In this document: in pieces, positions 1 through 64,000 of the stretch
How the letters are laid out: each line of letters starts with the position of its first letter
Position numbering within the stretch: the stretch's first letter is position 1
Assembly (NCBI GenBank): GCA_003116975.1
Contig: BGKB01000074.1
Coordinates: 186,001 to 250,000, forward strand
Reading direction: 5' to 3'
Length of the DNA: 64,000 bases
Source: Aurantiochytrium sp. KH105
Taxonomy: Eukaryota; Sar; Bigyra; Thraustochytrida; Thraustochytriidae
Notes under the pieces: generated by a model
Told to the model about the DNA's origin: nothing
The model's input: the letters and a program-made list of their open reading frames with translations, nothing else
Databases searched by the model: none
Translations under genes and position numbers: made by a program

Positions 1-479
1 GGTCCGGCCGCGCGGCAGGCGCTGCTGCCGGCGAGCGCGTCTGTGTATCTGCGCGTGTCTTCCTTCGTGGGCGTCGATCCGAGCCCGCTGCGCTGTCGGG
101 GTCTGACTGACCCTCGTCTACACGAATTGAACGACTCTGCTATTGCAAGGATGCAGTACATGGTATCGCAACGTAGGCCACAAGTATTCATGTTGGTTGT
201 AAATCAACAGACTGAGCTCAAGCTCTTCTTTCTGAGGGCCTGCAAGCAGAAGGGCGGATTGTTAGCGAGCGAGGTGATTGCGGCGAGTGCATAGTTCTGG
301 TTCATGGGTAAAGAAAAGCTATGCCCCTGACTGAATCCATCAGGGCTTACCAGCATGAGAGATGAAAAAGAGGCCTGGCAGAGGACTTTATATCGATGAG
401 GAAAACTCGACATAGAAAGAAGGAGACATTCTCGAGATTTGGCTCCCGAAGCAGGATCAGATTAGTGAAGTTAGGCGGT
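1..479. other. Intergenic, no gene recognised
   Basis: Only short open frames occur here and none resembles a known protein. The stretch lies downstream of the stop codon of the minus-strand sulfhydryl oxidase gene, so part of it is probably that gene's 3' UTR. Confidence 0.4.
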
Positions 480-753
480 CTACACCTTTTTTATGAGCGG
501 AGATTTCCCTGGCCGCTGGCGCATGTAAGCAAAAACGCCGCAGGCGAGTGTAACGACGAGGAATATAATGGCAGAAGTGCTAAGTTGACCTTGCCCCTCT
601 TGGACCTGGCAGTGCAATTTGGGATCGTCAGGGAAACAATATGTGTGCTGCAAAAAAATGTAAACTGCATCATAGTCCCACGCCACAGGCTCCTCGCGAC
701 TTGCATCCCGTGCCCCGGGTGCATCCCTTGATGCATGATTCTCAATGCTACCC

Positions 754-785
<32 letters not shown>

Positions 786-2348
786 ACTACTACTACTGCT
801 GCTACTCCGACCGTACAAGAGTTGGTCACGAAAACCAGCATTGGGCCCTACAGACCGCTCTGCGGAAGAAAGATAGGCAGCATCGCCAGCATCCCTCCGG
901 AGCTTGGGCTGCGACGCTGCGAGGCGGCACGAACGGCAATGGTAGACCTCGGGAAATGTCGGACGATCGAATTGAGCCCGTCGCGTCAGCGAAAACTCAT
1001 TGTTGCTCTTACCATAGTCGCCAAGTGCAGCATCCTCTGCGTTGAGACGCTTGGAGACAGCATTGTGCTCGGACCAGATGAAGAGCGTGAGCGCGCGCGC
1101 CGGAGATATGCCCAGTTGCCTAGCGCTTTGTAGAATTTCACGCTGAGGGTTTGGGTTACTCTCGAGAAAGTGTTTGCGGCAGTCGTTACACGAGAAGCTG
1201 TACCGAATAAAGCCCACAATTCCGTTAAGCGTACGATCAGCAGATGCGCCCCCCGCGCCGCTTGCCACGGTAAGCACATGAAATAGCTTCCATAGCGCGC
1301 AAGGATAGCCACCATGCACCCCGACGTGCTGGAGAGTGGCAGGACGACATGTGTACCAAATGGCGCGCCATTTTGTGCGCTGGTCAGGCGTGTAGACGGC
1401 AAAATCCCACGATTCGAGCGCAGCATCAAAGGCCGAGACGGAAAGCACATGTCTCGTTTTGTCTTCCCGCTCTTTCAGGCTGCGAAAAAGCTTTTCCATC
1501 TGCGCGCGTTCGCGCACTCCTGGAAAGGATTCGCGAAGCACGTTCAGCCACGCGTAGAGAGCCGCCAGCTCTTCCCCTCCGAGTTCGAAGCGACCCAAGA
1601 AGACGCCCGTTTCCAAACCAAAACGAACTGCTGCGGCAATGTCGCGTCGCAGCATTTCCTTCGCGGAGAGCCTGTTTCCGAGGTGGTCGACAGCCTCGGC
1701 TGCTGCGGCGGCGGCAGCACTTTCCTCACTCAGTTCCAGGTCAGCATCATTTTCTGGATCTTCAGAAGGCTCGGAAGAGTCGCTGTGATGCAAGACTGCT
1801 CGATCAAAATCCTTGTCTGCTTCGGACATCCATCGGAGTATCTCGTGCATGCTCTCTTCAATTTCATGCGCCGTCTCGGGTCGACGAATGACGCTCCCCT
1901 TTGCAAATCCGAGCAGATACGGGACTGAGCGCACGTTGTACAAGGAGCATGTATCGCGGAACTCGTCGCAATTAATGGCGAGAAGATGTGTCTTACATTT
2001 TGCCTGTTGCGCGTGCTGGGCGACCTTGCGCCAAGTGGGCGCAAAGGTTTGGCAGTGTCCACACGATGCGCTGTAAAAGTTGATGACAATCACACCGTCT
2101 TCTTCACGCAAAAAGTTTGCTCGCTTTGGATCTGCAAACCACGCTGCGTCAACCTCTTGCACGGGGGATTCGTCATCGATGAAAAGTCCAAAACGTTCAC
2201 CATCAGAGCTGCCCTGCAGAAGACGCCGCTCCTGGTCGCCGCCCTCTTGATCGCTCAGCTTGGCCGCAAGTGCTTGTTCCTTTTCCGCAATAGCCTCTGC
2301 CGCGGCGACGATCGCAAGGCCGGCCAGGAGCGTCCGCGCCGCTCGCAT
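480..2348 (-). CDS. QSOX: Quiescin-sulfhydryl oxidase (QSOX-type), type I membrane protein
   Basis: The 622-residue protein should introduce disulfide bonds into secretory proteins, passing electrons from a thioredoxin-like domain to an FAD-bound Erv/ALR domain and then to O2. Seen: an N-terminal hydrophobic stretch (about residues 5-20, probable signal peptide), a thioredoxin domain with a CGHC active site at residues 96-99, an Erv/ALR-like segment with a CNDC redox motif after an SFS tract, an IWSEHN segment typical of the FAD site, and a late CRSC pair. Near the C-terminus lie a run of about 17 serines and one membrane helix (SAIIFLVVTLACGVFAYM) with a basic tail, as in membrane-bound QSOX. 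The start is the ATG at 2348-2346. It is head-to-head with the KNL1 gene. No introns are needed. Confidence 0.9.
758..806. repeat. CTG/CTA trinucleotide repeat coding for polyserine in QSOX
   Basis: Tandem CTG followed by CTA units on the plus strand. Read on the minus strand in the QSOX frame they give the serine run (AGC/AGT codons) just before the transmembrane segment. Confidence 0.85.
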
Positions 2349-3046
2349 CCTGCAGCAGTGCGCGGCCGGCCTGGGACGGGAGACAGTCCCGCACGATGTA
2401 GGACGCGCCTACTGCTCCTTTGCTATCCTCGCCCTGATTCCTGCCAGCCCGAACGAAGCCGACCGACGCCGCGGTCGCTCCAGACCAGATCCGGGTCCAC
2501 GGACCGGGCGCAGGCCACGCTCCGTCCGCACAACAACGGCCTTCGGGTTCTGCCGCACCACGTTCCCCGCGGCGACGTTGACGACGATGACGAATGATGA
2601 CATGGCGAGCACCGCCCGTCTACACCGGGACTCCGGCGCACAGGGCCGCACCTCGGTCCCCACCCCGCGGCGCGGCGCTCGGTCGTTATCGCAGCATATC
2701 CTGGACAAGGCACCCCCGAATAAAACGGCTTTCCGCGCGGTAAGCGAGGATAACCTGCGCAACCCCAAAGGCGGCCGTTTTACATTTTTCCCCTGCTTGG
2801 CGGCTCCGTCTCGGCGAGCTCGCTTTGCGGTTTTCGGGCGGCGGGGACCCAAACTCGCATTCCGCGGCCGGCCTGCGCGCGTGAGGCCCCCCGGCGGACG
2901 CTCTCCGCCCGCCCGCGGGCGACGCCAGCCAGCTGCGCGCAGCGGAGGATCGCCGCGAGGCTCGCGCGGGATCATCGCGCGGCTCGAGTGTCTGGGACTG
3001 ATCTCTGGTCTGGGAGGCGAGGGTTCCTGCTTTTTGCGTGAACGAC
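2349..3046. promoter_or_regulatory. Shared upstream region of the divergent QSOX and KNL1 genes
   Basis: About 700 bp, strongly GC-rich, between the QSOX ATG (minus) and the KNL1 ATG (plus). It should contain both promoters and 5' UTRs. I see no convincing TATA box. Long frames here look like composition artefacts. Confidence 0.5.
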
Positions 3047-6000
3047 ATGGAGGTTGCCAGGGAGCAACCGCCGGCGCCACAGCAGCAGCAAGCAGAGGAG
3101 AAGGACTCGGCAACGACGCAGCAGCAGCAGCAGCAGCAGAGACGCAAGCCCTTTCAGGAGCTCGATCTTGGCGGCGATCCGCAAAAGCAGCAGCAGGAGA
3201 ACCAGCACGTGCAAAAGCCGCATCAGCACCAGCAGCACCAGCAGCACCAGCAGCCAGGGGTCGGGACTATGCGAGGCGCGCCAACACCCAGCCCGCGTCG
3301 CAAAAGCCCCGCGCGGAAAAAGGCACGCACCTCACTCGAGAACGATCTTGGCAAGGCCAACCTTGGCAAACAAGACGACCAACGCTCGGATCTGAACATT
3401 GCGAAAACTCCTCCCGAAAAGCAGGCCAATGACCAAAAGAAAAGGGCCAAAGGCGAGCTCATTGAGTTCTCCCCTGACTCGCAGGGCTCGGGTCCTGCGC
3501 TCCGGTTCTCAGACTCTTCAGACGAATCTGGCGACGATGAAGAGGAGGCAGAGATTCAGCAGCACGGCATGAATGATAACGCAGACCGCGAAACCCAAAG
3601 AGTCGTGGAAGACGACAACGACAACGATGATGATGATGTTGACGGTGACAGTGATGATATGGACACGAGCACCGAGGATCACTTTGTCAGCATTTCTGCC
3701 GCTTCGACGCCATCCCTCCCAGAAGTCGAGCTGAACACGCGGCGAAACGCTCTGCGCCCAGTGCACAGCGAAAGGAAGAGCGCCGCTTCTGCTGGCACCG
3801 CAGACCTGGAAGATCTCCTTAATAGTGACGAAGATGACGACAGCGAGAATGGCCACCTTGACGATGATGAAGCAAACCGGACGGTCACTCTCGCTGCATT
3901 CCAAAACATTCTCGCCGGCGCAGACGACGATGACGAAGATGAAGATGAAGACGCCGGAGACAGAGGAAATGAGCACGCCGGCAAGGGACAAAAGGGTGTC
4001 CGAACGAGGAATGGAACACCCGCCAAGCCCAAAAAGGTGACATCAATGCCATTCGACGACTCTGACAATGACGACACGCCCGCACGTAACGGAAACAGGC
4101 GAAATACAGCCTCACCTTCCGCACTCCAGCGTCTGCTTGAAATGGCCGACAGCGAAGACGAGGATGATGACGAAGAGGAGCAGCTCAATGCCGCCACTGC
4201 ACGCGGCAGACGCGAAGCAGAGCTTTTGGCCAAGGACGATGACAAACTTTTCCAGGTAAGCACACCAGAAGACTCGAAATCGAGTGCTCGTGCACAGGAG
4301 AATGACGACGTCACGCCCGTCGCGCTTCGCACACGTTCGTCGGCCAAGAAGCCGCCCCGGCCCGACTCCCACGCTCGGACCCCCGGAAACATTGCCGAGC
4401 TTGGCCCAGGGCCGACGCCTCTCAAGAGTTGCATCAGCGCGCGGAAAAAGCGCGGTACATCGGCCAGACAAAAGAAGAAGTCCGTCGTCTTTGGTTCTCC
4501 GGATGCTGCAGAATTTGACTATCAAGATCCTGTACGTGGCGGCGTCACACCTCTCAACAAGAATTACGCAAGGACGCGCTATAAGATGGAGGACCGTGTG
4601 GACTCGGATGACGAAGATCTTATTGAGGAAGATCGTGAGACTGCTCTGAATTCTTCGATTCTCGCCACCTGGGAGGAGGAAGAAGAAGAAGATGAAGCCA
4701 TGGATGATGACAACGACGAGCTTGAGGGATCGCGAAACAGCGCCGAGCAAGCCATCCAGAGCGCGGGGAGCCGACGCAGCCGCTCCAGCAGGGGAAGCAG
4801 ACGCTCGAGCATGGGCGTTTTTCGTGCGGGTTCGCGTAAGACCAGCGAGGAGGTTCTGTCCCCCTCGGTGCGGAGCGAGGATGATAAGTCAGAGCTCGAG
4901 CAGAAATTCGACGCTGTGGCGGCCGAAAACCATCGTTCACCGCCTCCATCGCCTGAAACGGCCGAGGATGTTTTGCGCAAGGGAGACGCCGTGGCGATGC
5001 GACCACGCACGCCTGCACAGAGTTTAGGAGCAGTGGCGCCCGCAAGTTCCTCGCCGGATCCATCGCTTGCAAACTCGAATGGGGATACAATCGACTTTCA
5101 AGAGCTCTACGCGCTCGCAGCTTCGACGCCTGGGTCAGAGGGAAATGCAGCCAATCGTACCGTGGACCTCGACGACTTTGACAGTGTTCTCGACGCTCAC
5201 AGCAGTGGGGGTAGCCGGAGATCATCCAGGGTCGCGCGGCGAACGAGCAACGCAAGCGCAGCCTCGGCCACGTCGACAGGTACATCCTCTGGCAACCGCA
5301 CGATTGATCTCGACGACCTCACTGCGCTTGCAGCACTGTCTCCCGTCGTTGCTGCAGCGTCACCTGCGCGAAACACTCGCTCCCAACAGCGTCGCCGCGC
5401 AAGTGAGGCCCGGCAGCAAAGGCAGGCTCTGAAATCCCATCACCAAGCGGATAGTGATGACGAGGACCACAACAACAACGATCACGACGAGGAAGCTGCG
5501 AGGACGGTCGAGCTGGGCCAGCTGTCAGAACTTGCCGCATTGGATCAGAGCACCAATGACAGCCGTGTTGATAGCGATGTGGAGATGGAAGATGCTGATG
5601 AGCACCGGCCTAAATCGCCTTCGAGCTCACCGTCAAAGGAAGAACATACCGTGGAGCTCGGCACTCTTTCCCAGCTTGCGAGCATGTCACCGGAAAGTGC
5701 CAGCCCTCCGTCGGCGCTGAAACAATCTTCCTTGCCACCACCACCGGCAACCGAAGGAGCCGAAGAGCGTACTGTTGAACTTGGCAATCTCTCGGATTTG
5801 GCTGCAATGACTCCCGAGAATGAAAGCGTCGCGGGCCGGCGTACACGACGCACCTCAGCACGCTTAGCAGCAGCATCCTCGGGTACAAAACATGAATCGA
5901 CACGAAAAGGAAGTGCTGCAACGCCACAGGACCGCACCGTTGATCTTGGCAATCTGTCAGAGCTGGCTGCGATGACGCCCGAGTCGGAGCCGCGGCCAAA

Positions 6001-8158
6001 CCAGCGTCGTGTTTCAGGGCCAACTGCTTCAGAAGAAAAAACAAAGGAGCTCGGAAGCCTCACGGAGCTTGCCGAGCTCTCGCCCGCAACACCAGCAACA
6101 CCCGCAACGCCCGCAGAGACTAAGGAAATCGCCGAAGAGTCCCAGGCATCTCCCACCGCATCATCGCCTCACATGCGCCTTAGCTTTTCTTCGCTCGGAT
6201 CATCATCTCAGGGTTCCGATAAGAAGAACGAGCGGGATGGCAAACAAGGTCTTCAATTTGATTCAGCGGCTGTCCTCAATGGCTTCATGAACTCGCCAGG
6301 ATCGACGTCATCTTCTCCTCGTAGTCGTGAAGTGACACCGGACAAGTCTCCTGCCCTCGTGAGTGCGAGAAAAACGAGCCTGTCGCCTGCTGAAGCGACA
6401 GGCTCGGCTTCTGTTGCTGCTGCGGCGGCGCCATTCTCGCCCTCGCCCTCGCCCTCGTCATCGCCAGCAAACGAGGCCAAACAATCGGTAGGGCCTGAAC
6501 CTACCAAAGGAATGGACATGACCCCTGAAACGCCCGATCCCGCAAACAACACCAACGCCTCTGAAAGCGCCTTTCGGCCTCGACGCGCACTGGCGCGGAC
6601 GCCTCTCTCTGCAGAGCAAGGGACCCGAGATGACGCACGCACGTCACCAGATATTCAAGAAGAGGACCTGTCGCCCCCGCCAACGCCAAAACCCACCACG
6701 ATGCGTCTGTCACTCGAGTCCTTTCTCGCGCAGTGCGAGGCGCCGCTCTCCAACGAATCTCTGCACCAAGATCTTGGTGATGCCGAGGATCCTTCGCAGG
6801 ATCTCGTAGATGACCCCGAGGTCGAAGCGCAAGAAGTTGTCGACAAAGAGTTGACTCGCGCATGCGTTTTGCAAGCGGATATGTTCGGCCAGAAATGGAC
6901 CGTGAACGAGTCGCGAAACCGTGCCCTCTTGGCGCAGCAGACCATCACTGAGCTTGTGACAACACTCGAGCAGTCTTCACCCACATTGCTTCAAGTCGAT
7001 GCAGAGAGTGGCCGTGTGAATCTTGGACTCAAAAAGGCAATTCGCACTCTGCGCGAGCAAGCTCTTTGCGAGGCGCGCGCGTCGTGGAGTGATATTGAAG
7101 CCAAGGGGCTGAGTCTCTCATTGCAAGCCCTCGAAGAACACGGGTCTATCTTGCGTGAAGACATTGGCATTGTTCAAGAGGGTGTGCAACGTCTCGAAGC
7201 CGCTGGAGCGCAGGCAAGCGAAGCCGTGAGTAGCGCAGAGCGTCTGCACTCGCTCCTCGAGGCCCTCTTGGAGCAGCGGGAAGTCATCGGAGGGTACAAA
7301 CAAGAGATTGCTGAGTTGGAAGAACGCGTTCGCATTGCCGACAAGGATTTTACACGTGTACAAAGCGCCCATGACGTCCAGGCTGCTCGTCTGAAGGAGG
7401 CACAAGACAATTTAGAGGCGCTCGAAGCGCAGCGACAAGCTGAAGTCGACTTTGAGAGCCAGAATGCTGTTCTTGATGTTGCGCAAGGTCTTCATATCTG
7501 GAGACTTCATAACGCAAGCGGCACTTCAGTTGAACTGGCGCTTGACAATGTCGATGGCTCGTACGAGCTCATTACATTCGTTTTTGATCTCCAGCCAAGT
7601 GTCGTCGAGATCCATTCGCAGCACGTCGGGCCCGATGCGCTCGAGACTGAGGATCGACCTCAGGTCGACGTCGAAGAGGCCTTGAGCTCGTTGGGCGTCG
7701 AGGCGAAAATGGCGACAATCACCAAGGCCCGCGTTGCGCACACGGTGGCCGCATTGCGCTCGCGGCTGCGTGGCGCAGAGCCATCCTGTGTACCGGATGC
7801 TTTGCTCGAGCTTGATGTCGAATTTGGTCGTCTTCATGACTTATGGGAGGAGATCTCGCAAATCTGTCAGAGCGAGACCTATCCGTGCAAGCTCACCGCG
7901 CGGGGCGATGGCAGCATGGTGTTCTCCGTCGAGATCTACTACGGTGGACTCGGGGCTGTTGTAAAGGTTGCCTTTGAGATTCTCCCAAGCTATCCACTTG
8001 ACGCGGACGCTTGCAAGGTGAGCTTTGAGCTTGTCAGCGAGCGTAATCATGATCAGCTCTTGCAGCACTTGGAACAAGCTGTGGTGCAACGCAACGACGA
8101 TGCTAAGCAGTTTGCTCCACTCTCAAGCCTCTGGGCTGGTATTCTCGAAAATTTTTAG
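3047..8158 (+). CDS. KNL1: Kinetochore scaffold KNL1/Spc7/Spc105-like protein
   Basis: The 1703-residue protein is the likely KNL1 subunit of the KMN network, which binds microtubules and recruits PP1 and Bub1/Bub3. The N-terminal half is acidic and disordered, with a polyQ start. It carries about nine degenerate repeats with the core [RN]T-[VI]-[DE]-[LF] followed by xxLxxLAxM[TS]PE, spread from about 3870 to 6090; I read these as this lineage's MELT-type repeats. A KSVVF tetrad-plus motif (residues 478-482) fits the PP1-docking RVxF consensus. The C-terminal third is predicted coiled coil (about 6830-7480) followed by an RWD-like region (about 7480-8140), the Spc7 family layout. The frame opens upstream at non-ATG codons; the first ATG, at 3047, is taken as start. 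It is a single exon. Weakest point: the repeats diverge from animal and fungal MELT. Confidence 0.82.
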   Translation: MEVAREQPPAPQQQQAEEKDSATTQQQQQQQRRKPFQELDLGGDPQKQQQENQHVQKPHQHQQHQQHQQPGVGTMRGAPTPSPRRKSPARKKARTSLENDLGKANLGKQDDQRSDLNIAKTPPEKQANDQKKRAKGELIEFSPDSQGSGPALRFSDSSDESGDDEEEAEIQQHGMNDNADRETQRVVEDDNDNDDDDVDGDSDDMDTSTEDHFVSISAASTPSLPEVELNTRRNALRPVHSERKSAASAGTADLEDLLNSDEDDDSENGHLDDDEANRTVTLAAFQNILAGADDDDEDEDEDAGDRGNEHAGKGQKGVRTRNGTPAKPKKVTSMPFDDSDNDDTPARNGNRRNTASPSALQRLLEMADSEDEDDDEEEQLNAATARGRREAELLAKDDDKLFQVSTPEDSKSSARAQENDDVTPVALRTRSSAKKPPRPDSHARTPGNIAELGPGPTPLKSCISARKKRGTSARQKKKSVVFGSPDAAEFDYQDPVRGGVTPLNKNYARTRYKMEDRVDSDDEDLIEEDRETALNSSILATWEEEEEEDEAMDDDNDELEGSRNSAEQAIQSAGSRRSRSSRGSRRSSMGVFRAGSRKTSEEVLSPSVRSEDDKSELEQKFDAVAAENHRSPPPSPETAEDVLRKGDAVAMRPRTPAQSLGAVAPASSSPDPSLANSNGDTIDFQELYALAASTPGSEGNAANRTVDLDDFDSVLDAHSSGGSRRSSRVARRTSNASAASATSTGTSSGNRTIDLDDLTALAALSPVVAAASPARNTRSQQRRRASEARQQRQALKSHHQADSDDEDHNNNDHDEEAARTVELGQLSELAALDQSTNDSRVDSDVEMEDADEHRPKSPSSSPSKEEHTVELGTLSQLASMSPESASPPSALKQSSLPPPPATEGAEERTVELGNLSDLAAMTPENESVAGRRTRRTSARLAAASSGTKHESTRKGSAATPQDRTVDLGNLSELAAMTPESEPRPNQRRVSGPTASEEKTKELGSLTELAELSPATPATPATPAETKEIAEESQASPTASSPHMRLSFSSLGSSSQGSDKKNERDGKQGLQFDSAAVLNGFMNSPGSTSSSPRSREVTPDKSPALVSARKTSLSPAEATGSASVAAAAAPFSPSPSPSSSPANEAKQSVGPEPTKGMDMTPETPDPANNTNASESAFRPRRALARTPLSAEQGTRDDARTSPDIQEEDLSPPPTPKPTTMRLSLESFLAQCEAPLSNESLHQDLGDAEDPSQDLVDDPEVEAQEVVDKELTRACVLQADMFGQKWTVNESRNRALLAQQTITELVTTLEQSSPTLLQVDAESGRVNLGLKKAIRTLREQALCEARASWSDIEAKGLSLSLQALEEHGSILREDIGIVQEGVQRLEAAGAQASEAVSSAERLHSLLEALLEQREVIGGYKQEIAELEERVRIADKDFTRVQSAHDVQAARLKEAQDNLEALEAQRQAEVDFESQNAVLDVAQGLHIWRLHNASGTSVELALDNVDGSYELITFVFDLQPSVVEIHSQHVGPDALETEDRPQVDVEEALSSLGVEAKMATITKARVAHTVAALRSRLRGAEPSCVPDALLELDVEFGRLHDLWEEISQICQSETYPCKLTARGDGSMVFSVEIYYGGLGAVVKVAFEILPSYPLDADACKVSFELVSERNHDQLLQHLEQAVVQRNDDAKQFAPLSSLWAGILENF

Positions 8159-8284
8159 GTGAATGATATGTTGAAGTGGATTGTTTCTGCGACGGGCTAG
8201 GCTATGCTAGGCTATGCTATGCTATGCAATGCAACGAAGGCAAGCACACACGCGATGATGTGAACCGTCATTATGTGCTTGCTC

Positions 8285-8290
8285 AATAAA
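8285..8290 (+). promoter_or_regulatory. AATAAA polyadenylation signal, KNL1
   Basis: AATAAA lies about 127 bases past the KNL1 stop codon in a local A-rich stretch, in the 395-bp gap to the convergent NUS1 gene. The upstream part of this gap has a short GGCTATGCTA-type direct repeat (about 8199-8226). Confidence 0.55.
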
Positions 8291-8553
8291 AATAAAAATT
8301 GAACTTGAGATTGTTTTGGTTCTGGCCGTGGCATCGATCCACTCGCTTGTCGATTCGTTTCGTTCGTCAAAAAGACAGACTCTCGCTTCGTGAAGATCCT
8401 GCCAGGTGATGGCCAAGTATTGGTCTCAACAAAGAAAAGGGTCGTCGACTTTGCAGTCTGGACGGGCTCCAAGCGACACGAAAATGCAGAACCACGACGA
8501 TGAGACAATGCAGCCTCCTTCTCTGACTCCCCGGTCGACACGGCGGTGCAGCC

Positions 8554-9549
8554 TTATTGCCCCCAGCGCTGCTCTGAGCGACTGTAAAGAGACAGACTCC
8601 GCACAATTGACGCGTAGAGTACACTTTGCATCGACTGGCCGAGCGTTCTGACAAAATTTGTGAGTGACATTCAAGGGCGTCAGATTCAGACACACAATGC
8701 GACAAGGGCTGGAGAAAGAACTTACAGAATCTCGGGTGTGCGAGCAATCCATGCCGGGAAGCCGCCAAGACACGCATGTTCCGAAAAGATGAAAACGACG
8801 TCAAGACGACCTGTGGCATGTTTGGTACAGGATAGACGCTTGTCCAAAAGTCCAGCGTCGATGCTTTGCACAGGAGTTTCTGCATCGTCGACGAGGTCTT
8901 GTGCGACTCGTGCCATGTCGCGAGCACCATCGTCATCCGAAAAGAAGCGTACGCTTACATCAAATTTACCTTGGTTGCTGCTATTGTGGACGATCTCAAC
9001 GGGTGAAGCGCTTCCACCCACAAAGATTTGCATGGAGCGCACCGCGGCGAGCTGACCGAACGCGAGATAGCCCATTCCCCTTGGATCGTGTAGCATGTGC
9101 CTTAGATGCGCAGTTATGCGTGGTAGGGCTTTCTGCATGTCACCCGACCCCTCGAACACGACCAGCTCACGGACACCCGCATCCGCGAACCACATCATCA
9201 CGCTGGCGCACTTTTGCGCGAGTTTTTCGAGTGCTCTAGTATCTGCATCACCCTCGCCGAGTGTGCTGCGCTCCAAGCACAGGCCTACGCGCGCAGGGGT
9301 CTTTGCTAGCTTGAGCTTGACAAGCTTGGAGCCCCGCTTGCCGTCGGCCTTTTTCCCGCTTGCGGTATCTGCGACGTCCTCGTCTGTGATCATGGCGGCC
9401 TCGGCTTGCTTCACGAAGAGAAGCATTCGCCAGTACGCGATCGACAAGGCTGCCGCACATCCTCGACTCGTCCTGTACGCCCAGGCGGCGGCGGCCACGA
9501 GCAGGCCGAGCAGCGCTCGCAGCGTCGCGCCCAAGACGGAGGAGGCCAT
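8554..9549 (-). CDS. NUS1: NUS1/NgBR, dehydrodolichyl diphosphate synthase complex subunit (2 exons)
   Basis: Join of 9549-8726 and 8647-8554 (minus), 305 residues. NUS1 is the non-catalytic partner of the cis-prenyltransferase that makes dolichol for N-glycosylation at the ER. Seen: N-terminal hydrophobic membrane segment, divergent cis-prenyltransferase core, and a GGFPAWIARTPEI segment matching the family's C-terminal region. The uninterrupted frame stops at TAA right at a GTAAGT donor. A 78-bp intron (8725-8648) ending in TTTTGTCAG restores frame (phase 2) and adds 30 residues ending EQRWGQ, the position of the RxG motif of NUS1 proteins. Matching donor, acceptor, phase and family C-terminus make the splice model strong. 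It is followed on the same strand, about 105 bp upstream of its start, by the P4H-Gnt1 stop. Confidence 0.85.
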
Positions 9550-9653
9550 GGCCGCGAAAAGCTCGCACGCCTTCGGCCAAAACCCGCGCGTCGTTGCTCT
9601 CGCTGCTGCTGCTGCTGCTGCTGCCGCTGCTGCTCTGCAGCTGCGCCTCGACC

Positions 9654-10212
9654 TCAGCGTCCGTCAGCGCGCCCGGGGCCGCCCTCCCTCCCCGCGCCGG
9701 CGCCGTTCGCGCGCTCGCGCTCGCGGTCGCGCTCGCGCCCGCCCGCGGCGACGGTTCTGGCAGCGAAGTCCACGCCGATGGCGCGCCCCAGCTCCGCGAG
9801 GCCGCGCCCGCGCGCGGCTCCGGGCGCCGCCCCGGGCGCCGCCGCGGCCGCTGCGCCGGCGGCCAGCGCGCGAGCGACGGCGCGCGAGGCCTCGAGGCGC
9901 GGCGCGTCGGCGCTGCGGAAGAGGCGCTCTTGGCGGTCTGCCGTGGCCCACAGGTGGAAGACGAGGTCCTCGCGCGCGGGGCAGAAGACGTCGCAGCCGC
10001 GCGCGAAGAGCCGCGCGGCCATGGCGCTCTCCTCGCCGAAGAAGAGGTGCTCCGCGTCCGCGTACGCGACCAGATCCGTCAGGACCTCGGCACGCGAAAA
10101 GTTGAAGCCTCCCGCGAAGAGGTGCGTCGCGACCACCTCGGAATCCGCGCCGTCAGATTGCGACGGCGGGGAAGGAGGGGAGGATGAGGATGAGGGTGAG
10201 GATAAGGATGAT

Positions 10213-10247
<35 letters not shown>

Positions 10248-11699
10248 TGATGGAGGCGAGGTCAAAGAGGAGGGCGATACTCGCTCGCTTTTTATGCGCA
10301 GGGTCCAGTCGTCGTGGTCGAAGTGGCTGGGCCGCAGAATGGGGGCCGAGAGGACGCCCAGAGACACGAGCGTGAGCTCTTTGTGCGGAAGACGCTCCTC
10401 CCCGGAAGAACGGTCCAGCTCAAAGCCCGCTGGATACGTGGAAAGCATGGCTCGCGAGGGATGCAATGCGCGAGATGCCGCGACTTCAAGCAAATGGATC
10501 ATCTTCTCGTCCCAGCCCTTGACGAAGCGTGTATGCGCGTCGATATTCAGGAGATAGGTCTCCCCGCCGTACAACGACTTATGGATAAGGGCGCGCGCGG
10601 TGCAGGGCCCAGTTGCACTGCTCGCTGGAATCGCCACGGAGCGAACGTGGCCCAATTTGATGCGCTGTACAAAAAGGTCACGCTCCTCCGGAGTTCTCCC
10701 AAAGTATTCTGTTTCGTCGCTCTCGTTTTGCCAGCAGATTCCCACCCGAACACGTTCGGGGCGCGAAGCTTTCTCATAAAGGTCGAGGACCGTCGAGGCA
10801 CACAGAGGATCTCGAAAGCTTGGGATGGCTACAAAGATTGTCTCCGCAGACGATGGAGTTTCCATTCTTGTCATGGCGGCGGGCTTGGATGCAGAAACAA
10901 CATCCAAAGACTTGCTGTAAAACCAGCAGGTGATGGCCCAGCGAGGCCGACTTTGTGTCTTGAGCACTTCATGCTCCAAGTGAGACTGAAAGACTACCAG
11001 GCGGTTGGCTTCGGGTGCCACATCGTAATGTTGATCACCAGATGGGGAATAAATCCGTAGCGCGCCCTCATGCTTGGTTGGAACCCAAGCTGGATTCAAA
11101 TAGAGAAGTGCAGTCACGACGCGATGACCCTCCTCTTTGTTTTCTGTATCGCGATGCTTGACATAGCCCGCGGTATTTGCGGGATAACAGGCAAGCTGAA
11201 GACTGACGCGATCGGACAGCGCAAAGCGCTCGCGTAGCTGGCTTTGCAAACGCTTGAAGACACGCATGGCGGCATCAAACATTGTCCGGCGGTCCCAGGC
11301 TGCTGTGATCCACGCAATTCGATCGCCTCGATACAGGGCGTCCTGCCAGGCCGTATCGGCCCCCATTCGTGCTACGCGCAAGTCATCAGGGCCACGATCT
11401 CGAATCGCAGTGCACAAGGCCTCGCACTCTTGCGCATCCATTGCTGGCATCTTTGAGCACCAGGCAAAATCATTGCTACACAGCGCAAACAGTGAGTGTG
11501 CATCAAGAATGGGTTCTTCTACGATTTCCTCGGGCTTCACGCTCGTCGTCTCCGCTTTTGGAGAGAGAGATGCTTCAGCTTTGTTGGCGGGCGGCGCGAC
11601 GTCCGCATTCGTTGCAGCTTTTTGCCCTACCGGAGCACCAAGGAAAGCCGCAAGCCGGGCTCTCAAGGCATCGTTTTGCAATACGTTCCCGCTTTGCAT
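9654..11699 (-). CDS. Fused prolyl 4-hydroxylase (PhyA-like) and GT60 GlcNAc-transferase (Skp1 Gnt1-like)
   Basis: One uninterrupted 681-residue frame holds two enzymes. Residues about 70-262 are a 2-oxoglutarate/Fe(II) prolyl 4-hydroxylase: HxD at H182/D184, distal H243, and R253 ten residues later for 2-oxoglutarate. Residues about 285-640 are a GT60 N-acetylglucosaminyltransferase: IFVAIPSFRD start, NIDAHTRF in the metal/sugar-nucleotide position (D387), and later FAGGFNFSR and FFGEES motifs. In Dictyostelium and Toxoplasma, separate enzymes of these families hydroxylate a Skp1 proline and then add GlcNAc to it, linking oxygen to SCF ubiquitin ligases. A low-complexity Ser/Pro/acidic insert (about 10180-10260) interrupts the transferase, and the C-terminus is Ala/Gly/Arg-rich. 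No signal peptide is seen, consistent with a cytosolic enzyme. Substrate identity is inference. Confidence 0.85.
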
Positions 11700-12102
11700 A
11701 TCGCCTGCTTCGCTCGCCGGTCCTGGCTTCGTCCGTCGTACCCCTTCTTCCCCTCCAGCAGCGAACGCACGCCCTGTCAGGCAGCGCTATCCGCGGTGGT
11801 CTCTCTTGTCGCGCTCAAGACGAACAATTCACGATCCTCGTTCTTGCTGTCGGAGTGGTTCTCCTCGTCGGCCTCGTGCAGAGAGGAGAGAAGGCGCCTG
11901 AGAATGCTCGCGTGAGCGTTCGCTCGAGCTCTCGCGACCAGGCGCTCTCGTGAGATGGCGCTCTCGTCGGCGCTCTCGTTTTTGCTGCAACGCAAACAAG
12001 GTGCCACTCGACAGGACTAGTCAAAGCAAAACCATTTTCGCCTGACTAACGACCGCGCCTGTTCGCCGCTCTCGCGCGAGCAGCCGGGCAATCTTGGCGA
12101 GG
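11700..12102. promoter_or_regulatory. Shared upstream region of P4H-Gnt1 and the BIN4-like gene
   Basis: A 403-bp divergent intergenic region. It must hold both promoters and 5' UTRs. No TATA box or recognised operator is visible. Confidence 0.45.
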
Positions 12103-13719
12103 ATGCCGCGCAGCGCGAGGGCGCGCGGGGCGCCGGTGAGCTACAAGGACCAGCTGTCGAGCGACGAGGACTCCAAGAACAGCGATGCGGCGGACGAGGA
12201 CAGCGACGAGGTGCAAGTTGCCAAGGGGCCCAAGACAAAGTCCACGGGCAAGAAGACCACAAAGGCTAGCGCGACCCGCCGGCGGGGTGCCAGTGACAGT
12301 GACGATGAATTCTACAGTGCACGCGGAAATTCCGACAGTGATGACGATGACGACAGTTCCAGTTTTGGCGGCACGGCCCGGCGGAGGAATCCCATTGTGC
12401 TGGACGCGGACGAATCCGACAACGATCTTCTCTCAGACATTGTGATGAAGAAGCCCAGCGCCAAAAAGAAGTTTGCAACTCCGAAAGCGAGTACCAAGAA
12501 AGGTGTGACGAAGGCGAAAACTGTAGGCACGGGTACTCCGCAAAAACGCAAATTAAAGGCAGGATCCGAGAGTGCCTCTTCCGCAAAAGCAAAAAAGCAA
12601 AAGACCTCATTAGCAGGTGGCTCGCAAGTAAAAGCGACTTCTAGTCAGACGAAAAAGACAACTGCAAAACGTGGCGGCGGCAGCGGTGGTGTCAAAACCT
12701 TTCAAACACGAGAAGATGTGGAGGCCGCCATTGTACAGGATGCCGCTGTAAAGGAAGCAGCCAAACTCTCCATGATGAGCCAGGAACGTGATATCTTGAG
12801 TCCAACTCAGGGCTTGTCATTGCCGCGAGCTGTAGCGGCATGCGATAATCGGGAATTCAAGGTGAGCCAGAGCATGAATCGCAAGCATCATCGCCTCTTT
12901 GTGCTTCCCGGCCAAATGTCGCTGCAATCGATTGGAACATGCGGGACGATCGAAGGCTTTGCATCGACAAAGCCTGTGCTTAACATTGAGTTTGCCGAGG
13001 AAGGAAAGACACTTCGATTGCTCGGCGCACTGATTCACCCGGAGACCAACTATCTGCATGTAAACTTTGACGAGCGCGAGAAGCAAGGCGTCACACTCGA
13101 TGCCAAATACGAAGAGGTCGTGGTATTTACTTCGTACGAATGGGTCACGCGCGACGGAAATGGTACAATGGAAGTCCTGCGTCAAGGACCAGCAGAGGAA
13201 ATTGATTGGGCAGATCCACTCATGCTGGGCGAGTCTTACAAGGCGCGAGCGCTGGCCTCCGTCCCACTCACGGAAACAGAAGATCTCGCTTCTCAGGGCG
13301 ACGTCTCCATGGTTGGCAGCTCCCAGGACACTTCGCAAACGAGTAAAAGGTCTTCATCGAATGCTGCAAAGTGGTTCAGCGATGAGAGCGACAGCGATGA
13401 GCCAGAATTTCAAGAAGGCTCGGTCACTGTTTCGACGCCAAGGCGGGCTGTTTCCAGGAGATCTGCGGCTCAGTCTGCGCGCAAAGCTTTTCAAGTGGGC
13501 GACGATGACGACAATGATGATGATGACGAAGACGATGATCAAGAGGAGGACGACGAGATGAACGATGATGGCAGCAGCAATAAAGCGGCTTCCAAGCCAA
13601 AGCGACGCAGGAGTGCCGCGAAGAAAGTCATTGATCTCGATCTTGATGAAGACGAAGACGACAATGAAGACGGCAGTAAAGTTGACGATGACGATGACGA
13701 CGACTATGTTGTTGAGTAG
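12103..13719 (+). CDS. BIN4-like nuclear protein (putative topoisomerase VI accessory factor)
   Basis: The 538-residue protein has a Lys/Ser/acidic N-terminal half with nuclear-type basic clusters, a conserved globular segment (about 12850-13150) and a long acidic C-terminus rich in Asp. The globular segment, with phrases such as HHRLFVLPGQM, GTIEGFA and a terminal VVVFTSYEWV, resembles the domain of plant BIN4/MIDGET, a DNA-binding partner of topoisomerase VI needed for endoreduplication. The match is from recall of the family pattern and could be to another DNA-binding or chromatin protein with the same disordered flanks. The frame opens at a TTG; the ATG at 12103 is used. Tail-to-tail with NOP10, 85 bp apart. 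Confidence 0.5.
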   Translation: MPRSARARGAPVSYKDQLSSDEDSKNSDAADEDSDEVQVAKGPKTKSTGKKTTKASATRRRGASDSDDEFYSARGNSDSDDDDDSSSFGGTARRRNPIVLDADESDNDLLSDIVMKKPSAKKKFATPKASTKKGVTKAKTVGTGTPQKRKLKAGSESASSAKAKKQKTSLAGGSQVKATSSQTKKTTAKRGGGSGGVKTFQTREDVEAAIVQDAAVKEAAKLSMMSQERDILSPTQGLSLPRAVAACDNREFKVSQSMNRKHHRLFVLPGQMSLQSIGTCGTIEGFASTKPVLNIEFAEEGKTLRLLGALIHPETNYLHVNFDEREKQGVTLDAKYEEVVVFTSYEWVTRDGNGTMEVLRQGPAEEIDWADPLMLGESYKARALASVPLTETEDLASQGDVSMVGSSQDTSQTSKRSSSNAAKWFSDESDSDEPEFQEGSVTVSTPRRAVSRRSAAQSARKAFQVGDDDDNDDDDEDDDQEEDDEMNDDGSSNKAASKPKRRRSAAKKVIDLDLDEDEDDNEDGSKVDDDDDDDYVVE

Positions 13720-13804
13720 GAAATAATGCAATGCATGAGTTTTACACATTGGCTTGTGGGAGGAACGAAAAAAATAACGTCAATACCAAATCGCTTAGCA
13801 CATA

Positions 13805-14106
13805 TTACACTTTGGGCGCGGGCAACTGCGAAGGCAAGAGGCCGTAACGCTGCTTAAGAGTGATCCGCTGGCGCGACATCTTGTCGTCCGGGCTGAAGCG
13901 GGCAGGATGTGCGGACTCGGTAGGTTCACCCTCGGGGGTCTCCTTCTGCTCAATTGTACGACAGCGCAGCGAGTCCAGTTAGTCTCGTTGACTTCCACCA
14001 TATCTTCTCAAGAGTCTGCAACCTCATTTCCCTCCCTCTCCTCACCACGTACCTTGAGCGTGTACACGCGCTTGCCCTCCTCGTTCAAGTAGTACATGAG
14101 ATGCAT
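13805..14106 (-). CDS. NOP10: NOP10, H/ACA snoRNP subunit (2 exons)
   Basis: Join of 14106-14053 and 13945-13805 (minus). NOP10 is a small core protein of H/ACA ribonucleoproteins that guide rRNA pseudouridylation. Exon 1 encodes [18 protein letters not shown], the nearly invariant NOP10 N-terminus. A GTACGT donor at 14052, a 107-bp intron and a GAGCAG acceptor keep phase 0. Exon 2 carries the [12 protein letters not shown] motif, a basic [13 protein letters not shown] segment and ends PAPKV. The product is 64 residues, the usual length of the family. The gene is easily missed because neither exon forms a long frame; the open frame in this position on the same strand is in the wrong phase. 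Confidence 0.95.
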
Positions 14107-14745
14107 CTTTGCCGTCAACTTGCACGCGACGCGCGTCCGTCTGTCTGCTGATCCGGGTCGGCGCTCCGCTGCTTCGCGTCCACGCACTCCGGAAGGCAGG
14201 CGGGCGATCGAGCGAGAGCGCGGCAGCCAAGGCGTGGTCCCGACGCTGTTGCTAGTCTGGGCGGCGCGGGGCGAGAGCGACCAATTCTGGTGGTCTCGGC
14301 GGGCCTCCTTAAACCCCCGTGCGCGCCCACCTTAATTGTGGCGTTGGGACTCTTTTTGGGCCACTTCGATTCTCACTCACAACACGTGCAAGCAAGCAAG
14401 CACGTAAGCAAGCACGTAAGCAAGCAAGTGAGCAGGCAAGCAAGCAAGCGAGCAAGGTAGCAGGCAGGCGCCAGAGATGCGACCTTGCCGCTGCCGAGGC
14501 AAACCTGCGTCGCCGGCTGTGCGAAAGGCGGCGAACGAGGGAGGGAGGGACGGAGGGAGTGTTTGAGGTGGCGCTGCTGGTCACTACTGGTCGCTCCACC
14601 TGGCAGACTGACTGCGAGCGAAGGTCAGGAGCACAGCGACGACGCCGACTGTTTCTGTGTACTGTGCATGGGGAAAAAACGGAGCGGACGCCACGAGACT
14701 ACCCAAGTCGGCCTTTTCTTTTCAGACAAGAAAAGATCTAACAAT
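14107..14745. promoter_or_regulatory. Upstream region of NOP10 and the UBA5-like gene, with CAAG repeats
   Basis: A 639-bp divergent region. An imperfect tetranucleotide array of CAAG/CACGTAAG units runs from about 14390 to 14460. A pyrimidine tract ending TTTTCAG at about 14724 could be the acceptor of a 5' UTR intron of the UBA5-like gene. No coding sequence is recognised. Confidence 0.45.
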
Positions 14746-15750
14746 ATGGGCGATGTCGAAGAGTCAAGCGAGAACACTGCGCTGCATGCAACACTGGAGC
14801 GAGCGAGGTTCGAGGTGGCAAAGGAAGAAGATGTTTTGGCCTGGGTGAAACGACTCGAATGTAAAATCAAAGAGCTCGAGTTCGCAGCCCGCATGCACAA
14901 GAACCCCGACGTCATTCGTAGAGTCCAGGAACTCGATCTCGAAAAATTGGAGCGTTTTGCGAACAAATCCAAGACCAGAATGAGCGAGCCCGAAAATAAG
15001 AGTCACTCTCATGTACGACCCTTGCAGCCAAAAACTGTCATTCTAGTGGGAGCTGGAGACGTTGGGTCGTTTATTGCGGAAGGCCTTGCTCGCGCCGGAA
15101 TCGGCAAGCTTGGCATCCTCGACGACAAGGTCGTCACCGAGGCCTGTCTCGCAAAATCATGTTTTCGACGCGAGCACATTGGTCTGGCGCAAGCTGTGGC
15201 TGCACGCTCGCTTGCACAAGATCTCTCCTTTTCAAGCAGCGTATGTTCCATGTCATCTCCCGTTTCGGTACGAGCTCTAGATGAACTCTGCGGAGACTTG
15301 GATGTGTATCCCGCTGATTTGGTTGTCTGCTGCCTCCGCGAACGTGAAGAGCGCTCTGCTGTGAGTGCATGGTGTGTAGAGAATGGCACGGCCTTTATCG
15401 ATACTTCAATTCACATTGACCCCGCGCACGGTCTGAGTGGTGCGGTTCATGCGTATACGTCGCTCGCTTCTTCAGACAAGGTTGTGGCTCTCGAGAATTG
15501 CGCAAAATGCGATTCTTTTGCCCAGACACAAACGCGATCAAATCGTTGCGAAGAAAGTCCTGACCCGGGCTTTGCAGCGCTTCTCGCAGGTCTTGTTCTT
15601 GCCAAAATAAGTAGACTTTTGCTTCCTTCGACAGTCAACGACCCTGGGCGATTATATACTTCCTATTCACGTCGGATGGACAAGGTTACTGTTTCCTCTG
15701 CTGCAGCACGGGCTGTCAACGCGTGTTCGTGTTCCACCGCGATTTCCTGA
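14746..15750 (+). CDS. Degenerate UBA5/ThiF-fold E1-like protein
   Basis: The 334-residue protein has an N-terminal coiled-coil-like region (about residues 10-85) and a Rossmann ThiF/E1 fold starting TVILVGAGDVGSFIAEGLARAGIGKLGILDD, best matching UBA5, the E1 of UFM1. Key E1 positions are altered: the glycine loop is GAGDVG instead of GxGGVG, the downstream N-x-N-R motif is replaced by C-x-A-K, the CVDN-type aspartate after strand 6 is missing (LREREER), and the catalytic-cysteine segment reads NRCEESPDP. One CxxC of the zinc site (ENCAKC) survives. The ORF ends abruptly with CSCSTAIS at the edge of a 60-bp repeat array. It may be a pseudoenzyme, an unrelated ThiF-fold protein or a decaying gene. 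The ATG at 14746 is the first Met before homology. Confidence 0.6.
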   Translation: MGDVEESSENTALHATLERARFEVAKEEDVLAWVKRLECKIKELEFAARMHKNPDVIRRVQELDLEKLERFANKSKTRMSEPENKSHSHVRPLQPKTVILVGAGDVGSFIAEGLARAGIGKLGILDDKVVTEACLAKSCFRREHIGLAQAVAARSLAQDLSFSSSVCSMSSPVSVRALDELCGDLDVYPADLVVCCLREREERSAVSAWCVENGTAFIDTSIHIDPAHGLSGAVHAYTSLASSDKVVALENCAKCDSFAQTQTRSNRCEESPDPGFAALLAGLVLAKISRLLLPSTVNDPGRLYTSYSRRMDKVTVSSAAARAVNACSCSTAIS

Positions 15751-15905
15751 AAGACAGATTTGATCGCATTACAAATTGCCAATGCGGATTTGAGCTCCGC
15801 AAGGAACTCCTGAAGATGCCTGATCGCATTACGTTCTGCCGACATAAGCTTGCTCTCCGCCGTGGACTCATGAAGACTCTGATTGCACCGCAACCAGCAA
15901 ACGCA
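15725..15905. repeat. Degenerate tandem repeat, about 60-bp unit, about 3 copies
   Basis: Copies align on GATCGCATTAC (starting near 15763 and 15823, with a third degenerate GATTGCACCG near 15882), each preceded by CTGAAGAY-like sequence. The array overlaps the last codons of the UBA5-like frame. It also stays open on the minus strand, where it reads as roughly 20-residue repeats around NAI[KR]. Confidence 0.6.
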
Positions 15906-17421
15906 TGCTTGTTATTAACCCCGATGGAACTATTTAGAGAAGATGTCGTCACCGCAGGACATCACGGCAACGTTAGGACAACGTAGCCAGGGAATCATTC
16001 CAGAACTCGGTGCGGATCTTTAGCAACACGGCAATGACCCTGAACTGCGTAGAGGCTGCCCGTGTAATTTGCAATACCTGCGCAAAGAATTTGGCAATGT
16101 GACCATGGCTGCTCAATCAAAGTTAGGGAGCAAGTGTGGAACGAGGCCACGCCACTCAGTAGCTGACTTCCGCAGATGAATCTAGCCTAGAGATCAAACA
16201 ATGCACAAGGAATCCTGAAAATCTCCCGTCGCGACACGAGTCGTAACTGCGAGTTCTTGTTTTCCCGAAATACCTGAAAACGTATCGGTTTAAACTTTCC
16301 GCGTCGTGAAAAGGAACTTGCGTTTTTGCTGCGGTAAACTCCGTTGCTTCAGGTGCAAGAGAAGTTACGACACTCCAAAGTGTTAGAAAATTTAAAATTC
16401 AAAAAGCACAGACAGCACAGCAGTCTTGAGTCATCACTACATTAAGGTGACCTGCTCCGCCCACGCTCGCTCTTCGGCGCGGCGTGTCAACTCTTCAAGT
16501 ACGTAACTCTGTTACGAAGCCCTCCCAACCTTGTTTTGAAATTAAATTCCTTTTACTCTGGTGAGAGATCACTTTTATGAATAGGAGAGACTCTAATGCT
16601 GCGGCTCCACGAGAAGAGCGCAAGATCGAAGAGAAGTTCGTCGGAGCCCTGTTTACTGCTCCTGCTTCAAGGGGCGTTAACGAAGCGCCTTGGCCTCGGC
16701 AACAGTGTCTGCCACAACGAAGCCAGCCTACCGGAGGGAAGAAAATTGGAAAGTGGGAAAAATAAAAAATAAAAAAAAAGGGGAAGAAAGAAAGAGAAGA
16801 AAAGAAACGAAAAGAAGAGGAAAATCAAACGAATCGAGCGTCAGGGCCTGCTAATTTTCAGTTTCGCGCAAGAGAAAAGCGTCTTGCCTGTTTGCATTGG
16901 CCTCGAGTTCCCATGTCTCGCGTCTCTCGTCACCGCGCGCCTCGACGATTGCAGCAGCTAGGCCTGCTGATCCCTCCCGCAGTAGAACGCGAGGCACGCG
17001 GCGCGCGCGCTCCAGGCCTCCCCTCCTTCTCCTCGCCGTCATCGTCACAAAGCTCGAGCATGGCGTCCAGCGAGACAAAATGCGCAAAAATGCGCAAAAA
17101 TGCACCACCGGCAGGCACGCATGCTCTTGGGCAACATCCGCCCTCGCCGTCTATCCACGCCAGGCCGCCCGTCTCGCGCCTTTCACGCGCCGCGCCCGCT
17201 CGGCCTCCCGCGCAAGACCCGCACAGACGCTCGCCCGCTCTCGCAGGTTTCCTGAGAGCGAGCGAGCGAGCGAGCGAGCGAGTCCGCGAAGAAAGCGAGC
17301 AAGAGCATCAGTCGAGGCCGCGCGCTGCGTCGAGGGGCATTCTATAAATCCTCGACGTTCATCATCAGCGTGAAATCCTCACCCCGCCCCGCCTCCGCGC
17401 CGGTTAGACGCGCCGCCCCGC
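15906..17421. other. Gene-poor, lower-GC stretch before the assembly gap
   Basis: About 1.5 kb without a supported gene. Only short frames occur. A purine-rich AAAGAAAG-type tract lies at about 16740-16830, followed by GC-rich sequence with a GAGC repeat near 17262-17282. Confidence 0.4.
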
Positions 17422-17674
17422 NNNNNNNNNNNNNNNNNNNNNNNNNNNNNNNNNNNNNNNNNNNNNNNNNNNNNNNNNNNNNNNNNNNNNNNNNNNNNNN
17501 NNNNNNNNNNNNNNNNNNNNNNNNNNNNNNNNNNNNNNNNNNNNNNNNNNNNNNNNNNNNNNNNNNNNNNNNNNNNNNNNNNNNNNNNNNNNNNNNNNNN
17601 NNNNNNNNNNNNNNNNNNNNNNNNNNNNNNNNNNNNNNNNNNNNNNNNNNNNNNNNNNNNNNNNNNNNNNNNNN
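17422..17674. other. Assembly gap (run of N)
   Basis: 253 undetermined bases. The flanks are CG-rich, alanine-codon-like low complexity, a typical assembly break. The 5' end of the next gene may lie inside it. Confidence 0.99.
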
Positions 17675-17686
17675 GGCCACGCCGCG

Positions 17687-17734
17687 ATGGCCGCGACCCC
17701 CGGGAGCGCCGCGGCGGCCGCGGCGGCGGCGGCG

Positions 17735-17767
<33 letters not shown>

Positions 17768-19468
17768 GCGGCGGCAGCTACAGGCGCGGGATGCGCAGCG
17801 GGGATGAGGACGATGGAAATGGAGATGGAGCCGCCGCTGCTGCCGCTGCCGCTGCTGCCGCTGCTGCCGCCGCTGCGCGGGGGCGACGCACGGGAAGCCG
17901 CGGCCGCCGCCGACGCTGGCGTCGCTGCCGCCGCAGCCGCCGCAGCCGCCGCAGCCGCCGCCGCGCGCGCGCGAAGCCGGGGAGCGCAGGGCGAAGGCGG
18001 TGACGTGACGAGGTGCCTCAGCGACGATAACGACGACTTTGTCAATGAAGACGAGGAGAACGACGACGACGACGACGACGACGACGAAGAGGATGAGGAG
18101 GTGGATAAGGACAGAGAAAAAGCGCACAGCGACGTCGGTAGCGCGAATCTCGAAACTGACTTTGGGGATGTCGTGCTTGAGAGCCTGCTGAGCGGCGAGA
18201 TGATGGCGGACGAAGATGAGGACGAGGAAGAGAGCTTTGCGAGCAGCAGCAGCGGAGACGACGCACGCAGAGCCGTCGAAACCAATGCTGCTGCGCAAGA
18301 CGAGGAAAAGGAGGACACCAATGGACCTCAAATCCACGCGCGACAGCAAAAGGTCTCAGCTCCCGAAATAGAAGAAGTTCGTGTCTCAAAAGCTGCAAAG
18401 GGGCGGAAGAGACTTGCGTGCGAGGTGAGATTGTGTCAGAACCAAGCACGATCTCGCAAACGCTGCGTGTTACACGGCGGGGGGAAACGGTGCAAGGTGC
18501 CCGGCTGCACAGCGCTTGCGCGAGCCCGAAACATGTGCAAGTCTCACGGTACGCCTCGATGTGCAGCCTCTGGATGCCAGCGTACAGTTCAAAAGGCAGG
18601 AGATTCATGCGCAATGCACAGCTTGCCCGAGCGGAGCAAACTTCCATCCAATTCTTTGCCTATGCAAGCCACAAATGAGGCCGCCGTTGCCACTGACGCT
18701 GACGCTGACGCTGCGCAGGATGACCTTGAGAGAGACCACGGTATCGCCAATCGCGACAGCACTGCGCGCCCACGGAGGCGTCTGCGAGCCGAAACGACTC
18801 AATGCGGGCATGCGGGATGCGGCAACCGTGTGAGGACCCGGGGTCGTTGCATAGCTCATGGTGGTAGCAAAATGTGTGCAGGGGAGGGATGCAGGGCAAA
18901 TGCTCTGACTGGCAATTTTTGCCGGGCTCACGGCGGCGGTCAGCAATGCGAAATTGCTGGTTGCACGAAACAACCCGTGTCGCAAAAGAAATGTAAAGCC
19001 CATGGTGGTGTTGCGCGATGCAAAGTGGCCGGCTGCAATGCTCTTGGCGGGGTTGGCGGCACATGCACGGAGCACCGAAATTTGCTTTACTGCCAAGAGC
19101 ACGGATGCGAAAAGATGGCTCGCGCGCAGGGCAGATGCATCGCGCACGGAGGCGGAGCTCGCTGCAAGAGGCTTGGGTGTACCAGGGCAGCGCAGTCGAA
19201 CGGAAGGTGTGCTCGTCATGGTGGAGGGCGCCGCTGCAGCGTTGAAAACTGCCCAAGGTCTGCTCAGCCCAGGCGCAAGTGTCTGCAGCACACCGGTAAG
19301 AACGGCTGTCGCGAACCGCACTGCGCAGACCGCCTTGGTCAGCCTGATCTCTGTTTTCGCCACGGAGGCGGCAGGCGCTGTATTGAGCCAGGATGCGATA
19401 AGTTCGCTCGAACAAAAGGCATGTGCACATTTCATCGGACGGCTGCCGCTGCTTTAGATGCAGAGTGA
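17687..19468 (+). CDS. Cys/His-rich protein with 12 WRKY19-like CCCH repeats
   Basis: The visible frame is 593 residues. The first 110 or so are polyalanine and low complexity, then an acidic region, then two blocks of zinc-binding repeats: three units from about 18420 and nine more from about 18800. Each unit follows C-x4-C-x8/9-C-x2-H, commonly ending HGGG[KR][RK]C into the next unit. This repeat type is known from plant WRKY19-like proteins and is frequent in oomycetes and related protists; its role is unclear and no WRKY domain is seen here. The ATG at 17687 is only 13 bases after the assembly gap, so the true start may lie in or before the gap. Tail-to-tail with the Nup188 gene. Confidence 0.75.
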
Positions 19469-19709
19469 GGCACAAGCTATCTATGAGACCGTGCAAGCGA
19501 GTGTTTTTTGGGGAAAATTGCAAAAGGCACAACTAGGCTTGGAGGGAGAGGGAACGGAAGGAAAGAAGAAGAAGAAGCGGGAAAAAAAAATAATAAAAGA
19601 GGAGGAACCCTCGATTATGATGAAAGGTTATTGCGAATTTCTAACACAGCTATAGACAGCCAATCAACTCACGATACGTTTTGCTTGCATGCGCAGTGAG
19701 CGTGCTTGG

Positions 19710-22700
19710 TCAGCGAGCATTGTTGTCGGGAGCAGGCGAGTCGCTGCGCGTCGACATCTGGTGCGACACCATTTCCCAGACCAGTCTCATCTGATCGAGA
19801 GTCCACTGCGAATGATCCAAGCCTTGTACCGTGTCGAAATTCACCTCGGCGCCAGCGAGATGAAGCGCCCGCGCGGTAACCTCGGCAAGCGCGGGCGTCA
19901 CATTGACATCGAGCGCACCATTGCGCATCATAATCTTGGGCAGTTGCATTTCCTGCGTCGAAGGCTTGACCAAGAGCAAATGTAGTAAAGAATCGAGAAC
20001 CTCACTTGCCAGCGAGAGGTGCGCATTGATACCAGCAACAAAGCCAATGACAATTGGGTCGGACTCCATTGCAAGCAGAAGCGCCGAAAGCAACGCGAAG
20101 CCACCGCCGCTCTGGAATCCGCCGAGCACAATGTTTTGAGGGAGAACGCCCTGATGCAACTGTGCGATGACTGCCTCGCGAACAAGTCGAGCGGCTTCTA
20201 CAGCCACGTCACGGTCCTCGTTGCGCGGAGTGATCAGGGCAAAGAGCTCTCGAATCGCGGGGAAGGCGCTCTGCGAAGGAAATCGTGGCGCTTTACCATC
20301 ATCCTTGAACTGACTTCCTCCTCCCTTGCCCTGCGCCGACTGTTTCGATCGCAACTTGATTCGTTTCATTTCTTCTGCGGCATCCGCGAGCATGCTTGCA
20401 ACGAGCTTGGGCCCACCGGGTAGTTGCAGAGTGTCATGGAGCCCAGGCGCAAACGGTTCCGGTACACGCTCCAAACCCAAGTCTGGGATGATGAAGCGGA
20501 CGCGAGGCATCCCAAAGTCGCGAAAGACGGCCTCCCATGATGCTGGGTGGTCCTCGGGCCCAGGCAGCCATATCACAACGCCCTCTGGTGTTCCGTGGCC
20601 CTGCGGCACAATGTCACGAGAGAGAGACATTCGAAAGCGCTTCCCTGAGCGCGCATTCATTAGCTGCTTGGGATCCTCCGCGAGTCTCTTCTCGACAATC
20701 ATCGTCGATGACTCAACAATGCCGTGGCTTGGCGTTGACAACACAAGTTGTTGCTGTTGTTGCTGCTGCTGTTGATTATGATATTGCCGAGACTGCGAAC
20801 TTTGGTCGCTTGACGAGGGCTCATCCGATCGAACCTCGAAGAAACTCAAAGTCGTCTCGATACGCGACTTGAGAAGCGCCATAAGCTTCGCGTCTGACTG
20901 CGCCCCGTCATCGCTAAACTCATTCAAATGCTTTCGAATCTTGTCGCAGCCTCCAACGGCCCGGTTCTGCAAATCCTCAAGTATTTGCTCGCTCAGCGTA
21001 TATTGTAAACTATCCTCGTGCCCTCCTTGCGCGCCCTGCGCAGTCAGACGATCGCGCTCATGCAGTGAAAGCTCGAGAGACATGCAGAGTACGTAGAGTG
21101 TGTTCGACGAAATGTACGCAAGCATTCGACGCCAGCGCGCCGAACCGGGATGCCGCAAATCTTGCCCTCGGTCTTCCTCGTATGACATTCCCATCTTCGC
21201 CGCAAGATGCAATCGGTACTTGGCATAGCCAAGAAGAGAAAGCAAGGTTGCTACGCTCGGAGTTGCAGCATCTGTGCCGAGCGCGCCACCATGCATTGCG
21301 TGCTCACCGAGATTTCCATGCGAAAAGGATCGCGGTCTTGACTCGTAATGGTTCGAGTGATGCGACGAGTAATGCTGTTGTCTTCCTACACCCCGAGCAA
21401 GAGGAAAGGGAATCATGGCCTTGCCCCAATCCCGACGCGGCAAAACTTGCAGCGTGTGTTCATCGGTCTGCAGTTGACGCGGGTGCTTCACGATTTGACG
21501 CGAGCGAAGTAGAGCGAGTAGCTGTTGCACAACACTGCACACCCTGTATTCGATGGTCACATGCAAGACGGAAATATCTCCATCGTCGAGCTGCGATATG
21601 ACTGCGCCGCGAGACGAAGGAGCAGTCTCGGCTTCGGACTCTCGCAGCTCCTCGATGATGCTAGAAGTGCGGAGAATAGATGTTTTCTCGCGAGGGGTGC
21701 CCGCCAGAGGCCTGCGCTGCAACGACTCCATCACCGGCTGCCGATCCTGGTCCACTTCGAGTGGAGTGACGGGTCGCGTGCAAATGCACAGCCGCGGCAC
21801 TGCCTTGCTTACAGTGAAAAACGTGCGGACGAACTCCTCCAAAAAGTACGACCGGCGCGCGCCCTCACTGCCAACCACCAGCTCATGGAGCATCGTCCAC
21901 GCGGCCGTAAGCAAAGGAGCGTACAGTTCTCCATGCAGCCGCCATCGCTGCGTATGGTTCGACATCGCGCGAAGTAAGTCCACGACACGAAGGGACTCCT
22001 CAAGAGCGCCGAGGGTGAGCACGCTATCCGCGCTCTTGTATGCCTGGAGCGCTGCGAGGATGGCGCCGCGGTGTGCCGCAACAAATGTAAAAGCTGGCTC
22101 CACATTGCGATTCTCCTTGCTTGTCTTGTTACTGTCGAGAAGAATGGCAGCCAGTTCGAGTGCCTGACACCATACCAAATGGGCTGGATCTCGCTCGCCC
22201 TGAACCGTGTATCCACGAAAGGTAATGGAGGCGGCATTGTCGCGGTTGTCCATGCTCGCAGGAAATGGCTTGTCGCCAGCAACGCCGCGCAGAAGCGGAT
22301 CCGTGGCGAGCGCGCGTAGGATGTTCAGACGTGCGAGGTGAGGTCCAACCCCTGTGCCATCGACACGAGCGGCAGCACCAAAGATGTGCAAGATTAGCTG
22401 CAAGCGCAAAAGGCCACGCTTCAGCTCCTGCGCCGCCTCAAAGCCCACCTTGCGCGAAATGGGTCTGCGCGCGCCGGAAACGCCTCCGCTCGCCCCACGT
22501 GAGCTGCCGCCCTTTGTCCCGGCGCCTGTCCAGGAGGAGGAGGCTGTTGCCGAGGACATGGGAATATCAGATTCCATGCCCATCGGCGGCCTGGACGGCG
22601 GGCCCGATGCAGACGAGGCCTGTGACGAATGCGGATAGGACTCACCGATATGGGTGTTACCACTACGCTCGTCAATAATGTCCAAGAGCCGGCGCCGGTC

Positions 22701-25700
22701 GGAGGGCTTATAGATGCCCATCTCCTGAAGCGCTGCGTGGTCCAAGGTGCGAAGCTCGCTGACGCTGGTGATGCCAAAGTCCAGAAAAAGGTGGATCACA
22801 CTCATATCAACGAGGCCGGCCTCGTCAGAGTATCCTGAAGAAATCTTGGAGCCAACGAGATCGCGATAGTTGCGAGAAGACCGATGTCTTGAACGAAACT
22901 CGAAAGTCTTGTATCCCAGCTGTCGCGCAATCTCTCGCATGCGGCTCTCGGCTTCCTTTTCCTTGGCGCCTTTGGCGCGATCCGCTTCGGCCTCTGCCGC
23001 AGCGGCTGCAGAGACGGAAGCGTCCTCTTCTTCATGGATCGTAAGTGCATCTTGCGAGCTCGACGAGAGCGCAAGTGAAATGACAGATGAGTTGTCGGGC
23101 TCTGCGTCGCCCCGTGTTGACGCTCCCGACGGCGCAACGTCCTTGTTCGTCGCAGAAGGCGTCGTGGCGCTCAGCACCTTGACACTGAGGTCGCTGAGAC
23201 CATTGCGCTCGAGCCAAATGTGAAGGCCTTGGCGGTCGGCGTAGCGGCGCCCGAGAGTCTCGGCATGGAGCACATATGATTTTTGCAGCAAACCAAAGAC
23301 ATTCTGATCCATCAAAGCCTTGACGGCCAGCGTCTGCTCCGGAGCAAGCCCCGAGAGAATGAGGCAGAGCAGCGGCAAGCACAAATCAAGGATCTCCGTC
23401 TGGTCGGCATACCTGGAGAGAACCTTTGCCAGCGGGTCGAGCGCAAGCATGCGCGCATTCGCGAGTTTGGCGCATGGTCCGACGTCTGCCTCATCGTCGC
23501 CCGCCACCTCAAAGAGCATGAGCAGACCAGCAAGAAGCGACCGCATGACACCGAGTGTAAAGACTCGGGTCTGCGCAGCGTCACTGCTACCGGCTGGACT
23601 CGCATAGTTGAGAAGATTGTTCAGACACCGCGAGATCCACTCGATGAGCTGCACGGATCCTGGCGAGGATGGGTCCTCGCTGTCGAGAACGAGCTTTTCT
23701 CCGCGCATCGCACGTGGGCGCTTGCGAAAGGCAGCCAGGGGCGTGGCGATCCGCGCGTCGAGCAGGAGCGATTTCATGTTCTCTGCGGACGTTCCACGCT
23801 CAAAAATCTTAAAGTGAAGCATCGATGTGAACATCTCCGCCATCTCCAAAAGGTAGCGCTGCTGATGATTGTTGTCAAAGAGATCGGCATCTGCGTCGCG
23901 CAGATTCGCAGCGAGTTCTGTGACGAGCGTGTACGATGTCATGTCGCCCCAATGCTTGGAAGCCACATTGCTCAAGGAGCGAGTTCGGCTCACGAGCGAG
24001 TCCGCAGGACCGGTCTTGCGGTTCATGGGCGAGGCCAGGTCATCGGGCGCCGGCTGATCGTCCCAGGTAATCAAACATCGAGTCTCCATGTAAATCTTCC
24101 ATGCGCGAAGTAGCATAAGCTGTGCCTCGGAAAGAGCGAGGATGCAGTTTTGGAAGCGAACGTCCTCGACGAGATCCTCTTCGTCCGGGAAAACGCGCTC
24201 GAGCATGTCTACATTGTATTGCTGGCTTGCCACCAGCCCGAAGCGGTGCTGACGGCGCTCATGAAGAAACATATCAGCACTCGGGGGCGGCATGACCATT
24301 GCACTAGCATGTCGTCGAAACGCCGAGAGATCGACACCCGAGGATTTGATCGACGCTGTCGTCGTCTCGTGGCGTGACACGCTGGCACCCGGATACTGCT
24401 TGAGCCACGCGTTGTCGCGATCTTGCTTTCGCAGCGTCCGCAAAAGCTCCATGAACGATCCGCTTACGCCATTTGTTTCGATCTCCAACGTCATGATCTC
24501 GAGCGCCCAGGCGCGTGCGCAAATTTGGTTCTTTTGCGCGGTGATGGCTTGCGACGTGAAACCAAGCAACTTCTCCTCCTCAATGTCCTGATAGAGACTA
24601 AACGACATGAGGTCCCAGAAAGAGGGCTCTAAATCGAGCAGACGAGCGATGATCGAGGAGTAACGCTTGTACCAAAGCGCGCCAATGAACTCGAGAGCAA
24701 CCAGGTATAGTCTCGGTGCCTCGCGAAAGTTGCTTGTCTCGCGCAAGATTCCGAGTATATTCTCGAGAATCGCATCGTTTTGCAAAAGCATGGCAGCAAG
24801 ACCAGGTTCCAATTCAAGTGAGGTGGTGAGAAGCCCCAAGGTTGCCGTTTCGCCGTTCGAGATTGACTTGGCGACATCGTCTGAAAGCATCGCCGCCTTG
24901 GAGAGCATGGCCACGACACTTGGAACGCCTCCGCTCGCGCCACCACCGAAATAGGCGCTCGTTCCACCCGAGCCGCTCGCGCCGCCAAGGCCATTGGCAC
25001 TGCCTTGGTTCGCAGACGCGGTGGAAACGATGCCATCCGCGACACCTGTGCCAGACTTGAGACCGCCAACAAGTCGACCCTTGGGGCCGCCTCCAGTTGC
25101 TTTTTGTTGCTTGGCGCGTCGGAAGGCATCGAGCGAAACGACAAAATTTTCGAGAACGCGGACCGCGAGACGCTGCAGAGGAAACTCGCACGGAATACGA
25201 TCGTCTTCGGCGGGGAAGCCAATGTAGGTGGCGACTGTTGCCGCGAGATCTTGACGACAAAGAAGAGCGATCTTTTGCGTCCCGGAACCGTCGAGTTCGA
25301 GAACCGTGGATAAAAGATCGAGGGAGGCTACGACAAGCTCCTGGGCAAATACAGCGCGAGGAAGTTTGAGCGCCAAAATGTTGGCAATGAGGGCATCTTG
25401 GGTTGCGGTGTCATTCATGATGTCGTCCATGACTTTAGCGCGCACGCCATCCATTTCAAAAGGCATTTCCGCGCATCGATGCAGAATGCGGGTTGTGCGA
25501 GTGCCAATATCCCAACGCTGGGCTTGCGAAGCGAAGCGCCAGCCGCGGTGGCTGCGAAAGACTTCGCGCACAAGCTTGACAGCCTGAAAAACGAAGCGCC
25601 GGGTTTGAGCGCGTCTTCCCTGCAGCGAGAGCCCGAGGACGCGAAAGAAGGCGCCCTCGCCAAGGCTGAGAAGTTGCATCAGCCGCGAAGGCTCTACTTC

Positions 25701-27950
25701 AGCGGGAGCACCAGACGGAGCAAGTTTACGAAGCGTGGCGTCGTCGACGGAACCGTGATAGCCAAGGACCCGGAGGTGCCGCGAAAGCTCGGCGCGCGAG
25801 CATCGCGCGCCGCAATCCTGGAAAGCCACGTGTAATTCTGAAGAGTAATGCTCGCGCTCGACCTGTAGAATGAGCATATTAATGAGGTCGATGCCGTGCA
25901 AGAGACCAGCGTACTCGCCGGCCGCAGTGGCTTGCTCGAGCTGACGGCGGATCACGCCGAGTACGGGAAACGCAGAGGCCTGGTCGGCTTCGTTCGCGAG
26001 AATCGTGAGGACGTGCTGCGGGAACTTCTCGGCAAGGTTACGAAGCGTCTCCACGAGGTAGGGATCGCCGAGGTGCGAGCGTACCACGTTATGGGTAATT
26101 TTGATCATGTCGAAGCGGGCCGCAAGGTTGGCCCGATTAAGGTGCTTGACAAGACTGCAAAAGAGCGCGAGGTTGGAGAGACGAATCTCATTGCCAACAT
26201 ACGCGTATGCGTAGCTGGCGCTGTTTTCGCTTGCGACAAGTGCGCCACAGAGCTCGAGAAAGGCATTCGGAAAGTGTGAAAATTGCGCGAGCAGCTTTCG
26301 CAACGTATGCGTGGCGTTGCGCCAAAAGGCGTCGCAAGCTTCGGGACGGCCGGCAAAGGCCGCCGCACAAAGCTTTGCTACAAAGAGACAGTCTGACTCG
26401 CTATCAAGGAGCTCGTCGATGCCAAAGTTCTCGATTGCCGTGGTGACGACGGGAAGGAGCGGATGAGCAAACTCGGTCTGTTTACTGACGTTGCCGAGAG
26501 ACTCGAAACCCGCCGCGTAGCTACGTGAAAAGGCGTTTTCGTCGGCGACGAAGGCGGCCCAGGCTAGACTTACGGCAGGCGCATCGAGTGCGATGACCGC
26601 GTCCTTGAGGTCTTCGCTGTAGCCAGCGCGGAGACGGTCTAAAAGCGCGAGGATGCGTGACACGTAAGGAACGCGATTGATCAGGCTGCTTCGCTTCGGC
26701 CGAAGCAGTCGAAGCAGCAGCTTTTTCTCTCTTCGAACGGGCATGTGGAAGAGAATGCGTAAAAGCTGACGCTCCAGATTTTCGGGAAGGTCCTTGCGCT
26801 CCAAGATGGTCAGTGCATGATCCATGATAAACTCGCATCGCTCGTCGATGAATTCGCAAGCGAATTCGTGCCATTTGTCATCAGAAGCCGCCAGGTTGTC
26901 ATTGTCGGCAGCAGCGCGAGACATGAGCACAACGACGTTGAGCAAGGCAGACTGTTCGCCTTGAAAGCGGCGCTCGACCTCGTTGAGAAGGCTCTCGCTC
27001 CTGCGCAGGCCAAAGACAATCTCGTTGCTGTTGTCGCGAGCTAGCTTGATGTCGGCCTGGAGTGTCGCGCGAAAGCGATCGTCGCTGAGCGAGACGAGAC
27101 CAACGACGGAGTCGATGGCATCGAGCTCGGCGAAGGAGCGCACGTCTGACAGCGCCTCTTCGACAGCGGCGCGTTTTGCGCTACTACGACGGACGATGCG
27201 TAGGATTTCGTGTCTCCTGGCGTTGGCGCGACGAATGCCCAAGCCAACCTCTTCTTTTGCCCCGAGGAAGCGCGCCACCAACGCCCTGCCAGCAGCGTCA
27301 CTCAAGTCCAGTCTTTCACAGACTTCTTCTACAAAGTTGGCGCGCGAACGAGGAGTCTTGCCTGAAGCCTGGCTTCGAGCGGGCGCCGCGTCTTGCGATC
27401 GTCGCGGGAAGGCATCCAAGAGCTTGACGAGGCTATCTCCGGGAAAGTGCGTCGCAATATCATCCTCTTCGAGACTGGTGATGGCACCCATGCCCCCCAG
27501 TCGCTCGCCAGTGCACGCGAGCGCCAGTGCCTCTGTGGTGAACCAGTCATGGCCCTGGTTTTCGAGACCGACAATTTTGAGGACATCTTCGCTCGAGAGC
27601 GAGTCTTTCACTGCGGTTAGCGCTGTGCTGCCGAGGCCCCGTTTCGGGCTACTGTTGCCGTCGCTGCTGCCTGATGTTCCTCGTGGCATGAGTGCTAGCG
27701 AGAAGCCTTTTTCAGGAGTCGCTGGATCCCCCGTGCTCGAGGCGGTGGCGTCGTTTGCCTTGTTTGGGCCTTGGTCAGTCTCCCCATTCTCACGCTGCTG
27801 CTGCTGCGGCTGCTGCGTCGATGAAGACGATTCCTCATTCGACTCGTTCCCTCCGGCGGCAGCCCCAAACGAGAATGTTGGTGCCGTGGTCGCGCTCGCA
27901 GCTGCGTCCGTGTTCGCCCCGTTGGCGGCGCCAAAGTTGAAGAAGCTCAT
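19710..27950 (-). CDS. NUP188: Giant Nup188-like nucleoporin fused to SAM and thioesterase-like domains
   Basis: A single 2746-residue frame. The N-terminus has FG-type motifs (SFFNFG, TFSFGAA), then a very long helical solenoid whose final part (segments around YRVCSVVQQLLALLRS, SVATLLSLLG and NTLYVLCMSLELSL) follows the pattern of the Nup188 C-terminus, an inner-ring scaffold of the nuclear pore. A SAM-like domain (HLFLDFGITSVSELRTL...) sits at about residues 1712-1765, inside the solenoid. The last 294 residues (from about 2453) are an alpha/beta-hydrolase of the acyl-protein thioesterase/carboxylesterase type, with a conserved Asp (D2681) and His (GLDHSQ, H2713). The nucleophile elbow reads GGFQSGGG instead of GFSQGG, so Ser2614 is one position late. 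No introns. The start ATG at 27950-27948 opens the FG segment. Family assignment of the scaffold is from pattern memory. Confidence 0.75.
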   Translation of the reverse strand: MSFFNFGAANGANTDAAASATTAPTFSFGAAAGGNESNEESSSSTQQPQQQQRENGETDQGPNKANDATASSTGDPATPEKGFSLALMPRGTSGSSDGNSSPKRGLGSTALTAVKDSLSSEDVLKIVGLENQGHDWFTTEALALACTGERLGGMGAITSLEEDDIATHFPGDSLVKLLDAFPRRSQDAAPARSQASGKTPRSRANFVEEVCERLDLSDAAGRALVARFLGAKEEVGLGIRRANARRHEILRIVRRSSAKRAAVEEALSDVRSFAELDAIDSVVGLVSLSDDRFRATLQADIKLARDNSNEIVFGLRRSESLLNEVERRFQGEQSALLNVVVLMSRAAADNDNLAASDDKWHEFACEFIDERCEFIMDHALTILERKDLPENLERQLLRILFHMPVRREKKLLLRLLRPKRSSLINRVPYVSRILALLDRLRAGYSEDLKDAVIALDAPAVSLAWAAFVADENAFSRSYAAGFESLGNVSKQTEFAHPLLPVVTTAIENFGIDELLDSESDCLFVAKLCAAAFAGRPEACDAFWRNATHTLRKLLAQFSHFPNAFLELCGALVASENSASYAYAYVGNEIRLSNLALFCSLVKHLNRANLAARFDMIKITHNVVRSHLGDPYLVETLRNLAEKFPQHVLTILANEADQASAFPVLGVIRRQLEQATAAGEYAGLLHGIDLINMLILQVEREHYSSELHVAFQDCGARCSRAELSRHLRVLGYHGSVDDATLRKLAPSGAPAEVEPSRLMQLLSLGEGAFFRVLGLSLQGRRAQTRRFVFQAVKLVREVFRSHRGWRFASQAQRWDIGTRTTRILHRCAEMPFEMDGVRAKVMDDIMNDTATQDALIANILALKLPRAVFAQELVVASLDLLSTVLELDGSGTQKIALLCRQDLAATVATYIGFPAEDDRIPCEFPLQRLAVRVLENFVVSLDAFRRAKQQKATGGGPKGRLVGGLKSGTGVADGIVSTASANQGSANGLGGASGSGGTSAYFGGGASGGVPSVVAMLSKAAMLSDDVAKSISNGETATLGLLTTSLELEPGLAAMLLQNDAILENILGILRETSNFREAPRLYLVALEFIGALWYKRYSSIIARLLDLEPSFWDLMSFSLYQDIEEEKLLGFTSQAITAQKNQICARAWALEIMTLEIETNGVSGSFMELLRTLRKQDRDNAWLKQYPGASVSRHETTTASIKSSGVDLSAFRRHASAMVMPPPSADMFLHERRQHRFGLVASQQYNVDMLERVFPDEEDLVEDVRFQNCILALSEAQLMLLRAWKIYMETRCLITWDDQPAPDDLASPMNRKTGPADSLVSRTRSLSNVASKHWGDMTSYTLVTELAANLRDADADLFDNNHQQRYLLEMAEMFTSMLHFKIFERGTSAENMKSLLLDARIATPLAAFRKRPRAMRGEKLVLDSEDPSSPGSVQLIEWISRCLNNLLNYASPAGSSDAAQTRVFTLGVMRSLLAGLLMLFEVAGDDEADVGPCAKLANARMLALDPLAKVLSRYADQTEILDLCLPLLCLILSGLAPEQTLAVKALMDQNVFGLLQKSYVLHAETLGRRYADRQGLHIWLERNGLSDLSVKVLSATTPSATNKDVAPSGASTRGDAEPDNSSVISLALSSSSQDALTIHEEEDASVSAAAAAEAEADRAKGAKEKEAESRMREIARQLGYKTFEFRSRHRSSRNYRDLVGSKISSGYSDEAGLVDMSVIHLFLDFGITSVSELRTLDHAALQEMGIYKPSDRRRLLDIIDERSGNTHIGESYPHSSQASSASGPPSRPPMGMESDIPMSSATASSSWTGAGTKGGSSRGASGGVSGARRPISRKVGFEAAQELKRGLLRLQLILHIFGAAARVDGTGVGPHLARLNILRALATDPLLRGVAGDKPFPASMDNRDNAASITFRGYTVQGERDPAHLVWCQALELAAILLDSNKTSKENRNVEPAFTFVAAHRGAILAALQAYKSADSVLTLGALEESLRVVDLLRAMSNHTQRWRLHGELYAPLLTAAWTMLHELVVGSEGARRSYFLEEFVRTFFTVSKAVPRLCICTRPVTPLEVDQDRQPVMESLQRRPLAGTPREKTSILRTSSIIEELRESEAETAPSSRGAVISQLDDGDISVLHVTIEYRVCSVVQQLLALLRSRQIVKHPRQLQTDEHTLQVLPRRDWGKAMIPFPLARGVGRQQHYSSHHSNHYESRPRSFSHGNLGEHAMHGGALGTDAATPSVATLLSLLGYAKYRLHLAAKMGMSYEEDRGQDLRHPGSARWRRMLAYISSNTLYVLCMSLELSLHERDRLTAQGAQGGHEDSLQYTLSEQILEDLQNRAVGGCDKIRKHLNEFSDDGAQSDAKLMALLKSRIETTLSFFEVRSDEPSSSDQSSQSRQYHNQQQQQQQQQLVLSTPSHGIVESSTMIVEKRLAEDPKQLMNARSGKRFRMSLSRDIVPQGHGTPEGVVIWLPGPEDHPASWEAVFRDFGMPRVRFIIPDLGLERVPEPFAPGLHDTLQLPGGPKLVASMLADAAEEMKRIKLRSKQSAQGKGGGSQFKDDGKAPRFPSQSAFPAIRELFALITPRNEDRDVAVEAARLVREAVIAQLHQGVLPQNIVLGGFQSGGGFALLSALLLAMESDPIVIGFVAGINAHLSLASEVLDSLLHLLLVKPSTQEMQLPKIMMRNGALDVNVTPALAEVTARALHLAGAEVNFDTVQGLDHSQWTLDQMRLVWEMVSHQMSTRSDSPAPDNNAR

Positions 27951-28134
27951 TTTTTCTTATCTCCAGGCCAGCCAGGCCAAGTCGTAGCGCGGCTCAGCTC
28001 AGCTCGGCTCAGCTCTCTCCGCGGCCGCCGCCTCGCCCGCGTCGCGCGCGCGCAGGACCCGCGGCCCCGCCCCGCCCCGCCTCGCCTCGGCCTCGCGTCG
28101 CTCGCTCGCTTGCGTGCTTGCTTGCCAAGCTTGG
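27951..28134. promoter_or_regulatory. Short divergent promoter region, NUP188/HDAC
   Basis: About 180 bp between the NUP188 ATG and the first candidate HDAC ATG. GC-rich with CGGCTCAGCTCAGCT and TCGC-type short repeats; no TATA box seen. Confidence 0.4.
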
Positions 28135-28299
28135 ATGGATAAAATTGGTCTCTCTCTCGAGGAGCTTGGCTCCGGCCGTCGTTACCCGCAAGTGGGCTAT
28201 CCGCGGCCCCGCAAGTGCGCTATCCGCGGCCGCGCAAGTGCGGCCCCCGCGCCCCGCCACCTGCNCCGGGGCGGACAAGTATGGGCTGCTGGAGAAATG

Positions 28300-28330
<31 letters not shown>

Positions 28331-30835
28331 GACGAGGCGCCCAAGGTGGCGCGCCAAGCCAAGGATGGCGATGGCGATGGCGATGACGATGAAGACGATG
28401 AAGACGACGATGACGATGACGATGATGATGACGACGACGATGACGATGACGAGGAGGTGGACGATGCCTCCGAGTTCATGCTGCATAACGCCACGGAAAA
28501 GGGCGATGTGGAGGCCGTGAAGCGGCTGATCGATCTGCATATGGCGTCCGTGCGCTATCTGGAGCACCGTAAGACGATCGAGGAGGACAACGAGGAAGAC
28601 CCAGAGAGGCGCAATCAGAAACTGCTCAAATGGGAAGCCACTCACCGCGCGAGACTCCTGGACAAGCGTGACCATGAAGGCTGCACAGCCTTGCACGTTG
28701 CGATTCTTTGGCGACAAATGGAATGCCTCCGTGTATTACTGGCAGCAGGCGCGAAAAAGAGACTTACGTGCAACTTGGCTCCTCTGTCACACCTGATTCT
28801 TGGCGTTGGATCCGTGGAAAAGTGTCGCGACTTCGCTCTCGAGGCGCTGGAGACTGTCCTAGCTGCGCAAGACCATCCCGCCGTGGTCGCGAACAGCCCG
28901 ATTGGCTCGGATAAGATTAATCTCGATGCCCAAGACGACCTCAAGAGGACGTGTCTGCATCTTTGCGCAGAATTCAATGAACCACAGGCTCTCGCCACGG
29001 TCATTCGTTGCGGCGGGGCCAATACCAAGTGGGAAATCACGGACCTCGAGGGAAGAAATGTGCTTCACATTGCGAGCCGAACAAGCCACGGTGAGATTCT
29101 CAAGACTGTTCTAGACAATGAGAGTGTCCCTGCTGAGACGCGCAAGGCGCTGGTGATGCAGGGCGATGAGTTTGGCATGACGCCCGTTCATGTTGCTGCT
29201 GCAAATGGTTTTGCTGAAGGTGTCAAGATCCTCCTCGCAACAGACGCGGAAGCGGCGACGCGAAAAGACGCCCGGGGCCGCGTGCCGGCAGACTGGGCAC
29301 GGCTGCACGGCCACGAGGAGGTGCTCGCCGCTCTCGGCAGTGAAGGTGGCCTGCCCAATGGTGGTGCGTCTGCGCCCGGATCAAGCAAGAAGACGCTGAT
29401 TCTCGCGCACGAGATTTGCGAGCGACACTACACGTGCAGGCCTGCGTGGACGCGCAATCGCGGGTTTTTTGACGTGCCCCCAGAGAACGTGAACCGTCTC
29501 AAGGTGCTCTTGAATGACGAGATTGGTATCTTGCGTTCGGCACGGCTGGCGCCTTCGCTGGCGTGGGGCAAGCCAACACAGGCTGAGATCTCGGACATTC
29601 TCCGGGTTCATGACCACATGTACGTGTCGAAGATCCGCTCGTTCGCGGCACAGCTCGACGAGAATGAGATCGGAGAACTGGATAGCGACACGTCCATATC
29701 GGGCAAGAGCTTTGAGGCCGCATTGTACGCGGCTGGCTCGGTTTGCAATGGCATCGACAGTGTGATGAAGGGCGAGTACCGCAATGTGTTTTGTGCCGTG
29801 CGACCACCGGGCCACCATGCTGGCCCGCGCGGCGTCGTTACGAGTAAGCTGGACCCAGCTGGATCGTATGGATTCTGCCTGCTCAGCAACGCGGCAATCG
29901 GCGCTGCCTACGCGAGGAGCGTCTATCGACACCAGGGGGTGAAGAAGGTTGCGATCATCGACTTTGATGTGCATCACGGTAATGGCACTGAGGCTTGCGT
30001 GAAGAACGTGGTGCCCGGCGAGCACAAGACTCGTCTCGACACGGCATTCTGCGATCTCCAGGTGACGCAGCCGACGTACAAGCCGTGGTTGAGCGAAGAA
30101 GATCCGGACAATATCTTTTTCGCTTCCATTCACGGCTATGGAAAACGCGTGCCTGGACTTGACCCGGACCCGTATGCGCCGCCGCAGGTGGGCATGTTTT
30201 ACCCAAGCGACGGCGCCAACTATGGATTTGGCGATTACTCGAAGCCGGGGCCAGGCGATCCGCGTATCATCGACGTTGGACAGAACAGCAAGAGCCGCAT
30301 GGAATGGCGTACGAGCTGGCGTGTTCATGTGCTGCCGAAGCTGGCCGAGTTCGCGCCAGACCTTATTATCATTTCGGCAGGATTTGATGCTCACGTGCGC
30401 GACGACATCAACATGGGCTACCTTTCGGTGCTGGAACACGACTACTATTGGCTGACGCGTCAACTTGTGAAGATTGCGAACAAGACTGCTAAGGGCAGGG
30501 TCGTTTCCGTTCTCGAAGGCGGCTACAAGATTCAAGGTCAGATCATCAGCCCCTTTGCGCGATCCGTGTGCGCACATGTTGCTGCGCTCACCGAGTCTTC
30601 AAGCACCGAGGTGTATGATGCAGAGGACTCTATTTGGGAGCAGCAGCGTGAGCTGGCTCTTGTCAAGGAGCGGGAGGAAGCCTTGGGTGCTCTTGCCGGC
30701 GAGCCAGAGCGCAAGCGCCCGCGCCGCGCGGCCGCGTCCAAGGAAATCGACTACGTCAAGCTCGACCGCGAGCTTCAAGCACAACAACAACAACAACAGC
30801 AAACCTCGAAGCAGGAACAAGGACAGCAGCAATAA
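28135..30835 (+). CDS. Ankyrin-repeat class II histone deacetylase
   Basis: The protein has a long Asp-rich tract (about 28300-28470), ankyrin repeats (about 28478-29330) and a class II HDAC domain (about 29388-30600). The deacetylase has RPPGHHAG, DFDVHHGNGTE, SIHG, ISAGFDAH and LEGGY, so the zinc Asp/His/Asp and the catalytic Tyr are all present and the enzyme should be active. The C-terminus is a basic stretch (KRPRR, possible nuclear signal) and polyQ. The start is unsettled: one undetermined base at 28265 separates the ATG at 28135 (frame 1) from the main frame. If that N is a spurious extra base, the two frames join; otherwise the first in-frame ATG is at 28478, after the acidic tract. 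Ankyrin plus HDAC in one protein suggests targeting through protein partners. Confidence 0.88.
28265..28265. other. Single undetermined base that shifts the HDAC reading frame
   Basis: Removing this N puts the ATG at 28135 in frame with the HDAC coding region, reading LPGADKYGLLEKWSD across the junction. Confidence 0.7.
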
Positions 30836-31543
30836 TAGCAATAATAGCAACCAAGCAAACGCAGCAATCGCAGCAATCGCAGCAGTGATGAAGAGAGAGA
30901 TTCTGCCGGTAAACTACACTGTATAAGCGAGTTTGCTCTTTTGTTCGCACTCATCATCACTGGAAATTTGGCCTCACTCTCACGCGCCTGGGGGTGTGCG
31001 CGCGGGAGACATAGAGGGAGAAAAGAGCCGTCATAGACACCTTGACACCACAGTTCACGGAAAAGGTCCGACTTTGTGCAGGACTTTGCTCGCCCTACAT
31101 ATCAATCAGTGACTTATGTTGCTTGGTCTTGTACGATATCGTACCGAACACAGTATAAATTGATCGGCAATACTGTTCCTGCTGTCACGGTGTCCGGTGC
31201 GGGGCACAAGAGGGTGGGCAGAGAGCGCGCTCGGCGCGGGCGCGAGGCCAATTCGCTTCACGAGTCCGGCAACGCGCGAGGAGCGAGTGCGTGCGAGTGA
31301 GCGAGCGAGCGAGCCCGCCGCGCCGGGAGCCTGCGAAGAAGAGCGGGTTTCCGTGAAAGCCCCGGTCGAGTTGCGGCGTGAAGACCGCGCGCGGCTTCGG
31401 CAGTGAGAGGGGGGCGGTTACCCTCGTACAGCGCGAGGAAATCGACTTTTTTGTCGTCGCGGACGAACGAGCTCGACGGAAGGCCGTCGAGGAGGAGCTC
31501 GAGGAGGACGTGGCCGTGGCGCACGTTCGAAAGAAAATAAAGG
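30836..31543. promoter_or_regulatory. Region between HDAC and MOB1
   Basis: 708 bp holding the HDAC 3' UTR, with AATAATAGC and CAATCGCAG short repeats just past the stop, and the MOB1 promoter and 5' UTR. No other gene is recognised. Confidence 0.45.
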
Positions 31544-32568
31544 ATGAACTTTCTCAAATCTCGCGCGAACAAGTCTACCTTGCGGCCTGTGAAGAAGCAT
31601 GCGACCGCCAAGAGGAGCACACTCTCGGCTTACACGAAGCGAACCTTGGGTTCTGGCAATCTGCGAGCAGCAGTGACGCTCCCGGATAACGAGGATTTGA
31701 ACGAATGGCTTGCGGCTAACACGGTGGACTTCTTCAATGAAATCTCGCTTCTCTACGGCCTCGTTTCCGATGATGCTGCCAAGTACACCAAGGCTGGTGA
31801 TGGATTCCCTCCTGGCTTCGAGTACCGGTGGGCGGACGGCGTGCAAGTGACCAAACCAATGCGTGTGTCTTCGCCCGAATACGTCGACCTCGTTTTGCTC
31901 TGGACGGAGGACCAGATCAACAATGAGGACATTTTCCCTGTCTCTGAAACCCAGGCCTTTCCATCAGAATTCAAGAACTACGTCAAGGACATCTTCAAGA
32001 GGCTCTTTAGGTACGTTTCTTTTTTGCACATGCCTGTTTTGGGGGAGCGGAGGCTGTTTTTTTTTTTGCGTTTTCGCCTTACTCGTTGGTCGCGCGGACG
32101 CTCTTCATCACGATCCATATTGCAAGCGAGCTTCGTTGTGGCTGTCCCGTTACGATTTCTTTTCTGATTGACCGTGAGTGGTACTAACTTACGCTTTTGT
32201 TTCGATTGCACCCCGTTCCGGCCGACACAGGATTTTTGCCATTATCTATCACCGGCACTTTGCCACCATTGAGAAGCTCGACGCCGCTGCGCACTTGAAC
32301 ACGTGCTTTAAGCACTTTATGTTCTTCATTCTCGAATTTGGCCTTGTTGTAAGTGAATTGCCATGGCTCGCCGTATTCCTCATTCTGTCGCCTTACTAAC
32401 CGATCTTCGCTAAACCTGCCTTGGCCCTGCTGCCCGTGCGACTCGTTCCTCTCCTCCATGATCCCCCCTTTTTTTTTTTTTTTCATCTGACAGGACGAGA
32501 AAGAAATGAAGGCTCTCAAGGGACCCTGCGACCGCATGGTCGAGGAGTACAAGAAGCAGTCCACCTAA
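31544..32568 (+). CDS. MOB1: MOB1-like kinase activator (3 exons) with a lost zinc site
   Basis: Join of 31544-32010, 32231-32348 and 32494-32568, 219 residues. MOB1 proteins activate NDR/LATS kinases in mitotic exit and Hippo signalling. Donors are GTACGT and GTAAGT; acceptors CGACACAG and CTGACAG (the second after a long T tract); phases 2 and 0 fit. Family landmarks are VTLPDNEDLNEWLAANTVDFFN, FEYRWADG, FKRLFRIFAIIYHRHF, AHLNTCFKHF and FFILEFGLV. The two zinc cysteines that normally follow the LYG segment are gone (LVSDDAAKYTKAGDGF) and the first zinc histidine is Ile; only the second histidine remains. Introns are 220 and 145 bp. An AATAAA follows the stop by about 75 bases. Confidence 0.93.
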
Positions 32569-32643
32569 AACGAGCGTTCTTGGTCCCTGCCCCGCCTCGC
32601 CTCGCCTTGCCCCGCGAGCGCCGGCCGGGCCACTCGGAAAGAA

Positions 32644-32649
32644 AATAAA
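32644..32649 (+). promoter_or_regulatory. AATAAA polyadenylation signal, MOB1
   Basis: AATAAA about 75 bases downstream of the MOB1 stop codon, before the next plus-strand gene. The 318-bp MOB1-DECR2 interval also has a GCAAA pentanucleotide run at about 32806-32835. Confidence 0.55.
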
Positions 32650-32886
32650 ATGGACCCTTACTTTTTAGCAGAGACTCCGTAATAGCAAAATCGGTCCGAC
32701 ATGTTGTGTGTTTCTCGTTCTTGTCCTACCCGCCTGACCTCGAGCTCAAGTCCCATGAGCAGATCCAAATCAGCGCCAGCAAGATCAGCGTTGGACTCGG
32801 TGCAAGCAAAGCAAAGCAAAGCAAAGCAAAGCAAGCTAAGGCAAGGCACGCAGGAGGCAGGCGGACGTGGAAAAGGAGGAGAAAAA

Positions 32887-33753
32887 ATGGCGGACGTGGA
32901 CTCGCCCTTCAAGGCGAACGTCATTGCCGGGCGCGTCGTTCTGGTGACGGGAGGAGGGTCCGGAATCGGGTTCGGCATTGCGAAAACGCTGGGCGATCAT
33001 GGAGCCAAGGTGGTCATTATGGGTAGACGAGAGCAGTTCCTGCAGGATGCCTGTGCCAAGTTGGAGCAGCGCGGCATCGAGACGGCGTACTATGCGGGAG
33101 ATGTGCGCAAAGAGGAGGACGCCAAGCGCGTCGTGGACCTCGCGGTGTCCAAATTCGGCCGTCTCGACACGCTGGTGAACTCTGCGGCCGGAAATTTTCT
33201 CGCCCCTGCCGAGGAGATGAGTCTCAACGCCTTTCGCACTGTGCTGGAGATTGATCTTTTTGGTGTCTTCAACATGTGCCGCTGCGCCTTTCCTGCGCTC
33301 AAAGAATCGGGTAACGGTGTCATCATTAACATTTCAGCAACCTTGCACTACAGTGCCACCTGGTACCAAACGCATGCCACGGCGGCAAAGAGTGCGATTG
33401 ATTCGGTCACGCGCCAGCTCGCGCTCGAATGGGGCACATACGGAATTCGCGTCAATGGCATTGCCCCAGGTCCTATTGCAGACACCCCGGGCTTGACGAA
33501 GCTTTCTGGCGGGCGCAATGAGAACGAGAAGATTGCCGCGGGCATTCCGATCGGTCGCGTTGGAACCACGCAAGACATCGGTCTCACCTCGCTCTTTCTC
33601 TGCACCGAGGCGGCCTCCTTTATTTCGGGTGACATTGTTGTCGTCGACGGTGGTCAATGGCTCTTTTCTCCTCAAAGAGTTCCTCGCGAGCAGGTTTCCG
33701 GGTTTTCGCGCAAGATTGAGGGTTCTTCGCGCTCTCAAAAAGCCAAAATCTGA
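32887..33753 (+). CDS. DECR2: Peroxisomal-type 2,4-dienoyl-CoA reductase (SDR family)
   Basis: The 288-residue NADPH-dependent reductase should remove conjugated double bonds in the beta-oxidation of polyunsaturated fatty acids. Seen: TGGGSGIG coenzyme loop, NSAAGNFLAP in place of the usual NAAG, and a QTHATAAKSAIDSVTRQLALEWG segment in which the catalytic Tyr of ordinary short-chain dehydrogenases is absent, as in dienoyl-CoA reductases. It then reads IRVNGIAPGPI and VVDGGQW. The C-terminus AKI is a weak variant of the peroxisomal SKL signal (AKL in animal DECR2). The ATG at 32887 follows an A-rich stretch and is the first before homology. Relevant to a lipid-rich thraustochytrid, if the lineage inference is right. 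Confidence 0.88.
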   Translation: MADVDSPFKANVIAGRVVLVTGGGSGIGFGIAKTLGDHGAKVVIMGRREQFLQDACAKLEQRGIETAYYAGDVRKEEDAKRVVDLAVSKFGRLDTLVNSAAGNFLAPAEEMSLNAFRTVLEIDLFGVFNMCRCAFPALKESGNGVIINISATLHYSATWYQTHATAAKSAIDSVTRQLALEWGTYGIRVNGIAPGPIADTPGLTKLSGGRNENEKIAAGIPIGRVGTTQDIGLTSLFLCTEAASFISGDIVVVDGGQWLFSPQRVPREQVSGFSRKIEGSSRSQKAKI

Positions 33754-34444
33754 TTATTATTTTAATTTTTTTTTATCAATGATCAGATTCTTTCATCTTT
33801 CTCAGTTTTCCGACAAGTCCTGTTCCATTCCATTTCTTCTTTTCTGCGCTGTAGAGGGCAATCTTGATTTCGTTCTTCGTGTGCTCACTGTCAGCTGCTT
33901 TGCGAATTGCATTGCCATGCGTAGCATGCATGCATGAATCGCATGTCTGACTGCCAGCACAGCACTTCATGCGCGACTTTCCATCCCCGCCTCTGCGCTA
34001 TTCTTCTCTCCCCCTCCTCGCCTCCCCCCTCTCGTTGCATTCCATGCACGCCTCGCAGCCACGCTCGCTGGCCTCGAGCGCGTCCAACGAGACGAGTCGG
34101 GACGAGTCCCAGTCTCGGGCTGGCTGTCTTCTACCCGGCCGGCGAGCGCTCCGTCGCAGTAGGCCCAAGCTAGTATTCGATCGCGTTCAACCGCCTTCTT
34201 ACTACGTGCCTGCTGTATGTACTACTCGGGCTGATGCCGAGCTCGTTCTCGTCGGCTGATTGACTCCGCGCTCGCGAGGCCGCGGCGCGGCGCAGGCGGG
34301 GCCGGGGCCGGCAGACCCGGCTGGAGCGTCCTCGCGCGGCGGCAGGGCGCCAGCGGAGAGAGGCGCGGGGCGCGGCCTTGCGCGTCTCCTTCCGCACGGG
34401 CGGCGGCGCGCGAGATCGAGGCGAGGCGAGGCGGCGTGGCGGCC
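33754..34444. promoter_or_regulatory. Region between DECR2 and the TTL-like gene
   Basis: 691 bp. It starts with an A/T-rich 3' UTR-like stretch (ATTATTATTTTAATTTTTTT) and becomes very GC-rich towards the downstream ATG. No gene recognised. Confidence 0.45.
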
Positions 34445-36409
34445 ATGGCGCGGGAGCGGCTGGGCAAGGAGGCCAAGAAGGCGAAAAAGGCCAAGAAGGC
34501 CAAGCGAAAGCCGTCGTCCTCGAGCCTCGCGGACGAGCTGCTGCAGAGCGAGGACGAGCACAAGGGCAAGGCCGCCAAGGGCCCCGGCGGCAGCAAGCGC
34601 ATCCTTCTCGTGCTCGTGGCCCTGGCCGTCGTGTTTGCCCTGTGGAAGGCCACAAGCGGCGGGGGCGGCGGAGGCGATAACGCCCAAGCTGCTGCCGCAG
34701 AAGCCGCGAGCAAGAGCAAGAGCAGCAAAAAGAAAAAGTCCAAGTCCGGCGACGATGAAGAAGGAGGCGAGAATGACGACGAGTCCCTGTCGATGGAAGG
34801 CGTGGACGTGATCGAGTCAAAGCACGGCAAGCTCGGCTGGGATAAGCTCCAGGGACCGCTGGTGACCAAACGACCTCCGCGCGAATGCAGCATTCGCCGC
34901 ATTGCCCCCCAGGTGCGCGAGCCCTTTTTCCTTTTGAACAAGAAAACCAAGTGGAAGCGGCGCATCTACACGTGTCTGCGCCAAAACAAAAAGGCCTGCC
35001 CCAAGGCCATCATGGATGACTTTTTGGCGCGGCGATGGAAGCTCAAGCCGCACGACAAGTCGCTCGAAGACCGTGTCATGTCCACCTTTGTGCTGACAGA
35101 CAGCAACACGCTTGTCAAGCTCAAGGCCGGCCGTCCCCAGGCCTTTCATGCAATTTATACCCTGCACGAAGGGAGCACGTATTTGAACGCGCTCATGGGG
35201 GCCTCGGGCTTGGATGGCTCGATTCTCGAGCAATACGTTGCGCGCTCAAAGCTGGCCAAGAATTTTGGGTGCTCGTACAACGCGCTCAAGATCCAGCCGC
35301 CACAGTTCCAGTACGACGCCTCGAGCGACTGTATCAAGCTGGAAAAGGCCCTGGCTCGTCACCCTTCGGACTCATGGGTGTTGTCTGAGTGGGACCCCGA
35401 AACGGGCGAGGAGAAGCTGACGCTCAAGTCGTCGCAGCAGCTGCAAGCGGAGAAAGACTTTTGCGCCAAGAATGTTCGCGTTTCATCGACGCGCGACTCG
35501 ACGCGGCTCGCCTCCATGGTGGTGGCAAACCCATTCACGGGCTTTGACAACAAGCTCTTTGACGTGCGGAGCTACATTCTTATTGGTAGCACAATGCCCA
35601 TGATGGTGTTTTTCCGACAGGGATTCGTGCGCACTGCGTCTGGTAGCGGATTTCGGTCGCCGTATCAGTTTGACCAGGACGCCCAGGAGGTCTCTTTGGA
35701 CGTTTTCCAGGAATACCTTGCCCGCGAAAAGCTGACTGGATCACACTATGTGGACACCTTTTTGCAGTCGTCGATGAAGCAGGTGGCGCTCTTTCTCTTT
35801 CACGCCACGCGTACCAAAATACACCGTCGGCGCGGCTCTTATCAGATTTTTAGCGTGGACTTTGTCATTGACAAGACCTTCCGCGTGTACCTCGAAAAGA
35901 CCTCGGGGAACCCGGCGATGGAAACGCATAACCGCGTCGACCTCGATGGCCTCATTGCAGACATGCATGATCTCGTGCAGGAGCTTCACGAGGTCCCTGT
36001 GGCCTTTGAAGGCATGGTCAAGGGCGACAAGTACGGCGGCTGGGAGCTCATTTTCAGCGAGCTTTCCGAGTCGTGCGACAAGATCGTTTACAATCCGTGC
36101 CACACCTTCATCGACTTTAACGACAAGGACCTTACGAAGCAGAACAAAAAGGTGGGCAAGGTGCAGCAGACGGCCAAGCGTCTCGACAACGAGCGCAAGC
36201 GCATCGTCAAGAAGACCGAGGAGAAGAAGAAGAATCTCTGTCGCGAGCGCAAGATCCCCTACCCGGGCAACAAGTGCGACAAGTTTTTCAAGGACTTGGA
36301 GCAGGAGGACTTTAACAAGCGTTTTGCCCTGCACGAGAAGTCTTTCAACCCGAACGACTTTCGCCTGCCCAAGCCTGGCGAGGTTTTCGCCCACGAGATT
36401 GTCGAGTGA
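34445..36409 (+). CDS. Membrane-anchored tubulin-tyrosine-ligase-like (TTL) domain protein
   Basis: The 654-residue protein has a Lys-rich N-terminus, one transmembrane segment (about residues 53-67, ILLVLVALAVVFALW) with KR before it, a low-complexity Gly/Ala/Lys/acidic linker, then a globular domain. TTL-like landmarks are FDVRSYILIGSTMPMMVFFRQGFVR and YQIFSVDFVIDKTFRVYLEKTSGNP. The latter occupies the place of the usual FDxxxDxxxxxWLLEVNxxP, but EVN has become EKTSGN. Positive-inside topology would put the domain in the secretory lumen, an odd place for a tubulin-modifying ATP-grasp enzyme. The C-terminus is Lys-rich. The first ATG in frame is 34445 (upstream frame begins at non-ATG). Confidence is high for the gene and moderate for the family; activity is uncertain. 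Confidence 0.68.
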   Translation: MARERLGKEAKKAKKAKKAKRKPSSSSLADELLQSEDEHKGKAAKGPGGSKRILLVLVALAVVFALWKATSGGGGGGDNAQAAAAEAASKSKSSKKKKSKSGDDEEGGENDDESLSMEGVDVIESKHGKLGWDKLQGPLVTKRPPRECSIRRIAPQVREPFFLLNKKTKWKRRIYTCLRQNKKACPKAIMDDFLARRWKLKPHDKSLEDRVMSTFVLTDSNTLVKLKAGRPQAFHAIYTLHEGSTYLNALMGASGLDGSILEQYVARSKLAKNFGCSYNALKIQPPQFQYDASSDCIKLEKALARHPSDSWVLSEWDPETGEEKLTLKSSQQLQAEKDFCAKNVRVSSTRDSTRLASMVVANPFTGFDNKLFDVRSYILIGSTMPMMVFFRQGFVRTASGSGFRSPYQFDQDAQEVSLDVFQEYLAREKLTGSHYVDTFLQSSMKQVALFLFHATRTKIHRRRGSYQIFSVDFVIDKTFRVYLEKTSGNPAMETHNRVDLDGLIADMHDLVQELHEVPVAFEGMVKGDKYGGWELIFSELSESCDKIVYNPCHTFIDFNDKDLTKQNKKVGKVQQTAKRLDNERKRIVKKTEEKKKNLCRERKIPYPGNKCDKFFKDLEQEDFNKRFALHEKSFNPNDFRLPKPGEVFAHEIVE

Positions 36410-36715
36410 GCCGACCCCTCGTGCGCCCGTAAGTATAGCTGTTTGTCATGACCTTATCTTTCCCCCTTCTTTCCTCTCTGCTTGAGAGCGTGCATGAGCC
36501 AAAGGCTGAGCGAGCGTCCGTCGAGCCGTCCAGCCGCAGAGTACCGCCGGTGCCTGCCGCCACGATCGAGGCTGCTCCGTCGCGCTGCACCTCATCTTTC
36601 CCGACGAGGGGAGAAGCCTCACGACGACGCCCTGCTCCCGTGACATGCGATGCCGTGCGTGAAAAAGTGCCCCGCGCCCGTGATGCCGTGCCTGCGCAGT
36701 AGGCTATAGGCTATA

Positions 36716-36717
36716 CC

Positions 36718-36748
<31 letters not shown>

Positions 36749-36780
36749 TAGACAGACAGTCAGTCACACAGACAGACAGT
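36716..36780. repeat. GACA tetranucleotide microsatellite
   Basis: About 16 near-perfect ACAG units with GATA and GTCA interruptions. Confidence 0.9.
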
Positions 36781-37008
36781 GGCAGACGCTGGCGCGTGCA
36801 GAAGGTGCGCGGCCGAACGCCAGCGGCGGCGAGCGAGGCCGGGCGTGCGGGCGGGCGTGCGAGGCGCTGCAGAGCCGCAGCCGCGCAGAGCGGCGGGCGA
36901 CCCGGTCGACCGCGGGCGGGCTGGTCTCCTCTCCTCTCGCCTGGTCCCATCCGCTGGCCTCTTCTCGCATCTCCGCCCATCTGGGCTCGCCGGTCGGGTT
37001 GGTTGATC

Positions 37009-37065
37009 TCATCTCGACTCGACTCGACTCGACTCGACTCGTCTCGTCTCGTCTCGTCGCATCTC
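37009..37065. repeat. CGACT / CGTCT pentanucleotide microsatellite
   Basis: Tandem TCGAC units pass into TCGTC units, about 150 bases upstream of the kinase start codon. Confidence 0.85.
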
Positions 37066-37187
37066 ATCGCCTCTCCTCCTCTCCCCTCTCCTCCGGGCTG
37101 CGCCCGCGGGGCCGGTCGCCGCGCCTGCGCGGGAGGGCAGAGAGCAGGGCGGCGCGGAGGCGGAGAGCGGCGGGCCCGGCCGGCGCC

Positions 37188-38888
37188 ATGGGGACCGGGT
37201 GCTCGCGGAGCGCGCAGACGCCGCGGAGAGACGAGGCGGGCGAGGACGAGGCGTGGGCCGAGCAGCAGCGGCAGCAGCAGCAGCAGCAGCAAGCGCAGCA
37301 AGCGCAGCAGCAGCAGCAGCAGCAGCAGCAGACGCGGGAAGAGCAGCAGGCCGCGAGCTTGGGGATGCAGGAGAAAGACGCCGTGGAGACGACGGCCGCC
37401 GAGGCGCACGAGGAGGAGGAGGAGGAGGCCCGCGAGGGCGGCCGCGCGGACACCATGGACGAGGGGGACGACGACGGGAACATCACCGACGACCAGGAAG
37501 AGGAGGAGGAAGAGGACGACGACGAGCAGCAGGCCGACGAGGAGGAGGAGGACGAGGAGGAGGAAGAGGAGGCCAAGGATACAGTGGCCGCCTCGCCAGA
37601 AAAGAGCGCGAAACAAGGACAGGCCAGCCCTGCGAGCGCCAGCCCTGCGGCGGCGCACCCGCCGTCACCGAAAAGCGCCAAGGACAAAACGAAGAGGTAC
37701 CGCGTGGTCAAGAAACTGGGCCAGGGCGCGTACTCCAAAGTATATCTAGCGGAAATGACCGATGGCGGCGGCAAGGTGGCCATCAAGGCCGTGGCCAAGT
37801 CTCGACTCAAGGAAAAAGAACTCGCCTCCATTCTGCGCGAAACCGAAATCCTTGCCTCGCTGCGACACCCAAACGTGATCACCTACATCGAACACTTTGA
37901 AGACGCCGAAAAGCTATACATTGTGACGGAATTCGCCGAGGGCGGAGAGCTCTTTGAGCGGGTCGTAGAACGCGAGTTCTACGCAGAAGCGGATGTGCGG
38001 ACCATCATGATCAAGCTGCTAAAGACAGTTGCCTTTTGCCACGAACGCGGTGTCGTGCATCGCGACATCAAGCCAGAGAACATTTTGCTGGCGTCCAAAG
38101 AAGACGACGCAGAAATTCGGCTCGCAGACTTTGGCTTTGCAAAGCAAATCGAAGAGGACAGCTTTACGAACCTTCAAACCGCCTGCGGCACGCCTGGGTA
38201 CGTGGCTCCCGAGGTAATCTCGCGCAAGCCCTACGATGCCTCGTGCGACGTCTGGTCTCTCGGTGTCGTGGCCTATATTCTGCTCTGCGGTTACCCGCCC
38301 TTTCGAGGCACGGACCGCCGAGCGCTCTTTCAAAAGATCCGCAATGCCGACTTCGAGTTCGACTCGCCATGGTGGGATCCAGTCAGTGACGACGCCAAGA
38401 ACTTTGTCGCCAGAATGCTGGTCGCCGACCCGGGTTCGCGCGCGAAAATCCCGGATTTGCTCAAGGATCCATTCTTGGTCAGCGAGGAGCACGTCGATAT
38501 TTCCGCTTCGCTCGCGCCTATGCGGGAATGGAACGCGAAACGCAAGGTCGCGCTCTTGCGCAATACTTGGCAAGCGATGCTTCGATTCAAGGTTTTCGGC
38601 GGCTCGGCTCGAAAGTCTCTCTCTGCAGGATCGCTCAAGGAGGTCGAGTCTTCCGGGGAGACGCCCAAGGTCGCCGACCTCGCTGCGCCCGGTGACACCA
38701 AGGAAGACCAGCCTCAGACGGACGAAATGCAAGATGCGAGGGAAAGCCCCGCCAAAGACGCAGCCCCCGAGAAGCTAGCTCCGGAAACCGGGGCAAAGGG
38801 GACCTCGCTTCTTACCAGTGACGAAAACCAAAACGATACTCAAGAAAGTGCCCCGGAGCAAGCGACGACCTCTCTCCGTGTTGTTTGA
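37188..38888 (+). CDS. CaMK-type Ser/Thr protein kinase with N-myristoylation signal
   Basis: The 566-residue kinase starts MGTGCSRS, which fits N-myristoylation at Gly2 (Ser6 favourable) with a palmitoylatable Cys5, so membrane attachment is likely. A polyQ run and a long acidic region precede the kinase domain (about residues 170-440). The domain has a KLGQGAYSKVY loop, lysine K200, HRDIKPEN with D293, DFGFAK with D314, and CGTPGYVAPE in the activation segment, all intact. Sequence style is that of CaMK1/CDPK-related kinases. No EF-hands are seen, so it is not a CDPK, and no clear calmodulin-binding motif stands out in the C-terminal tail. The ATG at 37188 is chosen because it creates the myristoylation motif and is the first ATG before homology. 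Confidence 0.87.
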   Translation: MGTGCSRSAQTPRRDEAGEDEAWAEQQRQQQQQQQAQQAQQQQQQQQQTREEQQAASLGMQEKDAVETTAAEAHEEEEEEAREGGRADTMDEGDDDGNITDDQEEEEEEDDDEQQADEEEEDEEEEEEAKDTVAASPEKSAKQGQASPASASPAAAHPPSPKSAKDKTKRYRVVKKLGQGAYSKVYLAEMTDGGGKVAIKAVAKSRLKEKELASILRETEILASLRHPNVITYIEHFEDAEKLYIVTEFAEGGELFERVVEREFYAEADVRTIMIKLLKTVAFCHERGVVHRDIKPENILLASKEDDAEIRLADFGFAKQIEEDSFTNLQTACGTPGYVAPEVISRKPYDASCDVWSLGVVAYILLCGYPPFRGTDRRALFQKIRNADFEFDSPWWDPVSDDAKNFVARMLVADPGSRAKIPDLLKDPFLVSEEHVDISASLAPMREWNAKRKVALLRNTWQAMLRFKVFGGSARKSLSAGSLKEVESSGETPKVADLAAPGDTKEDQPQTDEMQDARESPAKDAAPEKLAPETGAKGTSLLTSDENQNDTQESAPEQATTSLRVV

Positions 38889-39608
38889 ACGCTTACGCAA
38901 GCAGATGAGCGAGCAAGCAAACGAGTGAACAAACAAACCAACAAACAAGCGAAATATGCCATCCATGCTCGAGAACGTAACCTAACAACATTCTGCGTTA
39001 TACGACGGACCCTCGGCTGCAGTCTGAAAGGACGCTGGCTGAGGTTTCATACATGCTTTGGAGTATCTCTGTCTCCGAGCCGGCGCCCCCCCCCCCCCCC
39101 CACCCCTCCTACCCCCAAAAAAATCAAAATGTCGTCCATCGCGAGAAACCAAAGAAATAGCATACCGAGGAGGCGAAGAATTCTTTGTCTTGGGTGCTGC
39201 GACTCGAAATAATCATGATTGTTCTGGATTTCGATCATTTCTCGATCTCTTTAGCCAACGTTGAAAACGAAAGCCAAAAATGACGTCCTTGCATCTTCTT
39301 GCCATCCCTTTTTCTCAAATATGTCGACGTTGAAAACGAAAGCAAAGGCAATGCCCTTGCATCTCGCAAGATTCTCGAGCTTGTCAACATGGTGAGAAAA
39401 AAAGAATCGGGAAACGTAGCAGCAGGCGACAATAATGTCTTGGCAACTTCCTAGATAAGAATTTTCTTTTGAGGAAAGCTAGAAGAATGCTGCTTGAGGG
39501 GATCTCGAAATGAATACGATAAAAATGAAGTAGACTTTACGTAAAAGCAAAAAGAAGGAGTGGCACACGGGAACGAAAAGAAAAAGTTTTGGTGATGCCG
39601 TCCCCAGC
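38889..39608. other. Convergent intergenic region with a poly-C run and a 69-bp spaced repeat
   Basis: 720 bp between two stop codons. Starts with AAGC/AACA-type short repeats, has a run of about 14 C near 39087, and carries two copies of ACGTTGAAAACGAAAGC (39258 and 39327), each followed by sequence ending CCTTGCATCT. No gene seen. Confidence 0.5.
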
Positions 39609-42600
39609 TTATCCAGAGTTGCGGAGACCGGCGGCAATGCCGTTGATGGTGATGAGCAGAGCATCGCGAAGAGCGGCCTCCTCCTCAGGCGAAGCGTACT
39701 CCTGCTGACGAAGGCGGCGCATAAGCTCGCACTGAATGACGTTGAGCGCATCAAGGTACGGAGCGCGGACCTCAAGCTCGCGCTGGAGGATCTCGTTGCC
39801 CATGTTGAGGTCATCGTGGCCAGAAATCTCAAGAACCTTGTTGCAGGTACGCTTGAGGCTGCCGCGAATGCTCTCGCCGAGCTCGACCATGTCCTTCTTG
39901 ACCGAGTCGTCGTCAGAGGCGCCCGGGATGAGCTGCTTGTCATAGTTGGCGGCAATGGGAGGATCAGACTTGGAGAGAATCATGGCGATGAGATCAAGAA
40001 TCTCACCAAACCAAGGCCACTCCTTGTACATGGTCTGCAGATGTCCGAGAGAGCCATCGGTGCTGAGGCCCGCACCGACACCGAGCCAGGCCGGAAGGTG
40101 GCAGCGGGTCTGCGACCAGGCAAAAATCCAGGGAATGGCACGGAGCGACTCGACGCCACCCTTGGGGTTGCGCTTGGAAGGCCGCGAGCCGACGTTGAGC
40201 GCTCCGAGCTCGAGCTCGGGGGTGACGGTGCGGAAGTAGGGCACAAAGGTAGGCTCCTCGCGCACCATTTTGCGGTAGCGATCGCACGAGGTGTCGGAAA
40301 TGGCATCCATGGTGGAACGCCACTCGGCGCTGGGCTGGACGTGCTTGTAGTGCTTCTCACGGAGGACAGCAGCCGTGTAAATATCGAGGATACGCTGGGC
40401 AATGGAAGGATCACCAAAGTTCTGCGTAATCATCTCGCCCTGCTCGGTGACGCGGAAGCGGCCATCAATCGTGTTTGGAGGATGCGAAAGCACGGCACGG
40501 TACACGGCAGGGTTGCCGCCACGGCCGACGGTGCCGCCCTTGCCGTGAAAGAAGGTGAGCTCGACATCGCCAAGATCCTTGGCGACCTGAACGAGCTGCT
40601 CCTGGCAGCGGTACTGCGCCCAGCAGGCCGCGAGGCGGCCGGCGTCTTTTGCGGAGTCACTGTAGCCGACCATAATCTCCTGGCGGTTGGAAATGCGGCC
40701 AACGTAGGCCGGGAGGTTGAGAAGGCGGCGCATGACCTGGGGAGCGTTGTTGAGATCGTTGAGGGTCTCAAAGAGCGGGACGACGCGCATCATGGGCTTC
40801 ACACCCATCTTGCTCGGCACGTTGCCTCCCTCGCCGGCAGCGGCGGGCGGGGCAACCATGCCAAACTCTTGCTGGAGCAGGGCGACGGCCAGCACATCAC
40901 TGGTCTTCTGCGCCTGGCTAATCACGTAGGCGCCAAGCGAGCCTTCGCCGAGGCGCGAGGCGGCGCGGAAAGTCTCGAGGGTGTCAATGACGGTATCGCT
41001 AAAGCCGCAGTTCGAAAAGTCGCTGAGGACCTGGTGCGGGAGAAGCGGGCGCGAGGTGCTGAGCTCCTGGCAAAGCCAGTTGATCTTGGTGTCCTCATCC
41101 CACTGCGCGTAAGCACCGAGGCCGAGGTGGCGCGTGATGGCGTCGACAGCCTCGAGATGGCGCGTGGACTCTTGGCGAATATCCAGAGGCATGATGGTGA
41201 GGCCAAAGACGGCAACGCGACGGATGGTGTCCGCAAGACGTCCGTTGGCAATGACAGAACGACCCGAGGCTTGCAGAGATTCGTGGATGGCCTTGAGGGG
41301 CTTCATGAGCTCCTCGGCGCTCTCGAGAGGCTTGGCATCGACCTCCTTGGCAGGGTTGGTGCTCGAGTGCGTGGGGGTAAAGTCAGCGCCGCGAAGGTTC
41401 TTTTCGGCGCGCTGCGCGGTGGCGAGCAGGCGACGGCGCAGATCTCCAATGATACGGCGGTAGAGTTCCGTCGAGTCGAGGGAGTTGTGAATATCCGAGG
41501 CGAGATCCTGAACCTCGTTGGAGAAGCCAGTGCTCATACTGAGCTCAATGTAGAGCTCCTCGAGATCCTTGACGTAGAGCGTAGCGGCCTGCCAGCGGTG
41601 CAAGGCTGCGACCTGCAGGGTGGTCTTTGCGGAAACGTTGGGGTTGCCATCGCGGTCGCCACCCATCCAGGAAGCGAAGCGGATGGGCGCGGCGTCGAGC
41701 GGAAGGCCAGCCTCCTCGGCAGGGAGACCCTGCTCGCCGAGCGCGCGCACGAGCTCAGCGTCGAGCTTGCGCAGGTAGGTGGGCACGGCGGTCCAGAGCA
41801 CGGACTCGATCACAGCAAGACCGCCCTGGGCCTCGACAAAGGGCGTGGGCTTGGAGCGGCGGATCTGGTCCGAGGACCAAAGGCTGGCGACCTCGCGCTT
41901 GAGGGAGTCCTCGAGCTCGCGGCGCTCGTACGAGTGCTCGGGCGGGCCCTCGTTGAGACGGTCGAGGCGATCGGAGGCCTCGAGAAAGCGGGTGATGCGG
42001 CGATGCTTTTCGATCACCGTGCGGCGGTTGATCTCGGTCGGGTGCGCAGTGAGGACGAGTTCGACGCGCTGCTTGAGGAGGGTGTCGCGCACTTCGCGCG
42101 GGGAGAGCTTTTCCTCGTCGAGGAGGGCCTTGATGGCGCCGCGAGAGGAGTCCATCTTGGGGGGGAAGGGCGAGGGGACGTCCTGGCCGCGGCGGAGCTC
42201 CTCGATTTCGCGGACGCGGTGGTGCGTCTCTGCGCAGTTGGAGAGGGCGAGAAAGTGGGAAAAGGAGCGGGCAACGTCCTTGGCCTCTTGCGGGCTGAGC
42301 TCGGTGGCGGTCTTGACCATTTTGTCGAATGCCTCCTGGCTCGAGCCGCGGCGAAAGTCTTTGGCGAGGTGGCGCATGCTTTCGACATGTTCGTAGACCT
42401 TTTCGTCTTCCTCCTTGATGATTCCGCCGAGGATTCTGCCCAGGCGCTTCACGTCCGTGCGCAGCTCTTTGGCGCTGAGGTTCGCCAGGTTTGGCGTGTC
42501 ACGGCGCTGCAGTCTGGGCCTGCTGGGGGCCTCGGTGCTCTTGAGCCGGAGCGCCAGGACCGCCTGCTGGTGCTGCAGCTGGCCGTGCGACGCCAGGTTC

Positions 42601-42650
42601 TGGCTGTGACGCAGCGTCGCCGCGCCGCGGGTCCTGCTCGCGCGCATCAT
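39609..42650 (-). CDS. ppc: Phosphoenolpyruvate carboxylase with N-terminal extension
   Basis: The 1013-residue enzyme adds bicarbonate to PEP to give oxaloacetate. Seen: TAHPTEINRRT with the catalytic His, WMGGDRDGNPNV, VGYSDSAKDAG, FHGKGGTVGRGG (Lys for the usual Arg in FHGRGG), and FAWSQTRCHLPAW, all in family order. The C-terminus is RNSG, closer to the RNTG of bacterial-type PEPC than to the QNTG of plant-type enzymes. The first 50 or so residues are Arg/Ser/Gln-rich without acidic residues, a plausible mitochondrial presequence; the plant phosphorylation serine is not seen. The start is the first of two adjacent ATGs (42650-42648). A very long open frame lies antisense to it and is a codon-bias shadow. 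Confidence 0.95.
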   Translation of the reverse strand: MMRASRTRGAATLRHSQNLASHGQLQHQQAVLALRLKSTEAPSRPRLQRRDTPNLANLSAKELRTDVKRLGRILGGIIKEEDEKVYEHVESMRHLAKDFRRGSSQEAFDKMVKTATELSPQEAKDVARSFSHFLALSNCAETHHRVREIEELRRGQDVPSPFPPKMDSSRGAIKALLDEEKLSPREVRDTLLKQRVELVLTAHPTEINRRTVIEKHRRITRFLEASDRLDRLNEGPPEHSYERRELEDSLKREVASLWSSDQIRRSKPTPFVEAQGGLAVIESVLWTAVPTYLRKLDAELVRALGEQGLPAEEAGLPLDAAPIRFASWMGGDRDGNPNVSAKTTLQVAALHRWQAATLYVKDLEELYIELSMSTGFSNEVQDLASDIHNSLDSTELYRRIIGDLRRRLLATAQRAEKNLRGADFTPTHSSTNPAKEVDAKPLESAEELMKPLKAIHESLQASGRSVIANGRLADTIRRVAVFGLTIMPLDIRQESTRHLEAVDAITRHLGLGAYAQWDEDTKINWLCQELSTSRPLLPHQVLSDFSNCGFSDTVIDTLETFRAASRLGEGSLGAYVISQAQKTSDVLAVALLQQEFGMVAPPAAAGEGGNVPSKMGVKPMMRVVPLFETLNDLNNAPQVMRRLLNLPAYVGRISNRQEIMVGYSDSAKDAGRLAACWAQYRCQEQLVQVAKDLGDVELTFFHGKGGTVGRGGNPAVYRAVLSHPPNTIDGRFRVTEQGEMITQNFGDPSIAQRILDIYTAAVLREKHYKHVQPSAEWRSTMDAISDTSCDRYRKMVREEPTFVPYFRTVTPELELGALNVGSRPSKRNPKGGVESLRAIPWIFAWSQTRCHLPAWLGVGAGLSTDGSLGHLQTMYKEWPWFGEILDLIAMILSKSDPPIAANYDKQLIPGASDDDSVKKDMVELGESIRGSLKRTCNKVLEISGHDDLNMGNEILQRELEVRAPYLDALNVIQCELMRRLRQQEYASPEEEAALRDALLITINGIAAGLRNSG

Positions 42651-44640
42651 CGCGCCGCCGTCCGCGCTCGCGCTCGCGCGCGTGTCCCGGCCGACCGACC
42701 GACCGCTCGCTGGCTGGCTGGCTGCCTGGCTTGCTCGCGGCTGCCTGCGCTGCCTGCGCCTGCTTCGCTTCGCTCGCGCTCGATCGATCAGCTCGGATCG
42801 ATCAAGCGTTTCCGGTATGTTGGTCTGTCCAAATCATCTGGCCCCTGCTGCCTTCTATACCATCACATGATGATGGTGGATGCGCGCCTGGGCAGGCAAG
42901 GCAGGCAGGCTTCCAGCAGCATCATCCGGCCAGGCGTAAGAAGAATTGCTCGCGGAAGAAGGCGAGTCGCATCGACCGAGCGAGGCGTCTCTCCGGCTGT
43001 GCTCCGGGTTCCTGCCCTCCCTCGGCTGCTTCCTGCTTTTGTTCCTGTTGTGATGCATCGCCGCTGACCCTGCCGAGGCAGCTGAGCTCAAGCTCCAGCT
43101 CAGGTTTGCAAGCTCAAGTCTACAAGCCCAGGCGCAAGCTCGAGCGCAAGCGCAAGCGCAAGCGCAAGCGCAAGCTCAAGCGTAGGTAGGCTCTCGCTCA
43201 AGCACGACTGTTCGTTGGTCTCGTCTCGTTCGCTTGCTTTCTGTCCCTGCCGCAAGTTGTGACGACGATTCGATCGTCCACGCGCGTCCCGCCACCGGCG
43301 TCCAGCCTGCCTTTTCCATCCCACCGTTCCCGTCGTTCGTTCCTCGCGAGCGAGCAAGGAAAGAAATGAGCCCGCGGTGCAGACCAGGCACGCCCGCGCA
43401 ACGCTCGCTCGCTCGCTCGCCGCCGCCGCAGGGCTGCCTCCCGACGCGGCCGCTCTCCATGCCGGGCGCGCCATGCCAGGCCGCCAGGCCGGAAGCAAAA
43501 ACGCAGAGAGCGTCACCCTCGGCCGGGCTCGTCACCGCCCGCCCGGCCGCCGCGAGAAAGCGCCGAGCGCGGCGCGGCGCGGCGCGGCGGCGCGGCGCGG
43601 CGCGGCGAGGCGCGGCGAGGCTGGCTGGGCTGGGCTGGGCTGGGCTGGGCTGGGATGAGATGCGACGGGATGAGATGCGATGGGATGGATGCGAGCGATG
43701 GGAGCGCAGGAGATGGACGGCTTGCGCGGCAGCCTGTGCAGAGTCACAAAGTCGCGCGGGGCCGGGGCCTGGACGCCGAGGCCGCGCGAGCGCCATGCGG
43801 CGCCGAGAGCAGGCCCGAGCGAGCTGCCGCGGGCGGCAGCACAGGGGCAGAGAGAGCTTTTGTAGTCCCGCGCACTGGGCCGGCATCGTCACATCTTTCT
43901 TGATTGATTGGGGCCACCGTGGGGCGGCAATTTGTCGCAGCAAAAGGCAGGCATGGCGTGCGGCGAGCAGGCGAGCAAGCGAGCAAGGCTCGAGCTGGCT
44001 GGCTGGCTGACAGTCGGGCGGGTGGACGGACGGTCGGGCAGGCGTTGGCGGAGGGAGGGAGGTGCGACGAGCCGTCCAATCATCCAATCGTCCACTGAGC
44101 GGAGCGGTCAGCGCAGCCAAGAATCGTCAGAGCGTGCGGAGTGTTCTCGGGTTCTTGGGTTAAAGCCCACTGCGACAGGCAGACAAATCGTGAACCGGAC
44201 TTACAAATAATGTAACTTCGAGCCGCCCAGCTCAGCAAGCTGTGAGGCTCGCTTGAAGTTGAGGCCGCTTCGTTGAGGCCGCTTCACGGGCGCTTTTTTT
44301 CTTGGCATGGTGACTCGTGACCCTGACTTGTCCAATACAACTTGACGCCTGGACGAAAAAACGCAGAACCTCCGGCGGGTCCCAGGCCACAAGCCAGCAA
44401 CGGCAAATGTGAGGCGGAGACGAGTGCCGCAATGTAAAATGTGAAGTTTTTGTCAAATTACGGGCAGCAGTCAAAATCGCATTCGCGAACGATGTTTCCT
44501 GAGCGCTGACAAGACGCAGCGATGGCAGCACCAACTCGAACAAGTCCGCGCACCTTCTTTTGCCTTTCCCGGATCGTATTTCCCCTACCTCGTTTTGGAG
44601 CGCGAGGACTATGCCCGATCCCATCGGCGTGACTATGTTT
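42651..44640. other. Low-complexity intergenic region, no supported gene
   Basis: About 2 kb upstream of the PEPC gene. It contains GCAAGC hexanucleotide repeats (about 43127-43180), CGGCG and TGGGC runs (about 43563-43660), and GAGC/GGCT short repeats. Many frames are open only because of this composition. A short minus-strand frame at 44201-44392 contains a basic MPRKKAPVKRPQ stretch but has no recognisable relative. Confidence 0.45.
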
Positions 44641-45037
44641 CTCGCACTCTAATCACAAGCAGAGCTCTCTCTCTCTCTCTGTCTTTCTCTGAGATCATTG
44701 AGCCATGTCGTTGGCTTTCCTCTTCGCCGTCTCTTCGCCAGAAAATCTGATTCTGCGGGTTTGTTGATGATCCCGAGAGCACAGAACATTCTGACGGGCA
44801 GTTTAAAGGAAAGGAGAGTAAAAAAAAACTCGGCCTTGCACTTGCTCCTGTCGCGCAGACAATCATCGTCAACCTTGCAGTAGGCTTACTACTACTTTCT
44901 CGACGACCCAGACGCAGAAGCAGGCAATCTATGTGTGCTGCACTAGTCACTAAATTATTTTGCGGGGGCGAATTAGCCTTGGGCTCTCTGGCGGATGGTC
45001 AGGCATGATTGACCTAGTGGTTATTCACGCCACCAGG

Positions 45038-45071
45038 ACACACACACACACACAAACACACATACACACAC
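45038..45071. repeat. CA dinucleotide repeat
   Basis: ACACACAC with AAAC and CATAC interruptions. Confidence 0.85.
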
Positions 45072-45334
45072 TAGGCCTAGGGCACGAAGTACGGCGAGCC
45101 ATTTATTCCCTGCCACTCGGGCCATGTCATGCCTTGCCATGGTATAAACGAACGGATGGCTTTCGTGCCCTAAATGATGCTGCACGCGCTGTAAAATGTA
45201 AAGTGCGAAACTTGATGTCAAAAGCAGCACGCGATAGGCTAGGGCAGCTGCTTATTCTGCCAGCGCTGTGCACAGTCTCCTTTGATGTTTCGCAGGCAGG
45301 TATCGCGCGTGTGAATGAAGAAATTCTAGCGTAG

Positions 45335-46174
45335 GGCTATGGTGACGAGACAACCTGGGTACTCCAGTTCCCCTACCTCACGCGTGTGCAAAAATTTATA
45401 AACCAGCAGACCGCAAATCTCCTTGAGCGAGTGGCTCAGGTTGTCGCCGTCAGCAACGAGATTACGCCTCGTGCGACGGCGTTAACTCACTCAGCAATGA
45501 CGGCCGTCATTGAGGTGGCGCGCTTAGGACACGAGCAAGCTGAGCGGGAGTACGAGAGCATTCGAGAAGTCTTTCTTTCAACATGGGGAGACGTCGCCTT
45601 TGACGAGTACTTTCCGACAAACACGACAGAAAATTTGAGCGATTATTCGCAAGCGTATCGAGAGGATCTCTTGAGTCACCGCGGTGAGTTTGCAGAAGAG
45701 AGAGATACCTGGCGATTTTTCAGAGGATGCGCTGCTCTTTGTCTGCTCGTACTCTTTGTCCCCTTGGGAGCAGTTGTCAATTATTATTGTTTACTACCTA
45801 TGGCAGTCTTGGTTCCCTACTTGTATTACCAAGTACATTGTGTCATCTTTCCGTTCTCGCACGCCACCTTCCGCGGTGAATACATTGCAGCAGCTCGAGA
45901 TCGACTATACGTTGTGCGTGTGTGGAGCGACCTTGGAAATCATATGGATCACGGACCTGGGGGCGAAGATGCCACACCCACGTTTCAAATCAGATACCAA
46001 GATGTAACGAAGCTTGTGAACTTCGAGGACGGTCTCGAGATCAAAACGGGTCGCTTCAGAATATTCTTACGCCCACAAGATCCTGAAGGCTTGAAACAGC
46101 TTATCAACAGGGTTAGACGATCGCATGGCCAGGAACGCTTGCACTCGCTCATGGCGCACGAGGTCAACGCTTAG
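45335..46174 (+). CDS. Unrecognised membrane protein with a PH-like C-terminal region; 5' end unresolved
   Basis: I do not recognise this family. The frame reads in from position 45335 (GYGDETTWVLQFPYLTRVQKF...) and ends at 46174. It shows a helical N-terminal part, two membrane segments (about 45720-45855, CLLVLFVPLGAVVNYY and MAVLVPYLYY) and a C-terminal beta-rich region (about 45890-46120) with a YQDVTKLVNFEDGLEIKTGRFRIFL pattern like a PH/GRAM-type domain. The first in-frame ATG is only at 45497, after apparently coding sequence. The TAG at 45332-45334 sits where an AG acceptor would fit, so an upstream exon is likely but I cannot find its donor. Alternatively the gene is broken by this stop. 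Confidence 0.5.
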   Translation, partial: GYGDETTWVLQFPYLTRVQKFINQQTANLLERVAQVVAVSNEITPRATALTHSAMTAVIEVARLGHEQAEREYESIREVFLSTWGDVAFDEYFPTNTTENLSDYSQAYREDLLSHRGEFAEERDTWRFFRGCAALCLLVLFVPLGAVVNYYCLLPMAVLVPYLYYQVHCVIFPFSHATFRGEYIAAARDRLYVVRVWSDLGNHMDHGPGGEDATPTFQIRYQDVTKLVNFEDGLEIKTGRFRIFLRPQDPEGLKQLINRVRRSHGQERLHSLMAHEVNA

Positions 46175-47380
46175 CTGCAAAGCGATGTTTTCAAGACTTT
46201 GGGACCCGCAGCGAATTCACTCCAAACCATCATTTCCAAAAAATCGAGGGGAGAGCCTGATAAGTAGCAAATGCGACAACAAAGTTCTTCGACAGAGAAT
46301 CAATACAAATAATGAATAGAATACTTTAGATTGCATCGAGACCCACGACGGCAGCAAATGGAAGCAAGGTCTCTCAACGCTTCTCAAAGCTGTTTCCAAG
46401 AGCTGCGTTCGAGCCGGGAAGTAGGAAGGACAACGATCTTCGTGATGCACGAACGCAAGCTTCTGGCGATGAGGACATACTTGGAATTCATACATCGCGC
46501 TCGATAAAATTAAGATGGGTCCAAAATTATCAGTGCTGAAAGCCAATATTCAAGCAATCCGTAACAAACAATCTGTACCTTTTGGACAGGCTGAATTTAG
46601 TAGGGCTAATCAGCTCGAGATACTACGCCAAAATTTCCCGCCAAACGTCAACTAGGATCGATCTTTTGCGGAGTTATTATGATAGGAACGATCTCAGTCA
46701 AATGATCGAATGGTATAATACAGAAATGGAAGAAAGTGATTCAAGCCGTAGAAATCCAACTTTATTCATAGACGAAGACCTGCATCGTGTTGTTTCGTAT
46801 GAAGCAAAAAAAAATGACAGGAGGTGCTACTGCTCTCTCGCCCTTGGAACGGTTTGAGTTCCTCGATATCATGAGCAGAATTTATCAGCCTGCATCCCAA
46901 TCGATTACGATGAAGCCCGCCTGGGCTGCTGAGATTCCAGATGATCTTGGAACGCCTGAAAGCCGCCGGACCAGGCGGAACCGGTTAAAGCGCTTATTCT
47001 GATCACCTACAAGAAACGCAAGGCACGATTGTTCTGCGAGTCCATGCGAGCACGTCAAATGCGAGTATGGAGGGTGGCGGTGAAAGATCTATCGAAAGCT
47101 TGCTTCTTTGCCATCGCTGACGCCCTCGTGGCTCAAGGCGAAGAAGTTGTTCTGCTTTTTGCCGCGGCGCGATCCGTCATAATAACGACCCCGCCGGTCG
47201 CGGCGGACCCTCCGAGTCGCCGGCCTCGACCAGCAGTTGGCCTTCGCGAGGCGTTGGTCTTCGCGACGCGGGCGAGACGCGAGGGGCCGCGCCGCGGCGG
47301 GCGGGCGAGGCGGGAAAGCGGCGGCGGCAGAGCGGGAAGGCGGCGGCGGCAGAGCGGGAAGGCGGCGGCCGCGAGGCGAG
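46175..47380. other. AT-richer region with broken ORF relics, then ARS2 promoter
   Basis: Several short consecutive plus-strand frames (starting 46515, 46582, 46787 and reading in before 47029) have protein-like composition but shift frame and stop repeatedly, as in a decayed gene. I cannot name a family. The last 200 bases turn very GC-rich, with a GGCGGCGGCAGAGCGGGAA repeat, and form the ARS2 upstream region. Confidence 0.35.
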
Positions 47381-49849
47381 ATGGCGGGGCGCGGCGCCGA
47401 CGGCATGGAGGCCGAGACGCGGCGCGGGGACAACAAGCGCGGGCGCGACGAGCGCGACGAGGTCGCCGCGCGAGACAGGGGCCGCGGGCGCGAGCGCGAG
47501 CGGGGCCGCGGGCGCGGGAGCCGCGGAAGCCGCGCGAGCCGTCGGAGCAGGAGCAGGAGCAGGAGCCGCAGCAGCAGCAGCGGCGGCAGCGCGAGCAGCA
47601 GCAGCAGCAGCAGCAGCGGCGGCGACAGCCGCGACTCGCCGCGACGAAGCCACCGCCGCGCAAGCAGCAGGAGGCGACGCGGGAGAAGCATGAGCTCGGG
47701 GTCCAGCCGCAGCAGAAGTGCAAGTCGCAGACGATACCGGCGGCGGCGGTCCAGATCGCGCTCGAGATCGAGGTCCAGATCCAGATCCAGACGCTCGTAC
47801 CGCACGCGGTCACCCGGGCGCGACCGCAGCGGACGGCGAAGGCGGCGAAGTCCCAGTCGCAGTCGTAGCCGCTCGCGGGCATCTCTGCGCGACAACAAGC
47901 GTCGTCGCAGACAAGACACGAGTCGTGATCGCGACGGCGCAAGCAGCAAGGCAACCGGAGCAGGCAGCACGAGCAAAACAAAGGGGTCCGCGCAGCAGCA
48001 ACCTGGAGTCGACCCGCTCTTCTCCTTTTCAGCGTGGGCGCGTCAGCAAGAGACCAATCGCTTGCCCGTGTCCGAAGCTGGGTACCAGGCATACGTTCAG
48101 GGATGGCAGGCCAAGCAGGCAAGTGATTACTTTGATACGCACGGCACGGAGGAGTGGTTTCTAAACCGCTACGATGTGACGCGCGTGGCTGCTCTCGAGG
48201 AATCCATTTGCCAACACGCCTCTGTCGAGGCTGCACGTATGCTTGCAGAAGCAAAGCAAGACAAGCTTGAGGCCCTCTGTCCGGTGCTGGACGCGGTCCC
48301 CGAGTCTGGTCGCAAGCCTAAGATTGCCAAGGCGATTGGCGACCCGCTTGCTGACAAGCACGTCATCTTTCTTCCGCGTGTGCCTCCGGCCGTGACCTTT
48401 CAAGCCCTTACCAGCGCAGTTCGCGAAGCTCTCGCAAGCAGCAACGTTAGCGGCGATGATGGTGCTCCTGCTGCTGCTGTTGCTGCTGAGGGCCAAAACG
48501 CGCCAGCAAGCTTCTCGCTGCTTTTGGGCGAACCGCTGCTCGTGGACAAGCATGGTGGCAGCTCGCGCAAGAACTCAGGGCGAAACCTTTTTAATCGAGA
48601 TGCCTGGGTGGCTTTCGATACCAAGGAGAGCGCCGACGCATTGCGAAGCCTCGGGAAACTCCAGGCCAAGGCCACGCCCGTCACCCCGGGCGCCGAGCCA
48701 GAGACGGTGGAGCTCTCTGTGCTGGAGCGTCGCCTTTTGGGTAATCGATTCGCCTTTAAAGAAGTCTCGAGCCCTGCACGCATCAAAATTGACCTCCACC
48801 AAGCACATCAAGTCGCACTTCTACTTGACCAGGCACGGGGCGTCGAAACCGGTATTGACGTGCTTTTGAAATCGGAACCTGTGCAAGCGATGCTCGACAC
48901 GGCTGCGGATAACACAGAGACTGAAAAAGGTGACAAGGAAGGGGATGTCGCCGAGGCAACGTCCGATTTCGCCAGTGAGGCAAAGGAGTTGAGGCGCGAG
49001 CGCCGCGAACTTGATGTCATCTTGGGCTACTTGCGCCACGTTCATCTCACGTGTTACTACGGCCACCGCATGTACGTGTCTGCAGGCGAGATGGCGCAGC
49101 TGAACATGCTTCCGTACCTGCGTCATTTCCCCACAAAGGAAGCCCGCGAAGCAGGCTGGAAAGACATTGCCGACGCACGGGCCAAGGCCAACGGCGATGC
49201 CAACCAAGGTGGAGACGAGGAAAAGGCCGAGGGCGAAGAAGATCAAAAGAAGACTGAAGCAGACACTGACAAGCCGATGGATGCGGATGCCAAGTTCTTT
49301 GAGGCGCTCAAGACAATTCTTGAGCCTCGCAGGTCCACGTACCTCCGCAACGTTGATGAGGCGGTGGCCTCTTGGCTCAAACGTTTCGCCCCAGAAAAGG
49401 TACAGGCCGAGCGCGAGGTACGCACAGCCAAGCTGGAGCGAGCCAAGGAGCTCATGACCAAGGCTGAGGAGGATTTTTGTAAGACGCAGACGCGATTCGA
49501 GGAAAAGGGCAAGTATCGCTGCCTGCTGCCGCCATTCAAGCGGTTTGCTTCCGAAGAGTTCGTTCACAAACACATTCGGACCAAGCAAGTCGAGCAGCTC
49601 AATGCCGCGCGCGTCAAGGCTGTCCGCGAGCTCATTCGCGAGGAGTTCCTCGGGGCCGACGACAAGCCTCTGCCGCCGCTGCCAGACTATGCCAAACCCA
49701 AGGATCGAAGCTACTACAAGGCGCACTTTGGCGATGGCACGGGCGCTGTGGTCGCTGATGGTTCCGCGACCCCCTCAATGGGAATGGGAGGGCCTCAAGC
49801 GCAGCAGCCTCGCAAATTTCGGACCGTGATTGACTATTCGGACATTTGA
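47381..49849 (+). CDS. SRRT: ARS2/SERRATE-like nuclear RNA effector
   Basis: The 822-residue protein resembles ARS2/SERRATE, which bridges the nuclear cap-binding complex to RNA processing and decay, including small-RNA biogenesis. The first 190 residues are an Arg/Ser-rich RS-type domain. The core shows YQAYVQGWQAKQASDYFDTHGTEEWFLNRY (SERRATE helical start), an RRM-like segment, RRELDVILGYLRHVHLTCYYG, and KRFASEEFVHKHIRTKQVEQLN in the zinc-finger position. In that finger the first cysteine of the usual C2H2 pair appears lost (CLLPPFKRF). The C-terminus RTVIDYSDI matches the family's last residues. Upstream frame starts at a TTG, so the ATG at 47381 is used. No introns. Confidence 0.85.
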   Translation: MAGRGADGMEAETRRGDNKRGRDERDEVAARDRGRGRERERGRGRGSRGSRASRRSRSRSRSRSSSSGGSASSSSSSSSGGDSRDSPRRSHRRASSRRRRGRSMSSGSSRSRSASRRRYRRRRSRSRSRSRSRSRSRRSYRTRSPGRDRSGRRRRRSPSRSRSRSRASLRDNKRRRRQDTSRDRDGASSKATGAGSTSKTKGSAQQQPGVDPLFSFSAWARQQETNRLPVSEAGYQAYVQGWQAKQASDYFDTHGTEEWFLNRYDVTRVAALEESICQHASVEAARMLAEAKQDKLEALCPVLDAVPESGRKPKIAKAIGDPLADKHVIFLPRVPPAVTFQALTSAVREALASSNVSGDDGAPAAAVAAEGQNAPASFSLLLGEPLLVDKHGGSSRKNSGRNLFNRDAWVAFDTKESADALRSLGKLQAKATPVTPGAEPETVELSVLERRLLGNRFAFKEVSSPARIKIDLHQAHQVALLLDQARGVETGIDVLLKSEPVQAMLDTAADNTETEKGDKEGDVAEATSDFASEAKELRRERRELDVILGYLRHVHLTCYYGHRMYVSAGEMAQLNMLPYLRHFPTKEAREAGWKDIADARAKANGDANQGGDEEKAEGEEDQKKTEADTDKPMDADAKFFEALKTILEPRRSTYLRNVDEAVASWLKRFAPEKVQAEREVRTAKLERAKELMTKAEEDFCKTQTRFEEKGKYRCLLPPFKRFASEEFVHKHIRTKQVEQLNAARVKAVRELIREEFLGADDKPLPPLPDYAKPKDRSYYKAHFGDGTGAVVADGSATPSMGMGGPQAQQPRKFRTVIDYSDI

Positions 49850-49938
49850 TCCTTTCTTTTCTTTCCTCATTTTTTCTTTTCTTTCTCTTGCCTAGTGGAC
49901 ATCTGCCTCTTGTCAGCCGAGGAGCTCCATCTTTTTTT

Positions 49939-50022
49939 CGTCAAGAGACATGCTTGCCTGAGGTTCGTCAATAAGACATGCTTACGTCAGCTTTTGTCAA
50001 ACGACATGCTTGTGAGCCTTGA
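49939..50022. repeat. Three-copy direct repeat, 27-30 bp, between convergent genes
   Basis: Three copies of GTCAA-NN-(A)GACATGCTTG with variable spacers, in the 208-bp interval between the ARS2 stop and the ZGRF1 stop. Confidence 0.6.
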
Positions 50023-50057
50023 GAATCGCTGGAAAAGTTCCATGCTCGCAATTCATC

Positions 50058-53653
<3,596 letters not shown>

Positions 53654-54820
53654 CGTACACGCTTTCCCGTTTTGTCGAGACACTCGCTTTCACTACTAGT
53701 AGCTCTTCGCGTGTTTCGCCATGTCCTCGCGCCGCATGCGTGCCGCGAGCGCGGTCAGGCGCGTCAGCCTCGAGGCGCTCTCGCTCTCGTCTCTCCTTGC
53801 CAATCCCAGGTCCTCTTTGAGCAAGTCTTTGCCGCGCGGACAACCCGTTCCCCGCAACGCTGCTCTCGCCGGAGCGCAGCCTTGCCGTCGACCTCATTGT
53901 GCGGCGCGGTCCTCGGAAAGGCGCTTCTGGCGAGGCGGAGGCGGTCGAGGTCTTCACGTTCCCCCCTCTCCCGGGGGTGGGGAAGCGAGCCGCGAAAGCC
54001 AGCCGCCGTCGCAAGGTCGAAAGGGGAGAGAAAGGCCAGGGAGCCGAGCCGCAAAGATGCCGCCCAAGGCTGGCCTGGCATGGATGGCCTGGCACGGCAT
54101 GGCTTTCGCAGCGCGTAACCGGTATGTGCGTGGTACGAGCCTAGGCTTTCCTGCGTCGCGAGCTGCACTGCGCGCTGCCGGTCGTCTGCTTGGCTGGCCC
54201 GCGCGGCGGCTGGCAGGGAGGGAGGGAGGGAGGGAGGGAGAGGAGCCGAGTCCTGCTTGGTCCTCGCGTAGTACGCCAGCTAGTACCGCGGGACTGCCGC
54301 GCGGAGGCCTTCAAGTTACCCGCGGCAGCTGCACTGCACTTGCAAGAGCGCTTGCTTGCTTGCTTTCACTTGGTTGCTTGCGGCAACAGCAACAAAGGCG
54401 GCGGCTATCTACAGTAGGCTGCGGAAAATTACTATGCCCGGAGAGCCAGAGCTCGCGCCGCGTGGGTCAGCTCCCGCGCCGACAGCAACAGCAACATGGC
54501 GAACACGCAGACGCGCGACCAGCACGCAAGCGCGCACGCGCAGGCCCCGGGCGAGGTAGGTCTGTTGTCTGTTCTTGTTGTTGTTGTTGTTGTTTGGCTC
54601 GGGAGGCGACTGACTGCCTGACTGACTGACTGCCTGACTGACCTGACCTGACCCAGCACTGCAGGCGAGGCGGGAAGCGGCAGCGGCAGCAAACCGGTAT
54701 CCTTGCGCGGCAGGCACCGACGGCGGTTGAGGCGGTCGCGAGCAAGGGCGGCGCGAGGAGGAGGAAAAGGAGGAGAGGAGGGAGGAGGGGCAAGGGCGGC
54801 GAGAGCAGCGCACGGGCAGG
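53654..54820. promoter_or_regulatory. Divergent upstream region of ZGRF1 and SPX-AspA genes
   Basis: About 1.17 kb, GC-rich. A GGGA tetranucleotide array lies at about 54213-54241, and GTT and CTGA short repeats near 54575-54655. It should hold both promoters. No gene is supported; the open frames are low complexity. Confidence 0.45.
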
Positions 54821-56638
54821 ATGAAGTTCGGCAAGACGATCCGGCTGGAGCAGAACCTCTCGTGGAACTCCAAGTGGATCGACCTCTTTCTCGAGTACAA
54901 GGAGCTCAAGCAGCTCCTGAACGCGCACATCGACTCCTTCGGAAGGTTCAAGAATGTGCACGCGTTCATGGAGGAGTTCAAGCCGCGCTGGAAGCGCGAG
55001 GTCCTCAAGATTGATGGCCATCTGAAGCGCCAGATGCAGACCATTCGCATCAAGGTCAAGCAGGACGCGGAAAAGGCGCAGGCCGGCGGCAACGGCCCGG
55101 ACCACGAGCTCCAGCTCAAGTGGGTCCTCAGTCTCAAGCGTCTCGCCCGCTACAACGAGATCAACCACGAGGGCCAAAACAAGTTCATCAAGAAGGTGCT
55201 CAAGCACCTCGAGGACGACACGCCCTCCGACGTGGTTGCCAGCATCGAAAAGCTCTCGGAGCGCGTCGTGCAGTCAAGCGCCAAGCACGCCCAGGAGCTT
55301 GATTCTCTCCGCGAGGAAATTGACCAGCTCATGGGACCCGACGAGAAGATCGAGTACGATGAAACCGAGGCGGGCGAGCGCCTCAACGAGCTCGAAGTCG
55401 ACGAGCCCGTGCCCCTGCTTTCGGAGCTGGCCCTCGAATCCTTGCCGCCTGGCCAAATCACCCGTCTCAAGCTCGCCCTCGTGCCTAACGAGGTGGGCGA
55501 CTACATTACCATCCATGTGACCGTGGCCAAGGGTCGCTTTGCCGGCCCAGTCCTTGGCATCACTTCTGCGCTCCACGGCAACGAGCTCAACGGCATCCCG
55601 CTCATCTTTCGTCTCTTTCGCGAGATTGATGTTGACAGCATGAAGGGTACCCTCGTGGCGATCCCGGTGCTGAACCCGCCGGGCTACCAGCGTCGCCAGC
55701 GCGGCTTTCATGACGGACAGGACCTCAACCGTCTCTTCCCTGGTAACCCGGACGGCAACTGCGGCCAGACGTACGTGCATCACGTGCTTGAAAAGATTAT
55801 CAAAAAGTTCGATTACCATATCGACATGCACACGGCCAGCTTTGGCCGCAAGAACAGTCTCTACGTGCGCGCCGACATGCGTCACCCCGTGAGTCACGAG
55901 ATGGCGCTCTTGCAGCACCCTCAAATTATTGTCCACAACACAGCTCCTGACGGCTCGCTCCGTTCTGCTGCTATGGCGCTCGGCATCCCGAGCATCACCG
56001 TCGAGATCGGTGACCCTCTTGTTTTCCACAACAAGTTTGTTTCCTCGGCCCTCTACGGTGTAGAAAATGTGCTGCGTTGGCTCGATGTGCAGAGCTTTGG
56101 CGATGAGGAAGATGACGAGGATGGCGATGCCAACACCGAAAGCGGCAAGAATGATGATTCGACTCCGAAGGAGGCCGGGTCTTCTGACGCGGCCGCAGAG
56201 GAGCCGTCCAAGACGGACATGCGTCGCCTCGACAGCATCGATAGCTTTGTGGCCCTCTCCGCGGGTGCCTCAATGGCATCTCCTCTCTCGCCGCTCACCA
56301 AGCCGCCTTCCCCGCACCGCCGTACTTCGCGGCGTGGCAGCGTGAACCCGTTGCACACAAAGACGACGATTTGTGCGCGTTCCAAGTGGATTTACTCGCC
56401 AGCTGGCGGCGTGCTTCGCGTGAGGCCCGAGGTCAATACTTGGGTTACGCAGGGCGAGATTTTGGCCATTGTTCAGAACCTCTTTGGCGATGTTGTCTTC
56501 ACTCTCAAGGCTCCAGCTGACGCTATCGTTGTCGGCAAGTCCACCAATCCGATTTGTGCCTCGGGTGACCGCATTATCCACCTCGGCTACGTTGAGGACG
56601 AGCTCCCCAAGGGCAAGGTTGACGACGGTCACACCTAG
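54821..56638 (+). CDS. SPX domain fused to an aspartoacylase/succinylglutamate desuccinylase-like zinc hydrolase
   Basis: The 605-residue single-exon protein joins an N-terminal SPX domain (residues 1 to about 160; MKFGKTIRLEQNLSWNSKWIDYK-type start, KELKQLL, and YNEINHEGQNKFIKKVLKH with the lysine surface that binds inositol pyrophosphates) to an AstE/AspA metallopeptidase-fold hydrolase (about 210-420). Zinc ligands H252, E255 (SALHGNELNG) and H337 (DMHTA), the DLNR motif, and catalytic-type E395 (TVEIGDP) are all present, so activity is likely. The C-terminal part (about 520-600) is the beta-rich, lipoyl-like tail of AspA-like proteins after an acidic, Ser-rich linker. SPX domains report phosphate status; the substrate of the hydrolase is unknown. 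The family's members act on N-acyl amino acids, and this one may too. Confidence 0.9.
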   Translation: MKFGKTIRLEQNLSWNSKWIDLFLEYKELKQLLNAHIDSFGRFKNVHAFMEEFKPRWKREVLKIDGHLKRQMQTIRIKVKQDAEKAQAGGNGPDHELQLKWVLSLKRLARYNEINHEGQNKFIKKVLKHLEDDTPSDVVASIEKLSERVVQSSAKHAQELDSLREEIDQLMGPDEKIEYDETEAGERLNELEVDEPVPLLSELALESLPPGQITRLKLALVPNEVGDYITIHVTVAKGRFAGPVLGITSALHGNELNGIPLIFRLFREIDVDSMKGTLVAIPVLNPPGYQRRQRGFHDGQDLNRLFPGNPDGNCGQTYVHHVLEKIIKKFDYHIDMHTASFGRKNSLYVRADMRHPVSHEMALLQHPQIIVHNTAPDGSLRSAAMALGIPSITVEIGDPLVFHNKFVSSALYGVENVLRWLDVQSFGDEEDDEDGDANTESGKNDDSTPKEAGSSDAAAEEPSKTDMRRLDSIDSFVALSAGASMASPLSPLTKPPSPHRRTSRRGSVNPLHTKTTICARSKWIYSPAGGVLRVRPEVNTWVTQGEILAIVQNLFGDVVFTLKAPADAIVVGKSTNPICASGDRIIHLGYVEDELPKGKVDDGHT

Positions 56639-57454
56639 CGAGCGAAAGAAAACGTTCTCTCTTGTTCGTTCATTCGCTTATTCGCGGATATTTTTGCAAC
56701 CAAAAAAACGTAATCCAAGAATTCTATCAAAAGGATGGAGAAATTCGTTGCTGTGTCCGTGCGCACGGTGACAGTCTTCACACGTGGTCGCTTTTCTCTC
56801 TTTCTCTCGGAGAGTAGCTCCTTAAAGACCATTGTTTCTGAAACTATATTGGCCTGTTCAAACAAACGTCGACTTTGCTTCTTTCTTCCCCAATACCGCT
56901 GACTCTTCTACGAATCAAAGAAAGCGTTGCCTTTGTTCAAATTTCTCGGAAGGGAAGGGCGAAGAGAAAGAATTGGTGATGTATTCCTGCTATGCAAAGT
57001 GCTTGCCATAAGCGATTCATCCTACTTCTTGTCCATGGGAAATCGTTTGCCAAGGTGAAGGCGAGCTTTATCTTCTCGCCAACGAAAAGCAAAGGGCGCA
57101 GAAGAATGCTCAGATTTTTGTCGAGTGCCGTTCATTTCAAATGCAAAGAGTTTTTAAAAATTACAACTAGTTGATCTACGATCTGCGCAAGCGTTAAAAA
57201 CGCAATGTTGTTCCTTTCTCTTCCCAGAAAATGTTCACGTTGGTAAATGTGAAACCTAAAGAATTCCTGTGATCGCCACATAAACCTCGCAATCGAGATT
57301 TCCATTTTTGCGTTGTTCTCTCATTTCTTTTGAAAGTTACTGCTCAGACTTCAAGACTGCACGATTTGCTCTCTTCTTCCTTTTCAAGTCTGAAAATAAT
57401 CTTTTTGACAAGTAGAAATGCTTTTCAATGAGCGTCTCGCAAGACAAGGCGGGA
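56639..57454. other. Convergent intergenic region, no gene seen
   Basis: 816 bp, lower GC than the flanking genes, with T-rich tracts as in 3' UTRs. No frame or RNA gene is recognised. Confidence 0.45.
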
Positions 57455-59341
57455 TTAGTTCTCCTCGGCAGCCTTTTCGGCCTCCTCCTTGGCCATGTCT
57501 TCGAGGGAGAAAACCTCACTCATGAAGCCAGGGTCCTTGTTAAGGCTAGAAAAGAGAGCCTGATCAAACTTGTTGTGCTTGAGAAGTCGCTTGCACATTT
57601 GGTCGATGGCGGTCGAGGCCATGACGCACTGAATGAAGCCATCGACAAGATCGTCCACGGAAAGACCGAGCTTGTTGAAGTCCTTGCGGTCCATGAGGAG
57701 AAGACGACCCGTGTCGCTGTCCCAGGTGCCATCAGGCTTGGCAATGCTCAGGTTGGTACCAAGCATGTCCCACGAGGACGATTCGCCGTCAAGCGACTCG
57801 GCAAGGGGCGCCGCGGCGCGACGCGCGTAAATGGCGAGCGGGCGGTATCCCTCGTCGGTGGCGCAAATCATCATGCGCACATCAGCAACGTAAATGCGGT
57901 ACTTGGAGTTCGGGATAGTGCCAACATGGTAGAAGGTGCCGCCCGTGGAGCGGCTCGACCAGGTCGAGTTGCCGACAAGGGCCTGCACAATGTACTGGTC
58001 GTAAATCGTGTCCTTGGCCCACTCCATGAACTCATCGAGCTCGGCCTTGGACGTGATGGTAAAGACACCCTGGCCTGCGTTGCTGTACGGGACTTTGATG
58101 ACGCCAACGTAGCCCATCGACTTGAGGTAGAGCGGGATCTCGGTCAATGAGACATCGCTAATGGTCTCGGGGGCACGAATCGTGAGACCGTACTCGGCAA
58201 GCTCGGCATTGAGAAAATCGTAAGACTTGCTGGCCACCAGCTTGTTACGGCCGCCGCTCAGGCACGAAATGATCGGGTTCAACACGAGCGTCTTGGTGAC
58301 GATGGGGATGCGGCTCCAGGGTGCAATGGTCACATACCGGAAGGCGGCCTTGACAGGGACCCAGACGTAGTCGGAGTACTCCTCGTCGGTGCACGGCTCG
58401 CTCAGGCTGACCTTTTCCGGATAATGCTTCTCCAGGTCGGCCTTCTTGACGCGAATCAGAAGGACGCCATCGGGAGTCCACTTGGCGGGCGGGTTTTTGT
58501 CGAGCTTGAAAAACTCCACGCAAAACACGGTCTTCGCGAGGTAGTCGCTCATGCCTGTAGCATGGGTAAAAACATGGAAAGGAGAAGCACGAAAACGTTA
58601 GTTGTCGCAAAAGGGGAAAGCGCACTATGGAATCAACCAATCAAGAAAGAAAGGAAGACAGCTGGTGATGTAAAACGTACACTGCGCGTAGCCGGTGGCT
58701 TCCATGGGGTTCTTGTCAAAGATGACGGCAAAGACACCGTCGGGGAGATCAGCGTCCTTCTCCTTGAGAAGAGGACCAAAGGTCTCGGCAACCATACGAT
58801 AGTAGCCCGTCTCCTTGGAAGACTCGGCGTCGTTCGTGCCGGCAGCAGGCATCGATTTTTGTCCACTCGGGCAGCTGTGCACGAGTCATCATCGATATCA
58901 TCATCAGTCGTCACCATTGACGGCACCAGGATGTAGGCAAATGAGTCAGTCAGTCAGTCAATTTGTCGGTCGTTCCAAATGTGAGGGGAAAAGTTCAAGC
59001 CCTAGCCCTAGCCCTAGCCCTAGCCTTCCAACGTACCTGTTAGTCTCAATGACAATCATCTGTCGGTTCGCGCTCTCGTTGGTGACGCAAAAGAGATCGG
59101 CACCGCTCCACTTGAAAAAGGACGGCTTGTAGGAGAGCACCTCGAGGAGCTTCTCCTGGTTCGCCTCGGGGTGCAAGTGGCAGTAGCGCATGGCGAGGCG
59201 CTTCTTGTCAAGCGACATGAACGACTGCACGAGCGGGTGCAGCTGCGCGTTGAGCGCACGCGGGTAGTAGTGCTTCTCTTGCTCCCATTCTCCGGGCTGG
59301 GTCACCCACGTGCGTCCCTTGTACACCTTCTTCACGCTCAT
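57455..59341 (-). CDS. Conserved ATP-grasp-like protein of unknown function (3 exons)
   Basis: Join of 59341-59037, 58874-58681 and 58554-57455 (minus), 532 residues. Donors are GTACGT (59036) and GTACGT (58680); acceptors CACAG and CTACAG; phases 2 and 1 close exactly. The splice rebuilds an IETNSCPSGQKSMP motif across intron 1, typical of an uncharacterised protein family I recall but cannot name. Other conserved-looking stretches are FAVIFDKNPMEATGYAQ, WVPVKAAFRYVT, GGRNKLVASKSYDF and VIKVPYSNAGQGV; the last resembles the ATP-grasp nucleotide loop. Then come ADVRMMICAT and SWDMLGTNL. No signal peptide or membrane segment. Intron 1 carries four CCCTAG units. Function is unknown; a ligase-type ATP-grasp activity is only a suggestion. 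Confidence 0.8.
59000..59025. repeat. CCCTAG hexanucleotide repeat in an intron
   Basis: Four tandem CCCTAG units plus CC, inside intron 1 of the ATP-grasp-like gene, near a GTCA run (about 58945-58960). Confidence 0.85.
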
Positions 59342-60705
59342 CTTGTCCTTGTCCTCGCAGGTTTCCCAACCAACGCTCTGCTTCGCGCTGCTTTCTCGCC
59401 TCGCTTCCTCCTCTCGCTCGCGCGCTGCCGCCCGCCTGCCTGCTCGTCTGCCCGCCTCCGCTCGCTCGCGTGCGTGCGTGCGTTCGTGCGTTCGTGGCCG
59501 GCCGCGTTGCGGGTCTGCTGCTGCTCCCCGTCGTGCTCGTCCTCGTCCCGCGCGCCCTCCTCCCCCTTGGACCGGGCTGTGAATGATCTATACCGCCTCA
59601 CTCCCCGAGGTTTCTTTTGCTTCCGTATCTTCTCCCCGCCTTCGCCTGCTTGCTCGGCGCCGGTGGCCGAGGCTGCAGGCCCGTAACTCTGCGCGCGCGG
59701 CGACGGCCGTTGCAACCGCCCGCGCTGAGCCGCCCGCCGCGCCGCGCCGCGCGCGGGAGCCAGCCGCCCGCGCCGACGCGACGCGACGCGACGCGACGCG
59801 ACGCGAAGCCGCGCGGGAGCCAGCGGCGGCGGCGGGCTCGGCGGCGGCGGGCGTGCGCGGCTGCGGCTTCCCAGGGAGCCCTGCCTGCACTGCTGGAGCG
59901 GATCTTTTCGGGGGGGGGGATATATAAAGGGAGGGTGGAGGGAAAGGGGAGAAAAGGGGAGCTGCAAGTGGAGAATGGTGGCGACAAGTGGGCTGTTTTA
60001 TTGGTGGTGGTTACCTTACAGGTGCACAGGCGGGCGCGTCCCGGGGCCTGGCCAAGTAGTTGCCTCGCTGCGGCTCTCCGCGGCGGCGGCGGCGGCTCCC
60101 GGCAGAGAGAGGAGAGTGCGCAAGGGCGCAAAGGCTCGGCTCGCCTCGGCTCGCCTCGGTTCGCCTCGGAGGCGGCGTGCTTGCTTCCCTCCGTTCGCCT
60201 CGCCTCGCTTCGCCTCATCACGGCGTTGCTGTTGCAGGCAGGCAGGCAGGCAGGCAGGCAGATAGATAGATGCAGGAGAGGAGAGGAGAATCTTTTTACT
60301 TTCTTCGCTTCTTCTTCTGGCGGTCCTCCAAGTTCCTGCAAGGGCCTGTTTCACGGCAGCCGGACGTCAAGCTGGAATGCCGCGGAAGGCGTGAATGGGT
60401 TGCGGGGGTTCCTTGCTGCCTGACTGGACTGGTGCTGGGCGTCTGTCTGTCGATTGCAGGACACCGAAGGGCGACTTGAGCGAGTGTGTATACGACTCGC
60501 GCCCGCGCCAGACGCAATTCTGAACCTTCGTCCGTGTGATTGATGCTCGGTGACAGCGAACTTATTCCCCCGAAACGCGCGCAAACCTGAAGGGCGTGCA
60601 TCCCAGCCCTAGCATGGGTCGCCTTTGTGCATACACGAAAAAAAAAAAGATAGACACAAGAGAGAAAGCTTCAAATTCTGCCACAAAATCAAAAACATCG
60701 CAAAT
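59342..60705. other. Repeat-rich intergenic region with an orphan TATA-like box
   Basis: 1.36 kb upstream of the ATP-grasp-like gene and downstream of the ankyrin-HDEL gene. It contains GACGC pentanucleotide repeats (about 59775-59812), CTCGCCTCGG repeats (about 60138-60170) and GGCA/GATA repeats (about 60236-60270). A plus-strand TATATAAA near 59921 follows a G run but has no supported gene downstream. Confidence 0.45.
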
Positions 60706-61596
60706 TTACAGTTCGTCGTGGAAGGAACCCGGAAGACAAGATTTGCCCAGCGCGACCTCGAGGCGTCTGCGCGTTGCAGGGTCGGCTTGCGCTGCGAGCA
60801 AATCTGGGAGCTGACTTGTGACGGAACTGTCGCAAGATGCGCCAAGTTGACGAAGCGTACGCGCTGCTGGGGCATGACCGAGATGAACAGCATGGAGAAG
60901 CGCGGGGAAGCCCGCGCCATCGAGCTGATTTACGTCACCGCCTGAACGCGCGATCGTTTCGATACATTCAGCATCGTTGCGTTGTGCAGCGTAAATAATG
61001 GGCGTCCATCCGTGCGCGTCGAGAGCGGAGGCATCCGCCCCGTGCTCAAGAAGCACCTTGGCGACCTCTGCGTTGCCATTAAGAGCTGCAAGATGGATGG
61101 CCTGACGTCCTGCCGCATCCGTCGCCGTCAGTGAAGCGTTGCCTTCCAAGAGAAGCAACGCGCTCACTGCGTGCTTGTCTTCAACAGGAATCTCTGAGGC
61201 CAAGTGTTGTGGGCAAAGAGCGTGGTTCACCTCATGTTGCCTGCTACAAATGATTGCTAACATGAGTGGAGTCACGCTCTCTTCATGACATCGTGCCTCA
61301 AGATCAGCATCGAGCTCAATTAGCGCTTCGACAACATCCGCGTGTCCCAACGCTGCTGCATATGCCAGCGGGGAGCAAGCGCCGGAACGATATGAGGAGG
61401 CGTTTACAAGTTCGGGATGCTCTGTAAATCTCTCTTGCAGTGCTTCGACCTCAGACCGCTCGATAAGTCGCAAATCTGTACGCGTTAACTGAATAGACGC
61501 ATCAACTGCATTGTCGAGACTTGGCCCAGCGCCGTGAGCTTGCGCCGCCACGGACACAATGGTAGCGATGATCAACGCCAGGTTACCTCGTACCAT
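60706..61596 (-). CDS. Secreted, ER-retained ankyrin-repeat protein (signal peptide and HDEL)
   Basis: The 296-residue protein starts with a clear signal peptide (MVRGNLALIIATIVSVAAQAHGA) and ends with HDEL, the canonical ER-retention signal, so it should reside in the ER lumen. Between lie about five ankyrin-type repeats: CSPLAYAAALGHADVVEALIEL, TPLMLAI..., RQAIHLAALNGNAEVAKVLLEHGAD, WTPIIYAAQRNDAECIETIARSGGD and FPALLHAVHLGHAPAARTLRQLGA. One repeat is stretched by an insert containing cysteines. No catalytic domain is present, so it should be an interaction module, perhaps a chaperone adaptor; that is inference. The ATG at 61596-61594 is immediately before the signal peptide. Head-to-head with the HYDIN-like gene. 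Confidence 0.88.
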   Translation of the reverse strand: MVRGNLALIIATIVSVAAQAHGAGPSLDNAVDASIQLTRTDLRLIERSEVEALQERFTEHPELVNASSYRSGACSPLAYAAALGHADVVEALIELDADLEARCHEESVTPLMLAIICSRQHEVNHALCPQHLASEIPVEDKHAVSALLLLEGNASLTATDAAGRQAIHLAALNGNAEVAKVLLEHGADASALDAHGWTPIIYAAQRNDAECIETIARSGGDVNQLDGAGFPALLHAVHLGHAPAARTLRQLGASCDSSVTSQLPDLLAAQADPATRRRLEVALGKSCLPGSFHDEL

Positions 61597-62189
61597 CGTT
61601 CTCTTTCCCGCCGTCGATTAAACGATCGATTGATCGATCGATTCATTGACTGATTGCTTGCGCGCTTGCTTCGCTGATTGGTTGATCAAATGAGGGCCTC
61701 GTTCTTTGAGCCTCGTCCAAATTTCAATGCTCTTCTTTCCGCTGGATGCTCACGCCAATAATGACTGCAAGCTCAGTTTGTCCGGTAAAGGGGGTATACC
61801 TTAGAAACATTTTGTCTGAAAGCTCAAATGTCTTGTCTAATTCGGTTATTTGAAACGATCGTAATAAACTTCTGATATACCCCCTTTGAAATTGGGTTGT
61901 GCCGAGCTGCGAGTTGACCGTTGATCTCCCACTCTGCTGCACATCGTGCGCGGGTCATCGCAAGGCGAAAGAATAGAGACCAAGGCAAAAAGGTGGGGAA
62001 GGGGGAAAAGCTCGAGGTAGAGAGAGAGAGAGAAAGAGAGAGAAAAGACCGCTTCGCTGTAGCGCCTCGGCGGCAGAGATACGCGCAGAAGCGGAAGTGC
62101 TGATCGCACGCGCGCGACGCTTCGCGTGACGCTAAGCAGCTTGACGATTTCGTGATCGCTCGTGACCCGAAGCATTCGAGGCTCCCGCG
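61597..62189. promoter_or_regulatory. Divergent upstream region of ANK-HDEL and HYDIN-like genes
   Basis: 593 bp with GATCGATT-type short repeats next to the ankyrin gene, a 12-bp inverted repeat pair, and a GA-rich tract (about 62015-62045) near the HYDIN-like start. Confidence 0.5.
61787..61887. repeat. 101-bp element bounded by a 12-bp perfect inverted repeat
   Basis: AAAGGGGGTATA at 61787-61798 and its exact reverse complement TATACCCCCTTT at 61876-61887. No target-site duplication is visible. Confidence 0.6.
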
Positions 62190-64000
62190 ATGGAATCTCG
62201 AGTCGAAGAGCATGAGCGCTCAAAGTCGCACACGGACAAGATGACCACCTCAGGTCTCAAAGAGCAGCAGCGCGTCCATGATGGCGACAGCCGAGAAGAG
62301 CTCGACGCGAACACCTTTGACAGCTTCGCCATCATGAAAAAGCAGAAAGCCGCCAAAAAGGTCAAGCTGCCTCCGCACATCAAATACCCGAGGTACATGT
62401 CTGCCGAGGAGGAGCGCCAGGCACACTTGTACAAGCCTACGCCTAGCATGTTAACCCAAGAGCTCAGCACGGCCTCCAGCGACCAAGGTCTCGGTGGAGG
62501 ACGCAGAAATAGATTTCCAGTACCAGAAATTGTCGAGTTCATCAAAGACCCGAACGCCGAAGGATGTACGGTGCCCCTCGACGAACCAATCTTTCAGCCT
62601 TACCCCCTCCACATGCAGTTTAAGGACTACACCGAGTACGGCGTATACAGACAAACACTCTACTTTCGCAACAACGACAGCGTTCCGCGCCGAATGCGCG
62701 TCGAGGCACTTGATGGGCCAAACTTTTCTGTGCGTCCCAACCCGCGAGCAAATGATAGGATTGCACCCGGTATGGAAGTTAGTTTTGAGGTCACCTTCAA
62801 ACCGCACGGGAAGCGAGACTATAGGGAAAAGCTCGTTTGCGTCACAGAGCGCGAAAAGTTTCTCGTCGAAATCAGCGCTCTCGGGCCTTGGGCCTGCATG
62901 GACTTTCCCGATGAAATCGGATTCGGAACCTGTCCCGTTAACCACGAAAACGAGCGCACCTTTTTGGTTCGCAACATTGGCGAGCGAGACACGCGATTCG
63001 CGCTGCGAGCCACAGAACCCTTTGACGTGCGTCCGCGCGCAGGTTTTCTCGCCATGCATGAATCCGTGCAAGTCACAGTTACATTCAACTCGGACTACTG
63101 CGCCGAGTTCGATGGCGAGATGGAGGTCGCTTACGAAAATGGCCAAGCATCATACGTTCATGTTCACGGATCGACAGAGTCCATCAACGTATCCATTGAC
63201 AAGCCCGTCGCAGAGGTTGACCCCGCGTACATTTCTCTCATGTCCACGTGCACAGTGCTCATTAGCAACGACTCAGACATTCCTGTGGACTTTGAGTGGA
63301 AGTCTTTCGCCACTGCTCTCGAGGATGGTAACGAAAAAACGCGGCTTCTCCAGGAACTTGACCGCCTTGAAGCCATCGAGGCCGCCACAGCAAACCCAAT
63401 TCTTCTCAAGCAAAAGTACAGACATTTGCGACGAGCCGTGGAGGACGACGCAATGCTTTTTGCCGACGAAAACTTTCGTATTGAGCCCCTCACGGGCCAG
63501 GTATGGTCGCACTCCGCAAAGGAAGTCACCATTAGTTTTTCGCCGCTCATCGCAGCCGACTATGCCTCCATCGCTTGCTTAGCCGTCACTGGCCGCGAAA
63601 ATCGCATCCCGCTCAAAATTCTTGGCCAAGGAATTGGCCCAAAAGCTGCCTTCTCGGCAGCCATTGTCGACTTTGGGACCGTCTTCATTGGATCCGAGCA
63701 CACGCATTCCATCGAAATTGAAAATCGCGGTGACATCCGCTGCGAGTATCTACTCGACGCGCCAAGTGAGGATATGGCCAGCGCGCTCACCTTCTCCCCG
63801 AACATGGGCACGCTCGAGGTCGGCGAGACCAAAAAGCTGCAAATTGACTTTTGTTCCGGCAAGCTCGGCGCCTTCTCTGAGATCATCACCTTTTCTATGA
63901 CCGGAAGCAACGATAAGCTCCGTGTGCGTGTCAAGGGCAATGTCGTGGGACCCACATTCGACGTAAACGTTGCCGAGTTCGCTTTTGGCCGCATTGCGTA
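62190..64000 (+). CDS. HYDIN: HYDIN-like axonemal protein with ASH/MSP-type domains (partial)
   Basis: The frame opens at the ATG 62190 and is still open at the window end, 603 codons in, so the 3' part is missing. After a charged N-terminus (KKQKAAKKVKLPPHIKYPRYM, then YKPTPSMLTQELS), it shows repeated immunoglobulin-like ASH/MSP modules, each with the pattern of FGTCPVNHENERTFLVRN and IVDFGTVFIGSEHTHSIEIENRG. HYDIN forms the C2b projection of the ciliary central pair. Other ASH-rich ciliary proteins such as CFAP65 or DLEC1 remain possible because only the N-terminal part is visible. It implies a motile flagellate stage, as in thraustochytrid zoospores. Confidence 0.75.
   Translation, partial: MESRVEEHERSKSHTDKMTTSGLKEQQRVHDGDSREELDANTFDSFAIMKKQKAAKKVKLPPHIKYPRYMSAEEERQAHLYKPTPSMLTQELSTASSDQGLGGGRRNRFPVPEIVEFIKDPNAEGCTVPLDEPIFQPYPLHMQFKDYTEYGVYRQTLYFRNNDSVPRRMRVEALDGPNFSVRPNPRANDRIAPGMEVSFEVTFKPHGKRDYREKLVCVTEREKFLVEISALGPWACMDFPDEIGFGTCPVNHENERTFLVRNIGERDTRFALRATEPFDVRPRAGFLAMHESVQVTVTFNSDYCAEFDGEMEVAYENGQASYVHVHGSTESINVSIDKPVAEVDPAYISLMSTCTVLISNDSDIPVDFEWKSFATALEDGNEKTRLLQELDRLEAIEAATANPILLKQKYRHLRRAVEDDAMLFADENFRIEPLTGQVWSHSAKEVTISFSPLIAADYASIACLAVTGRENRIPLKILGQGIGPKAAFSAAIVDFGTVFIGSEHTHSIEIENRGDIRCEYLLDAPSEDMASALTFSPNMGTLEVGETKKLQIDFCSGKLGAFSEIITFSMTGSNDKLRVRVKGNVVGPTFDVNVAEFAFGRIA

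Follow-up and report, generated by a model that had tools for sequence, protein, structure and literature searches.

A putative PhyA-Gnt1-type prolyl hydroxylase and GlcNAc-transferase joined in one gene of a possibly thraustochytrid-like stramenopile

Separate and fused enzymes of Skp1 modification

Human PHD2 (EGLN1), the solved protein that by sequence and by fold best matches the hydroxylase half of the gene described here, acts on HIF-alpha and carries no glycosyltransferase, whereas in the present gene the hydroxylase is joined to a domain of the GT60 family. In Dictyostelium and Toxoplasma, PhyA and Gnt1 represent the same two families and the same presumed order of reactions, but are two polypeptides rather than one. 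A 2019 paper on the plant pathogen Pythium ultimum, likewise a stramenopile, reportedly describes a dual-function enzyme that modifies Skp1; going by this title, both activities reside in one enzyme and act on Skp1, in what appears to be a different organism from ours. PHYa-Gnt1 fusions are furthermore frequent in protists according to the accessible part of PMC6437050, in which 'many' PHYa genes are joined to a Gnt1-like coding region, both parts lying in one gene as they do here.

Because the same fusion has already been published for other protists, the gene is a further example of a described kind of system and not a new kind, and the novelty implied by the first-pass annotation does not hold. 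Among the matches listed by a search of mainly non-subscription literature, no description of a PhyA-Gnt1 fusion in thraustochytrids was found. The gene adds one case, concordant between haplotypes, in which the first two enzymes acting on Skp1 are fused, in what may be a thraustochytrid-like stramenopile. The genome's PfaA-like PUFA synthase match (930 bits over positions 6-1035, short of the family cut-off of 1010) points weakly to such a host, the same search having also given signals below cut-off in 11 of 14 control genomes. If the host is indeed thraustochytrid-like, it is a microbe cultured at large scale, and possibly a convenient one in which to test whether fusing an oxygen sensor to its capping enzyme alters the response to O2.

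Domains and structure models of the fused protein

The window, meaning the whole stretch of 64,000 nucleotides analysed, contains a reverse-strand frame of 681 codons that opens with an ATG at 11699 and closes with a stop codon ending at 9654, with zero in-frame stops between them (Table 1). The first-pass annotation had described a single unbroken frame joining two domains with intact motifs, and this stands: the coordinates are exact, and H182, D184, H243, R253, NIDAHTRF (from residue 385) and FFGEE (from 553) are all present. Its reading of the product as a PhyA-type hydroxylase with a Gnt1-type GT60 transferase of the Skp1 route is likewise consistent with the Pfam, motif and fold matches; NCBIfam gave only a weak match, below its cut-off.

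Table 1. Features of the fused gene, in window coordinates
Feature	Position	Strand	Basis or remark
Putative bifunctional PhyA-Gnt1 type gene, 681 aa	9654..11699	-	ORF reading and Pfam
Prolyl 4-hydroxylase (PHD2/PhyA-type) domain, residues ~69-264	10908..11495	-	Pfam, phmmer, Foldseek
HxD iron-binding motif, H182-R-D184	11148..11156	-	Sequence reading
Second iron ligand H243 (H-E-V) to 2-oxoglutarate-binding R253	10941..10973	-	Roles by comparison with DdPhyA
Inter-domain linker, residues 265-285 (about 21)	10845..10907	-	Unconstrained between haplotypes; mostly low model confidence
GT60 (Gnt1-type) alpha-GlcNAc-transferase domain, residues ~286-660, including C-terminal helices	9720..10844	-	Pfam PF11397, alignment, Foldseek
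DxH motif, D387-A-H389	10533..10541	-	D and H in 54/54 GT60 rows
Ser/Pro-rich insert, residues ~481-520	10140..10259	-	Length differs between haplotypes; low model confidence
G555-E556-E557 motif	10029..10037	-	G and second E in 54/54 GT60 rows, first E in 52/54

The hydroxylase half matches Pfam 2OG-FeII_Oxy_3 (PF13640) over residues 167-261 (E 1.9e-21), and among solved proteins phmmer relates it to PHD2/EGLN1 (2.2e-15), the HIF prolyl hydroxylase structure 6ey1 (1.2e-13) and 6t8m (4.9e-9), the last of which we take to be DdPhyA. The length of 6t8m agrees with that of the construct DdPhyA(60-284), and residue roles were assigned from the DdPhyA counterparts H191, D193, H266 and R276 (both from the accessible part of PMC7864055). 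All five residues named as required in active PHDs, forming the HxD, HxV and K/R motifs (PMC6437050, accessible part), are found in the fusion as H182, D184, H243, V245 and R253. The P4H family assignment of the fused domain was made from these pairwise scores and motifs.

In the transferase half, the best stretch of the match to Pfam GlcNAc (PF11397) spans residues 350-597 (E 1.3e-43), and a profile search with the GT60 alignment reached a solved pp-GalNAc-transferase (E 0.0019). The 54 rows of GT60 proteins used to gauge motif conservation comprise the fusion, its second haplotype copy, five paralogues and 47 viral rows; at position 385, 52 of them have Q and two, the fusion included, have N. 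The domain extends into part of the GC-rich C-terminal region, whose GRAIGVDF segment aligns with the GT60 paralogues. The fusion has no membrane anchor by hydropathy, its best 19-residue mean within the first 80 residues being 0.78, as against 1.72-2.62 in four of five GT60 paralogues and 1.24 in the fifth (a comparison made without the fragments on C14 and C241). Judged by this hydropathy measure, the fused GT60 domain is probably soluble and cytosolic and without a signal anchor, in the manner of Gnt1 and not of the Golgi GT60 enzymes.

Two structure models were obtained. The first, built on an alignment of nine rows, was poor overall (mean pLDDT 44.8), and a Foldseek search with its hydroxylase half returned PHD2 (E 7.7e-11, TM-score 0.52 by target length, rmsd 9.9). 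The second used the 50 rows that remained of a 56-row version once two misplaced P4H rows and four GT60 rows from longer viral proteins had been removed, and reached a mean pLDDT of 61.2; its GT60 half is confident, with many ten-residue blocks at 85-96 and a low-scoring insert, while its hydroxylase half is poor, below 50 over residues 164-282. Helices are predicted by this second model at 634-641 and 655-666 in the C-terminus, and its Foldseek matches are pp-GalNAc-transferases, the best being Toxoplasma GalNAc-T3 (E 6.1e-10, TM-score 0.37 by target length, rmsd 5.4). The fold matches of the models to PHD2 and to pp-GalNAc-transferases are significant, with loose superpositions and modest TM-scores.

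Haplotypes and relatives of the two domains

The host assembly comprises 76 Mb in 367 contigs, and many of the genes searched for are present as two copies, as would be expected of a phased diploid. A partner copy on contig C174 (L009:4188-6239), of 683 aa, is the same fusion with the same junction; the two proteins agree at 610 of 663 aligned positions, and their alignment has three gaps, each of whole codons and each in the Ser-rich insert or the tail. Silent changes between the copies (48 per 498 sites) are in excess over replacement changes (56 per 1491 sites; Fisher p 1.3e-6), a substitution pattern that rules out a chance frame. When divided by part, the excess has p 2.7e-7 in both domains jointly and p 0.02 in the hydroxylase alone, p 1.8e-6 in GT60 residues 287-480 and p 0.15 in 521-600, and p 0.11 in the N-terminal stretch, linker, insert and tail pooled. 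The linker itself, with one silent and three replacement changes in 22 codons, displays no visible constraint. That both haplotypes share the junction, with in-frame length changes and relatively few replacements, speaks against a pseudogene or an assembly join; the join at the domain boundary that the first-pass annotation had named as counting against its reading is accordingly improbable, the copies agreeing across that boundary. Genome-wide searches at E <= 0.001 gave at least 33 PF13640 matches and at least 22 PF11397 match rows, and among the matches listed the two stand side by side only on C74 and C174.

The genome also encodes an unfused PHD-type prolyl hydroxylase, L003 (C42:340398-340913), with a partner on C146 (L004) and a long tail of IDSTQSE-like repeats. 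The pair is 32% identical to the fused hydroxylase domain, and L003 scores more strongly against solved structures (1.5e-32 for 6ey1 and 2.3e-14 for 6t8m, compared with 2.2e-15 at best and 4.9e-9 for 6t8m in the fused domain). HxD, HxV and R occur at the aligned places in L003, as read from L053, the same gene, and hydropathy gives no membrane anchor (best 1.18). A group of stramenopile PHD-like proteins, B3, has substitutions at critical catalytic residues (PMC6437050, accessible part).

Viral contigs are rich in GT60-type GlcNAc-transferases. Scanning viral_contigs and genome_contigs with the whole fusion protein, a single-protein query that reaches close relatives only, produced nine pattern matches in each and zero confirmed relatives; a scan of viral_contigs with the GT60 alignment confirmed at least 573 relatives among at least 600 candidate stretches, 80 of which were kept as loci (L072-L151, IMG/VR contigs). 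A scan of viral_contigs with the P4H alignment yielded 15 pattern matches and no relative. Within the 80 viral loci, phmmer with the fused P4H domain (E <= 1) found no match in 899 ORFs of at least 80 aa, and the HxD...H...R pattern was not seen in ORFs of at least 120 aa. This absence of P4H domains beside viral GT60 is weak evidence because, when ten P4H frames of the host genome, one of them the fusion, served as controls, phmmer missed four and the pattern six. Pfam found no P4H in seven viral GT60 proteins; four of the seven also have an O-fucosyltransferase domain, and one of these four a PLOD-type GT domain as well.

Proposed role in Skp1 modification and its alternatives

A Skp1 family search of the genome gave five matches. 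Two frames, on C8 and on C118, show no difference over 172 residues and both contain KNKTPEEIRETFNI, as does a third frame on C8, while a diverged pair has KAMTPAERTEAF; the target-proline segment accordingly reads KTPEEIR in three of the five frames and MTPAERT in two. Pro143 of Dictyostelium Skp1 presumably falls in the KTPEEIR segment. It is the hydroxylated proline of that protein (PMC3515798, accessible part). The target proline that the first-pass annotation had wished to see in the genome's Skp1 is therefore found in Skp1 frames, as a permissive test only, because the best-matching solved Skp1 chains share KTPEEIR and human Skp1 carries, to our knowledge, no such modification. One of the C8 frames, L024 (C8:489234-489377), is a chimera whose N-terminus resembles L025 and whose C-terminus resembles L022, such as unequal crossing over or gene conversion might produce; of the three Skp1 frames on C8, no more than two were seen on C118.

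Candidates for later steps of the pathway are also present. A GT8 protein (L027) matches 6mw5, a UDP-galactose:glucoside-Skp1 alpha-D-galactosyltransferase that we take to come from Pythium, at 4.1e-51, compared with 4.2e-26 for the best glycogenin, and so appears to be a clear Gat1 homologue. Hydropathy indicates no membrane anchor in two PgtA-like proteins, L061 (best 1.18) and L062 (best 1.17); in L061, the one scanned with Pfam, an N-terminal half without a match precedes a C-terminal GT2 domain, and the order in Toxoplasma PgtA is GT74-GT2 (PMC6939170, accessible part).

The frame is a single one, its two domains have intact active-site residues and are conserved between haplotypes, and Skp1 and likely later enzymes are encoded in the same genome. 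We consider it highly probable that the ORF specifies one soluble, cytosolic, bifunctional Skp1 hydroxylase and GlcNAc-transferase responsible for the first two steps. By analogy with Pythium, Dictyostelium and Toxoplasma, from which the substrate, activities, order of steps and O2 response are inferred, the N-terminal PHD2-type domain would hydroxylate the KTPEEIR proline of Skp1 in a reaction using O2, Fe(II) and 2-oxoglutarate, and the C-terminal GT60 domain would transfer alpha-GlcNAc from UDP-GlcNAc to the resulting hydroxyproline, the glycan then being lengthened by the PgtA-like protein and the Gat1 homologue. That fusion confers an advantage through channelling is conjecture; fused odd-even enzyme pairs may support processive processing, as offered in the accessible part of PMC8724618.

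The hydroxylation of Skp1 might instead fall to the unfused enzyme on C42 and C146, a matter that sequence does not decide, in which case the fused enzyme would glycosylate the hydroxyproline of some other cytosolic protein. The catalytic residues of L003, its lack of a membrane anchor and its better scores to 6ey1 and 6t8m favour such a division of labour, which nevertheless seems unlikely: a hydroxylase close to animal PHDs need not have Skp1 as its target, many PHYa genes are fused to Gnt1-like regions, and in Toxoplasma a further PHD (PHYb) beside PHYa serves another process (both from the accessible part of PMC6437050). That a bifunctional protein is assembled but only one of its domains is active, the other being inert, would suit the Ser/Pro insert within GT60, the N at position 385, the weak silent excess in the hydroxylase alone and the non-significant one in GT60 521-600; as the window copy has its catalytic motif residues in each of the two domains and the aligned second copy has identical motifs, we regard it as very unlikely.

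A joined frame might also be a genomic read-through from which an in-frame intron, an internal promoter or a transcript end produces two proteins, and the two methionines (MTRM) immediately before the GT60 domain, in a linker of about 21 residues without constraint, could be taken as a sign of this. Against it, the frame crosses the linker without a gap in both haplotypes, the space between the domains is probably too short for an ordinary promoter and 3' end, and the title of the Pythium paper speaks of one dual-function enzyme, so that two separate products are extremely improbable. A single bifunctional Skp1 enzyme is the reading we prefer.

The genome holds a second fusion of a dioxygenase to a glycosyltransferase, in a 658-aa frame on C28 (G000:C28:593571-595544, reverse strand; L153:1569-3545). 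Its JMJD6-like domain, at residues 68-366, matches solved JMJD6 at 1.1e-45 and Pfam JmjC at 5.3e-16, and is joined to a GT32 domain at 459-509 (2.9e-9); the protein is predicted from hydropathy to lack a membrane anchor. No allele was found in the genome, the next best place being 42% identical, and no description of a JmjC-GT32 fusion was found among the matches listed by the search of mainly non-subscription literature; this may be the more surprising of the two fusions. Glt1 was sought among 26 PF04488 (GT32) matches in the genome, 22 of them taken as loci, and these loci hold no confident candidate. Hydropathy was compared in 19 (leaving out L048, L044 and L046), L153 having the lowest peak at 1.26 and the other 18 lying at 1.44-2.73; L044 and L046 reach the locus edge or are without an N-terminus, and their readable parts peak at 0.89 and 0.92. 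One could imagine several Skp1 steps gathered in fused enzymes, with O2 entering twice, at the PhyA-Gnt1 protein and then at a soluble JMJD6-like/GT32 protein that either supplies the Glt1 step or places an independent, O2-coupled mark of cytosolic hydroxylation and glycosylation, a scheme that we hold to be decidedly unlikely.

Two further frames of the window were noticed. A NUS1-like frame (dehydrodolichyl diphosphate synthase subunit; 8722-9549, reverse strand), the next one downstream on the strand of the fusion and about 100 bp away from it, matches solved NUS1 at 2.2e-6 and has no match in Pfam or NCBIfam. On the forward strand, at 14485-15750, lies a ThiF/E1-like frame (2.6e-20) that presumably represents something akin to a UBA5-type activating enzyme.
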